Positions 1 to 64,000 of a DNA stretch of 64,000 nt are shown one piece after another. How positions within the stretch are numbered: position 1 is the stretch's first letter; each line of letters begins with the position of its first letter. Origin of the DNA: Phycisphaerae bacterium (GTDB lineage Bacteria > Planctomycetota > Phycisphaerae > Sedimentisphaerales > Anaerobacaceae); assembly GCA_030601845.1 (NCBI GenBank), contig JAUWAY010000001.1, forward strand, positions 89,274-153,273, in the 5' to 3' direction. A program made the translations under genes and the position numbers. The notes under the pieces were generated by a model that was not told the DNA's origin, did not search any database, and saw only the letters and a list, made by a program, of their open reading frames with translations.

Positions 1-1
1 T

Positions 2-1033
2 GAATTTGATGACGTCCGCTGGAAAGATATGAGCAAGCTGGATTTGTCCGACAGAAGGGGTCTTATCGCAACGCTAACGTTTAACCAGAAGACGGTTTGG
101 CCGGAACCCGCCAAAATGCCCGCGGGATGGGATCCGAATAAAGTGCTAACCAACACAATGAACCCCGGCTTCGGTGTTCGCAGTCTCCACCGGCAGGGCA
201 TTACCGGCAAAGGCGTAAATGTAGCCATCATCGACCAAGCTATGTATCTGGACCACCCTGAATTCGCTGGAAAGATTGCCACCTATCACGACTTGGCTGC
301 TGGGAATAAAAGCAGTATGCACGGCCCGGCGGTAACCAGCTTACTCGTGGGGACCAACTGTGGGACGGCCCCGGATACGCGGGTATATTATGTTGCGGCC
401 CGGGATGGCGTTTATGAAGTTGATTATGCAGAGGGCCTTGACTGGATTGTCGAACAAAACAAAGTGCTCCCAGCCTCGGAAAAAATTCGCGTTGTTTCAG
501 TTTCGGCGGCGCCCGGTGTGGCCGGTACACCGTCCAAGCCCAATCAGAAGAAGTGGAACCATGCCTATACCACAGCCGAACAAGCAGGTATCCTTGTGCT
601 GGACTGCACCAGCGAACGCGGGTTCATTGGTCCGTGTTGGTACAATGCCAGAGTTCCAGAGAATGTCAGCCGGTGTACCCCTGGCTTTCCGGAAAGACAA
701 GGATTTCGTGCACGCCCAGAAAGCATTCTTGTTCCCTGTTCGCTTCGGACTACTGCCGAGGAGTATGACAAGGGCGATTTCAGCTATCAATATTGTGGTA
801 CCGGCGGATTGAGCTGGTCGATTCCATACTGTGCCGGCGTGCTCGCTCTCGGCTGGCAGGTTAATCCCGACCTTGGACCACAGCAGATGCGGGAACTGCT
901 TTTCAAATCGGCCTATACGAAGAAAGACGGCGCAAAAATCATCAGCCCGAGCAGGTTCATCCATCTTGTGAGAATGGTTAGAGTAACTCAAAGAAATGAG
1001 AGAAGGGGATATCGCCCGGTGGGCAGGCAATAG
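2..1033 (+). CDS. S8 (subtilisin-like) serine peptidase, 5'-truncated by the window edge
   Basis: Probable secreted or envelope subtilisin-family protease. Numbering from the ATG at 29, the catalytic triad fits Asp69 in VNVAIID, His98 in SSMHGPAV and Ser262 in GLSWSIPYCAG, which aligns with the family motif GTSMATPHVAG but is poorly conserved. The frame stays open upstream of that ATG to the window edge (EFDDVRWKD before the Met) and no Shine-Dalgarno site is visible, so the true start probably lies outside the window and the first residues of the propeptide or signal are missing. The divergent serine motif leaves room for an inactive homologue. The NCS2 permease follows 34 bp downstream on the same strand. 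Confidence 0.75.
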   Translation, partial: EFDDVRWKDMSKLDLSDRRGLIATLTFNQKTVWPEPAKMPAGWDPNKVLTNTMNPGFGVRSLHRQGITGKGVNVAIIDQAMYLDHPEFAGKIATYHDLAAGNKSSMHGPAVTSLLVGTNCGTAPDTRVYYVAARDGVYEVDYAEGLDWIVEQNKVLPASEKIRVVSVSAAPGVAGTPSKPNQKKWNHAYTTAEQAGILVLDCTSERGFIGPCWYNARVPENVSRCTPGFPERQGFRARPESILVPCSLRTTAEEYDKGDFSYQYCGTGGLSWSIPYCAGVLALGWQVNPDLGPQQMRELLFKSAYTKKDGAKIISPSRFIHLVRMVRVTQRNERRGYRPVGRQ

Positions 1034-1067
1034 CAAGACAGTGTGGTAAAAATTTAGGGGGTTAAAA

Positions 1068-2396
1068 ATGGTCAGCAAATATTTTGAATTGAGAGAAAAG
1101 CAGACAAGTGTCAGGGTCGAGCTCGTGGCGGGGATTACGACATTTCTTACAATGGCGTATATCATTTTCGTCAATCCGAACATTCTGAGCGAGACGGGAA
1201 TGGATAAAAATGCGCTGATAGCTGTTACCTGCATAGTTACCGCTATTGCCACCATTGTCGTAGGGGTTTTTGCGAAGGCGCCGATAGCGATGGCACCAGG
1301 GATGGGACTTAACGCCTTTTTCACATACAGTCTCGTGTTGGGCGACAAAATTAGCTGGGAAACGGCGTTGGGGGTGGTGTTTCTTTCGGGACTGTTTTTT
1401 CTGCTGTTAACACTATTGGGTTTGAGAAAAAGAATAGTCGAGGCGATACCGGTTAGTTTGATTTCGGCGATATCGGTTGGTATAGGATTGTTTATCACGT
1501 TTATTGGACTGGTTAAGCTTGGGGTGGTTGTTAATAACGAGGCGACACTTGTCTCAGCGGGCCAATTGACGCCGACGGTGCTGATAGGTCTGTGCGGGCT
1601 GATTGTAATGGTCTTTCTTGAGACGAAAAAAATAAAAGGCGCATTGTTAATTGGTATTGTTTTTTCGACTGCTCTGGCTGCAATCTTCGGATATATACAA
1701 AAGCCAACAGAAATAATCAGCCTGCATCTTGATATAAAGGCCGTGGCGTTTCATCTTGATATTTTAGGGGCGCTTAAGTGGAGTCTGTTCGCAAGCATCT
1801 TCAGTTTGATGTTTATGGATATGTTTGACAGTATCGGGACTCTGGTGGCGTGCTGTCACCAGGCGAATATGGTCGACGAGAAAAACAAAATAAAAGGGCT
1901 GGACAGGTTGTTAGGTATCGATGCCGCTGCGACTATGATAGGTGCGGTATTAGGGACATCGACCACAACTTCGTATATCGAATCGGCGGCAGGTATTGAG
2001 CAGGGTGGGCGGTCCGGATTGACTTCAATAGTTACGGGCGTTTTATTTTTGCTGGCACTATTGTTTGTCCCGATCGTGAGGATAGTGCCGGAATATGCAA
2101 CGGCGCCGGCGCTTATTATGGTTGGGCTGTTCATGATGAAAGAAGTCAAGAGAATAGATTTTGCGAATCTGGAAGAGGCGTTTCCTGCATTTATCATAAT
2201 AGTGATGATTGCTTTGAGCTACAGCATTAGCACCGGATTGGCGTTCGGATTTATATCATTTACCCTCATAAAAATAGTTTCCGGCAAAGCAAGAGAAATA
2301 AGAGCGGCGATGTGGATTATTGCGTTCTTGTCCGTACTGTTTTTGACACTTGACCAGCTAAACGTTACAATCCAGCGATTAAAAGACATTACTTAA
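1068..2396 (+). CDS. NCS2 family purine permease (AzgA/PbuG-like)
   Basis: Inner-membrane uptake of a nucleobase, most likely adenine, guanine or hypoxanthine, by proton symport. The 442-residue length and the N-terminal segment with TTFLTMAYIIFVNP are typical of the AzgA/PbuG branch of NCS2, and about a dozen hydrophobic segments run through the sequence. The start is supported by an AGGGGG Shine-Dalgarno about 7 nt upstream of the ATG. The upstream gap is too short for a purine riboswitch. The last codons (QRLKDIT, stop) and the following 15 bp recur in diverged form at 3639-3683, beyond the next gene, so this 3' end has been partly duplicated. Substrate is inferred from the family only. 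Confidence 0.88.
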   Translation: MVSKYFELREKQTSVRVELVAGITTFLTMAYIIFVNPNILSETGMDKNALIAVTCIVTAIATIVVGVFAKAPIAMAPGMGLNAFFTYSLVLGDKISWETALGVVFLSGLFFLLLTLLGLRKRIVEAIPVSLISAISVGIGLFITFIGLVKLGVVVNNEATLVSAGQLTPTVLIGLCGLIVMVFLETKKIKGALLIGIVFSTALAAIFGYIQKPTEIISLHLDIKAVAFHLDILGALKWSLFASIFSLMFMDMFDSIGTLVACCHQANMVDEKNKIKGLDRLLGIDAAATMIGAVLGTSTTTSYIESAAGIEQGGRSGLTSIVTGVLFLLALLFVPIVRIVPEYATAPALIMVGLFMMKEVKRIDFANLEEAFPAFIIIVMIALSYSISTGLAFGFISFTLIKIVSGKAREIRAAMWIIAFLSVLFLTLDQLNVTIQRLKDIT

Positions 2397-2420
2397 ACCG
2401 GATTTTGTGAGGAAAAGCTC

Positions 2421-3629
2421 ATGCCGAAAAAAATGTACCTTTTGTTGGTTTCTTTAATGCTGCTTTTTGCTGTCAGCCCATCGTCCGGCCGGAACACATC
2501 CCTGCCAACTAAAAAGCTAAGCGCCGCACAAAAAAGAGTGAAACAGATTCATGGCGATGTGCCCTACTGGAAGAATGAGTTTTATACCAGTTTTAAGTAT
2601 TCCCGCATCAAAGGTTTTGATTATGAAGAAGGAGTCTCTCGCCGTGACCCGACCAAACCGATCAAGGTTGGGGATACATATTACGTGTGGTTCACGCGCA
2701 CCCGAAAAGGATGTCCACTGCCTAAAGGTCCGAAATATGCTGATGAAAACACGCCGGCAACCACCTGGGATATGGCTTCCATTTATTACGCTACCTCAAA
2801 AGACAGCTGGAACTGGGAAGAGCAGGGCCCCGCTGTCACGCCCGGACCAAAGAGCGCCTATGACGACCGTAGCGTCTTTACGCCGGACATAATGGCTTAC
2901 AATGGAAAATATTATCTCTATTACCAGGTCTGCAGCGGAATTTACAGCAGCGATACCAAACACCTGATTGGTATGTCCTGGGCAGATTCACCTGATGGGC
3001 CATGGCACCGAAGCCCCATGCCACTGCTTACTCCCGGACCACCCGGGGCCTGGGATTGTCACAAAGTCCACGACCCCATGCTAATGGTGCGCGATGGAAA
3101 GATATGGCTTTACTACAAGGGAGTCCCTGAAGACAGAATAAACCACGGCATCGCCTGGGGACTGGCCATCGCAGACAAACCAGAAGTACCCTTTATCAAG
3201 TCAGAGCATAACCCCGTTACCAATAGCGGCCACGAGGTTTTTGTCTTCCCCTACAAAAATGGAGTGTTGGCTGTCCTTTCCAATGACGGCTATGAAAAAA
3301 ATACTATACAGTTCGCCGAGGACGGAATCAATTTCCACGTGAAGGCTTCTATTGATATGACTCCCGAGGCAGGCGCACCTTTCTGCCCGGATGCTTACGC
3401 CAATGCCACTGACGCCCGCGGAATAACATGGGGCCTCTGCCACATCCCACAATCCCCTGATAAGCCCTGGCCATTCATTATCCGGTTCGATTGTGACCTG
3501 AGCCAGGACCATGACATCACATTCCTCAAAAACCAGAACCACAGGCATTACGAAGACGCCTTCTTCTCCATAAAAGACGCACTAAAACCCTACGAAAAAA
3601 AAGAGCTAATGAAAATATACAAAAGGTAA
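2421..3629 (+). CDS. GH117/GH43-like five-bladed beta-propeller glycoside hydrolase, secreted
   Basis: Probable exported glycosidase acting on algal or plant polysaccharide fragments. Residues 1-23 form a signal peptide (KKMYLLLVSLMLLFAV). The mature part has beta-propeller features: RRDPTKPIKVGDTYYVWFTR near residue 70, a mid-protein DDRSVFTPDIM segment and HDPMLMVRDGKIWLYYKG later on. The RRDP plus YYVWFTR pattern recalls GH117 (3,6-anhydro-L-galactosidase); GH43 is the alternative, and the substrate cannot be fixed from sequence. The gene lies between two copies of a permease 3' end (2379-2411 and 3651-3683), which suggests it was inserted there. A GAGG Shine-Dalgarno precedes the ATG. Confidence 0.65.
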   Translation: MPKKMYLLLVSLMLLFAVSPSSGRNTSLPTKKLSAAQKRVKQIHGDVPYWKNEFYTSFKYSRIKGFDYEEGVSRRDPTKPIKVGDTYYVWFTRTRKGCPLPKGPKYADENTPATTWDMASIYYATSKDSWNWEEQGPAVTPGPKSAYDDRSVFTPDIMAYNGKYYLYYQVCSGIYSSDTKHLIGMSWADSPDGPWHRSPMPLLTPGPPGAWDCHKVHDPMLMVRDGKIWLYYKGVPEDRINHGIAWGLAIADKPEVPFIKSEHNPVTNSGHEVFVFPYKNGVLAVLSNDGYEKNTIQFAEDGINFHVKASIDMTPEAGAPFCPDAYANATDARGITWGLCHIPQSPDKPWPFIIRFDCDLSQDHDITFLKNQNHRHYEDAFFSIKDALKPYEKKELMKIYKR

Positions 3630-3632
3630 TCG

Positions 3633-3668
3633 AATAATCAGATTGAAAGGTTAAAAGATATTGCTTAA
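3633..3668 (+). pseudogene. Relic of the NCS2 permease 3' end
   Basis: Read in frame up to the TAA at 3666, this stretch encodes NNQIERLKDIA and a stop, against TIQRLKDIT and a stop at the end of the permease. The similarity continues into the leader: over 33 bp, 3651-3683 matches 2379-2411 at 30 positions, including the block TTAAACCGGATTTTG. The copies differ at silent or conservative positions, so this is an old duplication or came from a related strain. It marks the right border of the segment holding the GH117-like gene and supplies the leader of the PEBP gene. Confidence 0.7.
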
Positions 3669-3691
3669 ACCGGATTTTGGGAGTAAAGATT

Positions 3692-4255
3692 ATGCGAGAG
3701 AAAGTTTGGGTATGGGTAGTTTTGGCAATATTGTTTTTTTGCTCCTGTGAGGACAGCAGGCAGGCTGAATCCGGAGCAGATGGAGGCAAGAAAATGGAGA
3801 TTAAAATTACGAGTTCGGCTTTTGAAGATGGCGGTTTAATTCCGGCCAGGTACACCTGCGACGGTGCGGATATTTCCCCGCCGTTGCAGTGGGATGTGGT
3901 TCCCGAAGGGACGAAGAGTATTGCTCTTATATGCGATGACCCGGATGCGCCGATGGGGACCTGGGTGCACTGGGTCATATTCGGCCTGCCGGCCGATACG
4001 ACAGAGCTGGCGGAGAATGTTCCGCCTGATAGCACCCTGCCCAATGGAGCCAGGCAAGGCACCAGTGACTTCGGCAGAATTGGTTACGGCGGCCCCTGTC
4101 CGCCGAGCGGCACGCACAGATACTTCTTTAAGATTTACGCCCTCGATACAGTGGTTGAGCTGGATGCCGGTGCCGGCAAGCGTGATTTGCTCAAGGCGAT
4201 GGAAGGGCATATCCTCGGCCAGGGACAGCTAATCGGCAAATATAAAAGGCAATAG
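3692..4255 (+). CDS. YbhB/YbcL family Raf-kinase-inhibitor-like (PEBP) lipoprotein
   Basis: Member of the phosphatidylethanolamine-binding protein fold family, small-ligand binders of unclear bacterial role. Family motifs are DDPDAPMGTWVHWV and GPCPPSGTHRYFFKIYALD. The N-terminus has a lipoprotein signal (LAILFFCSC), so the protein is probably membrane-anchored. A TTG at 3677 would also give an open frame, but the ATG at 3692 has GGGAG 8 nt upstream and is chosen; the product is 187 residues. The leader derives from the duplicated permease tail. Function beyond ligand binding is unknown. Confidence 0.85.
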   Translation: MREKVWVWVVLAILFFCSCEDSRQAESGADGGKKMEIKITSSAFEDGGLIPARYTCDGADISPPLQWDVVPEGTKSIALICDDPDAPMGTWVHWVIFGLPADTTELAENVPPDSTLPNGARQGTSDFGRIGYGGPCPPSGTHRYFFKIYALDTVVELDAGAGKRDLLKAMEGHILGQGQLIGKYKRQ

Positions 4256-4280
4256 GCGAGTCGTACCCAGGCACGCCCCT

Positions 4281-4373
4281 ATCGCCTGTCGCTTATCGCC
4301 TGTCGCCTATCGTTTATCGCCTGTCGCCTATAGCAATTAGCGATTAGCGATTAGCGATTAGCGATTGGCGATC
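4281..4373 (+). repeat. Heptamer array with strand switch
   Basis: Seven phased 7-mers of the type ATCGCCT/GTCGCCT (4281-4329) are followed, after a 2-nt slip, by six 7-mers of the type AGCGATT (4332-4373). The second word is close to the reverse complement of the first, so the array reverses strand midway and can fold into an imperfect hairpin. It sits between the PEBP gene and the promoter of the next gene and could act as a weak terminator, but no T-run follows. Confidence 0.85.
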
Positions 4374-4429
4374 AGGCACAAGCCTGTCGGGATTTTTGCA
4401 ACGAAAACCGTCAGTTTGAATATAAATTA

Positions 4430-4458
4430 TTGAAGTTTTGGTGAAAATAGTGTATTAT
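4430..4458 (+). promoter_or_regulatory. Sigma-70-like promoter for the 684-residue exported protein
   Basis: TTGAAG (4430-4435) and TATTAT (4453-4458) are separated by 17 bp, and the ATG lies 53 bp downstream of the -10 box. Prediction from consensus only. Confidence 0.5.
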
Positions 4459-4511
4459 TGTACATTGTTGGTGGAAAAAATTAACAGTTTATTGACGAGG
4501 AGGTATGTGAA

Positions 4512-6566
4512 ATGGTTAAGTCAAAGCGTTTGAGTAATGCCGTCGTGAGAGGGTTATTGGTTTTGTTCACCGTCGCGGGAGTGTTGGCGGAAAGCTCGGC
4601 ACAGGCGGCAGACGATGAGCTGCTTGCGATGGTGCCGGCGGAGAGCGTGTTTTGCGTGCGAGTGAACAATTTTGACCACACTGCCGGCCAGATAGACCAG
4701 TTTTTGGTCGGTGTCTCGCCGATACCTATGGGCGTCTCAATGCTGGTTCGTATGCAGTTCGCGAACGTGTTGGGCAGTCCGGAATTGAACGGCGTGAATA
4801 TGGGGGACAGTTTTGCAATTTTTGGGGTGATTTTGCCCGGCGAATCGACAGAAACCGACCCAATCTCAAATATGTTCATAGGCGGCCTTGTTCCAGTTAC
4901 CGACTACGAACAGTTTATCAGCGGCAATCCCAACTGCGGTGAGCCGGATGCGGAAGGGGTTTCTAAAATTGCAAGCGACGGAGTGCCCGTAATCCTAACT
5001 GCGACCCAGGTCGGCAATTATGCTTTGATAACCGTGGCTGAGGAGGATGAGAAGCTCGTTGCGATGGCAGAATCGATTTCAACTGCGGAGACTGCGGGAC
5101 TCGGTAGTACTCTCGACGTAGCTGATACCGAACGGGCTGTGAAAGAGGGGCTGTGGGCCTATGTAAACGCCCAGCAGGTGTCCAGGTCCTTTGGGCCTAT
5201 GGCATCTGCGAAGCTTGAGCAAGCCAAGATGATGATGGGAGCGATGGAGCCGAGTGAGGAAGGTGAGGCGGGACCAGCCGCTGCGATTATGGATATGGAT
5301 TTTGAGAAGCAGATGGAAGAGATACGGTCTTTAAGTTTAAGTGTTACCCCCAAGCCAAATGCTTTGACTATCACTGCGACAATTTCAGCGGTGCCGGGGA
5401 CGGAAATGGCGGATAAGCTTGTCGCGGATTCGGCGGGGATACGTGAACTGATTGATAAGATAAAAGCCAGAGAACCGGGGCAAATGGGGTCTGAGATGAG
5501 TGCGATTTTGGCACTGCTTCCGGAGGCAGGCGAGGCCGATTTTGTAGGTACGTATAATTTAATGAATCTATTCAAGATGGCGACGGCTATGGCACCTATG
5601 CCGCTGCCGCAGATGGATATTGCAACCAAGAGCAATATCGCTTTTGCAGGTAGGGTCGGTAACGGCCAAATGACATTTGAAATTGCCCTGCCGAAAGAGC
5701 ATTTGGCCGAGGTTGTGACGGCCTTTCAGATGACGCAGCAGCAAATGACGGTTCAAGGTCAGCTGGATAAGCAGGTGGAGATGAAGGAACAGCCGATGAT
5801 GCAGATGCAACCGGGCCCATCCAAAGATAAGCCCGCCGTGGTCAGCTCTGAAGAAGAAACGGGGCTGATGAAGGTGCAAGTCGGAGGCGTGCGTCTGGTA
5901 AGGCATAGCGACTTTGAGCGTGGAGTAACACCTCTGGGCCAGAGCAAGGGCTATACTTTGTCATTGATAGCTGAACTGCCGGAACCTGTTATTGAAGTTT
6001 CCGGGGGTATGATGAAAAAAGTAACTACTGATACCGGCAGGGACCTTCTACCTGAGCACGAATGGGGCCGCAAAATAAAATTTCCGAAGCTTGCAAAGGA
6101 TAACAAAACAGTGGTATTCGATGTTGAGCTGCTTCTGCCGGACGAAGGAGCGGGTGGTTTACAAGAGGTTTCCGGAACGTTGGAATATTTGACGGCAGGC
6201 GACTCCAGAGAAGTGGATTTGGGTATTATGGCTCTGGAAGCTGGAGCTGAAGGCGGCGCACTCGGAGCTGTTATCCGCTCGGTCGAGGCCGATCCATGGC
6301 GAAACAATGCTACAGTATTAGGCTTAAGATTGGACCTGCAGCCTGAAGAGGTCGACTCTGTAGAATTCTACGCCCAGGACGGCACGAAGTTAGATATATC
6401 CCAAAGCGGCTACACATCTATCGGGCGCTCAACGACGTTTGAATTTTCCATCAAAGGCGAGTTGCCACCAAAGGGACGGATTGTCCTGAATGTGTTTGAC
6501 GAGCTTAAGAAAAATGAGATTCCTTTTAAGATAACGAATATCTCGTTGACCGGAGGGCCCTTCTAA
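4512..6566 (+). CDS. Large exported protein of unknown function
   Basis: I do not recognise a named family. The 684-residue product starts with a basic, hydrophobic signal peptide ending near SSAQAADD, then has a segment on protein load or state values (LLAMVPAESVFCVRVNNFD), a Met- and Gln-rich stretch around residues 410-440 (QMTQQQMTVQ, MMQMQPGPS) and a beta-rich C-terminus. Such proteins are common in planctomycetes. AGGAGG stands 8 nt before the ATG, and a promoter with 17-bp spacing lies upstream. It is followed by a convergent gene 13 bp away, so it is transcribed alone. Location is inferred as periplasmic or surface. Confidence 0.7.
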   Translation: MVKSKRLSNAVVRGLLVLFTVAGVLAESSAQAADDELLAMVPAESVFCVRVNNFDHTAGQIDQFLVGVSPIPMGVSMLVRMQFANVLGSPELNGVNMGDSFAIFGVILPGESTETDPISNMFIGGLVPVTDYEQFISGNPNCGEPDAEGVSKIASDGVPVILTATQVGNYALITVAEEDEKLVAMAESISTAETAGLGSTLDVADTERAVKEGLWAYVNAQQVSRSFGPMASAKLEQAKMMMGAMEPSEEGEAGPAAAIMDMDFEKQMEEIRSLSLSVTPKPNALTITATISAVPGTEMADKLVADSAGIRELIDKIKAREPGQMGSEMSAILALLPEAGEADFVGTYNLMNLFKMATAMAPMPLPQMDIATKSNIAFAGRVGNGQMTFEIALPKEHLAEVVTAFQMTQQQMTVQGQLDKQVEMKEQPMMQMQPGPSKDKPAVVSSEEETGLMKVQVGGVRLVRHSDFERGVTPLGQSKGYTLSLIAELPEPVIEVSGGMMKKVTTDTGRDLLPEHEWGRKIKFPKLAKDNKTVVFDVELLLPDEGAGGLQEVSGTLEYLTAGDSREVDLGIMALEAGAEGGALGAVIRSVEADPWRNNATVLGLRLDLQPEEVDSVEFYAQDGTKLDISQSGYTSIGRSTTFEFSIKGELPPKGRIVLNVFDELKKNEIPFKITNISLTGGPF

Positions 6567-6579
6567 CAGTTGGCGGGGG

Positions 6580-7449
6580 TCAGAAGTTTTCCAGTATAGC
6601 GGCGGTGTGGATTGCCAGCAGCATCAGGTAGTCCAAATCGCTTAGACTGTAGTGCTCGTGGTTCATAGCGTTGTCGACATATAATACGCCGAAACAGCCG
6701 GTGGGGTCCATAATTGGCGCTATCATCGCAGAGCGTATTTCTTCCTCTTCTATTTGAGCCGGTTTAGCCAGAATCTGAGGGAAGAGGAAGAACTGTTTTG
6801 CTTCAACCGCCTGAGTGATTTTTTCATTAAGTTTTATTTCGTTTAGTTGGATCTCCTGGCCGTCTCGTCTTTTGCCTGCGTGGGTGGTCATCGGGCCCGT
6901 AGGCTGGTTTCTCAATGCACACCAGCTATGGAAAGCGGTGAACTGCCTTAATGTGATACTCAGTAGGGCCTGCAGCAATTGGTCGGGACTATCGGCTTTG
7001 CAGATTTCCTCGGTGGCCTGCATAAAATCTTTTACTCTCTTGGCCGGCAACCTCATATCCGGGTCGTGCTCGGAATCCGGTCTTCTCACAATTACCTGCG
7101 GTTTGCGGGGTTCTGTTACGAGTGTATCTTCCAGGCGAACTGTTTTGCCTGCAACGGTATCTTCTTCAAGATTGATTTCGATAGTAAAATCAACGATACG
7201 GAGGATGTCTCCGGTTTTGATTTCAGCTTTGTGGATTTCCTGGTCATTTAGATATGTCTTATTGGCCGAGTCCAGGTCTTCGACCATCCATTTTCCCTGC
7301 TCCGTGCCGAAGATTACGGCGTGCTGTCTTGAGACAGCACTGTCAGGCAGAAAAACCTGGCTGTGCGAATGCCTGCCTATATAGATGGGGCCCCTGCCGA
7401 ATCGAAATTCATTGACGGCCCGACCATTTTGTTTTATAATCAAACGCAT
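6580..7449 (-). CDS. FHA-GAF domain signalling protein
   Basis: Cytoplasmic regulator that should bind a phosphothreonine peptide through its FHA domain and a small ligand or partner through a GAF domain. FHA signatures lie at residues 20-70: YIGRHSHSQVFLPDSAVSRQ followed by HAVIF. After a linker with DTLVTEPRKPQ, residues about 135-289 match a GAF domain (IAPIMDPTGCFGVLYVDN). The in-frame ATG 18 bp upstream is rejected because GGGAGA lies just before the ATG at 7449; the product is 289 residues. A near-consensus promoter precedes it. No kinase gene is adjacent, so the phospho-partner is unknown. Confidence 0.82.
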   Translation of the reverse strand: MRLIIKQNGRAVNEFRFGRGPIYIGRHSHSQVFLPDSAVSRQHAVIFGTEQGKWMVEDLDSANKTYLNDQEIHKAEIKTGDILRIVDFTIEINLEEDTVAGKTVRLEDTLVTEPRKPQVIVRRPDSEHDPDMRLPAKRVKDFMQATEEICKADSPDQLLQALLSITLRQFTAFHSWCALRNQPTGPMTTHAGKRRDGQEIQLNEIKLNEKITQAVEAKQFFLFPQILAKPAQIEEEEIRSAMIAPIMDPTGCFGVLYVDNAMNHEHYSLSDLDYLMLLAIHTAAILENF

Positions 7450-7493
7450 CGGTCTTTCTCCCTGCATTTGGATTTGAAAGCTCTTCTTATATT

Positions 7494-7522
7494 ATTATCC
7501 ACAATTTGGCATAGTTTGTCAA
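7494..7522 (-). promoter_or_regulatory. Strong sigma-70-like promoter for the FHA-GAF gene
   Basis: Read on the minus strand: TTGACA (7522-7517), 17-bp spacer, GATAAT (7499-7494), with the start codon 45 bp further on. This is the best match to consensus in the window. Confidence 0.7.
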
Positions 7523-7577
7523 GTAAACAATCGATTTATGCTGTAATAAATTGCTTTTCTTAAATCGTAAATTTCAA

Positions 7578-8081
7578 TTATCGGCTGATATGGATGGGCC
7601 GTGAAACCAGGCCGGTGAAAAGGCGGTAGCGCGCAAAAATTACCAATAGCACAATTGCGATAATAAAAAGAGTGATTAGCGTTGCCCTCCGCAATTTGGT
7701 TTCAGGGATTTTATAAATTAAGAACAGTGGCAGACCAATTACCCAAAATACAGGTACAAACATAGTAATCATAAACAGAAAGAAGAGTCTGCTGATTGTT
7801 GGTGTATTTTTGTCAAGGAAGATTTTCCGCCACATTGTTAAAAAGATACCATAGTTGAACCTGATATTCAAAAATGGCATATATGGCGTCAGTGGATTAA
7901 TAGCATCGTTGGAGTCACAACCATCGCAATAGTGCTGTAATGGATGGCAGCGTTTGAGACACTTGGGGCAAAGCGGCCTGGCATCGTCCGGGATAAAATC
8001 GTCGTCGAGTTTCTCAGCTTCTTTATTCTGCCCTGCCGGCAGATTATTGTGCCCTTGCTCAGTCATATCAGAATCAAGCAT
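7578..8081 (-). CDS. Zinc-ribbon membrane protein
   Basis: Small integral membrane protein of unknown role, 167 residues. The N-terminal cytosolic part has two CxxC-type pairs (CPKCLKRC and CDGC) that form a zinc ribbon, and the C-terminal half has two hydrophobic segments (FFLFMITMFVPVFWVIGLPL and LITLFIIAIVLLVIF). It starts 7 bp after the stop of the metallo-hydrolase gene, so the two are probably co-transcribed. A second in-frame Met at 8066 is a possible start. Not a family I can name. Confidence 0.7.
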   Translation of the reverse strand: MLDSDMTEQGHNNLPAGQNKEAEKLDDDFIPDDARPLCPKCLKRCHPLQHYCDGCDSNDAINPLTPYMPFLNIRFNYGIFLTMWRKIFLDKNTPTISRLFFLFMITMFVPVFWVIGLPLFLIYKIPETKLRRATLITLFIIAIVLLVIFARYRLFTGLVSRPIHISR

Positions 8082-8088
8082 ATTAACT

Positions 8089-8805
8089 TCACTGTAGATC
8101 GGTCAGAGTTATTACTTTTCCTGCGCCGATATTTATGTAGTTTTTGCCGAAATGTTTTTCGAATAAGGTCCTCGCCTTTTCGCCGGTACAATGACAAGGG
8201 CCTACATATCGCACATTGAATTGCTTGAAAGCCGAGATGATTTTTTCTATCTTGCCTCTGGTCGCCCATTCGAGGTGGAAGCCGCCCACTACCAGGAGGA
8301 TATTTTCTTTTAGTAATTTCTTAGCCGTCTTTACGATTTTTACGATGCCCGGATGCCCACAGCCGGTTATTACTACGAGGCCCGCCTCGGTTCGGATAAC
8401 CAACGACTGCTCTTTTCTCAACGTCCCGAGTCGGCCGGTCGAATAAACATTTTCGCAAATCTCCAATGATTGTTCGACCTCAACTATCTTTGCCCCCTTG
8501 TCCCGCACGTTATCCTTAAACTTTGCTGGAAATGACTCCGGCAGATAGACAGCTACGTTGGAGTTTTTTTCAAGAAAGCTGCCCAGGCCGCCGGTATGGT
8601 CACCGTGAATGTGAGATAGAACAACAGTGTCAATACTGTTTGGCTCTATTGTTAGTTTTTCCATATTATCGAGCAAAGAGCGGCCCCCGCCGGTATCGAA
8701 GAGAATGGTTTTCTCAGCACCGCTTACAAGGCAGGCAAATCCCCAGGCGGTTTCCAGGCCTTCCTTATATGGATTGTTGTCGTAAACTACTGTAACTCTC
8801 AGCAT
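8089..8805 (-). CDS. MBL-fold metallo-hydrolase
   Basis: Metallo-beta-lactamase-fold hydrolase with the zinc motif HIHGDHTGG near residue 65 and a later GCGHPG and GGFHL. The 238-residue length and these motifs match the cytosolic subgroup often annotated as a dihydropterin ribofuranosylaminobenzene-phosphate synthase-like hydrolase; the substrate is not known. First gene of a two-gene operon with the zinc-ribbon membrane protein. A promoter candidate lies directly upstream. Confidence 0.8.
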   Translation of the reverse strand: MLRVTVVYDNNPYKEGLETAWGFACLVSGAEKTILFDTGGGRSLLDNMEKLTIEPNSIDTVVLSHIHGDHTGGLGSFLEKNSNVAVYLPESFPAKFKDNVRDKGAKIVEVEQSLEICENVYSTGRLGTLRKEQSLVIRTEAGLVVITGCGHPGIVKIVKTAKKLLKENILLVVGGFHLEWATRGKIEKIISAFKQFNVRYVGPCHCTGEKARTLFEKHFGKNYINIGAGKVITLTDLQ

Positions 8806-8832
8806 TTGCCTACCCTTTTACATCCAACAACA

Positions 8833-8862
8833 ATTATAATCACCGAAGTGCTGAGAAAGCAA
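8833..8862 (-). promoter_or_regulatory. Promoter candidate for the MBL-fold hydrolase operon
   Basis: On the minus strand TTGCTT (8862-8857), 18-bp spacer, TATAAT (8838-8833), 28 bp before the start codon. Consensus match only. Confidence 0.5.
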
Positions 8863-8991
8863 TAAAGAAGCAAAGCAAAAGGCAGGTCATTTTTTTGTTA
8901 GCAATGTTGCGGTTTTTGCTTATAATCGTCCCCGTGGTTCGTGGGTTATGTTTCAATTAACGATTTATGGACGGAGAAAAAGGAGATTTAT

Positions 8992-9927
8992 GTGGCAAGG
9001 GACAAGATAACAATAGTTGGTGCGGGCAACGTCGGTGCAACAACCGCCCATATCGCTGCAACAAAACGGTTAGGGGATATCGTCCTGTTAGATATTGTTG
9101 ACGGATTAGCTCAAGGCAAGGCGCTGGATTTGGCCCAGGCCGGGCCGCTGCAGTTGTATGGCTGTAAAATCGTCGGCACGCAGGACTGGGCAAACAGCGC
9201 CGACAGCGACATTGTGATTATTACCAGCGGGGTGCCGCGCAAACCCGGTATGAGCAGAGACGACCTGCTGACAAAGAACGTACAAATCGTCAAAGATGTC
9301 AGCGAGAAAATCGCCGGATATTCGCCGAACAGCATCATTATTGTTGTCTGCAACCCGCTCGATGCAATGGTTTATACCGCTGCCAAAGTTAGCGGCCTAC
9401 CCAAAAACAAGGTCATTGGAATGGCCGGCGCCCTGGACTCGGCGCGCTTTAGTTACTTTCTGGCATCCGAGCTTGGCGTAAGCGCCGACGATATAAAGGC
9501 CGTTTTAATGGGTGGCCATGGTGACGATATGGTACCCCTGCCCAGATTCAGCTCTGTGGCTGGGGTACCCGTAACCGAATTGCTCGACGAAGAGAAAATC
9601 GCCCGACTAATTGAGCGAACCCGAAAGGGCGGTATCGAAATAATAAATCTTCTCGGCTACAGCGCCTATTATGCCCCGGCAGCCGGCGTCGTTAAGATGG
9701 CTGAAGCAATCCTCAAAGATAAGAAAACGGTGCTGTCCTGCTGCGCTTATTGTAACAGCGAATACAATGCTGGCGGTTACTTTGTCGGTGTACCCGTTGT
9801 TCTCGGCAAAACCGGCGTTGAAAAAATCATCGTGCTCAATTTGAACGAGTCCGAACGGGCCAAGCTCGAAAAATCACTCACCCACGTAAAACAACTCGTG
9901 GCAAAGGTTGACAAACTCTTAAAGTGA
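8992..9927 (+). CDS. mdh: Malate dehydrogenase
   Basis: NAD-dependent interconversion of malate and oxaloacetate in the TCA or reverse TCA pathway. The Rossmann motif GAGNVG is at the N-terminus, followed by the substrate loop RKPGMSRDDL whose Arg favours malate over lactate, and the catalytic His in GGHGDDMVPLPR. A frame runs back to a GTG at 8941, but AAGGAG lies 6 nt before the GTG at 8992, giving MARDKITIVGAGNVG and 311 residues, the normal length for this family. It is 80 bp upstream of the V-ATPase operon; a separate promoter in between suggests independent expression. Confidence 0.92.
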   Translation: MARDKITIVGAGNVGATTAHIAATKRLGDIVLLDIVDGLAQGKALDLAQAGPLQLYGCKIVGTQDWANSADSDIVIITSGVPRKPGMSRDDLLTKNVQIVKDVSEKIAGYSPNSIIIVVCNPLDAMVYTAAKVSGLPKNKVIGMAGALDSARFSYFLASELGVSADDIKAVLMGGHGDDMVPLPRFSSVAGVPVTELLDEEKIARLIERTRKGGIEIINLLGYSAYYAPAAGVVKMAEAILKDKKTVLSCCAYCNSEYNAGGYFVGVPVVLGKTGVEKIIVLNLNESERAKLEKSLTHVKQLVAKVDKLLK

Positions 9928-9939
9928 AAAATTTATTAC

Positions 9940-9968
9940 TTGTCGCAATTTATCGATAATAATATAGT
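9940..9968 (+). promoter_or_regulatory. Promoter candidate for the V-type ATPase operon
   Basis: TTGTCG (9940-9945), 17-bp spacer, TATAGT (9963-9968), 42 bp before the first ATPase gene. Prediction from consensus only. Confidence 0.5.
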
Positions 9969-10009
9969 GTATCTTTCATTCGAGACGGCGTTTTAAGAGC
10001 AGGAATTAA

Positions 10010-10324
10010 ATGGAATTAATCAAGAAAATCAAACAGACCGAAGCGCAGGCACAGGAGATTATCGAACAGGCAAAAGCCGAGGCAGCCAGGCAGCTTGAAG
10101 AAGGTCGTCAGAATCGGCAGCGGCTTCTGGCAGAAGCGCAGCTGCAAAGGAAAAAGGCGATCGAAGCTGCTGTTGAGGCGGCACAGTCGCAGGGTCTTGC
10201 GGAGATTGAGGTTCTTAAATCGCAAGCCAAAAAGGGCCGGCAGGCGCTGCGCAATAAAGCAAATGCTAAAATGGCCCCAGCAGTAGCGAAAGTAATGAAA
10301 TACATCTCAAAGCCATCACCCTGA
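10010..10324 (+). CDS. ntpF: V-type ATPase subunit G/H (peripheral stalk)
   Basis: Peripheral-stalk partner of subunit E that links the catalytic head to the membrane subunit I. The 104-residue product is almost wholly a charged coiled coil rich in Glu, Ala, Gln and Lys (EAQAQEIIEQAKAEAARQLE), as expected for AhaH/NtpF. It is first in the ATPase operon, as in Enterococcus ntp. Its stop codon lies inside a dispersed repeat (CACCCTGAGCGAAGCGAAGG), so the last residues (SKPSP) probably come from that element. Confidence 0.8.
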   Translation: MELIKKIKQTEAQAQEIIEQAKAEAARQLEEGRQNRQRLLAEAQLQRKKAIEAAVEAAQSQGLAEIEVLKSQAKKGRQALRNKANAKMAPAVAKVMKYISKPSP

Positions 10325-10342
10325 GCGAAGCGAAGGAATGAC
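10317..10342 (+). repeat. Dispersed repeat overlapping the ntpF stop codon
   Basis: CACCCTGAGCGAAGCGAAGG followed by AATGAC is a motif I recognise from intergenic regions of many unrelated bacteria. Here its TGA serves as the stop of the upstream ATPase gene. It is the only ATPase-gene junction with this type of repeat. Confidence 0.55.
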
Positions 10343-10379
10343 ATTTTGTGTTTTGAGGTAGTTGCTTAAAAGGATAAAT

Positions 10380-12341
10380 ATGGCTATTGCTCAAATGACA
10401 AAAGTGATGATTGTCAGCCATCGCACGCAGGCCTCGGAGCTTCTGGAGGCGCTGCAGCATGAGGGTATTTGCCAGATACTGAACGCAGCCGAGGCGATGG
10501 TCAGCAGGGACTGGCCTGAACTTGGCACCGGAGCGGAACGGCCAAGGGACATCGAAGAGCTGTTGGGCCGACTGGCCAGAAGCATCACATTTCTTAAAAG
10601 CTATGCCGAACCCGCCAAGGGTCTTGCGAGTGTTCTTTCGCCACGTACCGTCGTTGACGAGCAGTCATATAACCAGGTTGTTTCAGATGAGGGAATTTTA
10701 GGAATTATTGACCAGAGCGAGCAGACCGAGGCGGCGATAGAAAGGGCAAAAGGCGAGATTGAGAATCTATGCAACACTTTAGAGGTGCTTCGGCCGTGGA
10801 AAGCTCTCCAGACGCCTGTGGAAGAGATTGGCCGGCTTCGGACAACAACGTGCTGGGCAGGATTCTTGCCAGAGCGACAGTTCGGGCAAGTAGAAGAGAA
10901 GATAGGCGAACTCGGCGGGGCAATCGAAGCAGCAGGGACAGATGGAAACAGGTATGCCTGCCTTATTGCCTGTCTAAATGTTGGTATCAATGAGGTACAA
11001 AAGCTGCTGCGCTCAGCGGAGTTTGAGCCGGTCAACTTTGAGCGAGTGACAGGGACAATAGCAGAATCAATACGGGACACAAGCGAAAAATTAAACGAGA
11101 CAAGAGAACGCTTGCACCGGCAGTATGAAAAAGCAGCGTCCCTGAGCAATAATATACTCAAGCTTCAGATTCTTCACGACCATTATGAAAATTTATTAAA
11201 CAGAGAGCAAACCAAGGGCGCTGCGCCGGCGACCGAACAAACGGTCATTCTGGAAGGTTGGGTGAAAGAAAAAGATTACCGTCGCCTGGAGAAGACAGTG
11301 TCGGGGTTTGAGGCGTCGAGTTTGAGCAAGATTGAACGGCTTCAAGACGAAGAGGTGCCGGTTGAGATAGAGAATAAAAACTACATTCGGCCATTTGAGG
11401 TAATAACCCGTCTTTACGGTATGCCGCAGCACTTTGAGGTTGACCCGACAGTTTTTTTAGCGCCATTCTTTGCACTCTTCTTTGCGATGTGTCTGACCGA
11501 TGCCGGCTATGGACTTGTTATCATTGCCTTGATGGTCTTCTTCATAAAGAAAATACAGGGTGACAAGAAGCTGATGTGGATGCTGGGAATCTGCGCCGCA
11601 GCGACCATCTTTGCGGGCGCCCTGACCGGTGGCTGGTTCGGTAACGCAGTGCAGCAGTTTGTACCTGCATTAAAACCAGCCAGAGAAAAGCTAATGTTGT
11701 TTGACCCGCTTAAGGAGCCGATGATTTTCTTTAAACTGGCGCTGGCACTTGGATATCTCCAGATTATGGCAGGCCTGGCAATCGCATTTTTCCACAGCGT
11801 AAAACAGAAGGACTACGTCGCAGCGGTCTGCGACAAGCTTACCTGGCTGGTTATGATAAATGCGATTGTTGTATTCCTGGCGAGCAAGTTCGGCGTGGTC
11901 TCTGCTGGAGCTGCCAGGGTGGCCGGCTACATAGCTCTTGTGCCTGCCGTGGCGATTTTGTTCTTTAGCCAGCGCCAAGGTGGTTGGGGCGGTCGGCTTG
12001 GCATGGGAGCATACAACCTTTTTAGCACGATATTCTACCTGGGGGACGTGCTAAGTTATTTAAGACTGATGGCACTTGGTATGGTGACAGCCGGGCTGGC
12101 AATGGCAATAAATGTGATAGTTGAAATCCTCGGCAAGATACCTGTCGTAGGGGTGGTCATCGCTGTGGTCCTGTTCGCAGCTTTTCACATGGGCAACATG
12201 GCCATAAATGCCTTGGGAGCTTTCGTTCATACATTGAGACTGCAATATGTCGAGTTTTTCCCGAAGTTCTTAGTCGGCGGCGGCAAATTATTTGAGCCCT
12301 TGAGCAAAAAGTATACACGCATTTATATCAAGCGTGAATAG
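10380..12341 (+). CDS. ntpI: V-type ATPase subunit I (membrane stator, a-subunit)
   Basis: Membrane subunit that forms the ion half-channels against the K ring. The N-terminal half (residues 1-350) is a soluble coiled-coil arm; the C-terminal half has about seven membrane segments beginning with FLAPFFALFFAMCLTDAGYG, the family hallmark, and later the segment SYLRLMALGMVTAGLAMAIN with the essential Arg. A TTG at 10362 would extend the frame, but AAGGA lies 5 nt before the ATG at 10380, so 653 residues are assigned. A heptamer array begins over its stop codon. Confidence 0.92.
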   Translation: MAIAQMTKVMIVSHRTQASELLEALQHEGICQILNAAEAMVSRDWPELGTGAERPRDIEELLGRLARSITFLKSYAEPAKGLASVLSPRTVVDEQSYNQVVSDEGILGIIDQSEQTEAAIERAKGEIENLCNTLEVLRPWKALQTPVEEIGRLRTTTCWAGFLPERQFGQVEEKIGELGGAIEAAGTDGNRYACLIACLNVGINEVQKLLRSAEFEPVNFERVTGTIAESIRDTSEKLNETRERLHRQYEKAASLSNNILKLQILHDHYENLLNREQTKGAAPATEQTVILEGWVKEKDYRRLEKTVSGFEASSLSKIERLQDEEVPVEIENKNYIRPFEVITRLYGMPQHFEVDPTVFLAPFFALFFAMCLTDAGYGLVIIALMVFFIKKIQGDKKLMWMLGICAAATIFAGALTGGWFGNAVQQFVPALKPAREKLMLFDPLKEPMIFFKLALALGYLQIMAGLAIAFFHSVKQKDYVAAVCDKLTWLVMINAIVVFLASKFGVVSAGAARVAGYIALVPAVAILFFSQRQGGWGGRLGMGAYNLFSTIFYLGDVLSYLRLMALGMVTAGLAMAINVIVEILGKIPVVGVVIAVVLFAAFHMGNMAINALGAFVHTLRLQYVEFFPKFLVGGGKLFEPLSKKYTRIYIKRE

Positions 12342-12375
12342 TGAAGCGAAATACGAAATACTAAATACGAAATGG
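12334..12375 (+). repeat. Heptamer array, ntpI-ntpK junction
   Basis: Six phased 7-mers (GTGAATA, GTGAAGC, GAAATAC, GAAATAC, TAAATAC, GAAATGG). The array starts before the ntpI stop codon and ends in the Shine-Dalgarno of ntpK (GGAGG). The word order GTGAAGC then AAATAC recurs at 18497 and 20636. Confidence 0.88.
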
Positions 12376-12385
12376 AGGTCTGACA

Positions 12386-12895
12386 ATGAATTACGGAATG
12401 ATTTTGGCTTTGTGTAGTGCAGGATTGGCGGCCTTGTTGCCTGGTATTGGCTCGGCAATCGGGATCCGTATTGCCGGCAGAAGTGCTACGGGCGTGTTGA
12501 GCGAAAAACCGGAAAGATACGGGCAAATGTTTATTATGGTGGTGCTGCCTGGAACACAGGGTTTTTACGGTTTTTTGGCGGCCTTTCTTGTGATGCTCAA
12601 TCTTAACTTCTTCGGTGAGAGCAGTGTACCAGAGGGTTTTCCTGTGCCGGAAGTGAGCGTCCAACTTGGGTTGCAGGTATTGGCTGCTTGTTTGCCTATT
12701 GCTTTTGCCGGTCTGATAAGTGCAATCTTGCAAGGCAAGGTTTGTGCAGGCGGTATAATGATGGCTGCCAAACAACCTGAGATGGCGTTTAAGGCGGGCG
12801 TTGTCTACGCAGTTATGGTTGAAGTTTACGCGGTTCTGGGCCTGCTGGTAACAATGTTTATGCTGCTATTCGGCATCAATTGGCCAACGATTTAA
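12386..12895 (+). CDS. ntpK: V-type ATPase subunit K (proteolipid ring), Na+-type
   Basis: Rotor-ring subunit with four helices (two fused hairpins), 169 residues, like Enterococcus NtpK. The essential carboxylate is Glu146 in VVYAVMVEVYAVLG (helix 4). The first hairpin has lost the carboxylate and instead reads LPGTQGFYGF (Thr57, Gln58), and Gln116 lies in ILQGK of helix 3. Thr, Gln, Gln and Glu at these places correspond to the Na+ ligands of Enterococcus hirae NtpK, so the ring is predicted to bind Na+. GGAGG is 8 nt upstream of the ATG. Confidence 0.93.
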   Translation: MNYGMILALCSAGLAALLPGIGSAIGIRIAGRSATGVLSEKPERYGQMFIMVVLPGTQGFYGFLAAFLVMLNLNFFGESSVPEGFPVPEVSVQLGLQVLAACLPIAFAGLISAILQGKVCAGGIMMAAKQPEMAFKAGVVYAVMVEVYAVLGLLVTMFMLLFGINWPTI

Positions 12896-12909
12896 AGCGT
12901 GCCCCGGGA

Positions 12910-12956
12910 CACGTGACCCGAACGAGACACGAGTCACGAGAAACGAGCGACGAATT
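12910..12956 (+). repeat. Heptamer array, ntpK-ntpE junction
   Basis: Phased 7-mers of the type GAGACAC, GAGTCAC, GAGAAAC, GAGCGAC fill the gap to the ntpE start codon, so no Shine-Dalgarno is visible for ntpE. The words CACGAG and GTGACCC are shared with the arrays at 13544 and 16201. Confidence 0.88.
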
Positions 12957-13547
12957 ATGGAAGCTGAACAGGTAGTAGAAAAGATATTGGCCGATGCAAA
13001 AGCCGAGGCAGAGAAGATAAGAAAGCAGGCCGAAGAAAGAGAAGCTGCTGAGCAGGACAAATTAGCTGAGCAACTGGACGAGTACAAAAAGCAAACAGAG
13101 ATTCTTGCTGAAAAAGCAGGGAAAGACAAGAAACTCCATCTTTTGGCAGCGGCGAGAATGGATATTGCCAAAGAGTACCTGGCAGAGAAAAGAAAGCTCC
13201 TCGATGAGGTCTTTGCGCAGGCGCGAGAGCAACTGCAAAATTTACCGGATGACGACTATTGCCAGCTAATGACCAAACTGATGCTCGAAGCGGTAGAGAC
13301 CGGCGACGAAGAGGTTATCGTTGATAAGAACGAAAATCGAATCGACCAACAGCTCATCGATGAGGTTAATGAGCAGTTGGGTTCGGGTAATAAAGGTAAT
13401 TTACGGCTGTCTGAAGAAAAGCAGGATATCGGAGGAGGTTTTATTTTAAGACGCGGCAAAATAAAAAACAATGTCTCAATTAAAGTATTGCTGACTCTGG
13501 CACGCAAAGAGCTGGAAATCGAATTGGCAAAAGAGCTATTCTCGTGA
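12957..13547 (+). CDS. ntpE: V-type ATPase subunit E (peripheral stalk)
   Basis: Peripheral stalk subunit that pairs with G/H and contacts the top of the catalytic head. The 196-residue product has an N-terminal charged coiled coil (AEKIRKQAEEREAAEQDKLA) and a mixed C-terminal domain with GGGFILRRGKIKNNVS-type sequence around residue 160, typical of AtpE/NtpE. No Shine-Dalgarno is visible because a heptamer array abuts the ATG; translation may be coupled to ntpK. The stop codon TGA lies in the first units of the next array. Confidence 0.88.
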   Translation: MEAEQVVEKILADAKAEAEKIRKQAEEREAAEQDKLAEQLDEYKKQTEILAEKAGKDKKLHLLAAARMDIAKEYLAEKRKLLDEVFAQAREQLQNLPDDDYCQLMTKLMLEAVETGDEEVIVDKNENRIDQQLIDEVNEQLGSGNKGNLRLSEEKQDIGGGFILRRGKIKNNVSIKVLLTLARKELEIELAKELFS

Positions 13548-13613
13548 CGCGTGACCCCTGACTCGTGGAACGAGATACAAACTACGAACTATGGACTACG
13601 AACTACGAACTAC
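13544..13613 (+). repeat. Heptamer array spanning ntpE stop and ntpC start
   Basis: Ten 7-mers in unbroken phase (for example GTGACGC, GTGACCC, CTGACTC at the left and GAACTAC, GAACTAT, GGACTAC, GAACTAC at the right). It contains the ntpE stop codon at 13545 and the ntpC start codon at 13591, and encodes the first residues of NtpC (MDYELRTT). Confidence 0.9.
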
Positions 13614-14628
13614 AGATGTGGATTTTTACACGTATCCGCCTGTCGGCGACGATGACTGGCGATATACCTTCCAGACGGCCCAGGTGCGGGTCCTTGAGAT
13701 GCAGATGCTAAGCCCAGCGGCCCTTCTGGATATGGCTAATGCGAAAAATTTCGAGCAGGCAGCCGGTCTGTTAGCGGCGACCGAGTACGCCATACCACAA
13801 ACAAGCAAAAGCTTCGCAGAGATGGAGGATATTTTGCGGCTTCGAAGAGCAGCGGTGCGAGAGCTGTTTGCGGATTTTATCCTCGATAAACCGATTGTAG
13901 AGTTGTTTAAAACACGGGCCGATTTTGCGAATCTGCGATTAGCTCTCAGGCGAACACTGACGGAGAAACCATTAGGGACCGATTACAGTGATGACGGCAA
14001 TGTGCCGCCCGAAATATTTGAAGAAGTCTTTGAAGCAGAGAATTACAACCTGCTCCCCTGTTATATGGCCCAGGCGGTAGAACGGGCAGTTTTGGCCTAC
14101 TACCAGAACAAGGATGTCCGGCAGATTGATTTCGCAATCGACGACGTGCAGGCCGAATATAATCTCAAAATTGCACGCCGGCTAAACAGCCTTTTTCTGC
14201 TCGGCCTTTTTCGAATACAGATTGATTTGACAAACATTCGCACAATGCTTCGGCTCAAATACACCGAATCAGAGCAGCGCAATGTCTTCTTAAAAGGCGG
14301 GTATATTCAACTGGAGCGATTAAAACGCGGACTGGATATCGGCTATGAGGCGCTTGGGCATTTATTTTTTGTAACGCCCTACTACCAGATTGTTGAATCA
14401 GGAGCTAACTATTTGGCGTCGGATAAATCCTTTTTAAGGGCTGAGCAGCAGTGCGCCAAATTCTTTACCGGGTATCTTAGGACAACGATTCAGATTACCA
14501 CCGGCCCTCAGCCAATTATCGCATATTTATTAATGAAGGAAAACGAAATCCGCACCGTGAGATTGATACTGACAGCCAAGAAAAATTACCTGGATACAAA
14601 ACTTATTCTGGACCGGCTGGGCGGATAA
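13591..14628 (+). CDS. ntpC: V-type ATPase subunit C (collar/central funnel)
   Basis: Funnel-shaped subunit joining the central rotor stalk to the K ring. The 345-residue helical protein matches AtpC/NtpC in length and position in the operon, with an N-terminal DDDWRYTFQTAQVRVLEMQM and a C-terminal ENEIRTVRLILTAKKN. The first eight residues (MDYELRTT) are encoded by a heptamer array, so the array either created or moved the start codon; no Shine-Dalgarno is visible. A later start is possible, but none with better signals exists nearby. Confidence 0.88.
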   Translation: MDYELRTTDVDFYTYPPVGDDDWRYTFQTAQVRVLEMQMLSPAALLDMANAKNFEQAAGLLAATEYAIPQTSKSFAEMEDILRLRRAAVRELFADFILDKPIVELFKTRADFANLRLALRRTLTEKPLGTDYSDDGNVPPEIFEEVFEAENYNLLPCYMAQAVERAVLAYYQNKDVRQIDFAIDDVQAEYNLKIARRLNSLFLLGLFRIQIDLTNIRTMLRLKYTESEQRNVFLKGGYIQLERLKRGLDIGYEALGHLFFVTPYYQIVESGANYLASDKSFLRAEQQCAKFFTGYLRTTIQITTGPQPIIAYLLMKENEIRTVRLILTAKKNYLDTKLILDRLGG

Positions 14629-14796
14629 GTTGTCTCAAACGGGAAATATCAGATCAAGATTGTGAACGAAATGAACTGTCAAGAAACTTTGGGTTGCTTG
14701 TTATTATCAACTTGTAATCAATTGTGAGTGAGGATGCAATATGAGAAGTAAATACAGAACAGATGGGTTTTATAACAGAAATGAAAGGGGGAATAA

Positions 14797-16194
14797 ATGA
14801 AGAAAGTATGGTTTTGGTTGCTGATTCTTAGCGTGCTAATGGGGATGTCGGCTGTAGCCGGTGCTGAAGGGAGAATTGAACCGACAAGGAATATTATTCT
14901 CATTGGATGGGATGGCGCTCAAAGAAACCATCTGTATGAGTGTTTAGGTCGAGGAACACTTCCCAATTTAAGGAAGCTGGCTTCCGAAGGAGCCCTTGTA
15001 GATATTGATATCCTTGGAGTAACTGACACAAAGGCTGGCTGGACACAAATCCTGACCGGATATAATCCGGTGGTTACTGGTGTCTATAGCAATAGCCAGT
15101 ATCAGCCGATCCCAAAGGGTCTGACCGTCTTCGAGCGGTTGGAGAAGCATTTCGGTTCGGACAATATCATCACCTTGGCCGTGATTGGCAAGAAGGGCCA
15201 TGTGGATGCCGATCCACCCAAGAAGGTCAGAATCAAAGAGGGTGAGAAACCAAAAGAGGCCGGCACCAAAACCATTGAGGATGGTGGTGTCAAGTATCAG
15301 GTGACCCCTGGTAAGCCTTACTATTACACTAAGGACAACATAGACCTATTCGAGAACGGCCTAGGGCTGGATGAGAAAGTCGGTACGCGGGTGATTGAAT
15401 TGATCGAGAAGCACAAGGACCAATGGATATTCTTCTTTGTGCATTTTGCCGAAGTTGACCACTCCGGCCACAAGCACGGAGAGAACTCCGAGGAGTATAC
15501 CGATGCTTTGATCTCCAATGACTTCTGGGTCGGCAAGATCATGCAGAAGCTCAAGGAGCTAGATCTGTACGATAAGACTCTGATCTACGTGACAGCCGAT
15601 CATGGGTTCGACGAGGGTAAGACGAGCCATAAGGACGCCCCTTATGTCTTTTTGGCAACCAATGACTCTAAGGTAATACGCCGCGGCGAGCGTGCGGACA
15701 TCACTCCAACAATACTTCAGGAGTTTGGCTTAGACCTTCGCAAGATTAAACCGCCACTTGACGGCAAACCGTTGACAAATCCTGGCAAGTCCAGGGCAGT
15801 AGGGTCTCGGGATACTGTCACTACGATCCATTCGGCTGCGAGCATTGGTGTTTTGGCCAAGGTAAAAAGTTTCATTGACCAGGGTGCCGACATCAACGCT
15901 AAGGACATGAGCGACGAGACGCCCTTGCACTACGCTGTCAGGCAGGGCCATAAGGATATCGCCGAACTGCTTGTCACCAAAGGAGCCGATGTCAACGCAA
16001 AAAACAAAGGGGGCCATACGCCCCTGCACTTCGCGGCCTTTAAAGGCCACAGTGATTTGGCAGAACTCCTTATCGCTAACGGCGCTGATGTCAACGTCAA
16101 AAATAAAGCTGGCCTGACACCGTTGCGCTGGGCAAAAGCAGCAGGACATAACCAAGTCGTTGAACTCTTGCGCAAACACGGAGCAAAAGAATGA
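14797..16194 (+). CDS. Exported type I phosphodiesterase/alkaline-phosphatase-like domain fused to ankyrin repeats
   Basis: Residues 1-24 form a signal peptide. Residues about 30-310 match the alkaline phosphatase superfamily of nucleotide pyrophosphatases: metal site in IILIGWDGAQ, a probable nucleophile Thr in KAGWTQILTGYNP, then FVHFAEVDHSGHKHG and VTADHGFDEG. Residues about 340-465 hold three ankyrin repeats (for example DETPLHYAVRQGHKDIAELL and GHTPLHFAAFKGHSDLAELL). AAGGGGG precedes the ATG. The gene interrupts the ATPase operon between C and F with a 168-bp leader of its own. Substrate is unknown; the fusion suggests a tethered or partner-bound periplasmic hydrolase. Confidence 0.82.
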   Translation: MKKVWFWLLILSVLMGMSAVAGAEGRIEPTRNIILIGWDGAQRNHLYECLGRGTLPNLRKLASEGALVDIDILGVTDTKAGWTQILTGYNPVVTGVYSNSQYQPIPKGLTVFERLEKHFGSDNIITLAVIGKKGHVDADPPKKVRIKEGEKPKEAGTKTIEDGGVKYQVTPGKPYYYTKDNIDLFENGLGLDEKVGTRVIELIEKHKDQWIFFFVHFAEVDHSGHKHGENSEEYTDALISNDFWVGKIMQKLKELDLYDKTLIYVTADHGFDEGKTSHKDAPYVFLATNDSKVIRRGERADITPTILQEFGLDLRKIKPPLDGKPLTNPGKSRAVGSRDTVTTIHSAASIGVLAKVKSFIDQGADINAKDMSDETPLHYAVRQGHKDIAELLVTKGADVNAKNKGGHTPLHFAAFKGHSDLAELLIANGADVNVKNKAGLTPLRWAKAAGHNQVVELLRKHGAKE

Positions 16195-16200
16195 CGAACC

Positions 16201-16242
16201 TATTACGAGTCACGAGTCACGGGGCACGAGCGACGAAATAAT
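16201..16242 (+). repeat. Heptamer array upstream of ntpG
   Basis: Phased 7-mers (TATTACG, AGTCACG, AGTCACG, GGGCACG, AGCGACG) run from just after the ankyrin gene stop into the ntpG start codon at 16241. The words match the arrays at 12910 and 13544, which suggests that this is the original C-F junction and that the ankyrin gene was inserted on its left side. Confidence 0.87.
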
Positions 16243-16564
16243 GGAAGGTAAAATTGCAGTTTTAGGTGATACCGATTTTGTGATGCCGTTTTCGGCACTC
16301 GGAGTCGATACATACCCCGTAGGGCGGACAACCGAGCAAATCACCGAAAGTGCCGGTAAGATAATGGAGGGTAAATATGCCCTTGTCGTGGTTGCCCAAA
16401 ATGTAGCTCCTGCGGTTCAGGAAATCTTTTCAGCTTACGAGAAAGTCCCGACCCCTTGTATAGTGGTTGTGCCGTTTACAATCGAATCTAAGGGCTTTGC
16501 GACACAGGCACTGGCAGAAGTGCTTAAAATGGCTACGGGCATCAATATCTTGCAGAATAGTTAA
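16241..16564 (+). CDS. ntpG: V-type ATPase subunit F
   Basis: Small rotor-stalk subunit that binds subunit D. The 107-residue product begins MEGKIAVLGDTDFVMPFSAL and ends in a Rossmann-like helix (GFATQALAEVLKMATGI), normal for AtpF/NtpG. An open frame extends further upstream through the heptamer array but is not supported; the ATG at 16241 matches the family start. No Shine-Dalgarno is visible because the array abuts the start. Confidence 0.87.
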   Translation: MEGKIAVLGDTDFVMPFSALGVDTYPVGRTTEQITESAGKIMEGKYALVVVAQNVAPAVQEIFSAYEKVPTPCIVVVPFTIESKGFATQALAEVLKMATGINILQNS

Positions 16565-16570
16565 GAAGCG

Positions 16571-16700
16571 GAAAAGCAAAAAGAAATCAAAAATTAAAAC
16601 GCAAAAATCAAAATGACATATAAAAATGCAAAATGCTAACAAATTTTTGAATTTTGATTTGTAATTTTGATATTTGATTTTTGATATTTAATTTCAAATT
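16571..16700 (+). repeat. AT-rich heptamer array with strand switch, ntpG-ntpA junction
   Basis: About 18 degenerate 7-mers. The left half repeats AAAATCA-like words and the right half their complement (TGATTTT-like words: TTTTGAT, ATTTGAT, TTTTGAT), so the array reverses strand near 16645 and could fold into a long imperfect hairpin between subunits F and A. Confidence 0.8.
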
Positions 16701-16712
16701 AGGGTTTTGGTA

Positions 16713-18491
16713 ATGAATGAAACGAAAGCAGGCAGGATAGTCAAAGTTGCAGGGCCTGTTGTTGTTGCCGAAGGTATGACCGGTTCGCGAATGTACGACG
16801 TTGTTCGCGTCGGCAAACTCGCCCTGATAGGCGAAATCGTGGAACTGCGCGGTGATTCGGCTTCAATCCAGGTCTACGAAGAGACCACCGGCGTAGGTCC
16901 CGGTGAACCTGTGATTGATACGGAGGCGCCTTTGAGCGTTGAATTGGGGCCGGGCCTGATTGAAAGTATTTATGACGGCATTCAAAGACCGCTGGACCTC
17001 CTGGCAGATGCCGAAGGCGAATTTATGAGCAGGGGCATTACCATGCCGGGCCTGAACAGGGAAAAGAAATGGCACTTTAAGCCAACGGCTGAGCAGGGAA
17101 CAAAGATAGTCCCCGGCGATATTATAGGAGAGGTTCAGGAAACAACGCTGTTCACACATAAGATTATGGTGCCGTCCGGAGTCAGCGGGAAGTTGGAGAA
17201 ACTAACCGAAGGCGATTACACAGTTGATGAAACGATAGGGGTTGTGGTCGCCGAAGATGGTGGCAAAACAGAGCTAAAACTAATGCAGCAATGTCCTGTC
17301 CGCAACGCCAGGGCGATAACAAGGCGGCTTGCACCAAATAGAGTTCTTGTCACCGGTCAGCGGGTTATCGACACCTTCTTCCCCTTAGCCAAGGGTGGCA
17401 CGGGCTGTGTGCCCGGGCCCTTTGGGTCCGGCAAAACAGTCGTTCAGCATCAGTTGGCCAAATGGATTGATGCCGACATTGTTGTATATGTTGGCTGTGG
17501 TGAGCGTGGCAATGAAATGACCGATGTCCTGACGGAGTTCCCGGAACTGAAAGACCCTCGCAGCGGCGAGCCGCTGATGAAACGCTCGGTACTGATTGCG
17601 AACACATCGAATATGCCGGTAGCGGCCAGGGAAGCATCGGTCTATACCGGCATTACCATAGCGGAATATTTCCGGGACATGGGTTACACCATCGCCCTGA
17701 TGGCCGACAGCACCAGCCGATGGGCTGAAGCGATGCGGGAGATATCGACGCGCCTCGAGGAGATGCCCGCCGAGGAAGGTTACCCTGCTTATTTGGCAGC
17801 CCGGATTGCGGCCTTCTATGAAAGAGCCGGCCGTGTGCAGTGTGCCGGCTCCCCCGAACGGGAAGGGACTTTATCGATTATGGGCGCCGTAAGCCCGCCG
17901 GGTGGTGATTTGTCCGACTCGGTCGTGCAGGCGACACTGCACGTGGTCAAGGTATTCTGGTCGCTGAAAGGAGAGCTTGCTTACCAGAGGCATTTCCCGG
18001 CCATTGATTGGCTCACCTCTTATTCATTCTATAAGCAATACCTGAAAGAGTGCTTCGAGGACAAGGACCAGGGCCGGGAAATGGAAGCATTGACCGTGCA
18101 GGCAATGGGGCTGCTGGAGCAGGAAGCCGAGCTTCTTGAGATTGTTCGGCTGGTCGGTGCCGAGGCCCTGTCACCGGCAGACCGGCTGGCACTTGAGACA
18201 GCACGGTCGATTCGCGAGGACTTCCTGCACCAAAACGCCTTCCACAAGGTCGATACACATACCTCGATGGCCAAGCAGTATGAAATCTTAAAGACCATCC
18301 TGCACTTCGAAAGCCAAGCTCTTGCGGCTATCGAGGCTGGCGTTGAAACCGCTGACATTTTCAAATTGGCTGTGCGAGAAGAAATCGCAAGGGCAAAATA
18401 TATTCCGGAAAGTGACATTGAGAAAATCCCAAAGATAAGGCAAACAATCGATGAGCAGATGAAGCAGCTGCAAATCCCAGCGGTGCCTTGA
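16713..18491 (+). CDS. ntpA: V-type ATPase catalytic subunit A
   Basis: Catalytic nucleotide-binding subunit of the V1/A1 head. The Walker A motif GPFGSGKT and the catalytic region GERGNEMTDVL are present, with the family insertion between residues 110 and 190 and MADSTSRWAEAMREIS later. The ATG at 16713 follows AGGG by 8 nt; a TTG 6 bp earlier is ignored. Length is 592 residues, as usual. It follows the longest heptamer array in the operon. Confidence 0.95.
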   Translation: MNETKAGRIVKVAGPVVVAEGMTGSRMYDVVRVGKLALIGEIVELRGDSASIQVYEETTGVGPGEPVIDTEAPLSVELGPGLIESIYDGIQRPLDLLADAEGEFMSRGITMPGLNREKKWHFKPTAEQGTKIVPGDIIGEVQETTLFTHKIMVPSGVSGKLEKLTEGDYTVDETIGVVVAEDGGKTELKLMQQCPVRNARAITRRLAPNRVLVTGQRVIDTFFPLAKGGTGCVPGPFGSGKTVVQHQLAKWIDADIVVYVGCGERGNEMTDVLTEFPELKDPRSGEPLMKRSVLIANTSNMPVAAREASVYTGITIAEYFRDMGYTIALMADSTSRWAEAMREISTRLEEMPAEEGYPAYLAARIAAFYERAGRVQCAGSPEREGTLSIMGAVSPPGGDLSDSVVQATLHVVKVFWSLKGELAYQRHFPAIDWLTSYSFYKQYLKECFEDKDQGREMEALTVQAMGLLEQEAELLEIVRLVGAEALSPADRLALETARSIREDFLHQNAFHKVDTHTSMAKQYEILKTILHFESQALAAIEAGVETADIFKLAVREEIARAKYIPESDIEKIPKIRQTIDEQMKQLQIPAVP

Positions 18492-18496
18492 AAAGT

Positions 18497-18552
18497 GTGA
18501 AGCGTGAAGCAAAATACGGGATAAGCTTCACCAGATACGAGATAGGAGTTTG
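18497..18552 (+). repeat. Heptamer array, ntpA-ntpB junction
   Basis: Eight phased 7-mers beginning GTGAAGC, GTGAAGC, AAAATAC and ending GAGATAG, GAGTTTG. The last units contain AGGAG, the Shine-Dalgarno of ntpB. The opening words are the same as in the arrays at 12334 and 20636. Confidence 0.88.
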
Positions 18553-18554
18553 AG

Positions 18555-19943
18555 ATGCTATCTACGAAGGAATATCAGACGGTTGCGAGTATCGCCGGGC
18601 CGCTGATGTTGGTGGAGATGGTTGACGAGGCCAAATACGGCCACATCGTCGATATCGAACTCGGCGACGGCTCGGTGCGTCACGGCCAGATTCTACAGGT
18701 GGAGAATGATAAAGTTCTCGTTCAGGTCTTCGAGGGCACCCGTGGCGTTGATGTTGATAAAAGCACGGTTCGGTTTTTAGCCAGGCCGCTGGAGTTAGCT
18801 GTCTCGCCGGACATTCTGGGCCGGGTTTTCAGCGGGCTTGGGTTACCGAAAGACGATGGTCCCGCTATCATTCCCGACAAGCGTCTGGACATCAACGGCA
18901 GCCCCATCAATCCCTATGCCCGTGACTACCCGAACGAGTTTATCCAGACCGGCATATCGACAATTGACGGCCTGAACCCGCTGGTGCGTGGCCAGAAGCT
19001 GCCCATATTCTCAGGAGCGGGCCTGCCCCACGACCAGATAACCGCTCAGCTTGCCCGCCAGGCAACGGTCCTCGGCAAGGGCGAGGAGTTTGCCGTGGTA
19101 TTTGCAGCTATGGGGATTACGTTTGAGTCAGCCCAATTTTTCATCGACGACCTGCACGAAACCGGCGCCATTGAGCGGGCAGTTATGTTCTTAAACCTTG
19201 CAAACGACCCGGCTATTGAGCGGATAGCGACGCCGAGATTTGCGCTGACCGCCGCCGAGTATCTCGCCTTCGAACTGGATATGCATGTCCTGATAATCTT
19301 AAATGATATGACCAACTACTGTGAGGCGCTTCGCGAAATCAGCGCAGCAAGAAAAGAGGTGCCCGGCCGACGTGGCTATCCGGGCTATCTCTACACGGAC
19401 CTGGCAACCGTTTACGAAAGGGCCGGGCGAATCAAGGGCAAAAAGGGCTCTATTACAATGGTGCCGGTATTGACAATGCCCGAGGACGACAAGACCCATC
19501 CGGTGCCGGACCTGACCGGCTATATTACCGAAGGCCAGATAATACTGTCTCGCCCGCTGCACAGAAAGGCGGTCTCGCCGCCGGTTGATGTTTTGCCGAG
19601 CTTGTCACGACTTAAAGACAAGGGCATCGGCCAGGGTAAAACCCGCGAGGACCACGCCGACCTTTACAACCAGCTTTACGCCGCCTATGCCCGCGGAAAG
19701 GAAGCACAGGAATTAGCGACGATTATGGGCGAAGCGGCCCTTTCGGAAGAGGACAAAAAATATATGGACTTTGCCGATAAGTTTGAGCAAAGATACGTCT
19801 CGCAGGATTATTATGAAAATCGCTCGGTGGAGCAGACCCTCGATTTGGGCTGGGAATTATTGAGTATGTTTGAAAACGTCGAGCTAAAGCGAATCGATAT
19901 CAAACTTATAGAGAAGTATATGCCTAAATTCCGAAGTGCCTAA
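18555..19943 (+). CDS. ntpB: V-type ATPase regulatory subunit B
   Basis: Non-catalytic nucleotide-site subunit that alternates with A in the head. Features are [17 protein letters not shown], the degenerate P-loop region [13 protein letters not shown] and [18 protein letters not shown] near residue 280. Length 462 residues fits the family. AGGAG in the preceding array lies about 7 nt before the ATG. Followed by ntpD after a short repeat-bearing gap. Confidence 0.95.
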
Positions 19944-20000
19944 AGTGAGCTAAAGTGTGGAGTGCCTAAAGTTACGGAGTATTTTTAACTGTAGCTCACT
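19936..20000 (+). repeat. Short repeats and inverted repeat, ntpB-ntpD junction
   Basis: Copies of TAAAGTG/CTAAAG words follow the ntpB stop. AGTGAGCTA at 19944-19952 is repeated as TAGCTCACT at 19992-20000, an exact 9-bp inverted repeat with a 39-nt loop. Less regular than the other junction arrays. Confidence 0.55.
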
Positions 20001-20021
20001 GATATACGAGGAACACGATAA

Positions 20022-20639
20022 GTGCTTGCGACTGTAAATGCTACACGAATGGAGCTGTTACGGCTGAGGAAGCGAGTGGCTTTGGCCAGCCGGGGTCACC
20101 GCCTTCTCAGCGAGAAGCGGGATGAGCTTTCCCGGCAGTTAATTCACATCGCGAAAGAAATCCGGCCTTTGCGCGAGCGTGTCGAAGCCGAATTGCTGGA
20201 AACGTGCCGGCGTTTTATGTTGGCCCGTGCGACGATGGAGCCGGAGGATATAAAGGCCGCCCTTGAAGTGCCCACCAAGAAGTTTACATTAGCCGTCGAA
20301 TTTGCCCGCATAATGAACGTAAAAGTGCCGCATCTGGAAAAGGAAATAACCGGCGAAATTATCTGTTACGGCTTTTTAACCACCTCTGGTGAATTGGATG
20401 TTGCATTGTTAGCTCTGGAGAGGGCTTTCGACCATTTGATTGAATTAGCTGAGAAGGAAAAGCAGGCCCGTCTTCTTGCAATCGAATTGCAGATGACCCG
20501 CCGAAGGGTCAACGTCCTCGAGCACGTTGTCATTCCCGAACTGCAGGAGACCATCAGGTTCATTTTCGATAAGTTGGCCGAGGCCGAACGCGACAACATC
20601 TCTCGCCTTATGAAAATCACCGACATCATAAGGGCGTGA
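20022..20639 (+). CDS. ntpD: V-type ATPase subunit D (central stalk)
   Basis: Rotor axle that turns inside the A3B3 head, equivalent to gamma of F-ATPases. The 205-residue product starts at a GTG with GAGG about 10 nt upstream and reads VNATRMELLRLRKRVALA, the usual NtpD start, and ends in a long helix (QETIRFIFDKLAEAERDNIS). Last gene of the operon. The stop TGA lies in the first units of a further heptamer array. Confidence 0.93.
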   Translation: MLATVNATRMELLRLRKRVALASRGHRLLSEKRDELSRQLIHIAKEIRPLRERVEAELLETCRRFMLARATMEPEDIKAALEVPTKKFTLAVEFARIMNVKVPHLEKEITGEIICYGFLTTSGELDVALLALERAFDHLIELAEKEKQARLLAIELQMTRRRVNVLEHVVIPELQETIRFIFDKLAEAERDNISRLMKITDIIRA

Positions 20640-20698
20640 ATCGTGAAGCGTGAAGCGTATCCCGGACAAATTCGAAATACGAAGCACGAAATTCGAAA
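20636..20698 (+). repeat. Heptamer array after ntpD
   Basis: Nine phased 7-mers (GTGAATC, GTGAAGC, GTGAAGC, GTATCCC, then TTCGAAA, TACGAAG, CACGAAA, TTCGAAA). It begins over the ntpD stop codon and runs into GGTTCGACAGGCTCACC, a motif seen in intergenic repeats of other bacteria. No other terminator is visible at the end of the operon. Confidence 0.88.
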
Positions 20699-20896
20699 TG
20701 GTTCGACAGGCTCACCATCCTGACATGACCCTTTATCTGCTTTATCTGACTGTTTAATTCTTTGCATAATTTTTTATTTTTTCACTTCAATTTTCTCTGA
20801 AATCATGATAAAATATATAGAAGTTGCTGTAGTGCCTCCAGACATCGTTGAGCTATATTCACATAAGAAACCTAAGGTGCAGAAAGGAGAGAGAGA

Positions 20897-21604
20897 ACGT
20901 TACAGACATCGGCAGTGGAAAGACGGGGATTTACTCTAATCGAGCTCTTAGTGGTGATTGCGATTATTGCGTTGCTGATGGGGATCCTGCTACCCGCCCT
21001 GAGCAAGGTGCGGAAACAGGCAAAATCAGTGGTGTGTCGCAATAATTTGCGACAAGTCGGCATGGGCGCTAACTTTTATGCCCACGACTTCGATCTGTCT
21101 ATCCCGCGTGGCCACGGAAGTGCAGCGACCATAGAACCCTGGTTCATACTCTTTATGCCCTATCTGGACCAAAAGCCCATCGACAATGATTACCGCTCCG
21201 TGAAAATCTTTCGCTGTCCCAGCTATCCCGACAAAAAGCAGACCCTTGGCTATGTGATCAACGGTTATCGTAACCCCGGCGAACCCAAATACGAGTCGAG
21301 CTCGCAGCACAAACCGACCAAATTGACAAAAATTCGCCGGCCCGGTGAAAAGATTTACCTGGCTGACAATGAAGATGGACCATGGCGTCGTATCATCACA
21401 TCAGCCATCGACCCTGGTCTCGGAAGTAATGACGTGTTTCGTCCCGGCCATCTGCCCATGTCTGAGGATACGAGTCAGAGCAGGGGTCGACGCGTGGCCA
21501 GGCAGCGCCATAAGAGCGGCTGTAACGTGTTGTATTTGGACTGGCATGTGGGCTATGTAGATGCCGAGGACGTGACCAAAGAGCAGTGGATACTGGAGAA
21601 ATAG
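20897..21604 (+). CDS. Prepilin-type protein (type II secretion pseudopilin-like), unusual start codon
   Basis: Secreted pseudopilin with the N-methylation motif RRGFTLIELLVVIAIIALLM and a C-terminal region ending LDWHVGYVDAEDVTKEQWI, the form common in planctomycetes. A GTG at 20915 gives VERRGFTLIEL but has no ribosome site at useful distance (AAAGGAG lies 25 nt away). An ACG at 20897 sits 7 nt after that AAAGGAG and would give a leader LQTSAVERRG, so ACG, one transition from ATG, is the likely start or the original start has mutated. Function in adhesion or secretion is inferred. Confidence 0.7.
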   Translation, partial: TLQTSAVERRGFTLIELLVVIAIIALLMGILLPALSKVRKQAKSVVCRNNLRQVGMGANFYAHDFDLSIPRGHGSAATIEPWFILFMPYLDQKPIDNDYRSVKIFRCPSYPDKKQTLGYVINGYRNPGEPKYESSSQHKPTKLTKIRRPGEKIYLADNEDGPWRRIITSAIDPGLGSNDVFRPGHLPMSEDTSQSRGRRVARQRHKSGCNVLYLDWHVGYVDAEDVTKEQWILEK

Positions 21605-21607
21605 CAG

Positions 21608-22010
21608 TTAACAAGCTGCGAATAGTTCCTTAACGGATGGTCGTATCAATACGATGATTGTGAATACGCCTAAAACTGTTCCACATGGCATAAAAATGCA
21701 ACTGATACAGGCCGTAACTAAAGCAGAACATGTAGTATTTTTTCTTTGCAAGGTGCCGACCAGCAATTATCAGGCAGATAGCAAGAGCCCAGCCACACAG
21801 CATGATAAATCCGGGTATTAAAACAAACATCAGGCCGAAAAGAAAAGCTGGAAACTCTCCATTAGAAGAAGCTTGCTCAAAATGTCCTGTAAGCATTGCT
21901 ATACCAATTAGCAGGTGAATAATCGGGAAACAAGCGAAAAAAGCTGCAAGGCCTCCAACTACATAGTGAAAAATCGAAAGCAGCTTCAAATGTTCTTCGT
22001 CCTTATTCAT
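21608..22010 (-). pseudogene. Small four-helix membrane protein with a frameshift
   Basis: The 126-residue reading frame begins MNKDEEHLKLLSIFHYVVGG and has three hydrophobic segments, a family I know from planctomycetes as uncharacterised membrane proteins. In this family the C-terminus reads like IFMPFGTVLGVFTIIVL, and here that sequence (CIFMPCGTVLGVFTIIVL plus RPSVKELF) is encoded in another frame ending at the TAA at 21608-21610. A single extra base near 21721 (in TTTAGTTACGG) explains it. Either the gene is broken or the assembly has an error. It converges on the prepilin gene with 3 bp between stops. Confidence 0.6.
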
Positions 22011-22423
22011 TGAAATATCCCATTTGCCTTATAGCTTAACAACTAACTCCGGTTATCTTCACCAAAAAAGACAAAACGCACAACACGATACCCAAAGTTT
22101 TCTAATCCGACAAGCAAATCCGCGACTCGTCGCTCATGTTTCGATTCTCTATGTATCAGATAAATCTGTCACGTCCTCCGTAGAATTTCTACTTCGGAGG
22201 ATGGAGAAATCTGTGGCTGAAAAACAATAAAACCTCGCGACTTGGTGCCTTCGTGGCTAAAAAATCGACCAAAAGCGCAGGGGAACTGCGCACAAAAATC
22301 GGAATTCTTAAAAAATTTTAAGTCCTTTGATAATAACAGCTTAATCCTGTCAATCCTGTCAAAAATCACCCAAAATTCGACCAAAAGCGCAGATAGCTCT
22401 AATTATAGAGGGACGTTTTTTTT

Positions 22424-22448
22424 GCGAGTCGCAAATCGCGAATCGCAT
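22424..22448 (+). repeat. Short heptamer array
   Basis: GCGAGTC, GCAAATC, GCGAATC and part of a fourth unit in phase. Confidence 0.65.
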
Positions 22449-22638
22449 GGACTTTATTAAGGGGAAAATAATGGGAAGCACGTCAGTGCCTAAAAAAATC
22501 TGTGTAATCTGTGACTGCGCGGGGGATAATTATGTTCTATTATGCAAAACAAAGCCAATTTCCGCAACGACAAAATGAACACAACCTTCTTTCTCACAAA
22601 GGATTATGAAGAAAAATGCGGATAAGGGCTATGAAAAA

Positions 22639-22735
22639 ACAAACCCAATACAAACCCAATCAAACCCAATACAAAGCCAATTAAAGCCAATATAATGCCA
22701 AAACAAACCCAAAACAAACCCAATCAAACCCAATC
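22639..22735 (+). repeat. Array of 10-11-bp units
   Basis: About nine units of the type ACAAACCCAAT with 10- or 11-bp spacing, close to one helical turn. Variants are AAAGCCAAT and AATGCCAA in the middle. It ends at CTTGTCCGCCATAGCCTTGG, a small palindrome-like motif. Distinct in period from the 7-mers. Confidence 0.8.
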
Positions 22736-22864
22736 TTGTCCGCCATAGCCTTGGCGAAAGCGGATTCAAAAGGGACGCCTATGCTACTTTTTGAAAAAAA
22801 TATTTCGTGGTTAAATTCAAAAAAGTATGGTAAAACAGCGGCAAATTTGAACCGATAAGATGAA

Positions 22865-23737
22865 ATGATGGCATCTAACAAATTAAATATCCACGAAAGG
22901 CCGAAGCTCAATAGCCCCCGGCTGTTATTGGGTTTTTCGGGCTGGATGGACGGCGGTGATATATCAACGGCGACGTTAAAATGCCTTATTGACAAGCTGG
23001 ACGCCCGGAAGTTTGCCGAGATAAAGCCGGAAGGATTCTATATCTACAACTTCCCCGGCTCAATGGAAATAACCTCGCTGTTCAGGCCGCACACAAAGGT
23101 AGAGGACGGCCTGATCAGGTCTTTTGAGGTCCCGAAAAATGAGTTTTTCTGCGACGAGCAGAACAATCTTATACTGTTTTTGGGCAAGGAACCTAATCTG
23201 CTGTGGGAAGAGTTTGCTGACTGTATATTTTCGATATGTTCCGAATTTGGGGTTAAGGTGATGTATTTTATAGGCAGCGTTGCCGGTCTTGTGCCCCACA
23301 CGCGTGAGCCGAGGTTGTTCTGCTCGGTTTCGGAAGCAGCGCTTAAAGAGACCTTCCGGCATTACGGCGTAAACTTCACCAACTACAAGGGCCCGGCCAG
23401 TATCGTTACTTACCTGACGGCTAATGCCGACCAGCGGGATTTGAGTATGGCAAGTCTCGTGGCCACGATTCCTGCTTACGTACAGGGTAACAATCCTAAA
23501 TGTATAGAGGCGGTGACAAGACGGCTGGCGGGTATTCTGGGGCTGCAAATAGAGCTTGATGACCTTCGGAAGGTCAGCGATGAGTTCGAAAAGAAATTAA
23601 ACGAGGCTGTGGCCGAGCAGCCGGAATTAGCCGGTAATATCTGCAAGCTGGAGGAGGACTACGACAACGAAATCTTCAACAGCGAAATGGTTGAACTGAA
23701 AAAATGGCTGGAGCAGCAGGGAATCAGGGTGGATTAA
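22865..23737 (+). CDS. PAC2 family protein
   Basis: Member of the PAC2 (proteasome assembly chaperone 2 / DUF75) family, which in bacteria is often uncharacterised and may bind peptides or ATP-grasp-like partners. Signatures are LLLGFSGWMDGGDISTATLK near the N-terminus, then YFIGSVAGLVPHTREPR and a final helix rich in Glu. Length 290 residues is normal. No clear Shine-Dalgarno is seen before the ATG-ATG pair. Its stop is followed by a heptamer array. Confidence 0.82.
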   Translation: MMASNKLNIHERPKLNSPRLLLGFSGWMDGGDISTATLKCLIDKLDARKFAEIKPEGFYIYNFPGSMEITSLFRPHTKVEDGLIRSFEVPKNEFFCDEQNNLILFLGKEPNLLWEEFADCIFSICSEFGVKVMYFIGSVAGLVPHTREPRLFCSVSEAALKETFRHYGVNFTNYKGPASIVTYLTANADQRDLSMASLVATIPAYVQGNNPKCIEAVTRRLAGILGLQIELDDLRKVSDEFEKKLNEAVAEQPELAGNICKLEEDYDNEIFNSEMVELKKWLEQQGIRVD

Positions 23738-23748
23738 AGAATTGGTTT

Positions 23749-23776
23749 GATGCTGGATGCTGGATACTGGATGCTC
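23749..23776 (+). repeat. Heptamer array after the PAC2 gene
   Basis: Four phased 7-mers: GATGCTG, GATGCTG, GATACTG, GATGCTC, starting 12 bp after the stop codon. Confidence 0.85.
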
Positions 23777-23788
23777 GTATCTTTTGAA

Positions 23789-23815
23789 GCGTCGCCGTGC
23801 CGGCGACGGCTAAAC
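23789..23815 (+). repeat. Dispersed hairpin repeat, copy 1
   Basis: GTCGCCG-TGC-CGGCGAC hairpin followed by GGCTAAAC. It matches 31742-31768 at 23 of 27 positions. Lies between the PAC2 gene and the convergent beta-CASP gene, so it could serve as a terminator. Confidence 0.6.
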
Positions 23816-23821
23816 GATTTA

Positions 23822-25228
23822 TTACTTGAGGATAATCTGGTCTTGATAGGCGGGGACGGCTACATTCCAGCCCGTTTTCTGTTTGACGTAATCGCCGAAT
23901 GCCTTTGCGTTTTTGCTCTCGCCGTGAACGATAAAAACCCTCCTGGGAGGACTTTCCAATTCCCTTAACCAATTGAGCAGTTCATCTCTGTCTGCATGGG
24001 CTGAAAAGCCGCTTATTCGAACTACTTTCGCTTTGACGGGATACCTCTGGCCAAGTATCCTGACCCTGTCGGCGCCTTCGACGATTTGTCTGCCGAGCGT
24101 TCCGATTGCCTGGTAGCCGACGAACATTATCGTGTTTTGCGGCCTGGAGATGTTGTTGACGAGGTGGTGTTTTACTCTGCCGCCGGTGCACATACCCGAG
24201 CCGGCTATGACCATTACCGTGCCTTTTATGTGGTTAATTGATTTTGACTCTTCTGTTGTCCCGGTCATTTTCAGTCCCGGAAAATCAAACGGCGACTTAT
24301 CCTGGTGCACAAATTTGGTCATTTCATCGTCAAACAGCTCTCTGTGACGTTGAAAAACCTTAGTAATTCTTGTGGCCATCGGGCTGTCCAGGAAAACCAT
24401 CAGGTGTGGTATCGCACCGGCGAGCAATAGTTCGTTTAAGTAATATAAAACCTCCTGGGACCGTTCGAGTGCGAAGCTTGGGGTGATGATGTTTCCGCCG
24501 GCTTTTTTTGTCGAGTTTATCACGTCAGCAATCATATTCTTTGTATCTTCGCGTCCCTTATGCAATCTATCGCCATAGGTGGACTCAATGAGGACGTAAT
24601 CGGCAGCGTCAAAAATAGTTGGGTCGCATACGATAGGTCTGTCGGGCCTGCCGATGTCACCGGAGAACAAAATAATCCTTTCTTCGCCCTGCCGGCGCAC
24701 CTTTACCCTTATCATCGAAGAGCCGAGAACGTGACCCGCATCATAGAAGGTTGCTTCCACGCCATCACCAAGAGCTACGGACTTTCTGTACCGGATGGGT
24801 GAGAAAAGTGGGAAACAGGCCCTGGCGTCCTCGGTAGTATAAAGCGGGACCTCCGGGTATTTGCCCTTTCGGCCCTCTCGTTTATGTCTTTTGCGTTTAA
24901 ACTTGGCATCTTCTTCCTGCAGGTGTGCCGAATCCAGCAGTATAATCTGTGCAATCTCCGCGGTGGCAGCGGTGCAGTGTATCTTACCTGCGAATCCCTC
25001 TCGAACCAGCTTCGGCAGCAGGCCACAATGGTCGAGATGAGCGTGGGTTAAAAGGACGGCGTCGATACTGTCAGGTGGGATGGGAAACGGGTCCCAGTTT
25101 CTTGTCCTGAACTGCCTTTCCTGATAAAATCCGCAATCTATGAGAACCTGGACGTCATTGGCTTGCAGTAGAAATCGCGACCCCGTGACATTTTGAGCGG
25201 CACCTAAAAAACTTAACTGTATTTGCAT
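23822..25228 (-). CDS. MBL/beta-CASP family nuclease (RNA specificity domain)
   Basis: Cytosolic RNA-processing nuclease of the metallo-beta-lactamase/beta-CASP group related to Ysh1/CPSF73-like proteins. The zinc motif HAHLDHCG is near residue 60, with DAGHVLGSSMI, LIESTYGDR and a C-terminal FSAHADRDELLNWL plus VHGESKNAKAF motif. Length 468 residues is usual. A Shine-Dalgarno AAGG stands before the start. It is the distal gene of a minus-strand run. Exact RNA targets are not known. Confidence 0.9.
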   Translation of the reverse strand: MQIQLSFLGAAQNVTGSRFLLQANDVQVLIDCGFYQERQFRTRNWDPFPIPPDSIDAVLLTHAHLDHCGLLPKLVREGFAGKIHCTAATAEIAQIILLDSAHLQEEDAKFKRKRHKREGRKGKYPEVPLYTTEDARACFPLFSPIRYRKSVALGDGVEATFYDAGHVLGSSMIRVKVRRQGEERIILFSGDIGRPDRPIVCDPTIFDAADYVLIESTYGDRLHKGREDTKNMIADVINSTKKAGGNIITPSFALERSQEVLYYLNELLLAGAIPHLMVFLDSPMATRITKVFQRHRELFDDEMTKFVHQDKSPFDFPGLKMTGTTEESKSINHIKGTVMVIAGSGMCTGGRVKHHLVNNISRPQNTIMFVGYQAIGTLGRQIVEGADRVRILGQRYPVKAKVVRISGFSAHADRDELLNWLRELESPPRRVFIVHGESKNAKAFGDYVKQKTGWNVAVPAYQDQIILK

Positions 25229-25238
25229 ACTTAACCTT

Positions 25239-25322
25239 CAGAAGTCAGAGGTCAGAAGTCAGATTTACAAATCGTATGTCGTCTATCATCTGCCGTTTGT
25301 CTTCTGTCATCTGTCGTTTGTT
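25239..25322 (+). repeat. Heptamer array with strand switch
   Basis: Twelve 7-mers in unbroken phase. The left part repeats CAGAAGT words, the right part their complement-like GTCTTCT/GTCATCT words, with the switch near 25270. The right end reaches the stop codon of the exported protein gene at 25321. Confidence 0.88.
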
Positions 25323-26040
25323 ATTTCCAGCGTTCATCCGGTGCTTCCCGGACTTTTTGCTTCCACCTTTTGCCGTTTTTGTCGAATTCGATCTGGTCTT
25401 TGTATATTTTGACGACCGTGATGCCGTGGAGCATGTCTCCTTCGTGGACTATTTGGCCGTCAATTACAGCGGATGGGTCTTCGGCACCATACACCACCGC
25501 GGTTATCAGCCCTCGCGTTACGATTTCTCGCATCGGATTGGCTGCAAGATAGTCGTTGATGAACTCGTCAACAAAATCCCTGACAGTCTCCCGGACAGAT
25601 TTGAGCTTTTCTGGTTCGGTCAACACTACGGCCCGTTGTTGCCAGGTGGCAGCAGAAAAGCGAGCTATTGTTGGGTCTCTTTCCAATAGCGTCATTTGAC
25701 GCAGTTCGACACCGATGCCCACAGCAGCAAGGCCCGGTTCTTCTGTTATTACCACGACAACGTCTATTTTAAGCAGTGGCACGTGTGGGGGTTGGGGCGT
25801 TTCGGTTTCAGAGAAGACCTTGATGCCATGCCGGCGAAGGCGCAATTCCGTATCGGTCTGCAATATTTGCTTTGTCAAACCATACTTTTTTGCCTCGAGA
25901 GCTACATCTTCAACCATCACTGTGACGCCCTGCAGTCCAACCAGCGTTGTGCGTTCGGGCTCAGTGCCGAGAGCCCGGCTGGCAAATACGAAACTACCCA
26001 CAACCAAGCCAGCCAAAATCCAGTATTTTTTTACTTTCAT
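25321..26040 (-). CDS. Exported protein with GspB/PilP-like C-terminal motif
   Basis: Signal peptide at residues 1-25 (WILAGLVVGSFVFASRALG). The central part is a mixed domain with no name I can give, containing LLKIDVVVVITEEPGLAAVG. The C-terminal 60 residues (SAVIDGQIVHEGDMLHGITV then KIYKDQIEFDKNGKRW) resemble the short beta domain of GspB/PilP-type secretion proteins, which dock on secretins. Length 239 residues. A role in the secretion apparatus used by the prepilin is possible but inferred. Confidence 0.6.
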   Translation of the reverse strand: MKVKKYWILAGLVVGSFVFASRALGTEPERTTLVGLQGVTVMVEDVALEAKKYGLTKQILQTDTELRLRRHGIKVFSETETPQPPHVPLLKIDVVVVITEEPGLAAVGIGVELRQMTLLERDPTIARFSAATWQQRAVVLTEPEKLKSVRETVRDFVDEFINDYLAANPMREIVTRGLITAVVYGAEDPSAVIDGQIVHEGDMLHGITVVKIYKDQIEFDKNGKRWKQKVREAPDERWK

Positions 26041-26077
26041 AGCATATCCCCTTTCGATACTGTATCGTTTTATAATA

Positions 26078-26133
26078 AAATTCGAATTTCGAAATCCGAA
26101 ACAAATTCAAATGACAAAAATTCAAAATTTTAA
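26078..26133 (+). repeat. Heptamer array between guaA and the exported protein gene
   Basis: Eight phased 7-mers (AAATTCG, AATTTCG, AAATCCG, AAACAAA, TTCAAAT, GACAAAA, ATTCAAA, ATTTTAA). It covers most of the gap and ends just before the guaA stop codon at 26140. Confidence 0.83.
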
Positions 26134-26139
26134 ACATTT

Positions 26140-27072
26140 TCAGATGTATTCAATAGTGGCCGGGGGTTTTGGGGTCAGGTCGTAAAGGCAGCGGTTGACA
26201 CCCTTTATCTGCGTGATTCGCCCGCAAATTCCGTTGAGCTTGTCCCAGGGCAGCGGAGTAACAGTTGCGGTTCGGGCATCGGTGCTCTCGATGCAACGGA
26301 CAACAATAATCTGTCCGAACTGGCGTTTGTTGTTTCGTATGCCGGTTGCACGGTCGGTTAGCAGGACGGCCAGGTATTGAAAGGCACCGCTGTCAGCGAG
26401 CTCTTCTTCGACGATGGCGGTGGCGGCGCTGACGGTTTCGAGACGGTCGAGCGTTACCTCGCCGACGATACGTGTTGCCAGGGCCGGGCCGGGAAAGGGA
26501 ATCCGCTGTGAGATTTCGGCCGGCAGCCCCAGGACTTTGGTCACCTCGCGAACATCGTCTTTTCGCAGGGTCTTGAGCGGCTCGATGACCGAGTAGCCGT
26601 AAGCGGCCTGCGGGTCGATGCCGAGCTGGGCCAGGATATTGTGCTGTCGTTTGATGCCGGCTACGGTCTCTTCGATGTCCGTAAGAATGGTGCCGTGCAA
26701 CAGGAACTTTGCGCCGTATTGCCTGACGAGCCGGCCGAAGACCTTTGAGTAGAACGTATCGGTAATGGCCTGTCGTTTCTCTTCGGGGTCGGTCAGGCCG
26801 GCCAGTGCAGAAAGAAACTCTTCCCGTGCGTCCACCAACTCCACGTCAATGCCCAACGAAGCGAAGAGCTTAACAACACGCTGGGGTTCGCCTTTGCGCA
26901 TCAGGGCGTTATCAATAAAGACGGTTCTGAGCTGCTCGCCCAGGGCCCGGTGGCCGAGGACTGTTACGGCGGAGCTGTCCACGCCGCCACTCAAGGCGTT
27001 AATCACCTTTTCCCGGCCTACCGTCTCTTTAATGTGAGCGATTTGTTCTTCGATGAATTTTTTGTAATCCAT
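26140..27072 (-). CDS. guaA: GMP synthase, ATP-pyrophosphatase subunit (glutaminase domain absent)
   Basis: Makes GMP from XMP, the last step of guanine nucleotide synthesis. The adenylation P-loop [11 protein letters not shown] is at residue 27, and the C-terminal dimerisation domain ends with [20 protein letters not shown] and PPATIEYI as in GuaA. The protein has 310 residues and lacks the N-terminal glutamine amidotransferase domain, so it corresponds to the split form GuaAB-type synthetase subunit; the amidotransferase is expected elsewhere, or ammonia is used. Its start overlaps the mnmG 3' end by 44 bp, so the two are translationally coupled. Confidence 0.88.
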
Positions 27073-28924
27073 TGCGAGCTCCTTTACTAATGGGGTAATA
27101 ATATTTTTTCAGGTGGATTTGAATGACGGTGATGTCGGCGGGGGTGATGCCGCTTATTCTGCCGGCCTGGGCGAGTGTGGCGGGCCTAAAGGCCGAGAGC
27201 TTTTCCTTGGCCTCAGCACGGAGGTGCACAATCTTGTTATAATCTAAATCCGGCGGAATCTTCTTATTCTCCAGAGTTCGGAAGCTGGCTACCAGACGCT
27301 GCTGTTTGGCTAAATAACCCTCATATTTGGCGTCAATAGTCACCGCCTGCAATACATCCTCGAATTTTGAATTCTGAATTTTGAATGTTGAATTTTTCAT
27401 CAGCATCTGGGCAACGGTATTATCCGGTTGTCGCAATTGCTCCCACAAACTCGAGCCGTTCGAGCGAGTATTCTGCAGATAGCTCTTAAGTTTATTGATA
27501 TTTTCGAGCTTGTTCTGAAATTTCGTCCATCGTGTTTGGTCGACAAGCCCGACGGATTTGCCGATTTGCGTCAATCTTCTGTCTGCATTGTCGGCTCTTA
27601 ACGAGAGCCGATACTCAGCACGTGAGGTAAACATCCGGTAAGGTTCATCAATCCCTTTCGTTAATAAATCATCTATCAGCACGCCGATATATGCCTGGTC
27701 TCTGCCGAGGACAATTGGCTCGGCGTCCTGCAACATTCTGGCTGCGTTTATACCGGCGATGATGCCCTGCCCCGCCGCCTCTTCATAACCGCTGGTGCCA
27801 TTTATCTGTCCTGCCAAAAACAGCCCTGAAATCTTCTTTGTCTCCAGGTTGGTCTTTAGCTGAATCGGCGGACAATAATCGTACTCAACGGCATAGGCAT
27901 AATGAACAATCCGGGCGTTCTCCGTTCCCGGCAGAAGTTTGAGCATCTGCTCTTGAACATCCTTCGGCATAGAGGTAAAGATGCCGTTGCAGTAAATCGT
28001 TTTTATACTTTCTTCTTCCGGCTCTAAGAAGATTCGATGCTGCTTTTTGTCTGCGAACCTGACGACCTTACCTTCAATACTCGGACAATAGCGCGGGTCG
28101 GCGCCCTTTATCCGGCCCGAGGAAAGCGGGGCGCGATTGAGATTGTCCCTCAGCAGCCTGTGTATCTTTTCATTGGTGTATGTAATCCAGCACGGCACCT
28201 GCGTGCGGTCTATTTTTTCAGTCATAAATGAAAACGGCACGGGCGGCTCATCGCCGGGCTGGGCCTGTAACTTGTCAACATCCACCGTTGTCGCATCCAG
28301 CCGGGGCGTCGTATCGGTCGACATCCGCCCGAGTTCCAAACCTATTCGGCTCAAACTCTGTGAAAGCTCCATACTCGGCGGCTCATCGAGCCGGCCTCCG
28401 GCCCAACACTCGCTGCCGATATACAACTTTCCACCGAGAAATGTCCCCGGCGTTACAATAGCCGTCCGGGCAGGGTATACCGAGCCGTCCTTGCACGCGA
28501 CCGCTCTCACTTTGCCATTTTCCGTTATTATCTCTGTTGCAATCGCCTCGATGATTGTCAAATTGGGGGTTTGCTCAAGCGCTTGCCGCAGAAAGTCCGC
28601 ATACTTTTGCCTGTCGGCCTGTGCCCGCGGCGACTGCACAGCCGGGCCTTTCGAGCGGTTCAGCAGGCGGAACTGTATCCCCGTTGCATCTATTGCCAGT
28701 CCCATCAGACCGCCCAGCGCATCAATCTCGCGTGCAATCTGTCCCTTCGCAAGACCGCCAATAGCAGGATTGCAGCTCATCCTGGCTATCGTGTCTTTGC
28801 GTATGGTTATAAGGGCCGTTTTAGCGCCGATTTTCGCAGCAGCATAGGCAGCTTCGACTCCGGCGTGGCCCGCGCCTATAACAATGCAATCAAATTCATT
28901 TGCCTTCATCCGCATCTTTTTCAC
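27029..28924 (-). CDS. mnmG: tRNA uridine-5-carboxymethylaminomethyl modification enzyme MnmG
   Basis: FAD enzyme that with MnmE adds the carboxymethylaminomethyl group to wobble U34. FAD motif [16 protein letters not shown] lies at the N-terminus, DTTPRLDA and [19 protein letters not shown] follow, and the C-terminal [18 protein letters not shown] is typical. Length 631. Residues about 510-521 ([11 protein letters not shown]) are encoded by a 35-bp heptamer array inserted in a helical region between conserved blocks. The C-terminus runs about 20 residues past the usual end, into guaA. Start is a GTG; an in-frame ATG 15 bp on is also possible. Confidence 0.9.
27362..27396 (+). repeat. Heptamer array inside mnmG
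   Basis: Five phased 7-mers (GAATTTT, GAATTCT, GAATTTT, GAATGTT, GAATTTT) within coding sequence. The reading frame is preserved on both sides. Confidence 0.88.
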
Positions 28925-29040
28925 CGCGGAGAACGCAGAGAGCGCAGAGAAAATATCATAATAAAACGAAAAGAATATGGGTTCCTGCGAAGTCAGGAAT
29001 GACCATATTAAAAAACTCTGTGTACTCTGCGATTAATCTT
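28922..29040. repeat. Two inverted 9-mer arrays in the acpS-mnmG gap
   Basis: Left array 28922-28957 has units CACCGCGGA, GAACGCAGA, GAGCGCAGA; right array 29014-29040 has AACTCTGTG, TACTCTGCG. The right words are the reverse complement type of the left, so the two arrays face each other across about 56 bp that hold a GTTCCTGCGAAGTCAGGAA hairpin-like motif. The left array starts at the mnmG start codon and the right one overlaps the acpS stop. Confidence 0.7.
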
Positions 29041-29437
29041 TTTTTGTTTTTCCTTTTTGTGCCAGCGCAACTGCCGATGCGATGGCGAAATTGGCTGTGT
29101 GTGTAATACTTATGCTTATGTGTTTAATCCCAAGCTTATCGGCTATTTTTTTAACCTCTCCGCTGAGGGTAACCTGCGGCTGACCGGACGGATTATTTAT
29201 TACCTCAATATCGGTCCAGGCGATTTTGCCCCGCCAGCCGGTCCCCATCAGTTTAAGAACGGCTTCCTTTGCTGCAAAACGACCAGCTAACGTCTCTGTC
29301 GAATTCTTATGCGCCTCGGCATAGGCCTGTTCAGCAGCGGTAAAAACCCTGTTGCGGAAGCGGTCACCGTGCCGTTTTATCATCTCTTCTATTCGCGGAA
29401 AATCTACAAGGTCTATACCGTGTGCTACAATATCCAT
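29033..29437 (-). CDS. acpS: Holo-[acyl-carrier-protein] synthase
   Basis: Transfers 4'-phosphopantetheine from CoA to acyl carrier protein. The metal-binding Asp is in VAHGIDLVDFPRIEEM, and the second acidic site is in AGRFAAKEAVLKLMGTGW near residue 55. Length 134, a normal AcpS size. The C-terminal SVALAQKGKTKKD is lysine-rich and overlaps a 9-mer array. It lies in the minus-strand run between the S23 gene and mnmG. Confidence 0.93.
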   Translation of the reverse strand: MDIVAHGIDLVDFPRIEEMIKRHGDRFRNRVFTAAEQAYAEAHKNSTETLAGRFAAKEAVLKLMGTGWRGKIAWTDIEVINNPSGQPQVTLSGEVKKIADKLGIKHISISITHTANFAIASAVALAQKGKTKKD

Positions 29438-29443
29438 CTTGTT

Positions 29444-29506
29444 AGACTCCAGACCACAGACTCCAGACCACAGACTCCAAACTCCAGACCCAAGACTCAG
29501 ACATAG
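29444..29506 (+). repeat. Heptamer array, left flank of the S23 gene
   Basis: Nine phased 7-mers of AGACTCC, AGACCAC and AGACCCA type. It begins 7 bp from the acpS start and ends 4 bp before the S23 stop codon. The 14-mer AGACCCAAGACTCA at 29486-29499 is present in inverse orientation in the right-hand array. Confidence 0.92.
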
Positions 29507-29509
29507 GGT

Positions 29510-29878
29510 TTATACTTTGGTTTCTCTTTTCACTGAGTTTATAAGTCCTTGTAGTGTTTTAGCGGTTTCCTTCCTTAGATCCTCTAACTTCTTATAGTCA
29601 TCATCCTGTAGATACTTAAGACGATTTGAGAGATGCAAAAGATACTCTACCTCTGCTATCGAGCCTCTCGCTACATATAGAAAATGAAGATATTCTCTTT
29701 TGTGTTCTCTGCTTGCACCCTCAGCTATATTTGTGGGTACTGAGACTGCGGCTCTTCTTAATTGAGATGTAATTCCATACAATTCTTCCTTGGGGAAAGA
29801 CTTGGTTTTAGAATACACCAACACAGTTAAATCATCGGCGTGCTGCCACGCTTTTACATTCTTAAAGTCTCTTGCTAT
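29510..29878 (-). CDS. S23-type four-helix-bundle protein in an inverted-array unit, ATA start
   Basis: Member of the four-helix-bundle family (S23, the protein of 23S rRNA intervening sequences; related to the Avd accessory of diversity-generating retroelements), thought to bind nucleic acid. Key blocks are LYGITSQLRRAAVSVPTNIA, EGASREHKREYLHFLYVARG and SIAEVEYLLHLS. A GTG at 29824 would start late and lose the conserved DFKNVKAWQHADDL. The full frame begins at an ATA at 29878 with AAGGAG 6 nt upstream, giving 122 residues, the family length. ATA is rarely a start, so the ATG may have mutated. It is not in an rRNA gene but tightly flanked by inverted heptamer arrays. Confidence 0.85.
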   Translation of the reverse strand: MARDFKNVKAWQHADDLTVLVYSKTKSFPKEELYGITSQLRRAAVSVPTNIAEGASREHKREYLHFLYVARGSIAEVEYLLHLSNRLKYLQDDDYKKLEDLRKETAKTLQGLINSVKRETKV

Positions 29879-29890
29879 TTGTTTCTCCTT

Positions 29891-29925
29891 TTAGTCTTTA
29901 GTCTTGAGTCTTGGGTCTTGTGTCT
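29891..29925 (+). repeat. Heptamer array, right flank of the S23 gene
   Basis: Five phased 7-mers (TTAGTCT, TTAGTCT, TGAGTCT, TGGGTCT, TGTGTCT), directly next to the S23 Shine-Dalgarno and 3 bp from the parvulin stop. TGAGTCTTGGGTCT at 29905-29918 is the exact reverse complement of the 14-mer in the left array. Confidence 0.92.
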
Positions 29926-29928
29926 TTA

Positions 29929-31050
29929 TCAGTTGCTCATTCGGTAAATCTCTTTCAGGCAGAAATCTATAAATTCACTGCTTTGTCCAAGGCGCGCTTG
30001 CTGCCTAAGTTTGGCCCCAAGCTCATCAAAAGCCTGCTTTTGGCGGTCGAAAATAATCTGCGCCTCTATTTTTTTTTGCACCTTCTCAAACGGCTCATAG
30101 CCCTTCGAGTGTTTCTCTTCCAGCTTCATTATGAAAATATGCTCCTTGTCCACACTTTCAATCGGCTCTGCAATCTGCCCCGGCTCTATTTTTTCAGCTT
30201 CGAGTGCAAGAACATCATAGGGCTTTTCCAGGTTCTCCGGCCGCACCGGGTCGTTATATCTGGCAAACGATACCCCAGGATATTGCTCTGCCAACGTGCG
30301 GAAATCTTCGTCTGTCCGGATTCGTTTCGTCAATTCATTTGCCAGCTCCCTGGCTTTTTCGAGTTGATTCTGATTCGGGTCCGCCAATTCAACCTTCGCA
30401 ACTTCAATATCAATCAGCTGAAATTTTATCGTCGCCGGCCTGAAGTAAAATTCATCCTTGACCTTGTTGTAGTAGTCCAGCAACTGGCTGTAAGTGACCG
30501 GCCTGTCCTTCGGCAATTGCGATGCTATATAAGATTCGATGAGAATCAATTTTTTCCGCTTTTCCTTAAAACTCTTCCGATCCATTCCCTCTTCTTTAAG
30601 TTTCTCGTCAACCTTAGCCACATCACCCCCGAATTCGCTGACAATAATTTTTCTCAGTTCCGCCTCTGCCGCCTTTTCCAGGGCTTTGTCAATATTCTGT
30701 CCCGCCTGCCTTTTAGCCAGCTGATAAAGTAAAATATTCGATATTCTGGTCGTGATAATTCGTTCAAGCTCAGGCCTTGCCTGTTCTTTGAAGCTTTCAA
30801 AATCATTGCTGCTTTGGGCAATCGGCCCAAGACGCTCTGTTAGAGGCACAACCATCCCATTGTGTTCTACCGGTGTTTCAATTATTTCATCGCTGGTTAT
30901 GGTCTCACCGGCCACTGCCAGAACAAAACCGTCTGACGCTTCCGCAAGGGCAATACGGGCCGGCTCTTCTTCGGTAAGCCCCGGCTCATTACCACCACAG
31001 CCCGCTATCAGCAAAAACGCTAACACCGTGTAAAAAACACACTTATGCAT
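29929..31050 (-). CDS. SurA/PpiC-like peptidyl-prolyl isomerase lipoprotein
   Basis: Periplasmic folding helper for exported proteins. The N-terminus has a lipobox (LAFLLIAGCGG), so it is membrane-anchored. Residues 60-170 are a SurA-like chaperone domain (ARPELERIITTRISNILLYQ), residues about 190-330 a parvulin domain containing AEQYPGVSFARYNDPVRPEN and EHIFIMKLEEKHSKGYEPFE. Length 373 residues. The gene is upstream of the S23 unit on the same strand and probably drives the run down to acpS. Isomerase activity is inferred from the family. Confidence 0.8.
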   Translation of the reverse strand: MHKCVFYTVLAFLLIAGCGGNEPGLTEEEPARIALAEASDGFVLAVAGETITSDEIIETPVEHNGMVVPLTERLGPIAQSSNDFESFKEQARPELERIITTRISNILLYQLAKRQAGQNIDKALEKAAEAELRKIIVSEFGGDVAKVDEKLKEEGMDRKSFKEKRKKLILIESYIASQLPKDRPVTYSQLLDYYNKVKDEFYFRPATIKFQLIDIEVAKVELADPNQNQLEKARELANELTKRIRTDEDFRTLAEQYPGVSFARYNDPVRPENLEKPYDVLALEAEKIEPGQIAEPIESVDKEHIFIMKLEEKHSKGYEPFEKVQKKIEAQIIFDRQKQAFDELGAKLRQQARLGQSSEFIDFCLKEIYRMSN

Positions 31051-31130
31051 AGCTAAACTCCCACTTGCCAGCTTGGATTATAGACAATAAAATTTTATGA
31101 CGAAATTTCAGTATAATCCAGAAAAACGTT

Positions 31131-31160
31131 TTGGGCAAGCAATAGAATTTGTCATATAAT
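31131..31160 (+). promoter_or_regulatory. Promoter candidate for the 149-residue lipoprotein gene
   Basis: TTGGGC (31131-31136), 18-bp spacer, TATAAT (31155-31160), 52 bp before the start codon. Consensus match only. Confidence 0.5.
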
Positions 31161-31212
31161 ATCAGCACTGTGAAAGATGGACTGTTTCTGACGCTTTTTA
31201 GGGGTATAAGAA

Positions 31213-31662
31213 ATGAATAGAATTTACTGGTCTGCTGTGTTATTGGCGACAAGTGTGATTGTGGGTTGCCATAGCGATATTGTTACTACCAGCCGATTAA
31301 AGGAGCTTGAATATAAATGTGTATATATCGCACCGCTCGAAAGCGAGGACCCACATGTAGGAAAAGTCATCAGAGATATTATCGAAAAAGAGTTTATGAG
31401 GAAAAAGGTCCAGCTATGTGAGCCCGATTCTGCGACGGTTTTCATCACCGGTGCGACTTTTCTGACAGTAAGGTCTACATCAGATAGGAACATTCTCGGC
31501 GGCTCATCTGCTTCGAGTCAGGCGGTCGAAAGCGTATCTGTTGTGGCCAAAGATAACAGCGGAGAGATTTTATTGTCGGCCTCTTACGATAACAAGGAGC
31601 GATATACAGCCAGCGAGCTTGCAAAGGAATTCGGCTCAGCACTGGCCGATAAGCTAAAGTAA
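31213..31662 (+). CDS. Small lipoprotein of unknown function
   Basis: 149 residues with a lipoprotein signal (LLATSVIVGC) and a mixed alpha/beta mature part including CVYIAPLESEDPHVGKVIRD and a C-terminal ASELAKEFGSALADKL. The layout (a lipoprotein with a short two-layer domain that starts with a strand of type KCVYIAPL) recalls outer-membrane assembly lipoproteins of the LptE or DUF4136 type, but I cannot assign it. Stands alone between divergent parvulin and convergent mfd. Confidence 0.7.
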   Translation: MNRIYWSAVLLATSVIVGCHSDIVTTSRLKELEYKCVYIAPLESEDPHVGKVIRDIIEKEFMRKKVQLCEPDSATVFITGATFLTVRSTSDRNILGGSSASSQAVESVSVVAKDNSGEILLSASYDNKERYTASELAKEFGSALADKLK

Positions 31663-31741
31663 CATATAGCAAATCAGATAACGTTTTGCACATTGCGAGC
31701 AGCAAACAACCCTCCAATAAATTGGGGGGCTAAATATTTTT

Positions 31742-31768
31742 GCGTTGCCGTGCTAACGACGGCTAAAC
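31742..31768 (+). repeat. Dispersed hairpin repeat, copy 2
   Basis: Matches 23789-23815 at 23 of 27 positions, ending in the shared CGACGGCTAAAC. As with copy 1, it lies between convergent genes. Confidence 0.6.
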
Positions 31769-31825
31769 TATGGACTCAAAACTCAAGTCGCGATTTGTTT
31801 CTTTAACAACACAGGTATCAATAAT

Positions 31826-31888
31826 TCCTCCGTGTCCTCTGTGGCTGAAAATAAAGTCGTGTAATCTGTGAAATCAGTGGTTAAAAAT
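31826..31888 (+). repeat. 9-mer array over the mfd stop codon
   Basis: Seven phased 9-mers (TCCTCCGTG, TCCTCTGTG, GCTGAAAAT, AAAGTCGTG, TAATCTGTG, AAATCAGTG, GTTAAAAAT). The mfd stop TGA (31876-31874) lies inside, so the last residues of Mfd (IFNH) come from the array. Confidence 0.8.
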
Positions 31889-34800
31889 TTTCCGCAGGAC
31901 GGTTATTAGCGTTCTCGGCTCGAAATAATTCGCAGGCAGGTGTAAATACACGGTCTTCGGGTCAGTGATTCTGATTTTGCCTTTTGTTTTTGAGAATAAC
32001 GATTCAGCTTGCCCGCTTGCATCTTTCGTGAATGAGAATACCAAATTTTGTCCCGAAGTAACTATTGCTTTTATGTCCCATCTGCCTGCTTTAATTCGCA
32101 GCTCGGCCAAATCCAGCAGCAGCTTGACCTCATCCGGCAGTGGGCCATAAACATCAGCTAATTCGCTCTGGATTTGTTTTAAGTCCTCGCTGCCTCTTGC
32201 AACCGCAATTTTGCGGTAAGCTTCCATCCTGTCCCTGTCGGATGGTATGTAGTTTTTCGGTATATACGTGGTAAAGCCGAGGTCGATAACCGCTGTCGGT
32301 ATTGGTTCAACCAGCTCATTTTTCAATCTTTTTACGGCATCGGCCAACAGCTCACAATACATCTGGTAGCCGACCGTTTGAATATGGCCTGACTGCTCAG
32401 GCCCTAATATATTGCCCGCCCCGCGAATCTCCAAATCTCTTAGGGCAATTCTAAAGCCGGCTCCTAAATGCGAATACTCTTCGATGGCCTTTAGGCGTCT
32501 GGCAGCGACCGGCGTAATGGGTCTTGAGACCGGCAGCAGCATATACGCGAACGCGCGATGTTTGTACCTGCCGACTCTGCCGCGAAGCTGATGCATCTCC
32601 GCCAGGCCGAATCTGTCCGCATCATTTATAAAAATCGTATTTGCGTTCGGAATATCCAGGCCCGATTGGATAATGGTTGTGCATACAAGCACGTCAGTCT
32701 GGCCCATTACAAAATCTATCATCGCTTTTTCAAGTTCATTTTTGGCCATTTGGCCGTGTGCGATAGTAACCCTTGCGTCACCGACCAGCTTTTGAATTTC
32801 CCAGGCCTTTTTCTCAATCGTCTTAACCCGATTGTGCACAAAAAAGACTTGTCCCTGACGGTTCAATTCTCGGTAAATCGCTTTTCTGATAAGCTCTTTG
32901 TTGTATGCAGTGACGGTTGTTACTATACTTCGCCTGTCCAAAGGTGGGGTCGCCAGCGAACTTATGTCACGCAGACCGAGCAGCGACATATGCATTGTCC
33001 GCGGGATCGGCGTTGCCGTCATTGTAAGGACATCAACATTGACACGCAGCTTCTTGAGCTTTTCTTTGTGTTCGACGCCGAACCGCTGCTCCTCGTCGAT
33101 TATCAAAAGCCCTAAATCCTTAAAGCCGACGTCGCCGCTGAGGAGCCGATGCGTGCCGATGAGTATGTCAACTCTGCCTGCTCTGGTTCGGGTGATTATA
33201 TCTTTTGCCTGCTTCGGGGTTTTGAAGCGATTCAGAACCTCGATGCAAATCGGGAAATCTGCAAATCGTTCGGTGAAAGTCCTGCCGTGCTGAACGCATA
33301 ATACCGTTGTCGGCACAAGCACCGCAATTTGCTTGCCATTTTCGACCACCTTAAAGGCCGCACGCATCGCAAGCTCGGTCTTGCCGTAGCCGACGTCACC
33401 GCATAGCAGCCGGTCCATCGCGATGGCTTGCTGCATATCGGTCTTGATTTGCTCTGCGGTTGTGGTCTGGTCGGGCGTTTCCTGATAAGCGAAAGATTCT
33501 TCAAATTCGGCCTGCCAGTTCGAATCGGCACCGAATGCAATCCCGCCCATAGTCTGACGCTTTGCCTGAATCTGGAGCAACCCGCTGGCAAGACTTTCCA
33601 CGGAGCGTGCAACCCGTTCTTTCTGTTTTCGCCATCTTTTTGAGCCAATCTTGCTGAGCTTCGGGCGTTTCGGACTTGTCCCTATGAACTTTTGCACCAG
33701 AGCAATGTTGCGCACCGAAACGTGGATTTTCACCCCGCCGGCATATCCAATCGTAAGATACTCACCTGTTCCGCCTTCTTCCGCAATCGTTTTTATGCCC
33801 AGAAACTTACCGATGCCATAGGAGATATGGACAACATAGTCACCCGGCTGCAAGTCGGCGAGTGTATCGACCGGCGAGCTCGCCCGTGCCGGTCTCCATC
33901 TTCTTCTCAGCGCCAATTGTCCAAACAGCTCGTGGTGACTTATAACAATGGTATTCAGTGAATTTATTACAAAGCCCTGATGAATAAAGCCCTGCAGCAG
34001 TTTAAAATTCGCCGGCACCTTTTCGTTATTCTGCGTTACAATTTCGGTTACACGCCTGATTTCAGCTTTAGCTTCGCAGTAGAACAATACTTTCTTTCCC
34101 TGCCTTGCCTGTTGGACCAGTTGCTCCAGGGCCGCTTTGTGGCCTGACCAGAGGGAAGCAGCCTTGTGCTGAAACTGCTGAACGCTTTTTATGCCCAGTT
34201 TAAGAAAATCAGAAGGCGCCGAAGTGGCAAATCTGCATATATGCAGTTGTGTAAATTTCTCAACGGCCTGGTAAATATCGGTCCAGCTATAAAGGCGCTG
34301 CGGCTTGTCGGCTCGCTGCCGAAACAGCTTTGCAACCTCTTCTGAGTCGGTCGGCTCTTCAAAGATTATTATGGTACTTTCCGGCAGGATGTTTACGAAA
34401 AGCTCTCTTTGGTGCTCTGCAGCCCCACACACCACCGACGCTATCACCAGAGTTTCTATCTGTTGGCTCGAGCGATGCGTGTCCAGATTGATTTCGCGAA
34501 TACTCTCTATAGTGTCTCCAAAAAATTCAATCCTGACTGCCTCAGCACCCTGCGATGTTTCACCTTGCTGCGATTTGTCATAGAGAGCTTTTTCGCTGAC
34601 CAGCGGCGCATAGATATCAACAATTCCGCCGCGACGTGCAAACTGGCCCGGCAAATCAATTCTTTCGACATGCTCAAATCCACTGTCAACCAGCCAGCCG
34701 GCAACTTTCTCCGGCGACATCGCCTTGTTTATTTGCAATCGAAGAGAGCTTTTCTCTAACTGCTCAGGCTTCGGTACCGGCTGACAGAGCGCCTGTATCG

Positions 34801-35167
34801 ACGCGGGTATGACAACTTTGTTTCCGTTCGGACGACATACGATATACGACATACGACATACGAGTTTAAGTCTTTCAGCCCTTATCTCATCGGTGGCGTC
34901 GGCTAAATCTTCTTCGCCCTCCCAGGCCGCCAAGGGCTGGACCTGTCCGGCCCCAAAGGTCTGTAAATCGTCGGCGGCTTTGTCGGCATCGTCAATATGC
35001 GGACAGATATACAAAATCGGCCTGGTAAGTTTCTCCGATATGTAAGAGGTCAATAAATGCGCAAAGGACCCCCACGTCCCCTCGACTTTAACCACCTCCC
35101 CGCCGCCCCTGGCGGCTTCAAGCCGGGAGATTAGCTTCGCAACCGTTTTATCGTGACCAAGATCCAT
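31874..35167 (-). CDS. mfd: Transcription-repair coupling factor Mfd
   Basis: Removes stalled RNA polymerase and recruits UvrA. Order: UvrB-like N-terminal region, the RNA-polymerase-interacting CarD-like domain (LQPGDYVVHISYGIGKFLGI), the SF2 translocase with Walker A GDVGYGKTELAMRAAF, the box LLIIDEEQRFGVEHK and TMTATPIPRTM, then the C-terminal TRCF domain. Length 1097. Residues about 101-112 (CRMSYIVCRPNG) are encoded by a 35-bp heptamer array inserted before NKVVIPASIQALCQPVP, a surface loop in the UvrB-like part. The C-terminus overlaps a 9-mer array. Confidence 0.95.
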   Translation of the reverse strand: MDLGHDKTVAKLISRLEAARGGGEVVKVEGTWGSFAHLLTSYISEKLTRPILYICPHIDDADKAADDLQTFGAGQVQPLAAWEGEEDLADATDEIRAERLKLVCRMSYIVCRPNGNKVVIPASIQALCQPVPKPEQLEKSSLRLQINKAMSPEKVAGWLVDSGFEHVERIDLPGQFARRGGIVDIYAPLVSEKALYDKSQQGETSQGAEAVRIEFFGDTIESIREINLDTHRSSQQIETLVIASVVCGAAEHQRELFVNILPESTIIIFEEPTDSEEVAKLFRQRADKPQRLYSWTDIYQAVEKFTQLHICRFATSAPSDFLKLGIKSVQQFQHKAASLWSGHKAALEQLVQQARQGKKVLFYCEAKAEIRRVTEIVTQNNEKVPANFKLLQGFIHQGFVINSLNTIVISHHELFGQLALRRRWRPARASSPVDTLADLQPGDYVVHISYGIGKFLGIKTIAEEGGTGEYLTIGYAGGVKIHVSVRNIALVQKFIGTSPKRPKLSKIGSKRWRKQKERVARSVESLASGLLQIQAKRQTMGGIAFGADSNWQAEFEESFAYQETPDQTTTAEQIKTDMQQAIAMDRLLCGDVGYGKTELAMRAAFKVVENGKQIAVLVPTTVLCVQHGRTFTERFADFPICIEVLNRFKTPKQAKDIITRTRAGRVDILIGTHRLLSGDVGFKDLGLLIIDEEQRFGVEHKEKLKKLRVNVDVLTMTATPIPRTMHMSLLGLRDISSLATPPLDRRSIVTTVTAYNKELIRKAIYRELNRQGQVFFVHNRVKTIEKKAWEIQKLVGDARVTIAHGQMAKNELEKAMIDFVMGQTDVLVCTTIIQSGLDIPNANTIFINDADRFGLAEMHQLRGRVGRYKHRAFAYMLLPVSRPITPVAARRLKAIEEYSHLGAGFRIALRDLEIRGAGNILGPEQSGHIQTVGYQMYCELLADAVKRLKNELVEPIPTAVIDLGFTTYIPKNYIPSDRDRMEAYRKIAVARGSEDLKQIQSELADVYGPLPDEVKLLLDLAELRIKAGRWDIKAIVTSGQNLVFSFTKDASGQAESLFSKTKGKIRITDPKTVYLHLPANYFEPRTLITVLRKIFNH
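34832..34866 (+). repeat. Heptamer array inside mfd
   Basis: Five phased 7-mers (ACGACAT, ACGATAT, ACGACAT, ACGACAT, ACGAGTT) within the coding sequence. It is 35 bp, so the neighbouring bases must make up the net reading frame. Confidence 0.9.
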
Positions 35168-35303
35168 AAACCAGCCGTACTTCTACTTTAGTCGTCCGGC
35201 TGTTTTGTGGTCTTTAGTCTTTTAAGTAATGCTATGGCCAAAAATAATAGCCCCTAAAAAAGTCAGTTTGTTCATGACTATCACTTTTCTTTTTTCTTAT
35301 TTT

Positions 35304-35338
35304 CAATAATCAATAATCATTTGTCAATAATCAATTTC
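35304..35338 (+). repeat. Heptamer array at the transketolase-tail relic
   Basis: Five phased 7-mers (CAATAAT, CAATAAT, CATTTGT, CAATAAT, CAATTTC). On the minus strand it holds the last codons and the stop of the transketolase-tail relic. Confidence 0.85.
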
Positions 35339-35400
35339 TTCGCTACCTCTACAACTTTCTCTGCTGTAATGCCGAGCTTCTCGAAGCAGACCCCGTCAGG
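35317..35400 (-). pseudogene. Relic of the transketolase 3' end
   Basis: Read on the minus strand from 35400, it encodes [20 protein letters not shown] followed by KKLIIDK and a stop, against [20 protein letters not shown] and TKKVIEK at the end of the intact transketolase. At DNA level 35342-35400 and 36253-36311 match at 47 of 59 positions, with 22 bp identical in a row. The final residues and the stop come from a heptamer array. It also contains the stop codon of the nucleotidyltransferase gene. Confidence 0.85.
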
Positions 35401-35977
35401 ACTTGCTTTCAACAATAGCTTTCTGCAGCAGTTTATCAATCCTTAGCATATTGGCCCACTTCTTCAGATGCTCAAAATCTAATGTCTCTGCCTGAATCCT
35501 TAAAACGCCGAGCACATCATTCCATTGACGCTCCGAAACACACCCGCCGTCACGATACCATTGCAGCTTCAACAAAATAATATCCTCTGGAGAAATCACC
35601 GAGAAAGATTTTTCTATTGAATCGGGAAGTCTTATATGTCTCCGTCGAGCCAGTAATTGTTCTTCAAATGCGTTTGTCTTGTGAACAAATACGTCTATCT
35701 TAAAAGCAGATTTTAAATGAATAACGTTGAAACTGCTCCGCTGCCTTAAAGCCTGTTGCATTGCCTCTTTGCTGACATAATATTCACCTTCAAGCTTTTC
35801 GAAGAGTTTATCAGCCACATCATCAAAAGGCTCAACAGTTAAATCTGCGTCCTGTGTGAAACGAACCTGGCCATATATGGAACTGGCCATCGAACCACCT
35901 ATGGCATAGGCAATGTTCAATTGCTCAAGAATATCAATGAAACTGCGTAATATCACCAATTCTTCGGGATTATTCAT
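35396..35977 (-). CDS. AbiEii-like nucleotidyltransferase
   Basis: Minimal nucleotidyltransferase of the AbiEii/MNT type, 193 residues; such proteins act as toxins or phage-defence factors or partner-modifying enzymes. Signatures are LNIAYAIGGSMASSIYGQVR followed by FTQDADLTVEPFDD, where the paired acids bind the metal, and a C-terminal DIILLKLQWYRDGG. An open frame reaches 36064, but GGGGGA lies 7 nt before the ATG at 35977. It overlaps the upstream small gene by 8 bp. The pair fills the space between transketolase and the relic of its 3' end. Confidence 0.78.
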   Translation of the reverse strand: MNNPEELVILRSFIDILEQLNIAYAIGGSMASSIYGQVRFTQDADLTVEPFDDVADKLFEKLEGEYYVSKEAMQQALRQRSSFNVIHLKSAFKIDVFVHKTNAFEEQLLARRRHIRLPDSIEKSFSVISPEDIILLKLQWYRDGGCVSERQWNDVLGVLRIQAETLDFEHLKKWANMLRIDKLLQKAIVESKS

Positions 35978-36215
35978 CGCAAAATCCCCCGTAAGCCTTC
36001 TCGTAAAGCTCATCACCGAGATGATGCCTCGCCCATAAACGCCAGATACCTGCTTCACCGACATCTGGATGCAACTGTCTCAGGCCTGCCATTGATAAAA
36101 CCCTGCCGGTCTCATACATATCGAAAATCCGTCTAACCTTAGCAGAGAGCGGCATTTTACGAGTAAGCTCAACTAAAATCTCCTGACATTGCTTACTTGT
36201 ATCGTCTTGCTTCAT
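35970..36215 (-). CDS. Small partner protein of the nucleotidyltransferase
   Basis: 81-residue helical protein (LVELTRKMPLSAKVRRIFDM, then LRQLHPDVGEAGIWRLWARH) that occurs next to AbiEii-like genes in other bacteria, from memory; whether it is an antitoxin is not shown. It starts 15 bp after the transketolase stop, with AGGG in front, and its stop overlaps the next start by 8 bp, a typical toxin-antitoxin layout. Confidence 0.7.
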   Translation of the reverse strand: MKQDDTSKQCQEILVELTRKMPLSAKVRRIFDMYETGRVLSMAGLRQLHPDVGEAGIWRLWARHHLGDELYEKAYGGFCDE

Positions 36216-36230
36216 ATTATTGCCCTGTGG

Positions 36231-38258
36231 CTATTTTTCTATCACTTTTTTAGTTGCCTTGACGACTTTCTCTGCTGTAATGCCGAATTTCTCGAAGCAC
36301 ACCTTGCCGGGTGCAGATGCGCCAAACCGAGACAATCCAATAAAGATGCCTCTATCACCCAGCCATTTACTCCAGCCTAATTCGACGCCGGCTTCGATGC
36401 CGACCCTTGCTTTGACATCAGGCGGAAGAACCAAGTCTTTGTATTCTTTACTCTGCTTTTCAAACAGCTTCCAGCAGGGCATACTCACCACCTGTGCGCT
36501 AATTTTCTCAACAGCTAATCTTTCACAAGCATCTATAGCAATAGAAACTTCCGAGCCGGTCGCCAATAACAACACATCTGGTTTATCGGCACCGACAAGA
36601 ACATAAGCGCCCTTACTCAGATTCGCCGCAGAAGCGTATTTGTTCTGGTCCAGGACAGGCAATCCCTGGCGAGTGAGAAGCAGGGCCACCGGGCCATCTC
36701 GATATTCCAGTGCGAACTTCCACGCTGTGGCGGTCTCGTTGGCATCAGCCGGGCGGAACACAAGTAAATTCGGTATCGCCCGCAGAGCCGCTAATTGCTC
36801 GACCGGCTGATGCGTAGGTCCATCTTCACCGATGCCTATGCTGTCGTGAGTGAAGACGAATATGGTCGGATACTTCGACATAGCCGCTACGCGAATCGCA
36901 GCCCGCATATAATCAGAGAAAACCAGAAACGTCCCGCCGTACGCCCTGGCCAGCCCGCTTACGGAAATTCCGTTCATTATCGCACCCATCGCATGTTCTC
37001 TTATCCCGTAGTGGATATACCTGCCGTGCCGTTTGTCTTTCTGGAAATCTTCGGCCCCTGCAAAGCGTGTATTATTCGAGGGAGTCAAATCCGCTGAGCC
37101 GCCAAAAACAAACGGCAGCTTCGGCATCACTGCATCCAGCACTTTGCCCGAGGCCTTGCGGGTCGCAATAGAGCTGCCCGGCTCAAACTCCGGCAAAATA
37201 TCATCGAGCTCGACAGGCAGCTTCCCCGCCGCAGCATCACGGAACTGCTTCGCAAGCTCCGGATGCGCCCTGGCATATTCGGCGAACATTTTATTCCAGG
37301 CCGACTCTGCCTCTTTGCCTTTCTCGACGGCCTTTCGCATACGAGCCGATACTTCTTCAGGCACATAAAAACTCTTGTCAGGGTCCCAGCCGAAATTTTC
37401 CTTAACCAGCCGGATTTCATCATCACCCAGCGGAGCACCGTGCGATTTAGCTGTATCCTGCAGATTCGGACTGCCGTAAGCAATATGCGTGCGCAGTTTT
37501 ATAATCGAGGGTCGGCCCTTCTCGCTTTTGGCGTTGACCAGGGCCTTTTCAAAGGCAGCCATATCGTTGCCGTCCCCACCAACTTCCTGCACATACCAGC
37601 CGTATGCCTCATAACGCTTAGCCCTGTCTTCCGTAAATGCAAGGGCCGTGTCACCATCAATAGTGATATGATTGTCATCGTAAATAACAATCAGATTGTC
37701 CAGTCCGAGATGCCCCGCCAACGAACTGGCCTCCGAAGAAACTCCCTCCTGCAGGTCGCCGTCACTGGCGATGACATATATTTTATAATCGATGATGGGG
37801 AAACCATCGCGATTGAAATAGTTGGCCAAGAGTTTGCCGGCAATTGCCATCCCGACCGCATTTGAAATTCCCTGGCCTAATGGCCCGGTCGTAACTTCAA
37901 CGCCGCGCTGCGGCTCATATTCCGGATGTCCCGGCGTTTTGCTGTTCCACTGTCGAAAGTTCTTTAGTTCATCCAGGCTAATATCATAGCCGGTCAAATA
38001 CAGAAGTGAGTAAAGCAGCATAGAGCCGTGGCCGGCCGAGAGAACGAAACGGTCCCGGTTGTGCCATCTCGGATTAGCCGGATTATAGTCCATATATTTG
38101 GTCCAGAGCACGTATGCCGCCGGTGCCATTCCCATCGGCATACCCGGATGCCCCGAATTTGCCTTCTGCACAGCGTCCACAGACAAAAACCGAATCGTCT
38201 GGATACAAAGCTCATCGAGCTCACAAAGACCCGGGTTCTTTGTAGATACCTTCATCAT
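36231..38258 (-). CDS. tkt: Transketolase
   Basis: Thiamine-diphosphate enzyme of the pentose-phosphate pathway that feeds the arabinose products of this cell into the C3/C6 pool. ThDP motif [20 protein letters not shown] near residue 150, [20 protein letters not shown] around residue 470, and a C-terminal transketolase domain. The frame is open to 38288 through a heptamer array, but AAGGAAG lies just before the ATG pair at 38258/38255; 675 residues result. The 3' end has a diverged duplicate at 35317-35400. Confidence 0.94.
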
Positions 38259-38270
38259 CAACTTCCTTAA

Positions 38271-38312
38271 CCAATTACCATTTACCAATTACCATTTAAC
38301 CAATCACCAATC
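38271..38312 (+). repeat. Heptamer array in the transketolase leader
   Basis: Six phased 7-mers (CCAATTA, CCATTTA, CCAATTA, CCATTTA, ACCAATC, ACCAATC). It fills the gap between threonine synthase and the transketolase Shine-Dalgarno. Confidence 0.88.
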
Positions 38313-38326
38313 AGGGAGCACTTTGT

Positions 38327-39673
38327 TTATCTTATCAGCTTGATTATCTCATCGAGGTCGTTCGGTGCCTCTACGGGCGGATTGCTGAATTTGCCCTGTT
38401 TTTGCTTGTGGTAGTTGACCGTTACATTGGGGTCTTTAAGAGCGTGACCCGTCAGCACGCAGGCAACTCGCTCGTCGGCGCCGATGATGCCTTCAGCCCG
38501 AAGGTGCCTTAAGCCTGCAATCGTTGCAGCCGAAGCCGGCTCACAGCCCAACCCGTGTTTGCCAATAATCGCCTTTGCATCGCGAATCTCATCGTCCGTT
38601 ACCGCACGGACAACGCCGTTGCATATATCAATCGACCGCAGACACTTTTTCAGATTGACCGGACGCGAAATCTCTATCGCCGAGGCGCAGGTATGCGGCG
38701 AAAAATTCCGGGCCGTCAAATCAGCGTAATAATCATCAATAATGGCCTGATTTACTCTGCCATTATTCCAGGCGAGCTTTTTGCTATTGACCAAATCGGT
38801 CAATGTATCGGCGCCGGTAGCGTTGATAATAGCCATTCGCGGTATTCGCTCAATCAGCCCAAGCTGTTTCAACTCATAAAAGGCCTTGCCGAAGGCACTG
38901 GAGTTGCCGAGATTTCCCCCGGGCACCACAATCCAGTCCGGTACTTCCCAGCCCAGGCCTTCGATGATTCGATACATTATGGCCTTTTGGCCTTCGAGCC
39001 GGAACGGATTCAGTGAATTGAGCAGGTATAGACCCAGCTTTGTGCAGACATCCTGGACCTGGCGCATACAGTCGTCGAAATCACCGCGTATTTGAATCGT
39101 TTGCGCACCGTAATCCATCGACTGGCTGAGTTTGCCAAAGGCAATCCGCCCTGAACCAATAAACACCGTGCATTTCATACCGCAACTGTGGGCATACAAA
39201 GCCACCGAAGCGGAAGTATTGCCCGTTGATGCGCAGGCACACGATTTTACTCCAACCATTTTTGCGTGGCTGAAGGCCGCCGCCATACCGTTATCTTTGA
39301 ATGAGCCGGATGGATTCAGCCCTTCATATTGCAGATATAAACATCCCGGCTTCATATCAACATATTGGGCCACGGCGTCATTTTGCTGCAGAATTGTCTG
39401 GCCTTCGCCTATGGTTACTTTGTATTTGTCTTCGCAGAAGTTAAGCAGCTCGCGAAATCGCCATACGCCGGAGAAATCCAGCCGGTTACTTCTGTTCGCC
39501 CAGCGTGCGGCAAAGTCGCTCAATTTGCCGGGCACTTCAATCCTATCCCAGTTATACCGTGCATCCAGCAGCTCGCCGCATTTGGGACACTTAAACAGCG
39601 CCTGGCCGCAATCGAACTCGGCCCCGCAATCTGGATTAATACATTCCTGAAAAGCCGTATCAGTTATGCTCAT
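38327..39673 (-). CDS. thrC: Threonine synthase with N-terminal zinc ribbon
   Basis: PLP-dependent conversion of O-phosphohomoserine to threonine. A zinc ribbon occupies residues 8-40 (CINPDCGAEFDCGQ, FKCPKCGEL), and the PLP lysine is in EGLNPSGSFKDNGMAAAFSH near residue 125. AAGGAG lies 7 nt before the ATG at 39673, giving 448 residues; the TTG two codons earlier is not supported. Upstream of transketolase on the same strand. Confidence 0.9.
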   Translation of the reverse strand: MSITDTAFQECINPDCGAEFDCGQALFKCPKCGELLDARYNWDRIEVPGKLSDFAARWANRSNRLDFSGVWRFRELLNFCEDKYKVTIGEGQTILQQNDAVAQYVDMKPGCLYLQYEGLNPSGSFKDNGMAAAFSHAKMVGVKSCACASTGNTSASVALYAHSCGMKCTVFIGSGRIAFGKLSQSMDYGAQTIQIRGDFDDCMRQVQDVCTKLGLYLLNSLNPFRLEGQKAIMYRIIEGLGWEVPDWIVVPGGNLGNSSAFGKAFYELKQLGLIERIPRMAIINATGADTLTDLVNSKKLAWNNGRVNQAIIDDYYADLTARNFSPHTCASAIEISRPVNLKKCLRSIDICNGVVRAVTDDEIRDAKAIIGKHGLGCEPASAATIAGLRHLRAEGIIGADERVACVLTGHALKDPNVTVNYHKQKQGKFSNPPVEAPNDLDEIIKLIR

Positions 39674-39730
39674 ATACAAACTCCTTCTGGATTTAAGGAC
39701 TTACCATAAATTTACACAAATTTGGGCATC

Positions 39731-39758
39731 TTGACAAATAGTCTTTTTTGTGCATAAT
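39731..39758 (+). promoter_or_regulatory. Promoter candidate for nfnAB
   Basis: TTGACA (39731-39736), 16-bp spacer ending in TG, CATAAT (39753-39758), 38 bp before the nfnA start. Near-consensus -35. Confidence 0.6.
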
Positions 39759-39796
39759 TGTGGTTTTCTCGTTTGCCAGTTGAGAGGAACTAAAAG

Positions 39797-40651
39797 GTGT
39801 CGCACAAAATTGTATCCAAAGATAAGCTGGGCGAGAACGTTTTTACTGCCGAAGTCGAAGCGTCCCTTATTGCGCGGGCAAGAAAGCCAGGCCAATTTGT
39901 CATTATCAGCATAAACAGCGAATACAGCGAGCGCATTCCTCTGACAATCGCCGATTCCGACCGGCAAACGGGCACCATCCGCCTGATTTGGCAGAGTGTC
40001 GGTAAAACCACTGCTGAGCTGGCTGATATGCAGGCGGGTGAGAAAATCGCTAACGTCGTCGGACCACTGGGCAAGCCGACACATATCGAAAATTTTGGCA
40101 CTGTCGTCTGCGTCGGCGGCGGTATCGGCAACGCCCCCTTACTGCCCATCGTAAAGGCCTTGAAAAAAGCCGGCAATAAAGTCATCAGTATCCTCGGTGC
40201 AAGAAGCAAAGAGCTGCTCATCCTCAAAGATGAATTTGCCCAAATTTCTGACGAGTTGGTAATAACAACCGATGACGGTTCATACGGACGAAAGGCGCTG
40301 GTAACCGAGCCGCTGAAAGAACTCTGCCGGCGCGACCAAAAACCAGACCAGGTCTTTGCAATCGGCCCGGCCATAATGATGAAGTTCTGCTGCGAGGTTA
40401 CAAGGCAGTTCAATATTCCCACGCAAGTCTCACTCAACACCATTATGGTTGACGGCACGGGTATGTGCGGCGGCTGCCGGGTCGAAGTTGATGGCCAGGC
40501 AAAGTTCGTCTGCGTTGACGGGCCGGAATTCGACGGCCACAAAGTCAATTTCGACTTGATGATGAAAAGATTGGACGCCTATAAAGAACAGGAACAAAAG
40601 GCCTACGAACAATATAAAAAACACCGGTGCAAAATCGGATTGGACCAATAA
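39797..40651 (+). CDS. nfnA: Ferredoxin-NADP+ reductase subunit alpha (NfnA/SudB type)
   Basis: FAD- and NAD-binding subunit of the electron-bifurcating NADH-dependent ferredoxin:NADP+ oxidoreductase, which balances NADH, NADPH and ferredoxin in anaerobes. FAD region ERIPLTIADSDRQTG, NAD region VVCVGGGIGNAPLLPIVKAL, and a C-terminal 2Fe-2S motif TGMCGGCRVEVDGQAKFVC. GTG start; 284 residues. It precedes nfnB by 31 bp, and the pair forms an operon. The dihydroorotate dehydrogenase electron-transfer subunit is the close relative, but the partner gene decides for Nfn. Confidence 0.87.
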   Translation: MSHKIVSKDKLGENVFTAEVEASLIARARKPGQFVIISINSEYSERIPLTIADSDRQTGTIRLIWQSVGKTTAELADMQAGEKIANVVGPLGKPTHIENFGTVVCVGGGIGNAPLLPIVKALKKAGNKVISILGARSKELLILKDEFAQISDELVITTDDGSYGRKALVTEPLKELCRRDQKPDQVFAIGPAIMMKFCCEVTRQFNIPTQVSLNTIMVDGTGMCGGCRVEVDGQAKFVCVDGPEFDGHKVNFDLMMKRLDAYKEQEQKAYEQYKKHRCKIGLDQ

Positions 40652-40682
40652 ATTGACCGTCGATTATTGATTATTTGCCAAT

Positions 40683-42170
40683 ATGACTGAAGAAAAGCGG
40701 CAAGACCTTCTAAACCAGCTTCTGGAGAAGCAAAAGGCCGGTATACTTAAACCTGCCGACAGATACGAAATCGGCCCTCAGGATATGCCCGAACAGGACG
40801 CTGTCAAAAGAAGAAGCAACGTTAGCGAAGTAGCGCTCGGCTATACCGAGACCCAGGCCCAGCTGGAAGCAATGCGGTGTCTGCAGTGCAAAAACGCCCC
40901 CTGCATCAAGGGCTGCCCGGTACAAATAAGGATACAGGATTTTATAGCTGCCATCGCCGACGGTGATTTTAAAAAAGCTCTCGCCATCATCAAGGAGAAT
41001 TCGCTCCTTCCCGCCGTCTGTGGCCGGGTCTGCCCCCAGGAGGTCCAGTGTCAGCAAACATGCACCGTTGGTTTAAAGTTCAAAGACTCCACCAAAGCTG
41101 TTTCAATAGGCAGACTCGAAAGGTTTGCCGCCGACCTCGACCGGGACGAAGACAATATCCCTGCCGTCGCACCTGAGACTGGAATGAAGGTCGCAGTAAT
41201 CGGCTCGGGCCCGGGTGGCGTCGTAGCCGCAGCAGATGTCAGAAGGGCAGGCCACGATGTTACTATCTTCGAGGCCTTTCATAAGCCAGGCGGCGTGTTG
41301 GTCTACGGAATCCCGGAATTTCGACTCCCCAAAGCCATCGTGCAAGAGGAAATCGATGTGCTTGGCAAAATGGGCGTCAAAATCGTTTGCAACTTCATCG
41401 TCGGCAGAACCAGAACCGTCGAACAACTGATGAGAGAAGACGGCTTCGGTGCGGTCTATATCGGCGTCGGGGCAGGCCTGCCGAGATTTATGGGCATTGA
41501 AGGTGAATCCCTTGTCGGCGTATTCAGTGCCAACGAATATCTCACGCGCTCCAATCTTATGAAGGCCTACAAGTTCGGCAAAGGCGCCGATACGCCAATC
41601 GCCCGCTCGAAGAAGGTCGCCGTTATTGGCGGCGGCAACGTTGCTATGGACTCAGCCAGAACAGCTGTTCGGCTCGGGGCCGAAAAGGTCTATCTGGTCT
41701 ATCGAAGAACCGAAAAGGAAATGCCCGCCAGAGTTGAAGAAGTCCACCACGCAAAAGAAGAAGGCATCGAATTTCATATATTGCAAAGTCCTAAACGAAT
41801 AATCGGCGACGAAAACAGCTACGTAACCGCTATTGAATGTCTCAAGTATCGGCTCGGCGAGCCGGACGAATCACGCCGACGCAGGCCCATCCCCATCGAA
41901 GGCTCGGAATTTACAATTGATGTTGATACTGTAATCATAGCCATCGGCAACATCGCAAATCCGTTGATTCGCCAGACCACCCCCGGTCTTGCATTCAATA
42001 AGTGGGGAAATATCATCGTCGATGAAAACTGCAAGACGTCACTCGAAGGTGTTTATGCCGGCGGGGACATCGTCTTAGGTGCCGCCACCGTAATCCTCGC
42101 AATGGGCCAGGGTCGAATCGCCGCCGCCGCCATAAACAAATACCTCGCAGAAAAGAAAAAAACCAGCTAA
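40683..42170 (+). CDS. nfnB: NADPH-dependent glutamate synthase-like / NfnB subunit
   Basis: Large subunit of Nfn, related to the small subunit of glutamate synthase and to sulfide dehydrogenase SudA. Two 4Fe-4S sites are formed by CLQCKNAPCIKGCPVQIRI and CGRVCPQEVQCQQTC in residues 60-135, followed by FAD motif VAVIGSGPGGVVAAADVRRA and NADPH motif VAVIGGGNVAMDSARTAVRL. Length 495 residues. In an operon with nfnA; no glutamate synthase large subunit is nearby, which supports Nfn. Confidence 0.88.
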   Translation: MTEEKRQDLLNQLLEKQKAGILKPADRYEIGPQDMPEQDAVKRRSNVSEVALGYTETQAQLEAMRCLQCKNAPCIKGCPVQIRIQDFIAAIADGDFKKALAIIKENSLLPAVCGRVCPQEVQCQQTCTVGLKFKDSTKAVSIGRLERFAADLDRDEDNIPAVAPETGMKVAVIGSGPGGVVAAADVRRAGHDVTIFEAFHKPGGVLVYGIPEFRLPKAIVQEEIDVLGKMGVKIVCNFIVGRTRTVEQLMREDGFGAVYIGVGAGLPRFMGIEGESLVGVFSANEYLTRSNLMKAYKFGKGADTPIARSKKVAVIGGGNVAMDSARTAVRLGAEKVYLVYRRTEKEMPARVEEVHHAKEEGIEFHILQSPKRIIGDENSYVTAIECLKYRLGEPDESRRRRPIPIEGSEFTIDVDTVIIAIGNIANPLIRQTTPGLAFNKWGNIIVDENCKTSLEGVYAGGDIVLGAATVILAMGQGRIAAAAINKYLAEKKKTS

Positions 42171-42180
42171 CCAATCCTGC

Positions 42181-42531
42181 CTATTCGAAGCGGAGGATGG
42201 TGAACAAGTATGGCGGGAAGGTGTAGGTCATCAGGCCGTCTTTCATCTTATAATTCCAGGTGCTCTTTCTCGGTGTAATCTTCTCCGGCTCTTCCAGCGT
42301 ATTCTCCAGTTCAAGGTCACCACTTATTTGTGTCACGCTTGCTATTGGTTTGCCTGGGGCGAAGCCTGGGGCGAAATCATCAATCGAAATTCGAGTTTTC
42401 ACCTCAAAGTTCTCAAGGTTGACCACCTGCATCAGTATAACACCGCCGGCATCCGTGGGCGCCTCGTCCGCAAGCAGCACCCCCGGTATGGCTGTGGCCT
42501 TGAGAAAATCCCGTCTTTTGGTTCCATCCAT
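42181..42531 (-). pseudogene. Gutted GH51-type alpha-L-arabinofuranosidase
   Basis: The product starts with a Tat-like leader (MDGTKRRDFLKATAIPGVLL) and passes, after about 25 residues, straight into what looks like the C-terminal beta-sandwich of GH51 arabinofuranosidases: VVNLENFEVKTRIS, QISGDLELENTLEEPEKI and YTFPPYLFTILRFE. The whole catalytic barrel, which should be several hundred residues, is missing. The frame across the junction is kept, so a large in-frame deletion is the simplest reading. An open frame extends to 42660 without signals. Identity as GH51 rests on the C-terminal pattern only. Confidence 0.6.
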
Positions 42532-42667
42532 CCTATTGTCCGTTTTGTATTCAGTTGTCCTGCCGGAACCCTTTTTGTTTTCTCCTGCTGCCACGTCTTG
42601 CCCGCCGCCCCGCCTTGCGTCGGGAGACGCGGGGGCTGGCGACGTGAGTCGCAGAGGCAAGCGTTCT

Positions 42668-44461
42668 TTACCCGCTCACGTCCTTCTCTTCGCCTTTCTG
42701 GCCTCTCTGGCCTTGTGTCTTTCTTCTGTGGCTCTCTTCGATCCGTCTTCTGTTTTCTGTCTTCTGTCTTCTGTCCTCTGTTTTTCCGGAAGTATCATCC
42801 TCGGCTCCAATAACCACAACCTCTTTTCCCGTCACCCTTACTTTTTTCATATTTTCAATCAGGTCGTCAATGGTGCCGGCCGGTACCGCGTTTTTGCCCG
42901 GGATGAATTCCCCGAACGGACGGCCGGGGAATGACTTGAGGTACTTAAGCAGCAGTTCTTTCATTTGCCTGAGCCGGCCTTGGTGCTCCGGGTGTTTCGC
43001 CAGATTATTCTGCTCTAAAGGATCATTTTTTAGATTGTAGAGCTGGTCGTAATGCAGGTAATTGGGATTCTTGGTCATTCCCCTTGAACTCAGGCCCAGA
43101 CTTTCTATATAGCCCAGGGTACGCGGAAGCTGCTCCAGACTGGCGCTTCTAATTTTTTCAATCCGCTCCGCTGAGTAACGCACGGCAATGTATTTCCATT
43201 CCTTCGTGCGCACGGCGCGTGCATGGCCCATTTCAAAATACAAATCTCGGCGCCACTTCACCTTCTTCCCACTGAAAAGAGGCCGCAGACTGATTCCATC
43301 CACCTGATATGCATCAGGAACTTTCGCTTCCGCCAGGTCGAAGAATGTCGGGACGAAATCGATGTTCTGAATTAGCTCATCGCAAACTGTGCCGGCCTTG
43401 ATATGTCCGGGCCAGCGCATCAGACAGGGAACATTTGTCCCGTCTTTATCATACAGGGAGGCCTTGAAATTAGAGCCGTGATCGGGTAGAAAGACAAACA
43501 GCGTATTGTCCGCAATTCCCAGTTCGTCGAGTTTGTCGAGGATTGCCCCCACGCTGTCATCCAGCCAGGTGACCCCGGCGGTATTCTCATCGAGTCCCTT
43601 TGCTTTAATTCGACTGAAAACGCTCTTCCGTTCAGGCATAACCTTCGGCGGCTCGTCCAGAATTCCCTCATTGGAAACCTTCGGCTCGTCCATCGATTTG
43701 TTCCACTGATTTGGCCCACCGTGCAGAAGCGTCGTGCAGTAGTGCAGGTAGAAAGGCCCTTCCCTGTTCTGCTCGATAAACTCCAGCGCCGCATCAACAG
43801 TCCACTCGGGATTATGACTGTTCATCGGCGAGCTGAGATTCCCCCAATAGACATGTTTGGCCCACGAGAAGCCTTTCTTCTTGATATATTCCCGAAACCA
43901 CAATTCGTTGTGCTTAAAGGCCTCGCTGACTTTTGGATCGTTCGGGTCCGCGCCCTTATCCACGTATTTCAGCCCGTACCTCTTAAACTCTTCCGGTCTT
44001 TTCAGCTCCGGCCCCACATGAAATTTGCCCACATACCCCGTAGCATAACCGTTTTGCCTGAGGATGTTCCCCACGTTCATATTGTCCTGCTCAAGCCCCA
44101 CATTAAAAGAGGGAAATCCCTGTGAGCCCGGCGGGTATTCTTCGAGGTATGTCTTGAAATAGGACCTGCCGGCGTAACGGCCGGTCAAACAGCTATAGCG
44201 CGATGGAGTGCAGACCGTGCTGCTCATATGGGCATTGGTGAATTTCATTCCCTCTTTTGCCAGCCGGTCCAGATTCGGTGTCAGGGCCTTGCCGCCGAAC
44301 GCATTGATCATCTCTTTGTCCTGGTCGTCAGTGATAAAGAAAATGATGTTTGGCCTTTGGCAGGATTTCTCTTTGGCACTCAATACATCCGGCAGCGCCA
44401 CTGCCGCCGCACCAACACCAGTAGCTTTTAAAAAATCACGTCGGTTCAGATTTTCGTGCAT
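42668..44461 (-). CDS. Tat-exported sulfatase with repeat-derived C-terminal tail
   Basis: Formylglycine sulfatase hydrolysing sulfate esters on polysaccharides. Tat leader NRRDFLKATGVGAAAVALPD, metal site FFITDDQDKEMI, and the maturation motif CTPSRYSCLTGR whose Cys becomes formylglycine. Length 597. The last about 39 residues (KTEDRRQKTENRRRIEESHR and further Arg/Lys/Gln-rich sequence) are encoded by a 7-mer array and a 9-mer array and are not part of the fold. Upstream is another sulfatase 16 bp away, so they form an operon. The sulfated substrate is unknown. Confidence 0.88.
   Translation of the reverse strand: MHENLNRRDFLKATGVGAAAVALPDVLSAKEKSCQRPNIIFFITDDQDKEMINAFGGKALTPNLDRLAKEGMKFTNAHMSSTVCTPSRYSCLTGRYAGRSYFKTYLEEYPPGSQGFPSFNVGLEQDNMNVGNILRQNGYATGYVGKFHVGPELKRPEEFKRYGLKYVDKGADPNDPKVSEAFKHNELWFREYIKKKGFSWAKHVYWGNLSSPMNSHNPEWTVDAALEFIEQNREGPFYLHYCTTLLHGGPNQWNKSMDEPKVSNEGILDEPPKVMPERKSVFSRIKAKGLDENTAGVTWLDDSVGAILDKLDELGIADNTLFVFLPDHGSNFKASLYDKDGTNVPCLMRWPGHIKAGTVCDELIQNIDFVPTFFDLAEAKVPDAYQVDGISLRPLFSGKKVKWRRDLYFEMGHARAVRTKEWKYIAVRYSAERIEKIRSASLEQLPRTLGYIESLGLSSRGMTKNPNYLHYDQLYNLKNDPLEQNNLAKHPEHQGRLRQMKELLLKYLKSFPGRPFGEFIPGKNAVPAGTIDDLIENMKKVRVTGKEVVVIGAEDDTSGKTEDRRQKTENRRRIEESHRRKTQGQRGQKGEEKDVSG
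42692..42786 (+). repeat. 9-mer then 7-mer array inside the sulfatase 3' end
   Basis: 9-mers (GCCTTTCTG, GCCTCTCTG, GCCTTGTGT) at 42692-42736, then six phased 7-mers (GTCTTCT, GTTTTCT, GTCTTCT, GTCTTCT, GTCCTCT, GTTTTTC) at 42745-42786. Two period classes sit side by side in the coding sequence. Confidence 0.82.
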
Positions 44462-44476
44462 AATATCCTTCCTATT

Positions 44477-46201
44477 TTATTGCTTTTTGCTATCTTTTTT
44501 CATTGGCCAGGGTTGGACACCACAGCGTTTGGCCCAGCTTTCATACATCGCTTTTAGTTTTTCAACCTTTTGCGGGTACTTTTGGGTAAGGTCCTTTAGC
44601 TCTGTGCGGTCGGCTTCCAAATTATAAAGTTCCCACGGCTGCTCGGCCCAGGCGACCAGCTTCCATTTACCCTGCCGGATACCACGGTTGCCGTGATGCT
44701 CCCAGTAAAGCGCTTCACGCTCAATAGGTTTATTCTCAAAGGCGGGGACGAGACTTTTGCCTTCAACTGGCGTGAGCTTGTGTCCCTTGTATTCGCGGGG
44801 ATATTCGGCGCCCGCAACATCGATGCACGTTGCCATAATGTCGATGACGTGACCGGGCTGGCGGCGCAGTTCGTTGCGCACTTTAATACCCTCCGGCCAG
44901 TGCGCGATCAGCGGTGTGGAGATACCGCCCTCGTGAATCCAGTGTTTATAACGTCTGAACGGAGTGTTGCTGGCGTTGGCCCAGGGCTTACCGTAGGCGA
45001 TATAGGTATCGGCTGGACCAGGCATCACGCCCTCACCAACCCGCACCGGGCGACCATCGCGTGTCACGGGTGGACGCATCTCGGTCTGCAACTCATTCCT
45101 GCCCATAGGTTTGAGAACAACCTTTTCAGATGGGTCCGGCTTAATCGGGCTCCGGCTGCCGTGCTCCTCGGCGCAGCCGCCATTGTCGGCAAGGAACAAA
45201 ATCAATGTGTTATCGAGGTTGCCGGTCCTCTTCAATTCCGAGACGATATGTCCTACACCCTGGTCCAGGCAATCGACCATAGCCGCGTAAACCTCCATCC
45301 GCCGCAGCTGCCAGGCCTTGTCTTTTGCATCCTTCCAGGCAGAAACGCCTTCGTCGCGGGGTGTCAGTTTCCACTTTGCATCAACAATGCCCATCTCAAT
45401 CATCCGCTTGTGTCTTTCGGCCCGCAGTGCGTCCCAGCCTTTGGCGTATCGGCCCTTGTACTTGGCGATGTCCTCGGGCAGTGCATGCATCGGCCAGTGC
45501 GGTGCCGTGTAGGCGACATACATAAAGAACGGCTTGTCCCCATTGCCGGATTTGTGGTCCGAGATGAATTTGACTGCGTTGTCGCTGATGGCGTTGGTGT
45601 AATAGAAATCGTCGCTGTCAGGTGGAATCTGCGTATTATCGCGAGTCAGCGAACACGGGTCGTAGAAACTGCCGGCGCCGTGAATAGTTCCGAAGAAGCG
45701 GTCAAAGCCGCGCTGCCGGGGCCAGTTGTGCTTTGGCCCCTCCGGCCCGCGGTGTCTGGTCACGTGCCACTTGCCGGACATATAGGTGGCGTAGCCGGCC
45801 TGTTTGAGCACCTCGGCAATCGTTACGCAACGGTTGTTCAAATCGCCACGATAAGCGTCAAAGCCGCGGTCGCTCATCATCAGCCCCACGCCTGTCTGGT
45901 GGGCATACAGCCCGGTCATCAGAGAGGCCCGCGTCGGACAGCAGCGGGCGGTGTTGTAGAACTGCGTTAAGCGCAGGCCTGCCGCTGCAAGCTTATCCAG
46001 ATTCGGCGTGTGGATTTCACCGCCATAACAGCCGATATCGGAATATCCCATATCGTCAGCCATAATCAGGATGATATTCGGTCGACTCCCTTTGTCGCCG
46101 AATACCTGAAAGGCGTTCGCGCAACCCGGCACGGCCAGCACCGCTGCACCCAGTCCAATAGTTTCCAAAAAATCCCGACGTGTGTAATTGTATGTGCTCA
46201 T
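44477..46201 (-). CDS. Tat-exported arylsulfatase
   Basis: Sulfatase of the arylsulfatase/GALNS-like type, 574 residues. A Tat signal (TRRDFLETIGLGAAVLAVPG) is followed by the metal site MADDMGYSDIGCYGGEIHTP and the maturation motif CCPTRASLMTGLYAHQ. The C-terminal ALYWEHHGNRGIRQGKWKL and DRTELKDLTQKYP are family-typical. It is the promoter-proximal gene of the two-sulfatase operon. Substrate not predictable. Confidence 0.92.
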   Translation of the reverse strand: MSTYNYTRRDFLETIGLGAAVLAVPGCANAFQVFGDKGSRPNIILIMADDMGYSDIGCYGGEIHTPNLDKLAAAGLRLTQFYNTARCCPTRASLMTGLYAHQTGVGLMMSDRGFDAYRGDLNNRCVTIAEVLKQAGYATYMSGKWHVTRHRGPEGPKHNWPRQRGFDRFFGTIHGAGSFYDPCSLTRDNTQIPPDSDDFYYTNAISDNAVKFISDHKSGNGDKPFFMYVAYTAPHWPMHALPEDIAKYKGRYAKGWDALRAERHKRMIEMGIVDAKWKLTPRDEGVSAWKDAKDKAWQLRRMEVYAAMVDCLDQGVGHIVSELKRTGNLDNTLILFLADNGGCAEEHGSRSPIKPDPSEKVVLKPMGRNELQTEMRPPVTRDGRPVRVGEGVMPGPADTYIAYGKPWANASNTPFRRYKHWIHEGGISTPLIAHWPEGIKVRNELRRQPGHVIDIMATCIDVAGAEYPREYKGHKLTPVEGKSLVPAFENKPIEREALYWEHHGNRGIRQGKWKLVAWAEQPWELYNLEADRTELKDLTQKYPQKVEKLKAMYESWAKRCGVQPWPMKKDSKKQ

Positions 46202-46380
46202 TTTTTTACCTCCTGTTCTTGTTTCCTGTTTTTATTTGGTTTGGATTGATATTTTCTTCGACTTATGCCGTTTTGTAAAGTAAGTTTTCTCAGAGCACCA
46301 CAGCCGTGGCGTTACTCGGCCCATTTTCACCGGTTCGGCATCAGTTGTGATAATAATCCCCCTGCTTTAGATTCACCTTT

Positions 46381-46860
46381 TTATTTTATAATAGTCGCAT
46401 TGGGGATATTGCCATCCTTAAAGTGCTTGTCCAGCCAGCCGCACTTAACGTTGTCCCGGCTGTCGAAGTATTTGACATAAGGTTTTATATCAAGAACAGG
46501 CGTCTGGTCCAGAACATCGACTTGCGTGAAGTACATCTTATTTGCCTTTATTCTTTCGATCTTCACAATAGAAAGCCCGATATGATTTGGCCGATGCGGA
46601 CTTCTTATCGCGAATATCCCGTGCTTATCCTGTTCGAGAAACGGCCGACCCTCAATCTCCTCTCTCTGCGATTTATGGAAGTAGTACAGTATTATCGCAT
46701 GGCTGAATCCATCCAGGTCTTTTAATCCGCCGACGTATTTCTCTTCCAATTCAATCCACGCCTCTATCCCGCTACCAAAGATACCCTGGATAGGTATATC
46801 CTTGTCTTGTTTATATGGCGAATGGATTACACCAATCGAATGCATTACTATTTGTTCCAT
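46381..46860 (-). CDS. trmO: tRNA (adenine-N6)-methyltransferase TrmO-like (TsaA family)
   Basis: SAM-dependent methylation of threonylcarbamoyl-adenosine at tRNA position 37. The N-terminus reads VMHSIGVIHSPYKQDKDIPI and the conserved AIRSPHRPNHIGLSIVKIER is near residue 85, both hallmarks of the TsaA/TrmO family. Length 159 residues. Starts with GGAGGT before the ATG. Single gene with no operon partner. Confidence 0.88.
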   Translation of the reverse strand: MEQIVMHSIGVIHSPYKQDKDIPIQGIFGSGIEAWIELEEKYVGGLKDLDGFSHAIILYYFHKSQREEIEGRPFLEQDKHGIFAIRSPHRPNHIGLSIVKIERIKANKMYFTQVDVLDQTPVLDIKPYVKYFDSRDNVKCGWLDKHFKDGNIPNATIIK

Positions 46861-46960
46861 ACTTTCACCTCCTTAGAAACTTTCGTTCTTTGTTCACTCC
46901 GTCACTGCCACTGAGTTTTTAACGGTGTTGACTGGACATCCCAGATTTTTTGAGAAAAGA

Positions 46961-46990
46961 GTTGACTTTGTCAACCGATATTACTACAAA
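46961..46990 (+). promoter_or_regulatory. Operator-like palindrome overlapping a promoter for the arabinose operon
   Basis: GTTGAC-TTT-GTCAAC (46961-46975) is a perfect palindrome. Its left half contains TTGACT as -35, followed after 17 bp by TACAAA (46985-46990). A second GTTGAC half-site stands at 46927. A repressor bound here would block the operon; no regulator gene is present in the window. Confidence 0.4.
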
Positions 46991-47103
46991 ATGGCACCTT
47001 ACAAAAACTGAGAACTGATACTATATGGCTTCAGAAGCCAAAAACTAAACACGGTTGAGTTTAAAGTCTCACCGGGAGTACGTCAAATATAGAAAGCTAA
47101 AAA

Positions 47104-48864
47104 ATGGGTTTTGAAACTTTAGACTGGATAGCAATCAGTACATATTTTGCTCTTCTTCTGGCTATTACTTGGTGGGTTGTCCTTAGGAGCAGGGACACTG
47201 CTGACGACTACTTTCTTGCCGGCAGAAATCTTGGATGGTGGGTCGTCGGTGCGTCTATTTTTGCGTCGAACATTGGTTCGGAGCACCTGGTCGGTCTTGC
47301 GGGGTCTGGCTGTACTGACGGAGTGGCAATGGCTCATTACGAGCTCCATGCCTGGTGCCTGCTGATTCTGGCGTGGGTGTTTGTTCCGTTCTACGCCCGA
47401 AGCAAGGTGTTCACGATGCCGGAATTCCTCGAGCGGCGGTTTTCTCCAGCCAGCCGTTGGGTGCTCTCGGTTATTTCTCTGGTCGGGTACGTACTTACGA
47501 AGATAGCGGTCGGTATCTTCGCCGGTGGCGTTGTGTTCCGGACTCTTTTGCCGGAGTTGCGGCTCGATTTAGGATTCGTGGTGATGGACAGTTTCTGGAT
47601 TGGTTCGTTTCTCGTGATTATCCTTACGGGAGTTTATACTGTTGCCGGTGGGTTGCGGGCCGTGGTCTATACGGATGCGGTTCAGACCGTTGTACTTGTG
47701 ATTGGCTCGGCGCTGGTAACTATATTCGGTCTCAAAGCGCTGGGCGGCTGGGGCCAGTTGCGCCTGGAGTGTGGGTCGGACATGTTCAATTTGTGGAAGC
47801 CGTTGATTCCCGCGGGCATGCAGGGCACCTGGGAGCCGGTGATGAGCGAGACAAGGATAGCGTGGTACTTCAACGGCAACTACCCCTGGCTTGGTATGCT
47901 TTTCTGTGCGCCAATCATCGGGTTGTGGTATTGGTGCACGGACCAGTACATCGTGCAGCGTGCCCTCGGTGCGCCGAACGAGCGCGAGGCAAGACGAGGT
48001 AGTATATGTGCGGCGTTTCTGAAGCTGTTGCCCGTGTTCATATTCATTATTCCCGGTATGATCTGCTTCGCATTGGCCAAGAGCGGCAAGATTGCAGAAC
48101 TTCGGGAAGCTTTGTATACAGCCGGGACGCTTGACAATGAAAAATGCCAGGCGGCTTTCCCCCTGTTGGTTAGGCACATACTGCCACAGGGCGTGCGAGG
48201 CATTGTTGTCGCTGGGTTGTTGGCCGCCCTGATGAGCTCGCTGTCGAGCGTGTTCAATGCATCCTCGACCTTGTTCACGATGGACTTCTATTCGAAGTTC
48301 AGGCCCGGCGCAAGCCAGCACAAACTGGTTTGGATGGGTCGTATCGCTACTGTTGTCATGGTGATTATTGGTCTGCTTTGGGTGCCTGTGATTCAGGGGG
48401 CACGGGGCCTATACCATTATCTGCAGAGTGTGCAGGGATACCTGGCGCCGCCGATCTTTGTGGTCTTCTTCTTGGGCATATTCAGCAAACGACTGAACAG
48501 CAAGGGGTGCCTGGCCGCACTGGTTGTCGGCTTCCTGTTGGGTGTCTTTCGTTTGGCTGTCGATACCCCTATCAAGCTCATTGAAGGGTTTCAGTACCAG
48601 CAAGGGTCATTGCTTTGGATCGTTAGCAACATCTACTTCCAGTACTACAGTCTTTTCATCTTCATTGTCTCCGTGTTCGTGATGATAGCAGTTAGTTGGT
48701 GGACGTCTGCCCCGTCCTACGACCGGATTAGCGGCCTGACATACGGCACGCTCAACGAGGAGCATCGCCGTCTGTCGCGAGGTAGTTGGGACCTGCGCGA
48801 AGTGGCAGCCTCTGCTCTAGTGCTGCTCGTGATTCTTGCTGCATATCTGTACTTCAACGGGTAG
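47104..48864 (+). CDS. Sodium:solute symporter (SSS family)
   Basis: Inner-membrane Na+-coupled transporter, first gene of the arabinose operon and therefore a likely L-arabinose or arabinoside importer. SSS signatures are TADDYFLAGRNLGWWVVGAS, the SNIGSEHLVGLAGSG segment and the helix AALMSSLSSVFNASSTLF. About 14 membrane segments, 586 residues. A sodium-driven sugar uptake fits the predicted Na+ V-ATPase in this window. Substrate assignment is from context. Confidence 0.85.
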   Translation: MGFETLDWIAISTYFALLLAITWWVVLRSRDTADDYFLAGRNLGWWVVGASIFASNIGSEHLVGLAGSGCTDGVAMAHYELHAWCLLILAWVFVPFYARSKVFTMPEFLERRFSPASRWVLSVISLVGYVLTKIAVGIFAGGVVFRTLLPELRLDLGFVVMDSFWIGSFLVIILTGVYTVAGGLRAVVYTDAVQTVVLVIGSALVTIFGLKALGGWGQLRLECGSDMFNLWKPLIPAGMQGTWEPVMSETRIAWYFNGNYPWLGMLFCAPIIGLWYWCTDQYIVQRALGAPNEREARRGSICAAFLKLLPVFIFIIPGMICFALAKSGKIAELREALYTAGTLDNEKCQAAFPLLVRHILPQGVRGIVVAGLLAALMSSLSSVFNASSTLFTMDFYSKFRPGASQHKLVWMGRIATVVMVIIGLLWVPVIQGARGLYHYLQSVQGYLAPPIFVVFFLGIFSKRLNSKGCLAALVVGFLLGVFRLAVDTPIKLIEGFQYQQGSLLWIVSNIYFQYYSLFIFIVSVFVMIAVSWWTSAPSYDRISGLTYGTLNEEHRRLSRGSWDLREVAASALVLLVILAAYLYFNG

Positions 48865-48928
48865 CGTTCTTTGGTAGAACAGATGCTCGAGTTAGTGATG
48901 CCAGTGGTATTGTATGGAGTCTGACACG

Positions 48929-50644
48929 ATGGCTTATACGATTGGATTGGATTTCGGGACGAACTCTGTAAGGTGCCTGATAGTTGATGTTACAAACGGC
49001 GATGAATTAGGCACATCGGTGCACGAATATGAAACCGGCCAGGCGGGCATCATTCTTGATTCAGCCGACCACAATCTGGCGAGGCAGAACCCTGCTGATT
49101 ACCTCAAGGGTATCGAAGCTGCCGTCAAAGAGGCAGTGCAACAGGCAAAGAAAGCTGATAAGGATTTTGACACAAGCCAGATTATAGGTATCGGTATTGA
49201 CACTACCGGCTCGACACCAATTCCGGTTAACAAAAACGGCACGCCTTTGAGCATGTTAGATGAATCCCGTCCCCTTTACAAGGGGCGGGATGAATTCAAG
49301 GATAATCCTAACGCGTGCGCGTGGCTGTGGAAAGACCATACCGGCCACGCCGAAGCCGCTGAGATAACCGAATTAGCGGAAAAGGAACATCCCGAATACC
49401 TGGCCAAATGCGGTGGGATATATTCATCGGAATGGTTTTTCAGCAAGGTTCTTCACTGCTTGCGAACGGACCCGAAGGTCTTTGAAGCGGCCTATAGCTG
49501 GGTCGAATGCTGCGACTACATCCCTGGGGTTTTGACGGGCGAACAGAAACCGGATGCTCTCAAACGGAGCCGATGCGCTGCCGGACATAAAGCTATGTTT
49601 GACCAACAACGCGGCGGGCTGCCCGCAAAGGATTTCCTCGCAAAGCTTGACCCTAAACTTGGCGAACTTCGCGACCGGCTTTACGAAAAAACCTACACCG
49701 TGGAAACGCAGGCAGGAAAGCTCACGGAACAATGGGCAGAGAAGCTGGGACTGCCCGCCGGTATTCCCGTAGCAGTAGGGGCTTTCGACGCTCATTTAGG
49801 CGCTGTCGGTTCCGGGATTGCTCCGGGCAAACTGGTCAAGATAATCGGCACAAGTTCATGCGATATGCTGGTATCGCAATCAAGCCGGCAGCTTCCGGAT
49901 ATCCCCGGGATATGCGGTATAGTTGATGGTTCTATTTTACCGGGTTTCTTTGGCCTGGAGGCGGGCCAGTCGGCGGTGGGCGATATCTTCAACTGGTTTG
50001 TGAACTACATCCAGCCGGGCGGGGAACCGGCCGGCTCTCACGAAGCCCTTACTGAAAGGGCTGCAAAGTTGAAGCCGGGTCAGTCGGGCTTGTTGGCACT
50101 GGATTGGAACAACGGCAACAGAACAATACTCGTTGACCAGCGGCTGACAGGGCTATTGTTAGGCCAGACGCTGCACACAAGGCCGGAGGAGATTTACCGG
50201 GCGTTGATTGAGGCAACTGCCTTTGGCGCTCTTACCATTATCAATAGATTCGCCGAATACGGAGTTAAAGTAACAGAGGTGATAAACTGCGGTGGTATTG
50301 CTGAGAAGAATCCTCTGCTTATGCAGATTTACGCTGATGTAACCGGCAGGGAGATGAAGATATCGCGCTCTGCACAAAGCTGCGCGTTAGGCGCGGCGAT
50401 AGCAGCAGCAGTAGTTGCAGGGCAAGCTAATGGTGGCTATGACAATTTCGCACATGCTCAGGCCGCTATGTGTGGAGTAAAAGAGACAACCTACAAACCA
50501 ATTGCTGAAAACCAGAAGGTCTATCAACAGCTATATCGTCTTTACAGCCAGCTTCACGATGCCTTTGGCACGCAGGACTGGTCCGGCAAAATGGCCAATG
50601 TTATGAAAGACCTGTTGAACATTAAAGACAGCGTTAATCCTTAA
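48929..50644 (+). CDS. araB: L-ribulokinase (AraB-like, FGGY family)
   Basis: Phosphorylates L-ribulose to L-ribulose 5-phosphate. The N-terminal YTIGLDFGTNSVRCLIVDV is FGGY-kinase typical; the substrate-loop region GTSSCDMLVSQSS, the ATP-binding helix EATAFGALTIINRF and INCGGIAEKNPLLMQIYADV follow. Length 571 residues, fits AraB. GGAG lies 9 nt before the ATG at 48929; the earlier ATG at 48914 is not supported. Downstream is araD 9 bp after its stop. Confidence 0.9.
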   Translation: MAYTIGLDFGTNSVRCLIVDVTNGDELGTSVHEYETGQAGIILDSADHNLARQNPADYLKGIEAAVKEAVQQAKKADKDFDTSQIIGIGIDTTGSTPIPVNKNGTPLSMLDESRPLYKGRDEFKDNPNACAWLWKDHTGHAEAAEITELAEKEHPEYLAKCGGIYSSEWFFSKVLHCLRTDPKVFEAAYSWVECCDYIPGVLTGEQKPDALKRSRCAAGHKAMFDQQRGGLPAKDFLAKLDPKLGELRDRLYEKTYTVETQAGKLTEQWAEKLGLPAGIPVAVGAFDAHLGAVGSGIAPGKLVKIIGTSSCDMLVSQSSRQLPDIPGICGIVDGSILPGFFGLEAGQSAVGDIFNWFVNYIQPGGEPAGSHEALTERAAKLKPGQSGLLALDWNNGNRTILVDQRLTGLLLGQTLHTRPEEIYRALIEATAFGALTIINRFAEYGVKVTEVINCGGIAEKNPLLMQIYADVTGREMKISRSAQSCALGAAIAAAVVAGQANGGYDNFAHAQAAMCGVKETTYKPIAENQKVYQQLYRLYSQLHDAFGTQDWSGKMANVMKDLLNIKDSVNP

Positions 50645-50653
50645 GAGATTTTT

Positions 50654-51343
50654 ATGTATGAAGACTTAAGAAAAGCCGTTTGCGATGCGAACATTGAACT
50701 GCAGAAACAAAAGCTTGTCGTTTACAGTTGGGGCAACGTCAGTGAAATAGACCGCACGGCAGGTGTGATAGCTATCAAGCCCAGCGGCGTTGCGTACGAC
50801 GAGCTTGGCCCTGATAAAATAGTATTAGTTGATCTGGATGGAAATGTTATCGAGGGGAAACTGGCGCCTTCATCGGATATGCCGACCCATCTTGAGCTTT
50901 ACAGAAATTTCGAGTCTGTTGGGGGTATATGCCACACCCATTCGGTCAATGCAACTATGTGGGCCCAGGCCTGTCGCGAAATTCCCTGCTTCGGCACTAC
51001 CCACGCTGATTATTTCTACGGCCCGATACCTGTCACGCAAGCGATGACGGAGGTGCAGATGCAAAGCGATTACGAACTGAACACAGGCAGGGTTATCGTC
51101 AGGCGATTTGCCAATATGGACCCAATGAAGATGCCGGCGGTTCTGGTTGCCAATCATGGCCCCTTCACATGGGGCAGCAGCGGCGCCGAAGCCGTTGAAG
51201 CTGCGGTTGTGTTAGAGCAAATAGCGAAAATGGCCCTGGGCACTATAATGATAAATCCGAATCAGAATCAAATCGGCAAGCCTCTTTGCGATAAGCACTA
51301 TTTACGAAAACATGGCAAGAACGCTTATTACGGACAAAAATAG
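50654..51343 (+). CDS. araD: L-ribulose-5-phosphate 4-epimerase
   Basis: Class II aldolase-family epimerase converting L-ribulose 5-phosphate to D-xylulose 5-phosphate. Zinc ligands are the His residues of GGICHTHSVNATMWAQ and the later VANHGPFTWGSSGAEAVE; the ribulose-phosphate motif is SYGNVSEI-like (YSWGNVSEIDRTAGVIAIKP). Length 229 residues. Between araB and the isomerase gene with gaps of 9 and 11 bp. Confidence 0.94.
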   Translation: MYEDLRKAVCDANIELQKQKLVVYSWGNVSEIDRTAGVIAIKPSGVAYDELGPDKIVLVDLDGNVIEGKLAPSSDMPTHLELYRNFESVGGICHTHSVNATMWAQACREIPCFGTTHADYFYGPIPVTQAMTEVQMQSDYELNTGRVIVRRFANMDPMKMPAVLVANHGPFTWGSSGAEAVEAAVVLEQIAKMALGTIMINPNQNQIGKPLCDKHYLRKHGKNAYYGQK

Positions 51344-51354
51344 GAGAAACGAAA

Positions 51355-52773
51355 ATGAAGAAAACGACATTTGGTGTAATTGTTGGAAACAGAGGATTTT
51401 TCCCCGATGCGTTAGCTAAACAGGGGCGAAAAGACATACTTGAGGTGCTTAAGAAAAACGGCTTCGGGACAGTCGCCCTGTCAATGCGGGAGACAAAACA
51501 CGGTGCAGTTGAGACTTTTGCCGATGCCGGGAAGTGTGCAGCACTTTTTACAAAAAACGGTGAAAATATTGACGGGATAATTGTAACGTTGCCGAACTTC
51601 GGTGATGAGAAAGGAGTCGCCGAGACAATCAAGCGCTCCGGGCTGAATGTGCCGATTCTGATCCACGCTGAGCCCGATACACAGGACAAAATGAGCATAG
51701 CGAACAGGCGGGACTCTTTCTGCGGTAAGATCAGCGTCTGCAACAATCTCAGACAGGCGGGTATCCCATATACGCTGACAAACTCACACACAGTTAAAGT
51801 TACATCAGCGGAATTTAAGAAAGATTTAGACGATTTTGCTTCGGTGTGCAGGATTGTCAGAGGCCTTGACAACGTCAGGTTCGGCGCTATCGGCGCCCGC
51901 ACCGGTGCATTTAACACCGTTCGGTACAGCGAAAAAATCCTGGAACTTTCAGGAATCTCAGTAGAAACGATAGATTTATCTGAAATACTTGGAAGGGTTG
52001 CATTGCTTGGCGATGCTGACAGAGGCGTTAAAAATAAGTTAAATGCTATTAAGAAATATATCCCGACAGAATCAGTCCCGTGCGAGGCGCTTTTGAAGAT
52101 GGCCAAATTCGGCTATGTGGTGGAGCAGTGGGTCAAAGAGACCGAAGTTGCCGGCACGGCTATTCAGTGCTGGACCAGTGTTGAGCAATACTTCGGGATA
52201 GCCCCCTGCACGCTTATGAGTATTATGAGCGAAACGCTGGTGCCGAGCGCCTGCGAGGTTGATATTACAGGCTTGCTGGCGATGTACATTCTCCAGTTGG
52301 CGTCCGGCACACCGAGCGCAATCGTGGACTGGAACAATAACTACGGCTCCGACCCCGACAAATGTGTGTGCTTTCACTGCAGCAATCTGCCCAGGTCTTT
52401 CCTCAAGAGTGCAAAAATGGATTACCAGCAGATTATTGCCGGGGCAGTGGGCAAAGACAACACTTACGGCACCGTAGTCGGCAAGATAGCTGCCGGCAAA
52501 GCAACCTTCTGCAGAACCACTACCGATGATACTGCCGGTATTGTAAGTGCTTATGTGGGCGAAGGCGAATTTACAAATGATAAACTTGATACTTTCGGCG
52601 GCTATGGCGTGATGAAAATTGCGAACCTCCAGATGCTTTGCCAATACATCTGCAGGATGGGCTTCGAACATCACGTTGCTGTGAACCTGTCGCAAAAAGC
52701 CGATGCAATTGCTGAAGCTCTGGACAATTATATGGGCTGGGAAGTCTATCAGCACACATCTGGTGGCTGGTGA
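51355..52773 (+). CDS. L-fucose/arabinose isomerase family protein
   Basis: Mn-dependent ketol isomerase of the L-fucose isomerase fold, 472 residues. Metal ligands correspond to Glu in PSACEVDITGLLAMY, Asp in SAIVDWNNNYG and His in CVCFHCSNLPR; the C-terminus contains YVGEGEFTNDKLDTFGGYGV. It is not close to AraA in length or motifs, yet follows araB and araD, so it very likely acts as the L-arabinose isomerase of this pathway. A fucose role is less likely because no fuculose kinase or aldolase gene is present. GGAG precedes the ATG. Confidence 0.82.
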   Translation: MKKTTFGVIVGNRGFFPDALAKQGRKDILEVLKKNGFGTVALSMRETKHGAVETFADAGKCAALFTKNGENIDGIIVTLPNFGDEKGVAETIKRSGLNVPILIHAEPDTQDKMSIANRRDSFCGKISVCNNLRQAGIPYTLTNSHTVKVTSAEFKKDLDDFASVCRIVRGLDNVRFGAIGARTGAFNTVRYSEKILELSGISVETIDLSEILGRVALLGDADRGVKNKLNAIKKYIPTESVPCEALLKMAKFGYVVEQWVKETEVAGTAIQCWTSVEQYFGIAPCTLMSIMSETLVPSACEVDITGLLAMYILQLASGTPSAIVDWNNNYGSDPDKCVCFHCSNLPRSFLKSAKMDYQQIIAGAVGKDNTYGTVVGKIAAGKATFCRTTTDDTAGIVSAYVGEGEFTNDKLDTFGGYGVMKIANLQMLCQYICRMGFEHHVAVNLSQKADAIAEALDNYMGWEVYQHTSGGW

Positions 52774-52811
52774 CGCACGATCGGTTAATTGATTAAGATA
52801 GGAGTTTCACA

Positions 52812-53483
52812 ATGAAAGCAGGAAATAAGACGCGTTTTGTTGTAACGGTAATAACTGCAGTGCTAATCAGCGAGGTTTGTTTTGCATTCGATGATGGAGA
52901 TTTTCAATACTGGAGCACGGCTGGTACTTCGTTTGACATTGACAAAGACTGGAAAATCACAGTCGCAGAGGAACTTCGGTTTGGCAATAAAGCCGGGAAC
53001 CTTTACTATCACCATTCAGATGTGGGATTCGTGTATAAGAGTTTCGCAGACTGGATCGACCTCGGCGTCAACTACAGGCAGGCATACGTTAAAGACAGCG
53101 AAGATGCGTGGAGGGAATTGAGCGGGCCGCACTTCAATATTACCTTGAAAGGTCAACTGTTTGATTGTGATGTCAGTAACAGGGGGAGATTTCAATATTA
53201 CAATGCAGAATACAACAAGGACTTTTGGCGGTATAGGAACAAGGTTACGGTGAAATTGCCCGTTGAACTTACGAAGTTTAAAATACAACCCTATTTGGCC
53301 GATGAGGTGTTCTTTAATTTCGGTGACGTTGGTTATAACAGGAACAGATTCTATTCAGGGGCCTCCTTTACGCTGTCAAAAAATATCAAGGCCGGCATCT
53401 TTTACATGTGGCAAACAAGTAAATCCGGCGGAACCTGGAAAGATACTCACGTGCTTGGGACTGATTTGAAACTCTATTTTTAG
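52812..53483 (+). CDS. DUF2490 family outer-membrane beta-barrel protein
   Basis: Exported protein of 223 residues with a signal peptide (VVTVITAVLISEVCFAFDDG) and strand-rich mature sequence typical of DUF2490: WKITVAEELRFGNKAGNLYY, YRQAYVKDSEDAWRELSGP and ILHLSFDL-like C-terminal strands ending LKLYF. Aromatic C-terminus suits an outer-membrane barrel. It ends the arabinose operon 38 bp after the isomerase, so a role in sugar or oligosaccharide entry is possible but unproved. Confidence 0.75.
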   Translation: MKAGNKTRFVVTVITAVLISEVCFAFDDGDFQYWSTAGTSFDIDKDWKITVAEELRFGNKAGNLYYHHSDVGFVYKSFADWIDLGVNYRQAYVKDSEDAWRELSGPHFNITLKGQLFDCDVSNRGRFQYYNAEYNKDFWRYRNKVTVKLPVELTKFKIQPYLADEVFFNFGDVGYNRNRFYSGASFTLSKNIKAGIFYMWQTSKSGGTWKDTHVLGTDLKLYF

Positions 53484-53682
53484 CTCCGTTAGAAATTTTA
53501 CAGCGCGCTCATAATATAATAGAAAAAGAAAAAATCTATAACGGCGTAAAGCAGAAAGCTGCGCAACTTTACGTTCAACAGTTTTTAATTTCCAATAGGT
53601 GTATATCTTCAGGAAAAGTGAGTTTTTGGGACTAATCCTGAAATATACTGAGTAGTTGCCGATTAAAAACAAGCTGCCAAAG

Positions 53683-54693
53683 ATGCCCGGAAAAAAACTG
53701 AAAAAATTTCTTTATAGGATTTCAAAGAAGCCCTGTTTATTTGTGATACTTGTTATTGCAGGGTTTGCCTTGATAATTGCTTCGAATTCTTTTGGTGGTT
53801 CGGAATCAGAGCATTTGGTTCCATCCGCAGAGAGTCTATCTCGTCAGTCAGGGCTGCCGTGGTGGACCTGGCCAGTGATTTTATTTGCCGTAACATTTGT
53901 ACTTGGGATTTTAGCTGTATTGGCCGGCGTGGGCGGAGCGGTTCTTTTCGTGCCTATCGTTTCGAGTTTTTTCCCATTTCACCTCGATTTTGTCAGAGGA
54001 ACAGGTCTTCTGGTTGCCTTGTCACTTGCAATTGCCGCCGGGCCGAGCCTGCTCAGGAAAGGTTTGGCGGACTTGAGATTAGCTTTGCCAATTGCCCTTG
54101 TCACTTCCTGTGGTGCAATTGTCGGGGCGATTGTGGGACTGAGTCTTCCAACGAATATCGTTCAAACAGCGTTGGGGGCCGCTATTCTCGGTATTGTTCT
54201 CGTTATGATATTGGCTAAAAAGAGCGAATTCCCCGAAGTGAAAAAGTCTGATGCTCTTTCAACGGCACTAAAGATAAGTGGCATATACTATGAAGCGTCA
54301 TTGGGTGAGCAAATTAGCTGGAAGGTGCACCGCACGGGTGCTGCGCTGCTTGTGTTCGCTGGAGTTGGTTTTGCCGGTGGTATGTTTGGTCTGGGTGCGG
54401 GCTGGGCGAATGTACCGGTTTTGAATTTAATGATGGGGATACCCTTGAAAATGGCAGTTTCAACGAGCATATCTTTGATATCCATTACAAGTGCTTCTGC
54501 TGCCTGGATTTATTTGAATAAGGGAGCTGTCTTGCCGATTATGGTTGTTCCATCGGTGATTGGGATAATGCTTGGTTCCAGAATTGGTGTAAAGATACTG
54601 GCCAGAAGCAGGCCGGCAGTAATAAGATATATAGTCATAGCGATGCTGGCATTGGCCGGAGCCAGGGCATTGTTGAAAGGCCTTGGAATATAA
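53683..54693 (+). CDS. TauE/SafE family permease
   Basis: Membrane transporter for sulfite, sulfonates or other anions. The N-terminal hydrophobic helix at residues about 20-40 and a TauE domain (ILAVLAGVGGAVLFVPIVSS, GVGFAGGMFGLGAGWANVPV, ASAAWIYLNKGAVLPIM) are visible. The frame also opens at a TTG at 53656; neither start has a good Shine-Dalgarno and the ATG is chosen. Followed 26 bp later by DUF1634, its usual partner. Sulfite export would suit a cell with sulfatases, but this is inference. Confidence 0.8.
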   Translation: MPGKKLKKFLYRISKKPCLFVILVIAGFALIIASNSFGGSESEHLVPSAESLSRQSGLPWWTWPVILFAVTFVLGILAVLAGVGGAVLFVPIVSSFFPFHLDFVRGTGLLVALSLAIAAGPSLLRKGLADLRLALPIALVTSCGAIVGAIVGLSLPTNIVQTALGAAILGIVLVMILAKKSEFPEVKKSDALSTALKISGIYYEASLGEQISWKVHRTGAALLVFAGVGFAGGMFGLGAGWANVPVLNLMMGIPLKMAVSTSISLISITSASAAWIYLNKGAVLPIMVVPSVIGIMLGSRIGVKILARSRPAVIRYIVIAMLALAGARALLKGLGI

Positions 54694-54719
54694 AAAAAGT
54701 TCACAAATGGCAAAAGAAC

Positions 54720-55136
54720 ATGGAAAGAAATGAAAAAAAAGTGACCGAAGAACAAATCGCATATGCTAAACTCCTTAATATATGTGGGATGATAGCATTT
54801 GTTCTGCTGGTTGTTTTTTTTGCTATCTATTTAACGGGTACTGTTAAACCTCATATACCATTGGCGGAGCTTCCAAAATACTGGGGCCTGTCTTTGCCCG
54901 ATTATCTTGAGCAGACAAATTATAAAGCCGGCTGGAGCTGGTTGAATATGATTGGAAAGGGTGACTTTCTAAACTTTATCGGAATATCACTTCTTCCCGC
55001 TATTACAATACTTTGCTATATCAGGATAAGTCCGATCCTTATAAGAAAAAAAGATACTTTATATATCATCATAACGGCACTTGAAGTGGTGATATTAGTG
55101 CTTGCGGCGTCCGGGGTACTGACGATAGGTCACTGA
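54720..55136 (+). CDS. DUF1634 family membrane protein
   Basis: 138 residues with four hydrophobic segments, among them MIAFVLLVVFFAIYLTGTVK and ITALEVVILVLAASGVLTIG. DUF1634 proteins usually neighbour TauE/SafE permeases, as here, and may form a subunit or regulator. Function not established. Confidence 0.78.
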   Translation: MERNEKKVTEEQIAYAKLLNICGMIAFVLLVVFFAIYLTGTVKPHIPLAELPKYWGLSLPDYLEQTNYKAGWSWLNMIGKGDFLNFIGISLLPAITILCYIRISPILIRKKDTLYIIITALEVVILVLAASGVLTIGH

Positions 55137-55447
55137 CAGTAACAGGCTGTTACTACAATCATAGACGGTTTTACCCGGCGGTTATTCTAAATCTACTCAA
55201 ACTGACCGATTCGATGGCGACAGTAGTCATAACTCTTCTATTTGCAATGACAGGAAAAAACGGTCAGTTTAAATTATATACCTTTTCCTGAGCAATAACA
55301 CAAAAGGTTGACCAGGAACTCCCATCAAGTATAATAAGTCTTAAAATAACAATATTACATTAGAAGGTGCGCAGGAATATCAAAATTGAGGTTTTGTGAT
55401 TTTGATAGAAATCTGAAATAGTCAGTACAATAAATAAGGAGCAAGTA
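55137..55447. other. Intergenic region with hairpin and inverted repeat
   Basis: AGTAACAG-G-CTGTTACT (55138-55154) is a perfect 8-bp stem just after the DUF1634 stop without a T-run, possibly a weak terminator. AAACTGACCG (55199-55208) recurs as CGGTCAGTTT (55261-55270). A promoter candidate lies at 55308. No gene is visible. Confidence 0.5.
55308..55335 (+). promoter_or_regulatory. Promoter candidate for the DUF1080-DUF6807 gene
   Basis: TTGACC (55308-55313), 16-bp spacer, TATAAT (55330-55335), 113 bp before the start codon. Consensus match only. Confidence 0.55.
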
Positions 55448-57109
55448 ATGAAAACGTCAAGTTTTTTCAGGATTGTGTTTGTTGGATTGATTTTATTCAC
55501 TTCGACAATGTCAGAATCGGACACCCTCGATAAGAACCGGCTGGTCAGGGAAGGTTTTGCCCCGTTGTTCAATGGCAAAGACCTTATAGGCTGGAAGATT
55601 CCGGAAGGCGACAACGGACACTGGAAGGTGGTTGATGGTGTGATCGACTATGATGCTCTTTCAGAGGCCAAAGGAGACAGGAATCTCTGGACGATGGAGT
55701 CATTCGGAGATTTCATTTTGCATATCGAGTGGCGTTTCAAACGTACCACCGGATTATATCCGATGCCCACCATCCTGCCGGATGGCTCATACAAAAAAGA
55801 TGCCGAGGGAAATGTTATTAAGAAGTTGCGGCCTAACGCGGACTCAGGTATTTTTCTGCGGGGGACCGGCAAGGCCCAGATTAACATTTGGTGCTGGCCA
55901 GTGGGGTCGGGTGAGCTGTGGGGATACAGAAACGATAAATCTATGCCACCTGAAGTACGCGCCGCCGTTGTTCCAAAGCTGCGAGCGGATAAACCTGTGG
56001 GTCAGTGGAATGCATTCGATATAACTATGAAAGGGGAACGATTGACCGTAGTCCTTAATGGAAAAACTGTGATTGAGAATGCCCAATTACCGGGAGTTCC
56101 TCAAAGTGGTCCGATTGGATTACAACATCATGGAGGACTTGATAAGAGCACCGGCAAGATGAGCCCCGCCTCGAGCTTGGTCCAATTCCGCAATATCTAT
56201 ATCAAACGTTTAAGTACAACCTCGCGGGCACTTTCTTCTCGAACGGGTAAAGCTGCTTTCTGCCTGGTGCCTGACAATTATGGTATGGTGCTAAAATCGC
56301 CGGCCGGACAAACCGTGTTCCGATATATGACTAACAAGCCTGCCGAGACCTTATTAACTGCGAACAGTGTCTGTTGCCTGTATCCGGTGAACACGCCATC
56401 CGCCGAAAGGGTGGTCGACTTTGCACCCAGCGACCATCGTCATCATCGCGGCGTTTTTCTGGCGTGGCATTGCATAGAAGGCAAAAAGAAAGCGGATTTC
56501 TGGGGTTGGGGCGCTTGGGCTCCGACCGAAGGACGCGTCATCAAAAATCGCAGCGTTAAGCTTGTCGAGGCGGATTCTGAACATGCCAGGTTGGAAATCC
56601 ATAATGATTGGATTGTTGAAAATGAGGTGATGGTCAATGAGAAATTAATGATTACAGCCCAGGAAAAAAAATCGGCCTATGTCATCGACCTGGATTTTCA
56701 TCTGACACCGACAGTAGATGTGACTCTTGTCAAAACGGCTTTTGGTGGATTTTGTGTTAAAGCACGAAAGGATGGCAACGGTGTCTATACAAGCCCAACT
56801 GGTTTGGTGAAACTGCCTAAGCCTCATCACCTCAAGCCGGAATCCGACTGGCCCCCAGCGGATTGGTACGACTATTCGATAGAGTTAAACAACGGTAAAA
56901 CCGTAGGTGTAGCGGTAATTGACCATCCAGATAATCCTCAGACCGCCTGGCATAACCTTGGCCCCATTGCGATGGTCAACCCGTGTATTGTCGCGCCAGG
57001 AGAGGTCAAGATAGATAAAGGACAAAAACTGCGACTGCGATACCGTCTGGTCGCACATGATGGACCGGCGCCCAATGAATTACTTAAAAAACTCGCTCGG
57101 CAATGGTGA
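55448..57109 (+). CDS. DUF1080 (3-keto-disaccharide hydrolase-like) + DUF6807 two-domain exported protein
   Basis: Signal peptide (SSFFRIVFVGLILFTSTMS) and then a DUF1080 domain, residues about 30-255, with LFNGKDLIGWKIPEGDNGHW, GDFILHIEWRF, DSGIFLRGTG and PIGLQHHGG, followed by a DUF6807/PmoA-like domain, residues about 265-550, with DHRHHRGVFLAWHCIEGKK and AVIDHPDNPQTAWHNLGPIA. DUF1080 proteins act on 3-keto-glycosides in planctomycetes and Bacteroidetes. It lies upstream of a Gfo/Idh oxidoreductase, and the two could form a 3-keto-glycoside pathway. The fusion is unusual in length (553 residues). Confidence 0.82.
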   Translation: MKTSSFFRIVFVGLILFTSTMSESDTLDKNRLVREGFAPLFNGKDLIGWKIPEGDNGHWKVVDGVIDYDALSEAKGDRNLWTMESFGDFILHIEWRFKRTTGLYPMPTILPDGSYKKDAEGNVIKKLRPNADSGIFLRGTGKAQINIWCWPVGSGELWGYRNDKSMPPEVRAAVVPKLRADKPVGQWNAFDITMKGERLTVVLNGKTVIENAQLPGVPQSGPIGLQHHGGLDKSTGKMSPASSLVQFRNIYIKRLSTTSRALSSRTGKAAFCLVPDNYGMVLKSPAGQTVFRYMTNKPAETLLTANSVCCLYPVNTPSAERVVDFAPSDHRHHRGVFLAWHCIEGKKKADFWGWGAWAPTEGRVIKNRSVKLVEADSEHARLEIHNDWIVENEVMVNEKLMITAQEKKSAYVIDLDFHLTPTVDVTLVKTAFGGFCVKARKDGNGVYTSPTGLVKLPKPHHLKPESDWPPADWYDYSIELNNGKTVGVAVIDHPDNPQTAWHNLGPIAMVNPCIVAPGEVKIDKGQKLRLRYRLVAHDGPAPNELLKKLARQW

Positions 57110-57165
57110 AACCGAAAAAGCGGTGACGGGGATTCTTTGTGTAGCTGACAATAGGAGGAGAAAGA

Positions 57166-57196
57166 TTCGCCCCGCCCCTCCGAGGGGCGGGGTTCG
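57166..57196 (+). repeat. GC-rich palindromic element, copy 1
   Basis: TTCG-CCCCGCCCCTC-C-GAGGGGCGGGG-TTCG. Arms of 11 bp with a 1-nt loop (57170-57192), flanked by TTCG direct repeats 27 bp apart. Between the DUF1080 gene and the oxidoreductase. Confidence 0.85.
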
Positions 57197-57214
57197 CCAA
57201 AAAGGAGCACGTTT

Positions 57215-58726
57215 ATGAAAAAAAATACAAATAGAGCAGGGAAACACCATTGCCAACTGCCTGATAACGGTGGCATCTTAAATAATAAGAGCGGAATTTC
57301 GCGTCGTGATTTTCTGGGCGGCACAGCAGCAATCACTGCTTTTACTATTGTGCCTCGCCATGTCCTTGGAGGACCTGCCCACACGCCGCCCAGCGAGAAG
57401 GTTACGTTAGCCGGTATCGGGGTCGGGGGAGTTGGTCACAGACAATTGCAGAGCTGCCAGGAGCAAAAAGCCCAAATCGTGGCGATGTGCGATGTGGATG
57501 ATGAATATGCCGCCAGGTCATATCAGAAATGGCCTCAAGCCAGACGCTATCGGGACTATCGGGAAATGCTGGAGTCGGAAACCGATATTGACGCGGTGTA
57601 TATCGGAACACCGGACCATTCCCACGCGGTAATCACGATAGCAGCGCTCAAGAAAGGTAAACCTGTTTGCTGCACGAAGCCCCTTACCCGAACGATTTAT
57701 GAGTGCAGACGAGTAGTGGAGGAAGCTCAAAAGGCCGAAGTCGCCACGCAGATGACCGCTTCGCCGAATTCCACCGACGATGGCTGCCGGACCTGTGAGA
57801 TGATATGGGACGGGGCGATCGGTGAGGTACGCGAGGTACACATCTGGTCCAACCGCCCCGCCTGGCCTCAGGGGATGATACGGCCGGAGGGTTCCGACCC
57901 GGTGCCAAAGACGTTCGACTGGGAACTGTGGCTCGGCCCGGCCCCGATGCGGCCGTTCAAGGACAAATGGGCCCCCGGACATCTTGTGCTGGAACAGGTC
58001 AACTCCAGGTGGGGCAGAGGCCGGTCGCTGGCGGCGGCGGTGTATCATCCCTGGAATTTCCGCGGATGGTGGGATTTCGGCACCGGCGCCTTGGGGGATA
58101 TGGGCTGTCATTATTTCAACATCCCTAAGCGAGCATTAAAGCTCGGTCACCCGGTCAGCATCAGTGCTACATCAACCCGGGTGATGCCGGAGTCGCCACC
58201 GTTGGCCTCCGTAGTCACCTGGGAATTCCCGGCCAGAGGGGATATGCCGCCGCTAAAGGCCGTCTGGTATGACGGCGGGCTCAAACCACCGCGCCCCTCT
58301 GAACTGGAACCTGGACGAAACCTGCCGGACGGAGGCGTGCTTTATATCGGCAGCAAAGCAAAGATGCTAAACACGCGAATCATCCCTGAAGAGAAGATGA
58401 AAACCTACAAGTTACCACCCAGGACGCTGAAACGCCGAGAGGGAACGTGGCCTGAATGGTTTGAAGCTATGCGAGGTGACCAACCTGCTGCCTGCAATTT
58501 TGAGTGGGCCGGGCCGCTGACTGAGATTGTCTTGCTTGGAAACGTTGCTATTCGAACAGGTAAGCATCTGAAGTGGGACGCAGACAAAATGAGGTTCACC
58601 CCGCCCCTGCGGCAGGGGTCGGGGTTCACCCAGCCCCTCAGAGGGGCGGGGTTCACGAACCGTACTGTACCGGCTGGTCTCTGTAATTCCGAAGACAGGA
58701 CAGTGATTGAGCGTATATCTTCATAA
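57215..58726 (+). CDS. Tat-exported Gfo/Idh/MocA family oxidoreductase with repeat insertions
   Basis: NAD(P)-dependent sugar or sugar-acid oxidoreductase, exported. Tat leader GISRRDFLGGTAAITAFTIV, dinucleotide region ITLAGIGVGGVGHRQLQSCQ-like (VTLAGIGVGGVG), family motifs YIGTPDHSHAVITIAALKKG and KPVCCTKPLTRTIYECR. Near the C-terminus (after KWDADKMR) two palindromic elements of 30 and 27 bp are inserted in frame and encode FTPPLRQGSG and FTQPLRGAG, repeating the flanking FT. Length 503. A Shine-Dalgarno AAGGAG precedes the start. In an operon-like row with the DUF1080 gene. Confidence 0.85.
   Translation: MKKNTNRAGKHHCQLPDNGGILNNKSGISRRDFLGGTAAITAFTIVPRHVLGGPAHTPPSEKVTLAGIGVGGVGHRQLQSCQEQKAQIVAMCDVDDEYAARSYQKWPQARRYRDYREMLESETDIDAVYIGTPDHSHAVITIAALKKGKPVCCTKPLTRTIYECRRVVEEAQKAEVATQMTASPNSTDDGCRTCEMIWDGAIGEVREVHIWSNRPAWPQGMIRPEGSDPVPKTFDWELWLGPAPMRPFKDKWAPGHLVLEQVNSRWGRGRSLAAAVYHPWNFRGWWDFGTGALGDMGCHYFNIPKRALKLGHPVSISATSTRVMPESPPLASVVTWEFPARGDMPPLKAVWYDGGLKPPRPSELEPGRNLPDGGVLYIGSKAKMLNTRIIPEEKMKTYKLPPRTLKRREGTWPEWFEAMRGDQPAACNFEWAGPLTEIVLLGNVAIRTGKHLKWDADKMRFTPPLRQGSGFTQPLRGAGFTNRTVPAGLCNSEDRTVIERISS
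58595..58654 (+). repeat. GC-rich palindromic element, copies 2 and 3 (in coding sequence)
   Basis: Two tandem elements with cores CCCCGCCCCTGC-GGCAGGGG (58599-58624) and CCAGCCCCTC-AGAGGGGC (58629-58651), each preceded by TTCAC. TTC triplets are 30 and 27 bp apart, so the reading frame is kept. Without them the gene would read MRFTNRTV. Confidence 0.85.
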
Positions 58727-58783
58727 TCAGGTTGTCGTGCTCTGGCTTCAGCGGTCTTGCCGAGCTATTACGGCCAGGAGGGG

Positions 58784-58816
58784 TTTACCCCGCCCCTGCC
58801 GCAGGGGCGGGGTTCA
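58784..58816 (+). repeat. GC-rich palindromic element, copy 4
   Basis: TTTA-CCCCGCCCCTGC-CGCAGGGGCGGGG-TTCA, unit 29 bp, core 58788-58812. Between the oxidoreductase and the convergent beta-helix gene, where it can act as a terminator. Confidence 0.8.
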
Positions 58817-58837
58817 TCTGGCTGGTCTCTTTGTCAA

Positions 58838-61201
58838 TCATTTCTCCGGCTTTCTGGCTTTTCTGCCGGTTTTTCCCGTTTCTGCGAATCTTCCGACTCG
58901 GCCCCTCGTGTGACCAAGGCCGGCATACATCGGTAGTTTCGGCTCATCGGCCCGCCATTTCTCGGGGAACTCGGGCAAGAGGCCAAATTGGTCCATAGGG
59001 AAATTCTTGAAGCCCAGTTTCAGCGCCGGTGAGCCGGGCTTTACCCGGTAATCCGCTTTGGCCGGATTGACAAACATCGGGTCGGCGTAAACCGAATGCA
59101 GGCCGAAACCCTTCGCACGCCATTGCTCGAAATCCATATTACCAGGCAAAGCGATGAACTTCCCAACATCGCTGAAGTAGGTGTTGTAGTCTATTTCCTT
59201 TATCCATCGACCCTTCTGCGGCGGCTTGGTGAACTGAATAACTCCACCTTGTGCTTTGACAAACTTGAAATCACCGTCGGGCTCAATTTTATCGTACGCT
59301 GTGTTGCCGACGATGATGTTGCCGATTATGCGGTCGCTGTTGTTTTCGCAGCCGACCTGAATCCCCGGCGGACGTGCAGGCGTGATAACAATGTTGTTCT
59401 CAACCGTGCGCAGGTCCCCCTCGCGAAGCTTGATGGCTACGCCGATACAGAGATTGTTGTAGATGTGGTAATTCGACGAGCCGTCATCCAGGTCGATGCC
59501 CCAGCCCTTTTCGTCCCGAAACCGGTTGTTGCGAATAATGGTGGTGTACTTGGCGTCTCGCAATACATCACCGGCGGGATGGAAACGCTTCGATATGTCC
59601 CCTACTCGGCCGTGCGATTGGTTCTGACACCACCAGCTATCTCGGCCCCAACTGTTAAACGTGCCGTGCTCACCTGTCTCACGGCAGGTGTGGTGGAGGT
59701 CATTGTACTCGATGATATGCCCGCCGTATGTGCCATCGTGAATGCATATCGCTGCGCGCGGAATATTATACATCTCGTTGTGGCTGATAATGTTCTTCGC
59801 GCTGACAGCCATAAATACACCGGCGGTCTGTTTGCCAAATATGCCGACATCGTGAATCAGGTTGTTCTTAACGACACAGCCCTCGGCGTACTGGTCGGTG
59901 TGCGGCAGAAAACCCCAGTCATGATGCGTACCGCAATAGGGACAGTCATAAGATAAGTCTCTTGACAGCATACTCTTTCCGACCAGGCAAATTGCGCTTT
60001 CGCCAATTTCAGTAAAGAGACTGCTCTCGATATGAATCCGTCGGTTATAATAGTTAATGAAGACGGCGTTTCCGCCCACTGCATCAAAGAAACAGTTATC
60101 GATACTGCAATCTTCTGCCCCATCAAAGAACACGGCCCCGCCGCGATGAATAGCCCAATCGCCCATTGAGGGAATGCTGTATTTCTCAAGGAAGGTGGTT
60201 GCCGACTGCGTGATTCGCAGTCCCCTGAGGTTTATATGATGGACGGGATTTTCCTTGCTGCCGCGAAATTCCACCAGGTTTTTCAGCAGGACCGCCTCGA
60301 CGGTGGCGTTGTTCAGGTCAACTTTGTCAGGCGGTTTGTAGTAGAGAATCTTTTTCCTGTTGTCAAAATACCACTCACGCGGCGCGTCCAGCTCCTCAAA
60401 GACGTTTTCAATATAGAATCGGCAAGTTTCATTAAGCTTTGTTCCCGGGCGCTGCGGAAATCTTTCGTGCTGCTGCCAGCCCCCCTCACCGAGTTTGATG
60501 GCGCAGCGGTCGTAGTCAATACCTGCAAGGCGAAACTGCCGGGTGGACCAATTTACAGCGCCGAAGATGTGCAGCACTGCCTCTTTTGGCCTGGCCCATT
60601 TCTTCGTGGTGAACTCGTCAGGGTCGTAATAGACTTCCTTGTGAGGCCATTCGTCTGCGCCCGCAAGATAGGTGAAGTTTTCTTCGATGCGCGGGTCGGT
60701 CGGGTCACCGTTCGGATACCGTGCGCGAATCTGCCGCTTGCCGTCGACGAAAAGTTGGCCGAAGCCCTTGTCTGCAAGCTGCGTCCCTGCCAGCGAGCAC
60801 ATATATATCCCATCGCGATAGGGCTTCCACTTTGCTTGGATTTTTCGCCCGCCGCTGATGATAGGTTTCTCATTTTTATAAGCCGCATAGGTAATTGGCG
60901 CCTCGGCTGTGCCGGAATCCTTCGGGCCAAAGACAAGTGTCTCGTGCAGGTAATATGTGCCGCCGCGAAGATAGACCGTAATTGGTTCCCTTGCCGTCTT
61001 CTTTGCCTTGCGCACCACATCGCGGGCGCGAGCCGGCGTTGCGAAGGGCCTTTGCCTGGTACCTGCATTGTTATCATCCCCATTGGTCGCTACATAAAAC
61101 GTCGGTTCTGCTCCAGCTGCCTGATGCGCTGTAAACAGGACAATAAGCGCCAGGGACAAAAAACTGCCGGTCGAGCGACTTAATTGCTTTATCAGTCTCA
61201 T
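58838..61201 (-). CDS. Exported right-handed parallel beta-helix protein
   Basis: Secreted 787-residue protein with signal peptide (SFLSLALIVLFTAHQAAGAE) and an N-terminal DUF1565-like opening (YVATNGDDNNAGTRQRPFAT), typical of polysaccharide lyases and other carbohydrate-active beta-helices. Repeated turns with Asn/Asp-rich strands occur in residues 300-690 (for example GLRITQSATTFLEKYSIPSM and NNRFRDEKGWGIDLDDGSSN). The start follows AAAGGAG by 7 nt. A hairpin lies in the leader. Enzymatic function is not assured; PL6- or GH-like activity or pectin processing are possibilities. Confidence 0.83.
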   Translation of the reverse strand: MRLIKQLSRSTGSFLSLALIVLFTAHQAAGAEPTFYVATNGDDNNAGTRQRPFATPARARDVVRKAKKTAREPITVYLRGGTYYLHETLVFGPKDSGTAEAPITYAAYKNEKPIISGGRKIQAKWKPYRDGIYMCSLAGTQLADKGFGQLFVDGKRQIRARYPNGDPTDPRIEENFTYLAGADEWPHKEVYYDPDEFTTKKWARPKEAVLHIFGAVNWSTRQFRLAGIDYDRCAIKLGEGGWQQHERFPQRPGTKLNETCRFYIENVFEELDAPREWYFDNRKKILYYKPPDKVDLNNATVEAVLLKNLVEFRGSKENPVHHINLRGLRITQSATTFLEKYSIPSMGDWAIHRGGAVFFDGAEDCSIDNCFFDAVGGNAVFINYYNRRIHIESSLFTEIGESAICLVGKSMLSRDLSYDCPYCGTHHDWGFLPHTDQYAEGCVVKNNLIHDVGIFGKQTAGVFMAVSAKNIISHNEMYNIPRAAICIHDGTYGGHIIEYNDLHHTCRETGEHGTFNSWGRDSWWCQNQSHGRVGDISKRFHPAGDVLRDAKYTTIIRNNRFRDEKGWGIDLDDGSSNYHIYNNLCIGVAIKLREGDLRTVENNIVITPARPPGIQVGCENNSDRIIGNIIVGNTAYDKIEPDGDFKFVKAQGGVIQFTKPPQKGRWIKEIDYNTYFSDVGKFIALPGNMDFEQWRAKGFGLHSVYADPMFVNPAKADYRVKPGSPALKLGFKNFPMDQFGLLPEFPEKWRADEPKLPMYAGLGHTRGRVGRFAETGKTGRKARKPEK

Positions 61202-61227
61202 ATTCCTGCTCCTTTCTGCGGGGAAAG

Positions 61228-61244
61228 CCCGGTTGCAAACCGGG
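61228..61244 (-). repeat. Hairpin in the leader of the beta-helix gene
   Basis: CCCGGTT-GCA-AACCGGG, a perfect 7-bp stem about 10 bp upstream of the Shine-Dalgarno. The motif recalls hairpins common between genes in other bacteria. The start ATTCGCCCCG on the minus strand resembles the palindromic elements near 57 kb. Confidence 0.6.
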
Positions 61245-61508
61245 GCGAATTTTCTTGCCGCTTCTCTATAATATTTAGATATTAACCGAACGTATTCTAA
61301 TTAAAAAGAAAATATCAGGCGAAAACTTGTACGAGCTTTGCAATAGCCAGTGAGCAGCCCAAAAAATTTAGCTACGAACTTGACAGGCAGCTTCGGGATG
61401 ATTAGGATTTTCGCGACTGGAATTGGTGCCTGGTCGGCGTAGTAGACGAAAGAATCAAAACTGAATATACTGACGGCCTTGATTTGTTCCATTTACAATG
61501 GTAAATGC

Positions 61509-61543
61509 AATAATCGATAGTCGATAATAAATAGTCAATTATA
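61509..61543 (+). repeat. Heptamer array before the ferredoxin gene
   Basis: Five phased 7-mers (AATAATC, GATAGTC, GATAATA, AATAGTC, AATTATA), 35 bp, followed directly by the Shine-Dalgarno AAGGGG. Confidence 0.87.
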
Positions 61544-61555
61544 AGGGGATTTATT

Positions 61556-61738
61556 ATGACAGTCAAAATTGAAGATACCTGTACCGCCTGCGGATTATGC
61601 GTAGATACCTGTCCTGATGTTTTTGATATGGGCGATGATATTGCACAGGTTGTTGTTGGTGAGGTTCCTCCGGAGTTTGAGGATGCCGTTCAGCAGGCCG
61701 CTGACGAATGTCCCATCGAGGCAATTATCGTCGAATAA
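61556..61738 (+). CDS. Small 4Fe-4S ferredoxin
   Basis: 60-residue low-potential electron carrier with Cys9, Cys12, Cys15 and Cys19 in CTACGLCVDTCP and Cys52 in DECPIEA. This is the pattern of single-cluster ferredoxins (as in Thermotoga), where Cys9, 12, 15 and 52 bind the cluster. Acidic overall. Partner for NfnAB is plausible. AAGGGG lies 7 nt before the ATG. proC converges on it with 1 bp between stops. Confidence 0.92.
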   Translation: MTVKIEDTCTACGLCVDTCPDVFDMGDDIAQVVVGEVPPEFEDAVQQAADECPIEAIIVE

Positions 61739-61739
61739 A

Positions 61740-62549
61740 TCAGCTTGAAAGCTGCCTGCTTCTGTCACGAGCTGATGTTAGAGCATCAGTTATTAACTGG
61801 CTGAAATTGTTTGCAGCAAAGACTTTCAGGGCCGCTTCGGTTGTTCCGCCGGGCGAGGTAACCTTTCGGCGAAGCTGGGCCGGGCTTTCACCCTTTTTGT
61901 CAGCTTCTACAGCAAGCAAAGCAGCGCCTTTGGCTGTCTGCAGAACCAGGGCTTTTGCGACCTCGTCAGGCAGGCCCAACTGCCCCGCTGCTTTTATCAT
62001 CTCTTCGGTCAGGAGAAAATAATATGCCGGGCCGCTGCCGCTTACCGCTGTAACTGCATCAATCAAATCTTCATTATCAACAACAACGGCCTTGCCGACC
62101 GCCGAGAAAATCGAGATGGCCTTTTCCAGCATCGGCTTTGCCCTGTCGTTAGCGAACAATGCGCTGGCACCTTCGCCAATCAAAGCCGGGGTATTGGGCA
62201 TAACGCGAACTATTGCGACGTCACCCAGAACAGCAGCGATATTGCCCGTCTTTATACCCGCTGCGATAGATATAACAAGCGTCTCTTTTTTGAGAGCATC
62301 CTTTATGCTCTCCAGGGCCTCAGTCATATTCTGGGGTTTTACACTCAAGACGAGAATATCGACCTTCGCCGCCAGAGCTGCATTTTCATCCACCGCCTGA
62401 ACGCTATATTCTTGTTGCAGAAAGTCGAGTCTTTCCTGCCGAATATCAGCTACAAAGACATTTTCAGGCGCATAAACCTTTGCGGTGATTATGCCCTTTA
62501 TCAAAGCTTCAGCCATATTCCCACTGCCGACAAAGCCAATTGTCTCCAT
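61740..62549 (-). CDS. proC: Pyrroline-5-carboxylate reductase
   Basis: Last step of proline synthesis, reducing pyrroline-5-carboxylate with NAD(P)H. Rossmann motif IGFVGSGNMAEALIKG at the N-terminus and the C-terminal family signature TAVSGSGPAYYFLLTEEM plus LRRKVTSPGGTTEAALKVF. Length 269 residues, normal. Start with AAGGAG. Stand-alone gene. Confidence 0.95.
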   Translation of the reverse strand: METIGFVGSGNMAEALIKGIITAKVYAPENVFVADIRQERLDFLQQEYSVQAVDENAALAAKVDILVLSVKPQNMTEALESIKDALKKETLVISIAAGIKTGNIAAVLGDVAIVRVMPNTPALIGEGASALFANDRAKPMLEKAISIFSAVGKAVVVDNEDLIDAVTAVSGSGPAYYFLLTEEMIKAAGQLGLPDEVAKALVLQTAKGAALLAVEADKKGESPAQLRRKVTSPGGTTEAALKVFAANNFSQLITDALTSARDRSRQLSS

Positions 62550-62638
62550 TAGTTTCTCCTTGTCAAAACCGGTCCTGAATCTATAATGCTATCAGCAATT
62601 TCACGCAGGTAATATAAAACCAATTAGGAGCAAAAGCA

Positions 62639-63142
62639 ATGCAAAAACAAACTGATTATGAACAGGCAATCAAAACCAAGTATCCCGAGCAGGTCGTAAT
62701 CGCCATCGCGAAAGACAAAAACGGCCGTGCCAATCCCGTTACGCTCGGCTGGACAATGATTGTATCCGGCACTCCGCCAATGATGGCGATAGCTGTTGCA
62801 GGTAGGCATTACTCAATCGAGACCATCAGGCACTCAAAATGTTTTACCATTGCATTTCCATCCTCGGAGATGGCCGATGCCGCCTTATTTTTCGGCTCAA
62901 AATCAGGACGCGACATCGACAAATTCGCCGAATTCGATTGCAAAACCGAACCCGCCAAAGCGATTGATTCGGTCCTGCTCTCCGAGGCGGTGGCCAATTT
63001 CGAATGCACACTCGAATCAGAGACAGTCGCCGGCGACCACATAATCTTTGTCGGCAAAATAGTTGCCTCCCATATCAACACCGAACCGAAAAAGCGTCTC
63101 TACACCGTAGGCCCAGGCCATAAATTGGGACCCGTTTCCTGA
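62639..63142 (+). CDS. Flavin reductase family protein
   Basis: FMN-binding split-barrel protein of the flavin reductase-like family (167 residues). Conserved segments are RANPVTLGWTMIVSGTPPMM, VAGRHYSIETIRHSKCF and CTLESETVAGDHIIFVGKIV. The flavin probably binds near GWTMIVSG. Could be a flavoredoxin or a reductase for a monooxygenase; no partner adjacent. AGGAGC precedes the ATG. Confidence 0.88.
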   Translation: MQKQTDYEQAIKTKYPEQVVIAIAKDKNGRANPVTLGWTMIVSGTPPMMAIAVAGRHYSIETIRHSKCFTIAFPSSEMADAALFFGSKSGRDIDKFAEFDCKTEPAKAIDSVLLSEAVANFECTLESETVAGDHIIFVGKIVASHINTEPKKRLYTVGPGHKLGPVS

Positions 63143-63415
63143 ACCGTAGTTGGTTCCATGCAACTTAGGACAGATAATTCAGCTAACAAACTTGCTCAGA
63201 TTCTGGTTGCGTATAGGTCGCCTATTTAGTACAAAAACGGACATTGACTAATAACCCGCAAGATGCGTAGAATTACAGCTATGGAAACATGCTCTGTCTT
63301 TATGGCCTTGGAAAAAAGAGCTGGGATAAAAGGCCGCGTAGATGAAATAGCAGTTAGAGTGACGTAGTTGATTAATGCTAATGGGAAATCTCGTATAATA
63401 TCAATGGAGTAACTC
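63143..63415. other. Intergenic region, no assigned function
   Basis: A 28-codon plus-strand frame at 63281-63367 (METCSVFMALEK and IKGRVDEIAVRVT) has no Shine-Dalgarno and no known relatives I can name. TATAAT at 63394-63399 is too close to the next start codon to be its promoter. Confidence 0.4.
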
Positions 63416-64000
63416 ATGAAAAAGAAATATCGAATATACTGTCTATTGTCATTCTTAATTCTTATTATGATATTTTTTCAATCTTGTCCCCAAACAATTC
63501 CAGATCCTGTTTTGCTTGAACAAATCGCCAAAATTAAAGCCATAGATAATCATTCCCACATGCGTCCAGCTACTGCCAACCAAGGTACCGAAGAAGAGCC
63601 TGCCGATTTACTTGGGCAGCCAACATTTGACCGTCCTGTGAATCTTCGTGTTGACAATCCTCATTGGATAGGTGCTTGGCGTGATTTATACGGATATAAA
63701 TATAATGACATGAAAAAAGAACATCTAAGCCTTCTTTTTAAGGAGAAGCAACGTATTAAACGCCAGCAAGGTGAGAATTACCCAACTTGGGTTTTAGATA
63801 AATTAGGAATAGAAACTGCATTAGTTAATGCGAAAAAACTCGGTTTGGGACGAGGGCCACCTCGCTTTTATTGGGTCCCATTTGCAGATGATTATTTGCA
63901 TCTTTTCTCAGGTATTCGTTATCATACAAGCGTTATAAAACCTGCAGCGACGTTAGCCGAATATACCAAAACTGTTGTGACTCCGGCGATTGAATCATTT
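63416..64000 (+). CDS. Amidohydrolase family lipoprotein, 3'-truncated by the window edge
   Basis: The first 195 codons of a metal-dependent hydrolase of the amidohydrolase TIM-barrel superfamily. The N-terminus is a lipoprotein signal (LILIMIFFQSCPQ). The HxH metal motif is in IKAIDNHSHMRPA near residue 48. The remaining sequence contains LYGYKYNDMKKEHLSLLFK, LGLGRGPPRFYWVPFADDYL, typical of amidohydrolase_2-type proteins. GGAG lies 7 nt upstream of the ATG. The end lies outside the window. Substrate unknown. Confidence 0.75.
   Translation, partial: MKKKYRIYCLLSFLILIMIFFQSCPQTIPDPVLLEQIAKIKAIDNHSHMRPATANQGTEEEPADLLGQPTFDRPVNLRVDNPHWIGAWRDLYGYKYNDMKKEHLSLLFKEKQRIKRQQGENYPTWVLDKLGIETALVNAKKLGLGRGPPRFYWVPFADDYLHLFSGIRYHTSVIKPAATLAEYTKTVVTPAIESF

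Follow-up and report, generated by a model that had tools for sequence, protein, structure and literature searches.

An S23 gene between inverted heptamer arrays in a Phycisphaerae operon gap: a probable mobile unit and one case of a general rule

In the window, i.e., the whole stretch of 64,000 nucleotides of Phycisphaerae DNA that was analyzed here, an S23 gene lies between two inverted heptamer arrays in an operon gap, and this arrangement exemplifies a general rule. The sequence comparisons are best explained if the S23 gene and its two inverted arrays constitute one mobile unit, a relative of rRNA intervening sequences, that would have moved whole into operon gaps; we give this reading a probability of roughly 0.7, the safer part of it being that gene and arrays move as one unit. 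A preliminary description of the locus had proposed a mobile unit with heptamer ends, and such a unit is, as far as sequences can tell, both well supported and more general than that description could see.

The S23 unit of the window and its background

The features of the unit are listed in Table 1. Along the minus strand, the parvulin-like gene and its stop codon are followed by a heptamer array, the AAGGAG motif, the S23 gene and its stop codon (29510-29512, minus strand), an inverted heptamer array, and acpS. As had been described, the unit fills the gap between its two neighbors, extending from the stop codon of one to the start codon of the other. The exact 14-mer reported for the flanking arrays is present as AGACCCAAGACTCA at window positions 29486-29499, and its reverse complement lies at 29905-29918. 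Tandem Repeats Finder detects periods of 14 and 21 at 29444-29502 and a period of 7 at 29893-29926, and a lag-7 scan places the two arrays at 29444-29501 and 29882-29930. The arrangement described, with arrays in inverse orientation on the two sides of S23, is confirmed. The inverted flank score of the locus is 15.5, and scores of at least 15 occur in 0.5% of mispaired flanks.

Table 1. Features of the S23 unit and its neighbors (window positions)
Feature	Positions	Strand	Remark
Whole S23 unit	29438..29928	-	491 bp, takes up the whole parvulin-like/acpS gap, stop codon to start codon
Upstream heptamer array, AAGACTC family (sense strand)	29891..29928	-	begins immediately past the parvulin-like stop codon; the related unit L092 (see text) has an array of this family too
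Shine-Dalgarno-like AAGGAG	29885..29890	-	from sequence
S23 gene (23S_rRNA_IVP, TIGR02436)	29510..29878	-	122 codons from ATA in start position, then TAA
Downstream heptamer array	29444..29502	-	inverted relative to the upstream array; has a 14-mer in common with it
acpS, downstream neighbor	29033..29437	-	PF01648; same direction as S23
Parvulin-like gene, upstream neighbor	29929..31050	-	PF13145; same direction as S23

The encoded protein scores 126 bits against PF05635 (cut-off 33.8) and 123.6 bits against TIGR02436 (cut-off 24), and it matches PDB 2gsc, a single entry of five chains, with an E value of 6e-23. Judged by these matches, it is a homolog of a pentameric four-helix bundle. In the accessible part of one account, PF05635 is described as resembling Avd of diversity-generating retroelements (PMC10053308). 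The window protein belongs to the same fold family but matches the Avd model weakly (25.5 bits), under the cut-off of 80, and, unlike such retroelements, it has no reverse transcriptase match in its own genome assembly (75% complete). By its profile and structure matches, the gene is a clear member of the S23 family. The view that an S23 gene outside rRNA is something unusual had to be given up, since such genes are present in 27 of the 31 genomes of the order (own genome included), at 142 places and in up to 14 copies per genome.

The window S23 frame has no ATG, GTG, or TTG at the expected start, where ATA stands 6 nt past the AAGGAG motif. A related unit (L092, genome G004) has ATG at this place, and its S23 gene diverges or changes frame in the final third. 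The ATA could reflect a mutation, use of an unusual start codon, or a mistake in the assembly.

Arrays of heptamers occur frequently in this genome. The window contains 22 non-simple 7-bp arrays, versus 0-3 at lags 5, 6, and 8-11; two of the 22 lie at the S23 gene, and most have no S23 beside them. Thus, a lone array is not special, whereas an inverted pair around S23 is. In a background sample of 40 random stretches from relatives and the own genome (778.5 kb), the chance of a lag-7 array at a looser threshold was approx. 2.9% per 250-bp flank, and the counts at that threshold were 91 for lag 7, 93 for lag 9, and 85 for lag 12, the frequency of the latter two being attributed to codons. Because arrays exist apart from S23, controls are needed for any claim of association.

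Several further repeats of the window deserve mention. At 12334-13618, three consecutive gaps among genes that we take to be V-type ATPase-like carry heptamer arrays just ahead of the next start codon, with a different word in each gap and no S23 match. A long, nearly loopless heptamer palindrome (CCTATCG, then TAGCGAT) lies at 4276-4379, and an array of another period, in which the 11-bp unit ACAAACCCAAT is repeated nine times, lies at 22639-22735 and is among the longest of the window. The mnmG/gidA-acpS gap holds an inverted short-period pair of the 9-bp type (28925-29031) that consists of a CGCAGAGAA-type array at 28925-28951, where Tandem Repeats Finder detects period 9, and of CTCTGTGTACTCTGCG at 29016-29031 (CTCTGCG). 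The pair encloses approx. 64 bp with no listed gene, including the small palindrome TTCCTGCGAAGTCAGGAA, and, as judged by eye, it resembles the flanks of the GxxExxY genes described below, as in an empty unit of that type.

Association of short-period arrays with S23 and GxxExxY genes

From the 142 S23 places, 136 were taken; those left out are three at contig ends, two second pieces of one gene, and a partial match, G014:C71. The 131 loci with at least 100 bp on both sides form the analyzed set. The same threshold was applied to these loci and to 576 control genes from random stretches. A 7-bp array was found upstream of 92 of the 131 S23 genes (controls, 36/576), downstream of 75 (controls, 40/576), on both sides of 57 (controls, 7/576), and on at least one side of 110 (controls, 69/576). 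Inverted flank similarity was detected in 74 S23 loci and 4 control genes, and its combination with arrays on both sides in 50 S23 loci and in none of the controls; among mispaired flanks, 1.0% exceeded the inverted threshold, and in an acpS control, 0 of 28 did. Most S23 genes thus do have arrays beside them, and the outcome that the preliminary description named as marking the unit as coincidental, most S23 genes being without inverted arrays, for the most part did not occur. The arrays lie close to the gene, at a median of 9 bp from the start and 0 bp from the stop.

The period is specific: lag 7 occurs in 167 of the 262 S23 flanks, lag 8 in 24, and other lags in at most 15, multiples of 7 excepted. 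Lag 8 also occurs in 27 of 154 flanks of S23 loci from named genomes (a set of best matches, see below), and these flanks perhaps mark a sub-lineage with octamer arms. No 7-bp array was found on either side of 21 of the 131 loci, some of which have inverted repeats of another period. Long direct repeats (score at least 20) flank six loci, and flank similarity that is direct rather than inverted (at least 14) was detected in 11 of the 131 loci of the order and in 10 of the 77 named loci. By eye, a heptamer hairpin of approx. 120-170 bp is present in the same direction on either side of the S23 genes of L101 and L024 (G021), and at the Faecalibacter locus L241, very long arrays of the GGGACTA type run in the same direction, not inverted, on both sides. 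In the own genome, six of the seven S23 genes are enclosed, as judged by eye, by inverted arrays of heptamer type, the words of which vary; for the seventh (L005), a contig end truncates one flank.

The named genomes were sampled through the best 80 matches listed for one conserved peptide, which is not a random sample; 77 of these loci have both flanks. Among these best matches, lag 7 occurs in 82 of 154 flanks and inverted similarity in 41 of 77 loci (mispaired, 1.0%). According to their records, the loci belong to Planctomycetes, Verrucomicrobia, Acidobacteria, Bacteroidota, Chloroflexi, Nitrospirae, Proteobacteria, Cyanobacteria, Clostridia, Omnitrophota, Methanophagales, and others, and they include Nodularia, Bosea, Chitiniphilus, Thiohalocapsa, and a Methanophagales archaeon.

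A second small gene, GxxExxY (PF13366, TIGR04256), is unrelated to S23 and is found in the same kinds of gap. It is also multi-copy, with 64 places in 22 of the 31 genomes. Flanks were examined at 30 of the 64 places: a single one of these 60 flanks shows lag 7, compared with 16 for lag 9 and 18 for lag 10, and 18 of the 30 loci have inverted flank similarity. The leu operon allows both genes to be compared in the same gaps. In particular, 28 of 30 leuD loci were scored, the two left out being low-scoring, aconitase-like matches. The leuC-leuD gap (24 genomes) contains S23 in 5, GxxExxY in 3, and neither in 16, and the leuD-leuB gap (11 cases) contains S23 in 3, GxxExxY in 2, and neither gene in 6. 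Every one of the 13 inserts reads in the direction of the operon. Heptamers are present in 8/8 S23-filled leu gaps, whereas the GxxExxY-filled gaps have 9- or 10-mers in 4/5 and a 7-mer in 0/5; gaps holding neither gene have an array in 5 of 22. Since the period differs with the inserted gene, both in these gaps and in the flanks at large, it goes with the protein. The possibility that S23 genes are merely located near generic arrays is ruled out by the control genes and by the other period of GxxExxY in the same genomes.

Both genes are mostly oriented along with their neighbors. Among 121 S23 loci, both neighbors are in sense in 85 and both against in 2; for control small frames obtained by the same method (159), the numbers are 54 and 31, and for all mechanically called genes (566), 268 and 67, although these control frames may include false genes, which would inflate their both-against counts. 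For GxxExxY (30 loci), the numbers are 22 and 1, and for the S23 genes of named genomes (69, best matches), 41 and 5. Examples, with genes named as we read their translations, are nuoC-S23-nuoD in Bosea and Pseudaminobacter, dnaK-S23-dnaJ in Chitiniphilus, leuA-like-S23-leuB in Maribacter, trpF-S23-trpB in the window's own genome, and gatC-S23-gatA in G026. The sense bias may reflect an RNA step or selection against antisense inserts.

Array words, movement, and competing explanations

The words of the arrays were compared with the S23 proteins in 6356 non-orthologous pairs among 114 loci. Median word similarity in the same sense was 0.15 for proteins less than 30% identical, 0.43 at 70-80% identity (n = 37), and 0.49 at 80% or more (n = 12), whereas similarity in the opposite sense remained flat (0.13-0.15) across identity classes. 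The Mantel correlation between word and protein was 0.32, and none of 999 permutations was as high; in 3 of the 12 pairs that are at least 80% identical, the words are dissimilar (0.07-0.17). As word similarity climbs with S23 identity, the arrays travel or change with the gene. Fixed terminal repeats at every copy, as in insertion sequences, were rejected on the ground that words differ between loci and follow the S23 lineage. The heptamer ends envisaged in the preliminary description are thus not a single fixed repeat. Arm covariation in orthologous loci is barely beyond descent (14.6 vs. 13.8, p = 0.0005, in pairs that are not independent). Five copies per array, which would match the pentamer, found no support: the median is 6.1 (interquartile range 5.1-7.0, with a detection floor of 4).

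Orphan arrays, i.e., those without an S23 gene, resemble the whole repertoire of S23 words (0.514 for 82 arrays, vs. 0.420 for column-permuted arrays). They are no more similar to S23 words from the genome in which they lie than to those from other genomes (0.288 in both cases, p = 0.86, n = 74), so that a simple model with a resident, active master copy found no support. S23 copy number and array density are weakly correlated (Spearman 0.39, p = 0.034, 29 genomes).

Empty sites, copies of one lineage at different places, a flipped copy, and a truncated copy were found, the closest genomes compared sharing only the genus. The acpS comparison covered 28 relatives: the parvulin-like gene is present at 24 of these loci and missing from four, and one locus at a contig end (L053) was left out. 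S23 is absent from the parvulin-acpS junction in all 24 other genomes with this gene order, where the gaps measure 0-97 bp. The same two arrays, which would have spoken against the proposed unit, are not present at these S23-free junctions; the one heptamer array among the 24, in G004, is a palindrome of 80 bp built on a different word, with no S23. The window locus (L003) and L092 of G004 carry one S23 lineage between different neighbors, and their alignment begins at base 1 of the unit and reaches into the array downstream of the gene. Similarly, L125 and L126 encode proteins that are 94% identical at two places in one genome with differing neighbors, and they align solely from -23 to +51 of the gene. 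That homology ends at or in the arrays is what a unit spreading with heptamer ends predicts, and this earlier proposal is supported, the transposition itself being deduced from comparison. Relative to L095 and L103, the unit of L030 is flipped between the same neighbors, with the flanks on the opposite strand and S23 on the same strand. Finally, the gatC-gatA gap of G030 contains an S23 remnant that is truncated at its 5' end and lies between a long array and an inverted one, and that of its congener G026 contains a full S23 gene and a second remnant; by sequence comparison, the G030 gap is a case of decay of an S23 unit to arrays. In L095 (G019), a frame downstream of the S23 unit (1174-1692) resembles a REP-type Y1 transposase.

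These results bear on three other explanations. Heptamer palindromes might occur in operon gaps independently, with S23 merely inserting into their center, so that the arms belong to the target rather than to the unit. Such an arrangement would recall rRNA intervening sequences, which likewise sit at the tips of rRNA helices, and would account for the many arrays without S23 in the window and in the background sample, for the palindrome in the acpS gap of G004, for the arrays in leu gaps without cargo, and for the whole heptamer hairpins that are directly repeated around the S23 genes of L101 and L024. However, array words go with S23 protein lineages at places that are not orthologous, the pairs L125/L126 and L003/L092 have arms as well as gene in common, just 1 of 24 empty acpS sites has a heptamer array, and GxxExxY goes with another period, including in the same leu gaps; targets that preceded the gene are thus improbable, though more credible than the two explanations that follow. 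According to the first of these, S23 is a passive passenger of fragile, recombinogenic inverted arrays, and the recombination machinery of the host copies the DNA that lies between like arrays, with no involvement of the S23 protein. The flip of L030 is expected from recombination between inverted arms, array number does change (as in the long array of G030), and the lack of a known transposase-like motif in S23 and of a reverse transcriptase (RVT_1) or Y1 match in the 75% complete assembly of the own genome would agree with a passive role; passengers should vary, yet each of the two genes examined, S23 and GxxExxY, keeps its own period, and word and protein lineage are linked, making this explanation very unlikely. 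Least probable of all is that S23 serves the host as an ordinary gene of the operon, immobile and sporadic through loss, with the arrays serving as regulatory or insulating RNA hairpins: the strong sense orientation, the closeness of the arrays to start and stop, the pairing of the arms in the predicted fold, and 60 pairs of loci (at least 45% protein identity, several genera) with similar S23 genes and similar distal flanks speak in its favor, but one lineage occupies unrelated gaps in one genome (L125/L126), L030 is flipped, genomes carry as many copies as reported above, S23 is absent at a given gap in most relatives, and the leuC-leuD gap holds differing S23 lineages (L127 vs. L144, L153, and L154, 34-37% identical). 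Regarding the last point, 25 locus pairs with similar surroundings have different S23 genes, and as several of these are neighboring leu gaps and not one gap, only the checked leuC-leuD cases were used.

Relation to known elements and a possible mechanism

REP/REPIN elements with their RAYT (Y1) transposases are many small genomic palindromes, some of them around one protein gene, and in them, as in the units described here, repeat ends track the protein lineage. In contrast, S23 is a four-helix bundle and not a Y1 transposase, its ends are variable tandem arrays, and the orphan arrays do not preferentially match the S23 copies of their own genome.

The intervening sequences of 23S rRNA genes are likely relatives. 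The accessible text of one account reports that such sequences with an S23 open reading frame occur in Coxiella and Leptospira and calls them selfish, describes their function and origin as unclear, and states that RNase III cuts out the Coxiella sequence (PMC4990558). The likenesses go beyond the protein family: these elements are short (428-444 nt in Coxiella vs. 491 bp here) and have terminal inverted repeats that pair as RNA (PMC4990558), as is predicted here for the arms with the 14-mer pair (z = -1.93 for the fold). They differ in that the window unit lies between a parvulin-like gene and acpS, outside an rRNA gene and its helices, and in that the S23 units of this order have 7-bp array arms with lineage-specific words and high copy numbers.

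Heptameric repeats are known from cyanobacteria, where they are called STRR. The accessible parts of other accounts describe heptameric TAACTGA repeats of Beggiatoaceae (PMC4679880), GGGAATC repeats of Xanthomonas and Nostoc (PMC4692102), and heptanucleotide elements of Geobacter (PMC2700814); in 2015, heptameric repeats were said to have no detailed literature (PMC4692102). The arrays around S23 share with them, as far as these excerpts go, a tandem 7-bp unit in intergenic gaps, often beside start codons and sometimes inverted. The difference is that no gene family is tied to the array interior in the accessible parts of those accounts; the term S23 was not found in the paper on the Beggiatoaceae repeats (PMC4679880). 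A search of open-access titles and abstracts, subscription papers being outside its scope, found none that ties S23 or GxxExxY genes to short-period arrays.

In the mechanism proposed for the mobile unit, gene and arrays would enter operon gaps whole and in sense orientation. The S23 protein is predicted to bind its own arms, either as RNA or as a single-stranded DNA hairpin, because the period depends on the enclosed protein and because word and protein change together; the odds that it recognizes the arms are about even. Once the operon is transcribed, pairing of the arms would leave the S23 frame looped out, an arrangement that would make the insert tolerable to the host. The predicted RNA fold of the window unit (-125.7 kcal/mol) has this form, with the arms paired and the gene in the loop, and is modestly better than that of shuffled sequences, 4 of 100 of which fold as well. 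RNase III might cleave the unit, as it does in rRNA intervening sequences. Binding of the arms by S23 would make the unit mobile with the aid of another enzyme, and gene-free array palindromes would partly be the remains of decayed units. An RNA step in this movement is rather doubtful. We know of no catalytic or transposase-like motif in S23. A reverse transcriptase (PF00078) or a Y1 transposase (PF01797) acting in trans found no support as the helper, as neither has a match in the own genome assembly, which is 75% complete; the window protein has no Y1 match either.

A wider proposal, which we advance tentatively and hold to be somewhat less than an even bet, is that bacteria and archaea harbor a distinct class of very small mobile elements, the ends of which are short-period arrays. 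The S23 pentamer (period 7) and the PDDEXK-like GxxExxY protein (9-10) would each read an array of fixed period, the word drifting with the protein; the elements would enter gaps of transcribed operons in sense, form hairpins with the gene in the loop, and decay to solo arrays. Such a class would explain why heptamer repeats are in excess in bacterial genomes and how rRNA intervening sequences arose.

The rule described here joins rRNA intervening sequences to heptameric repeats, spans many phyla, and names a partner protein, so that both become testable. Moreover, an array-flanked S23 gene provides an annotation signature for small insertions within conserved operons.
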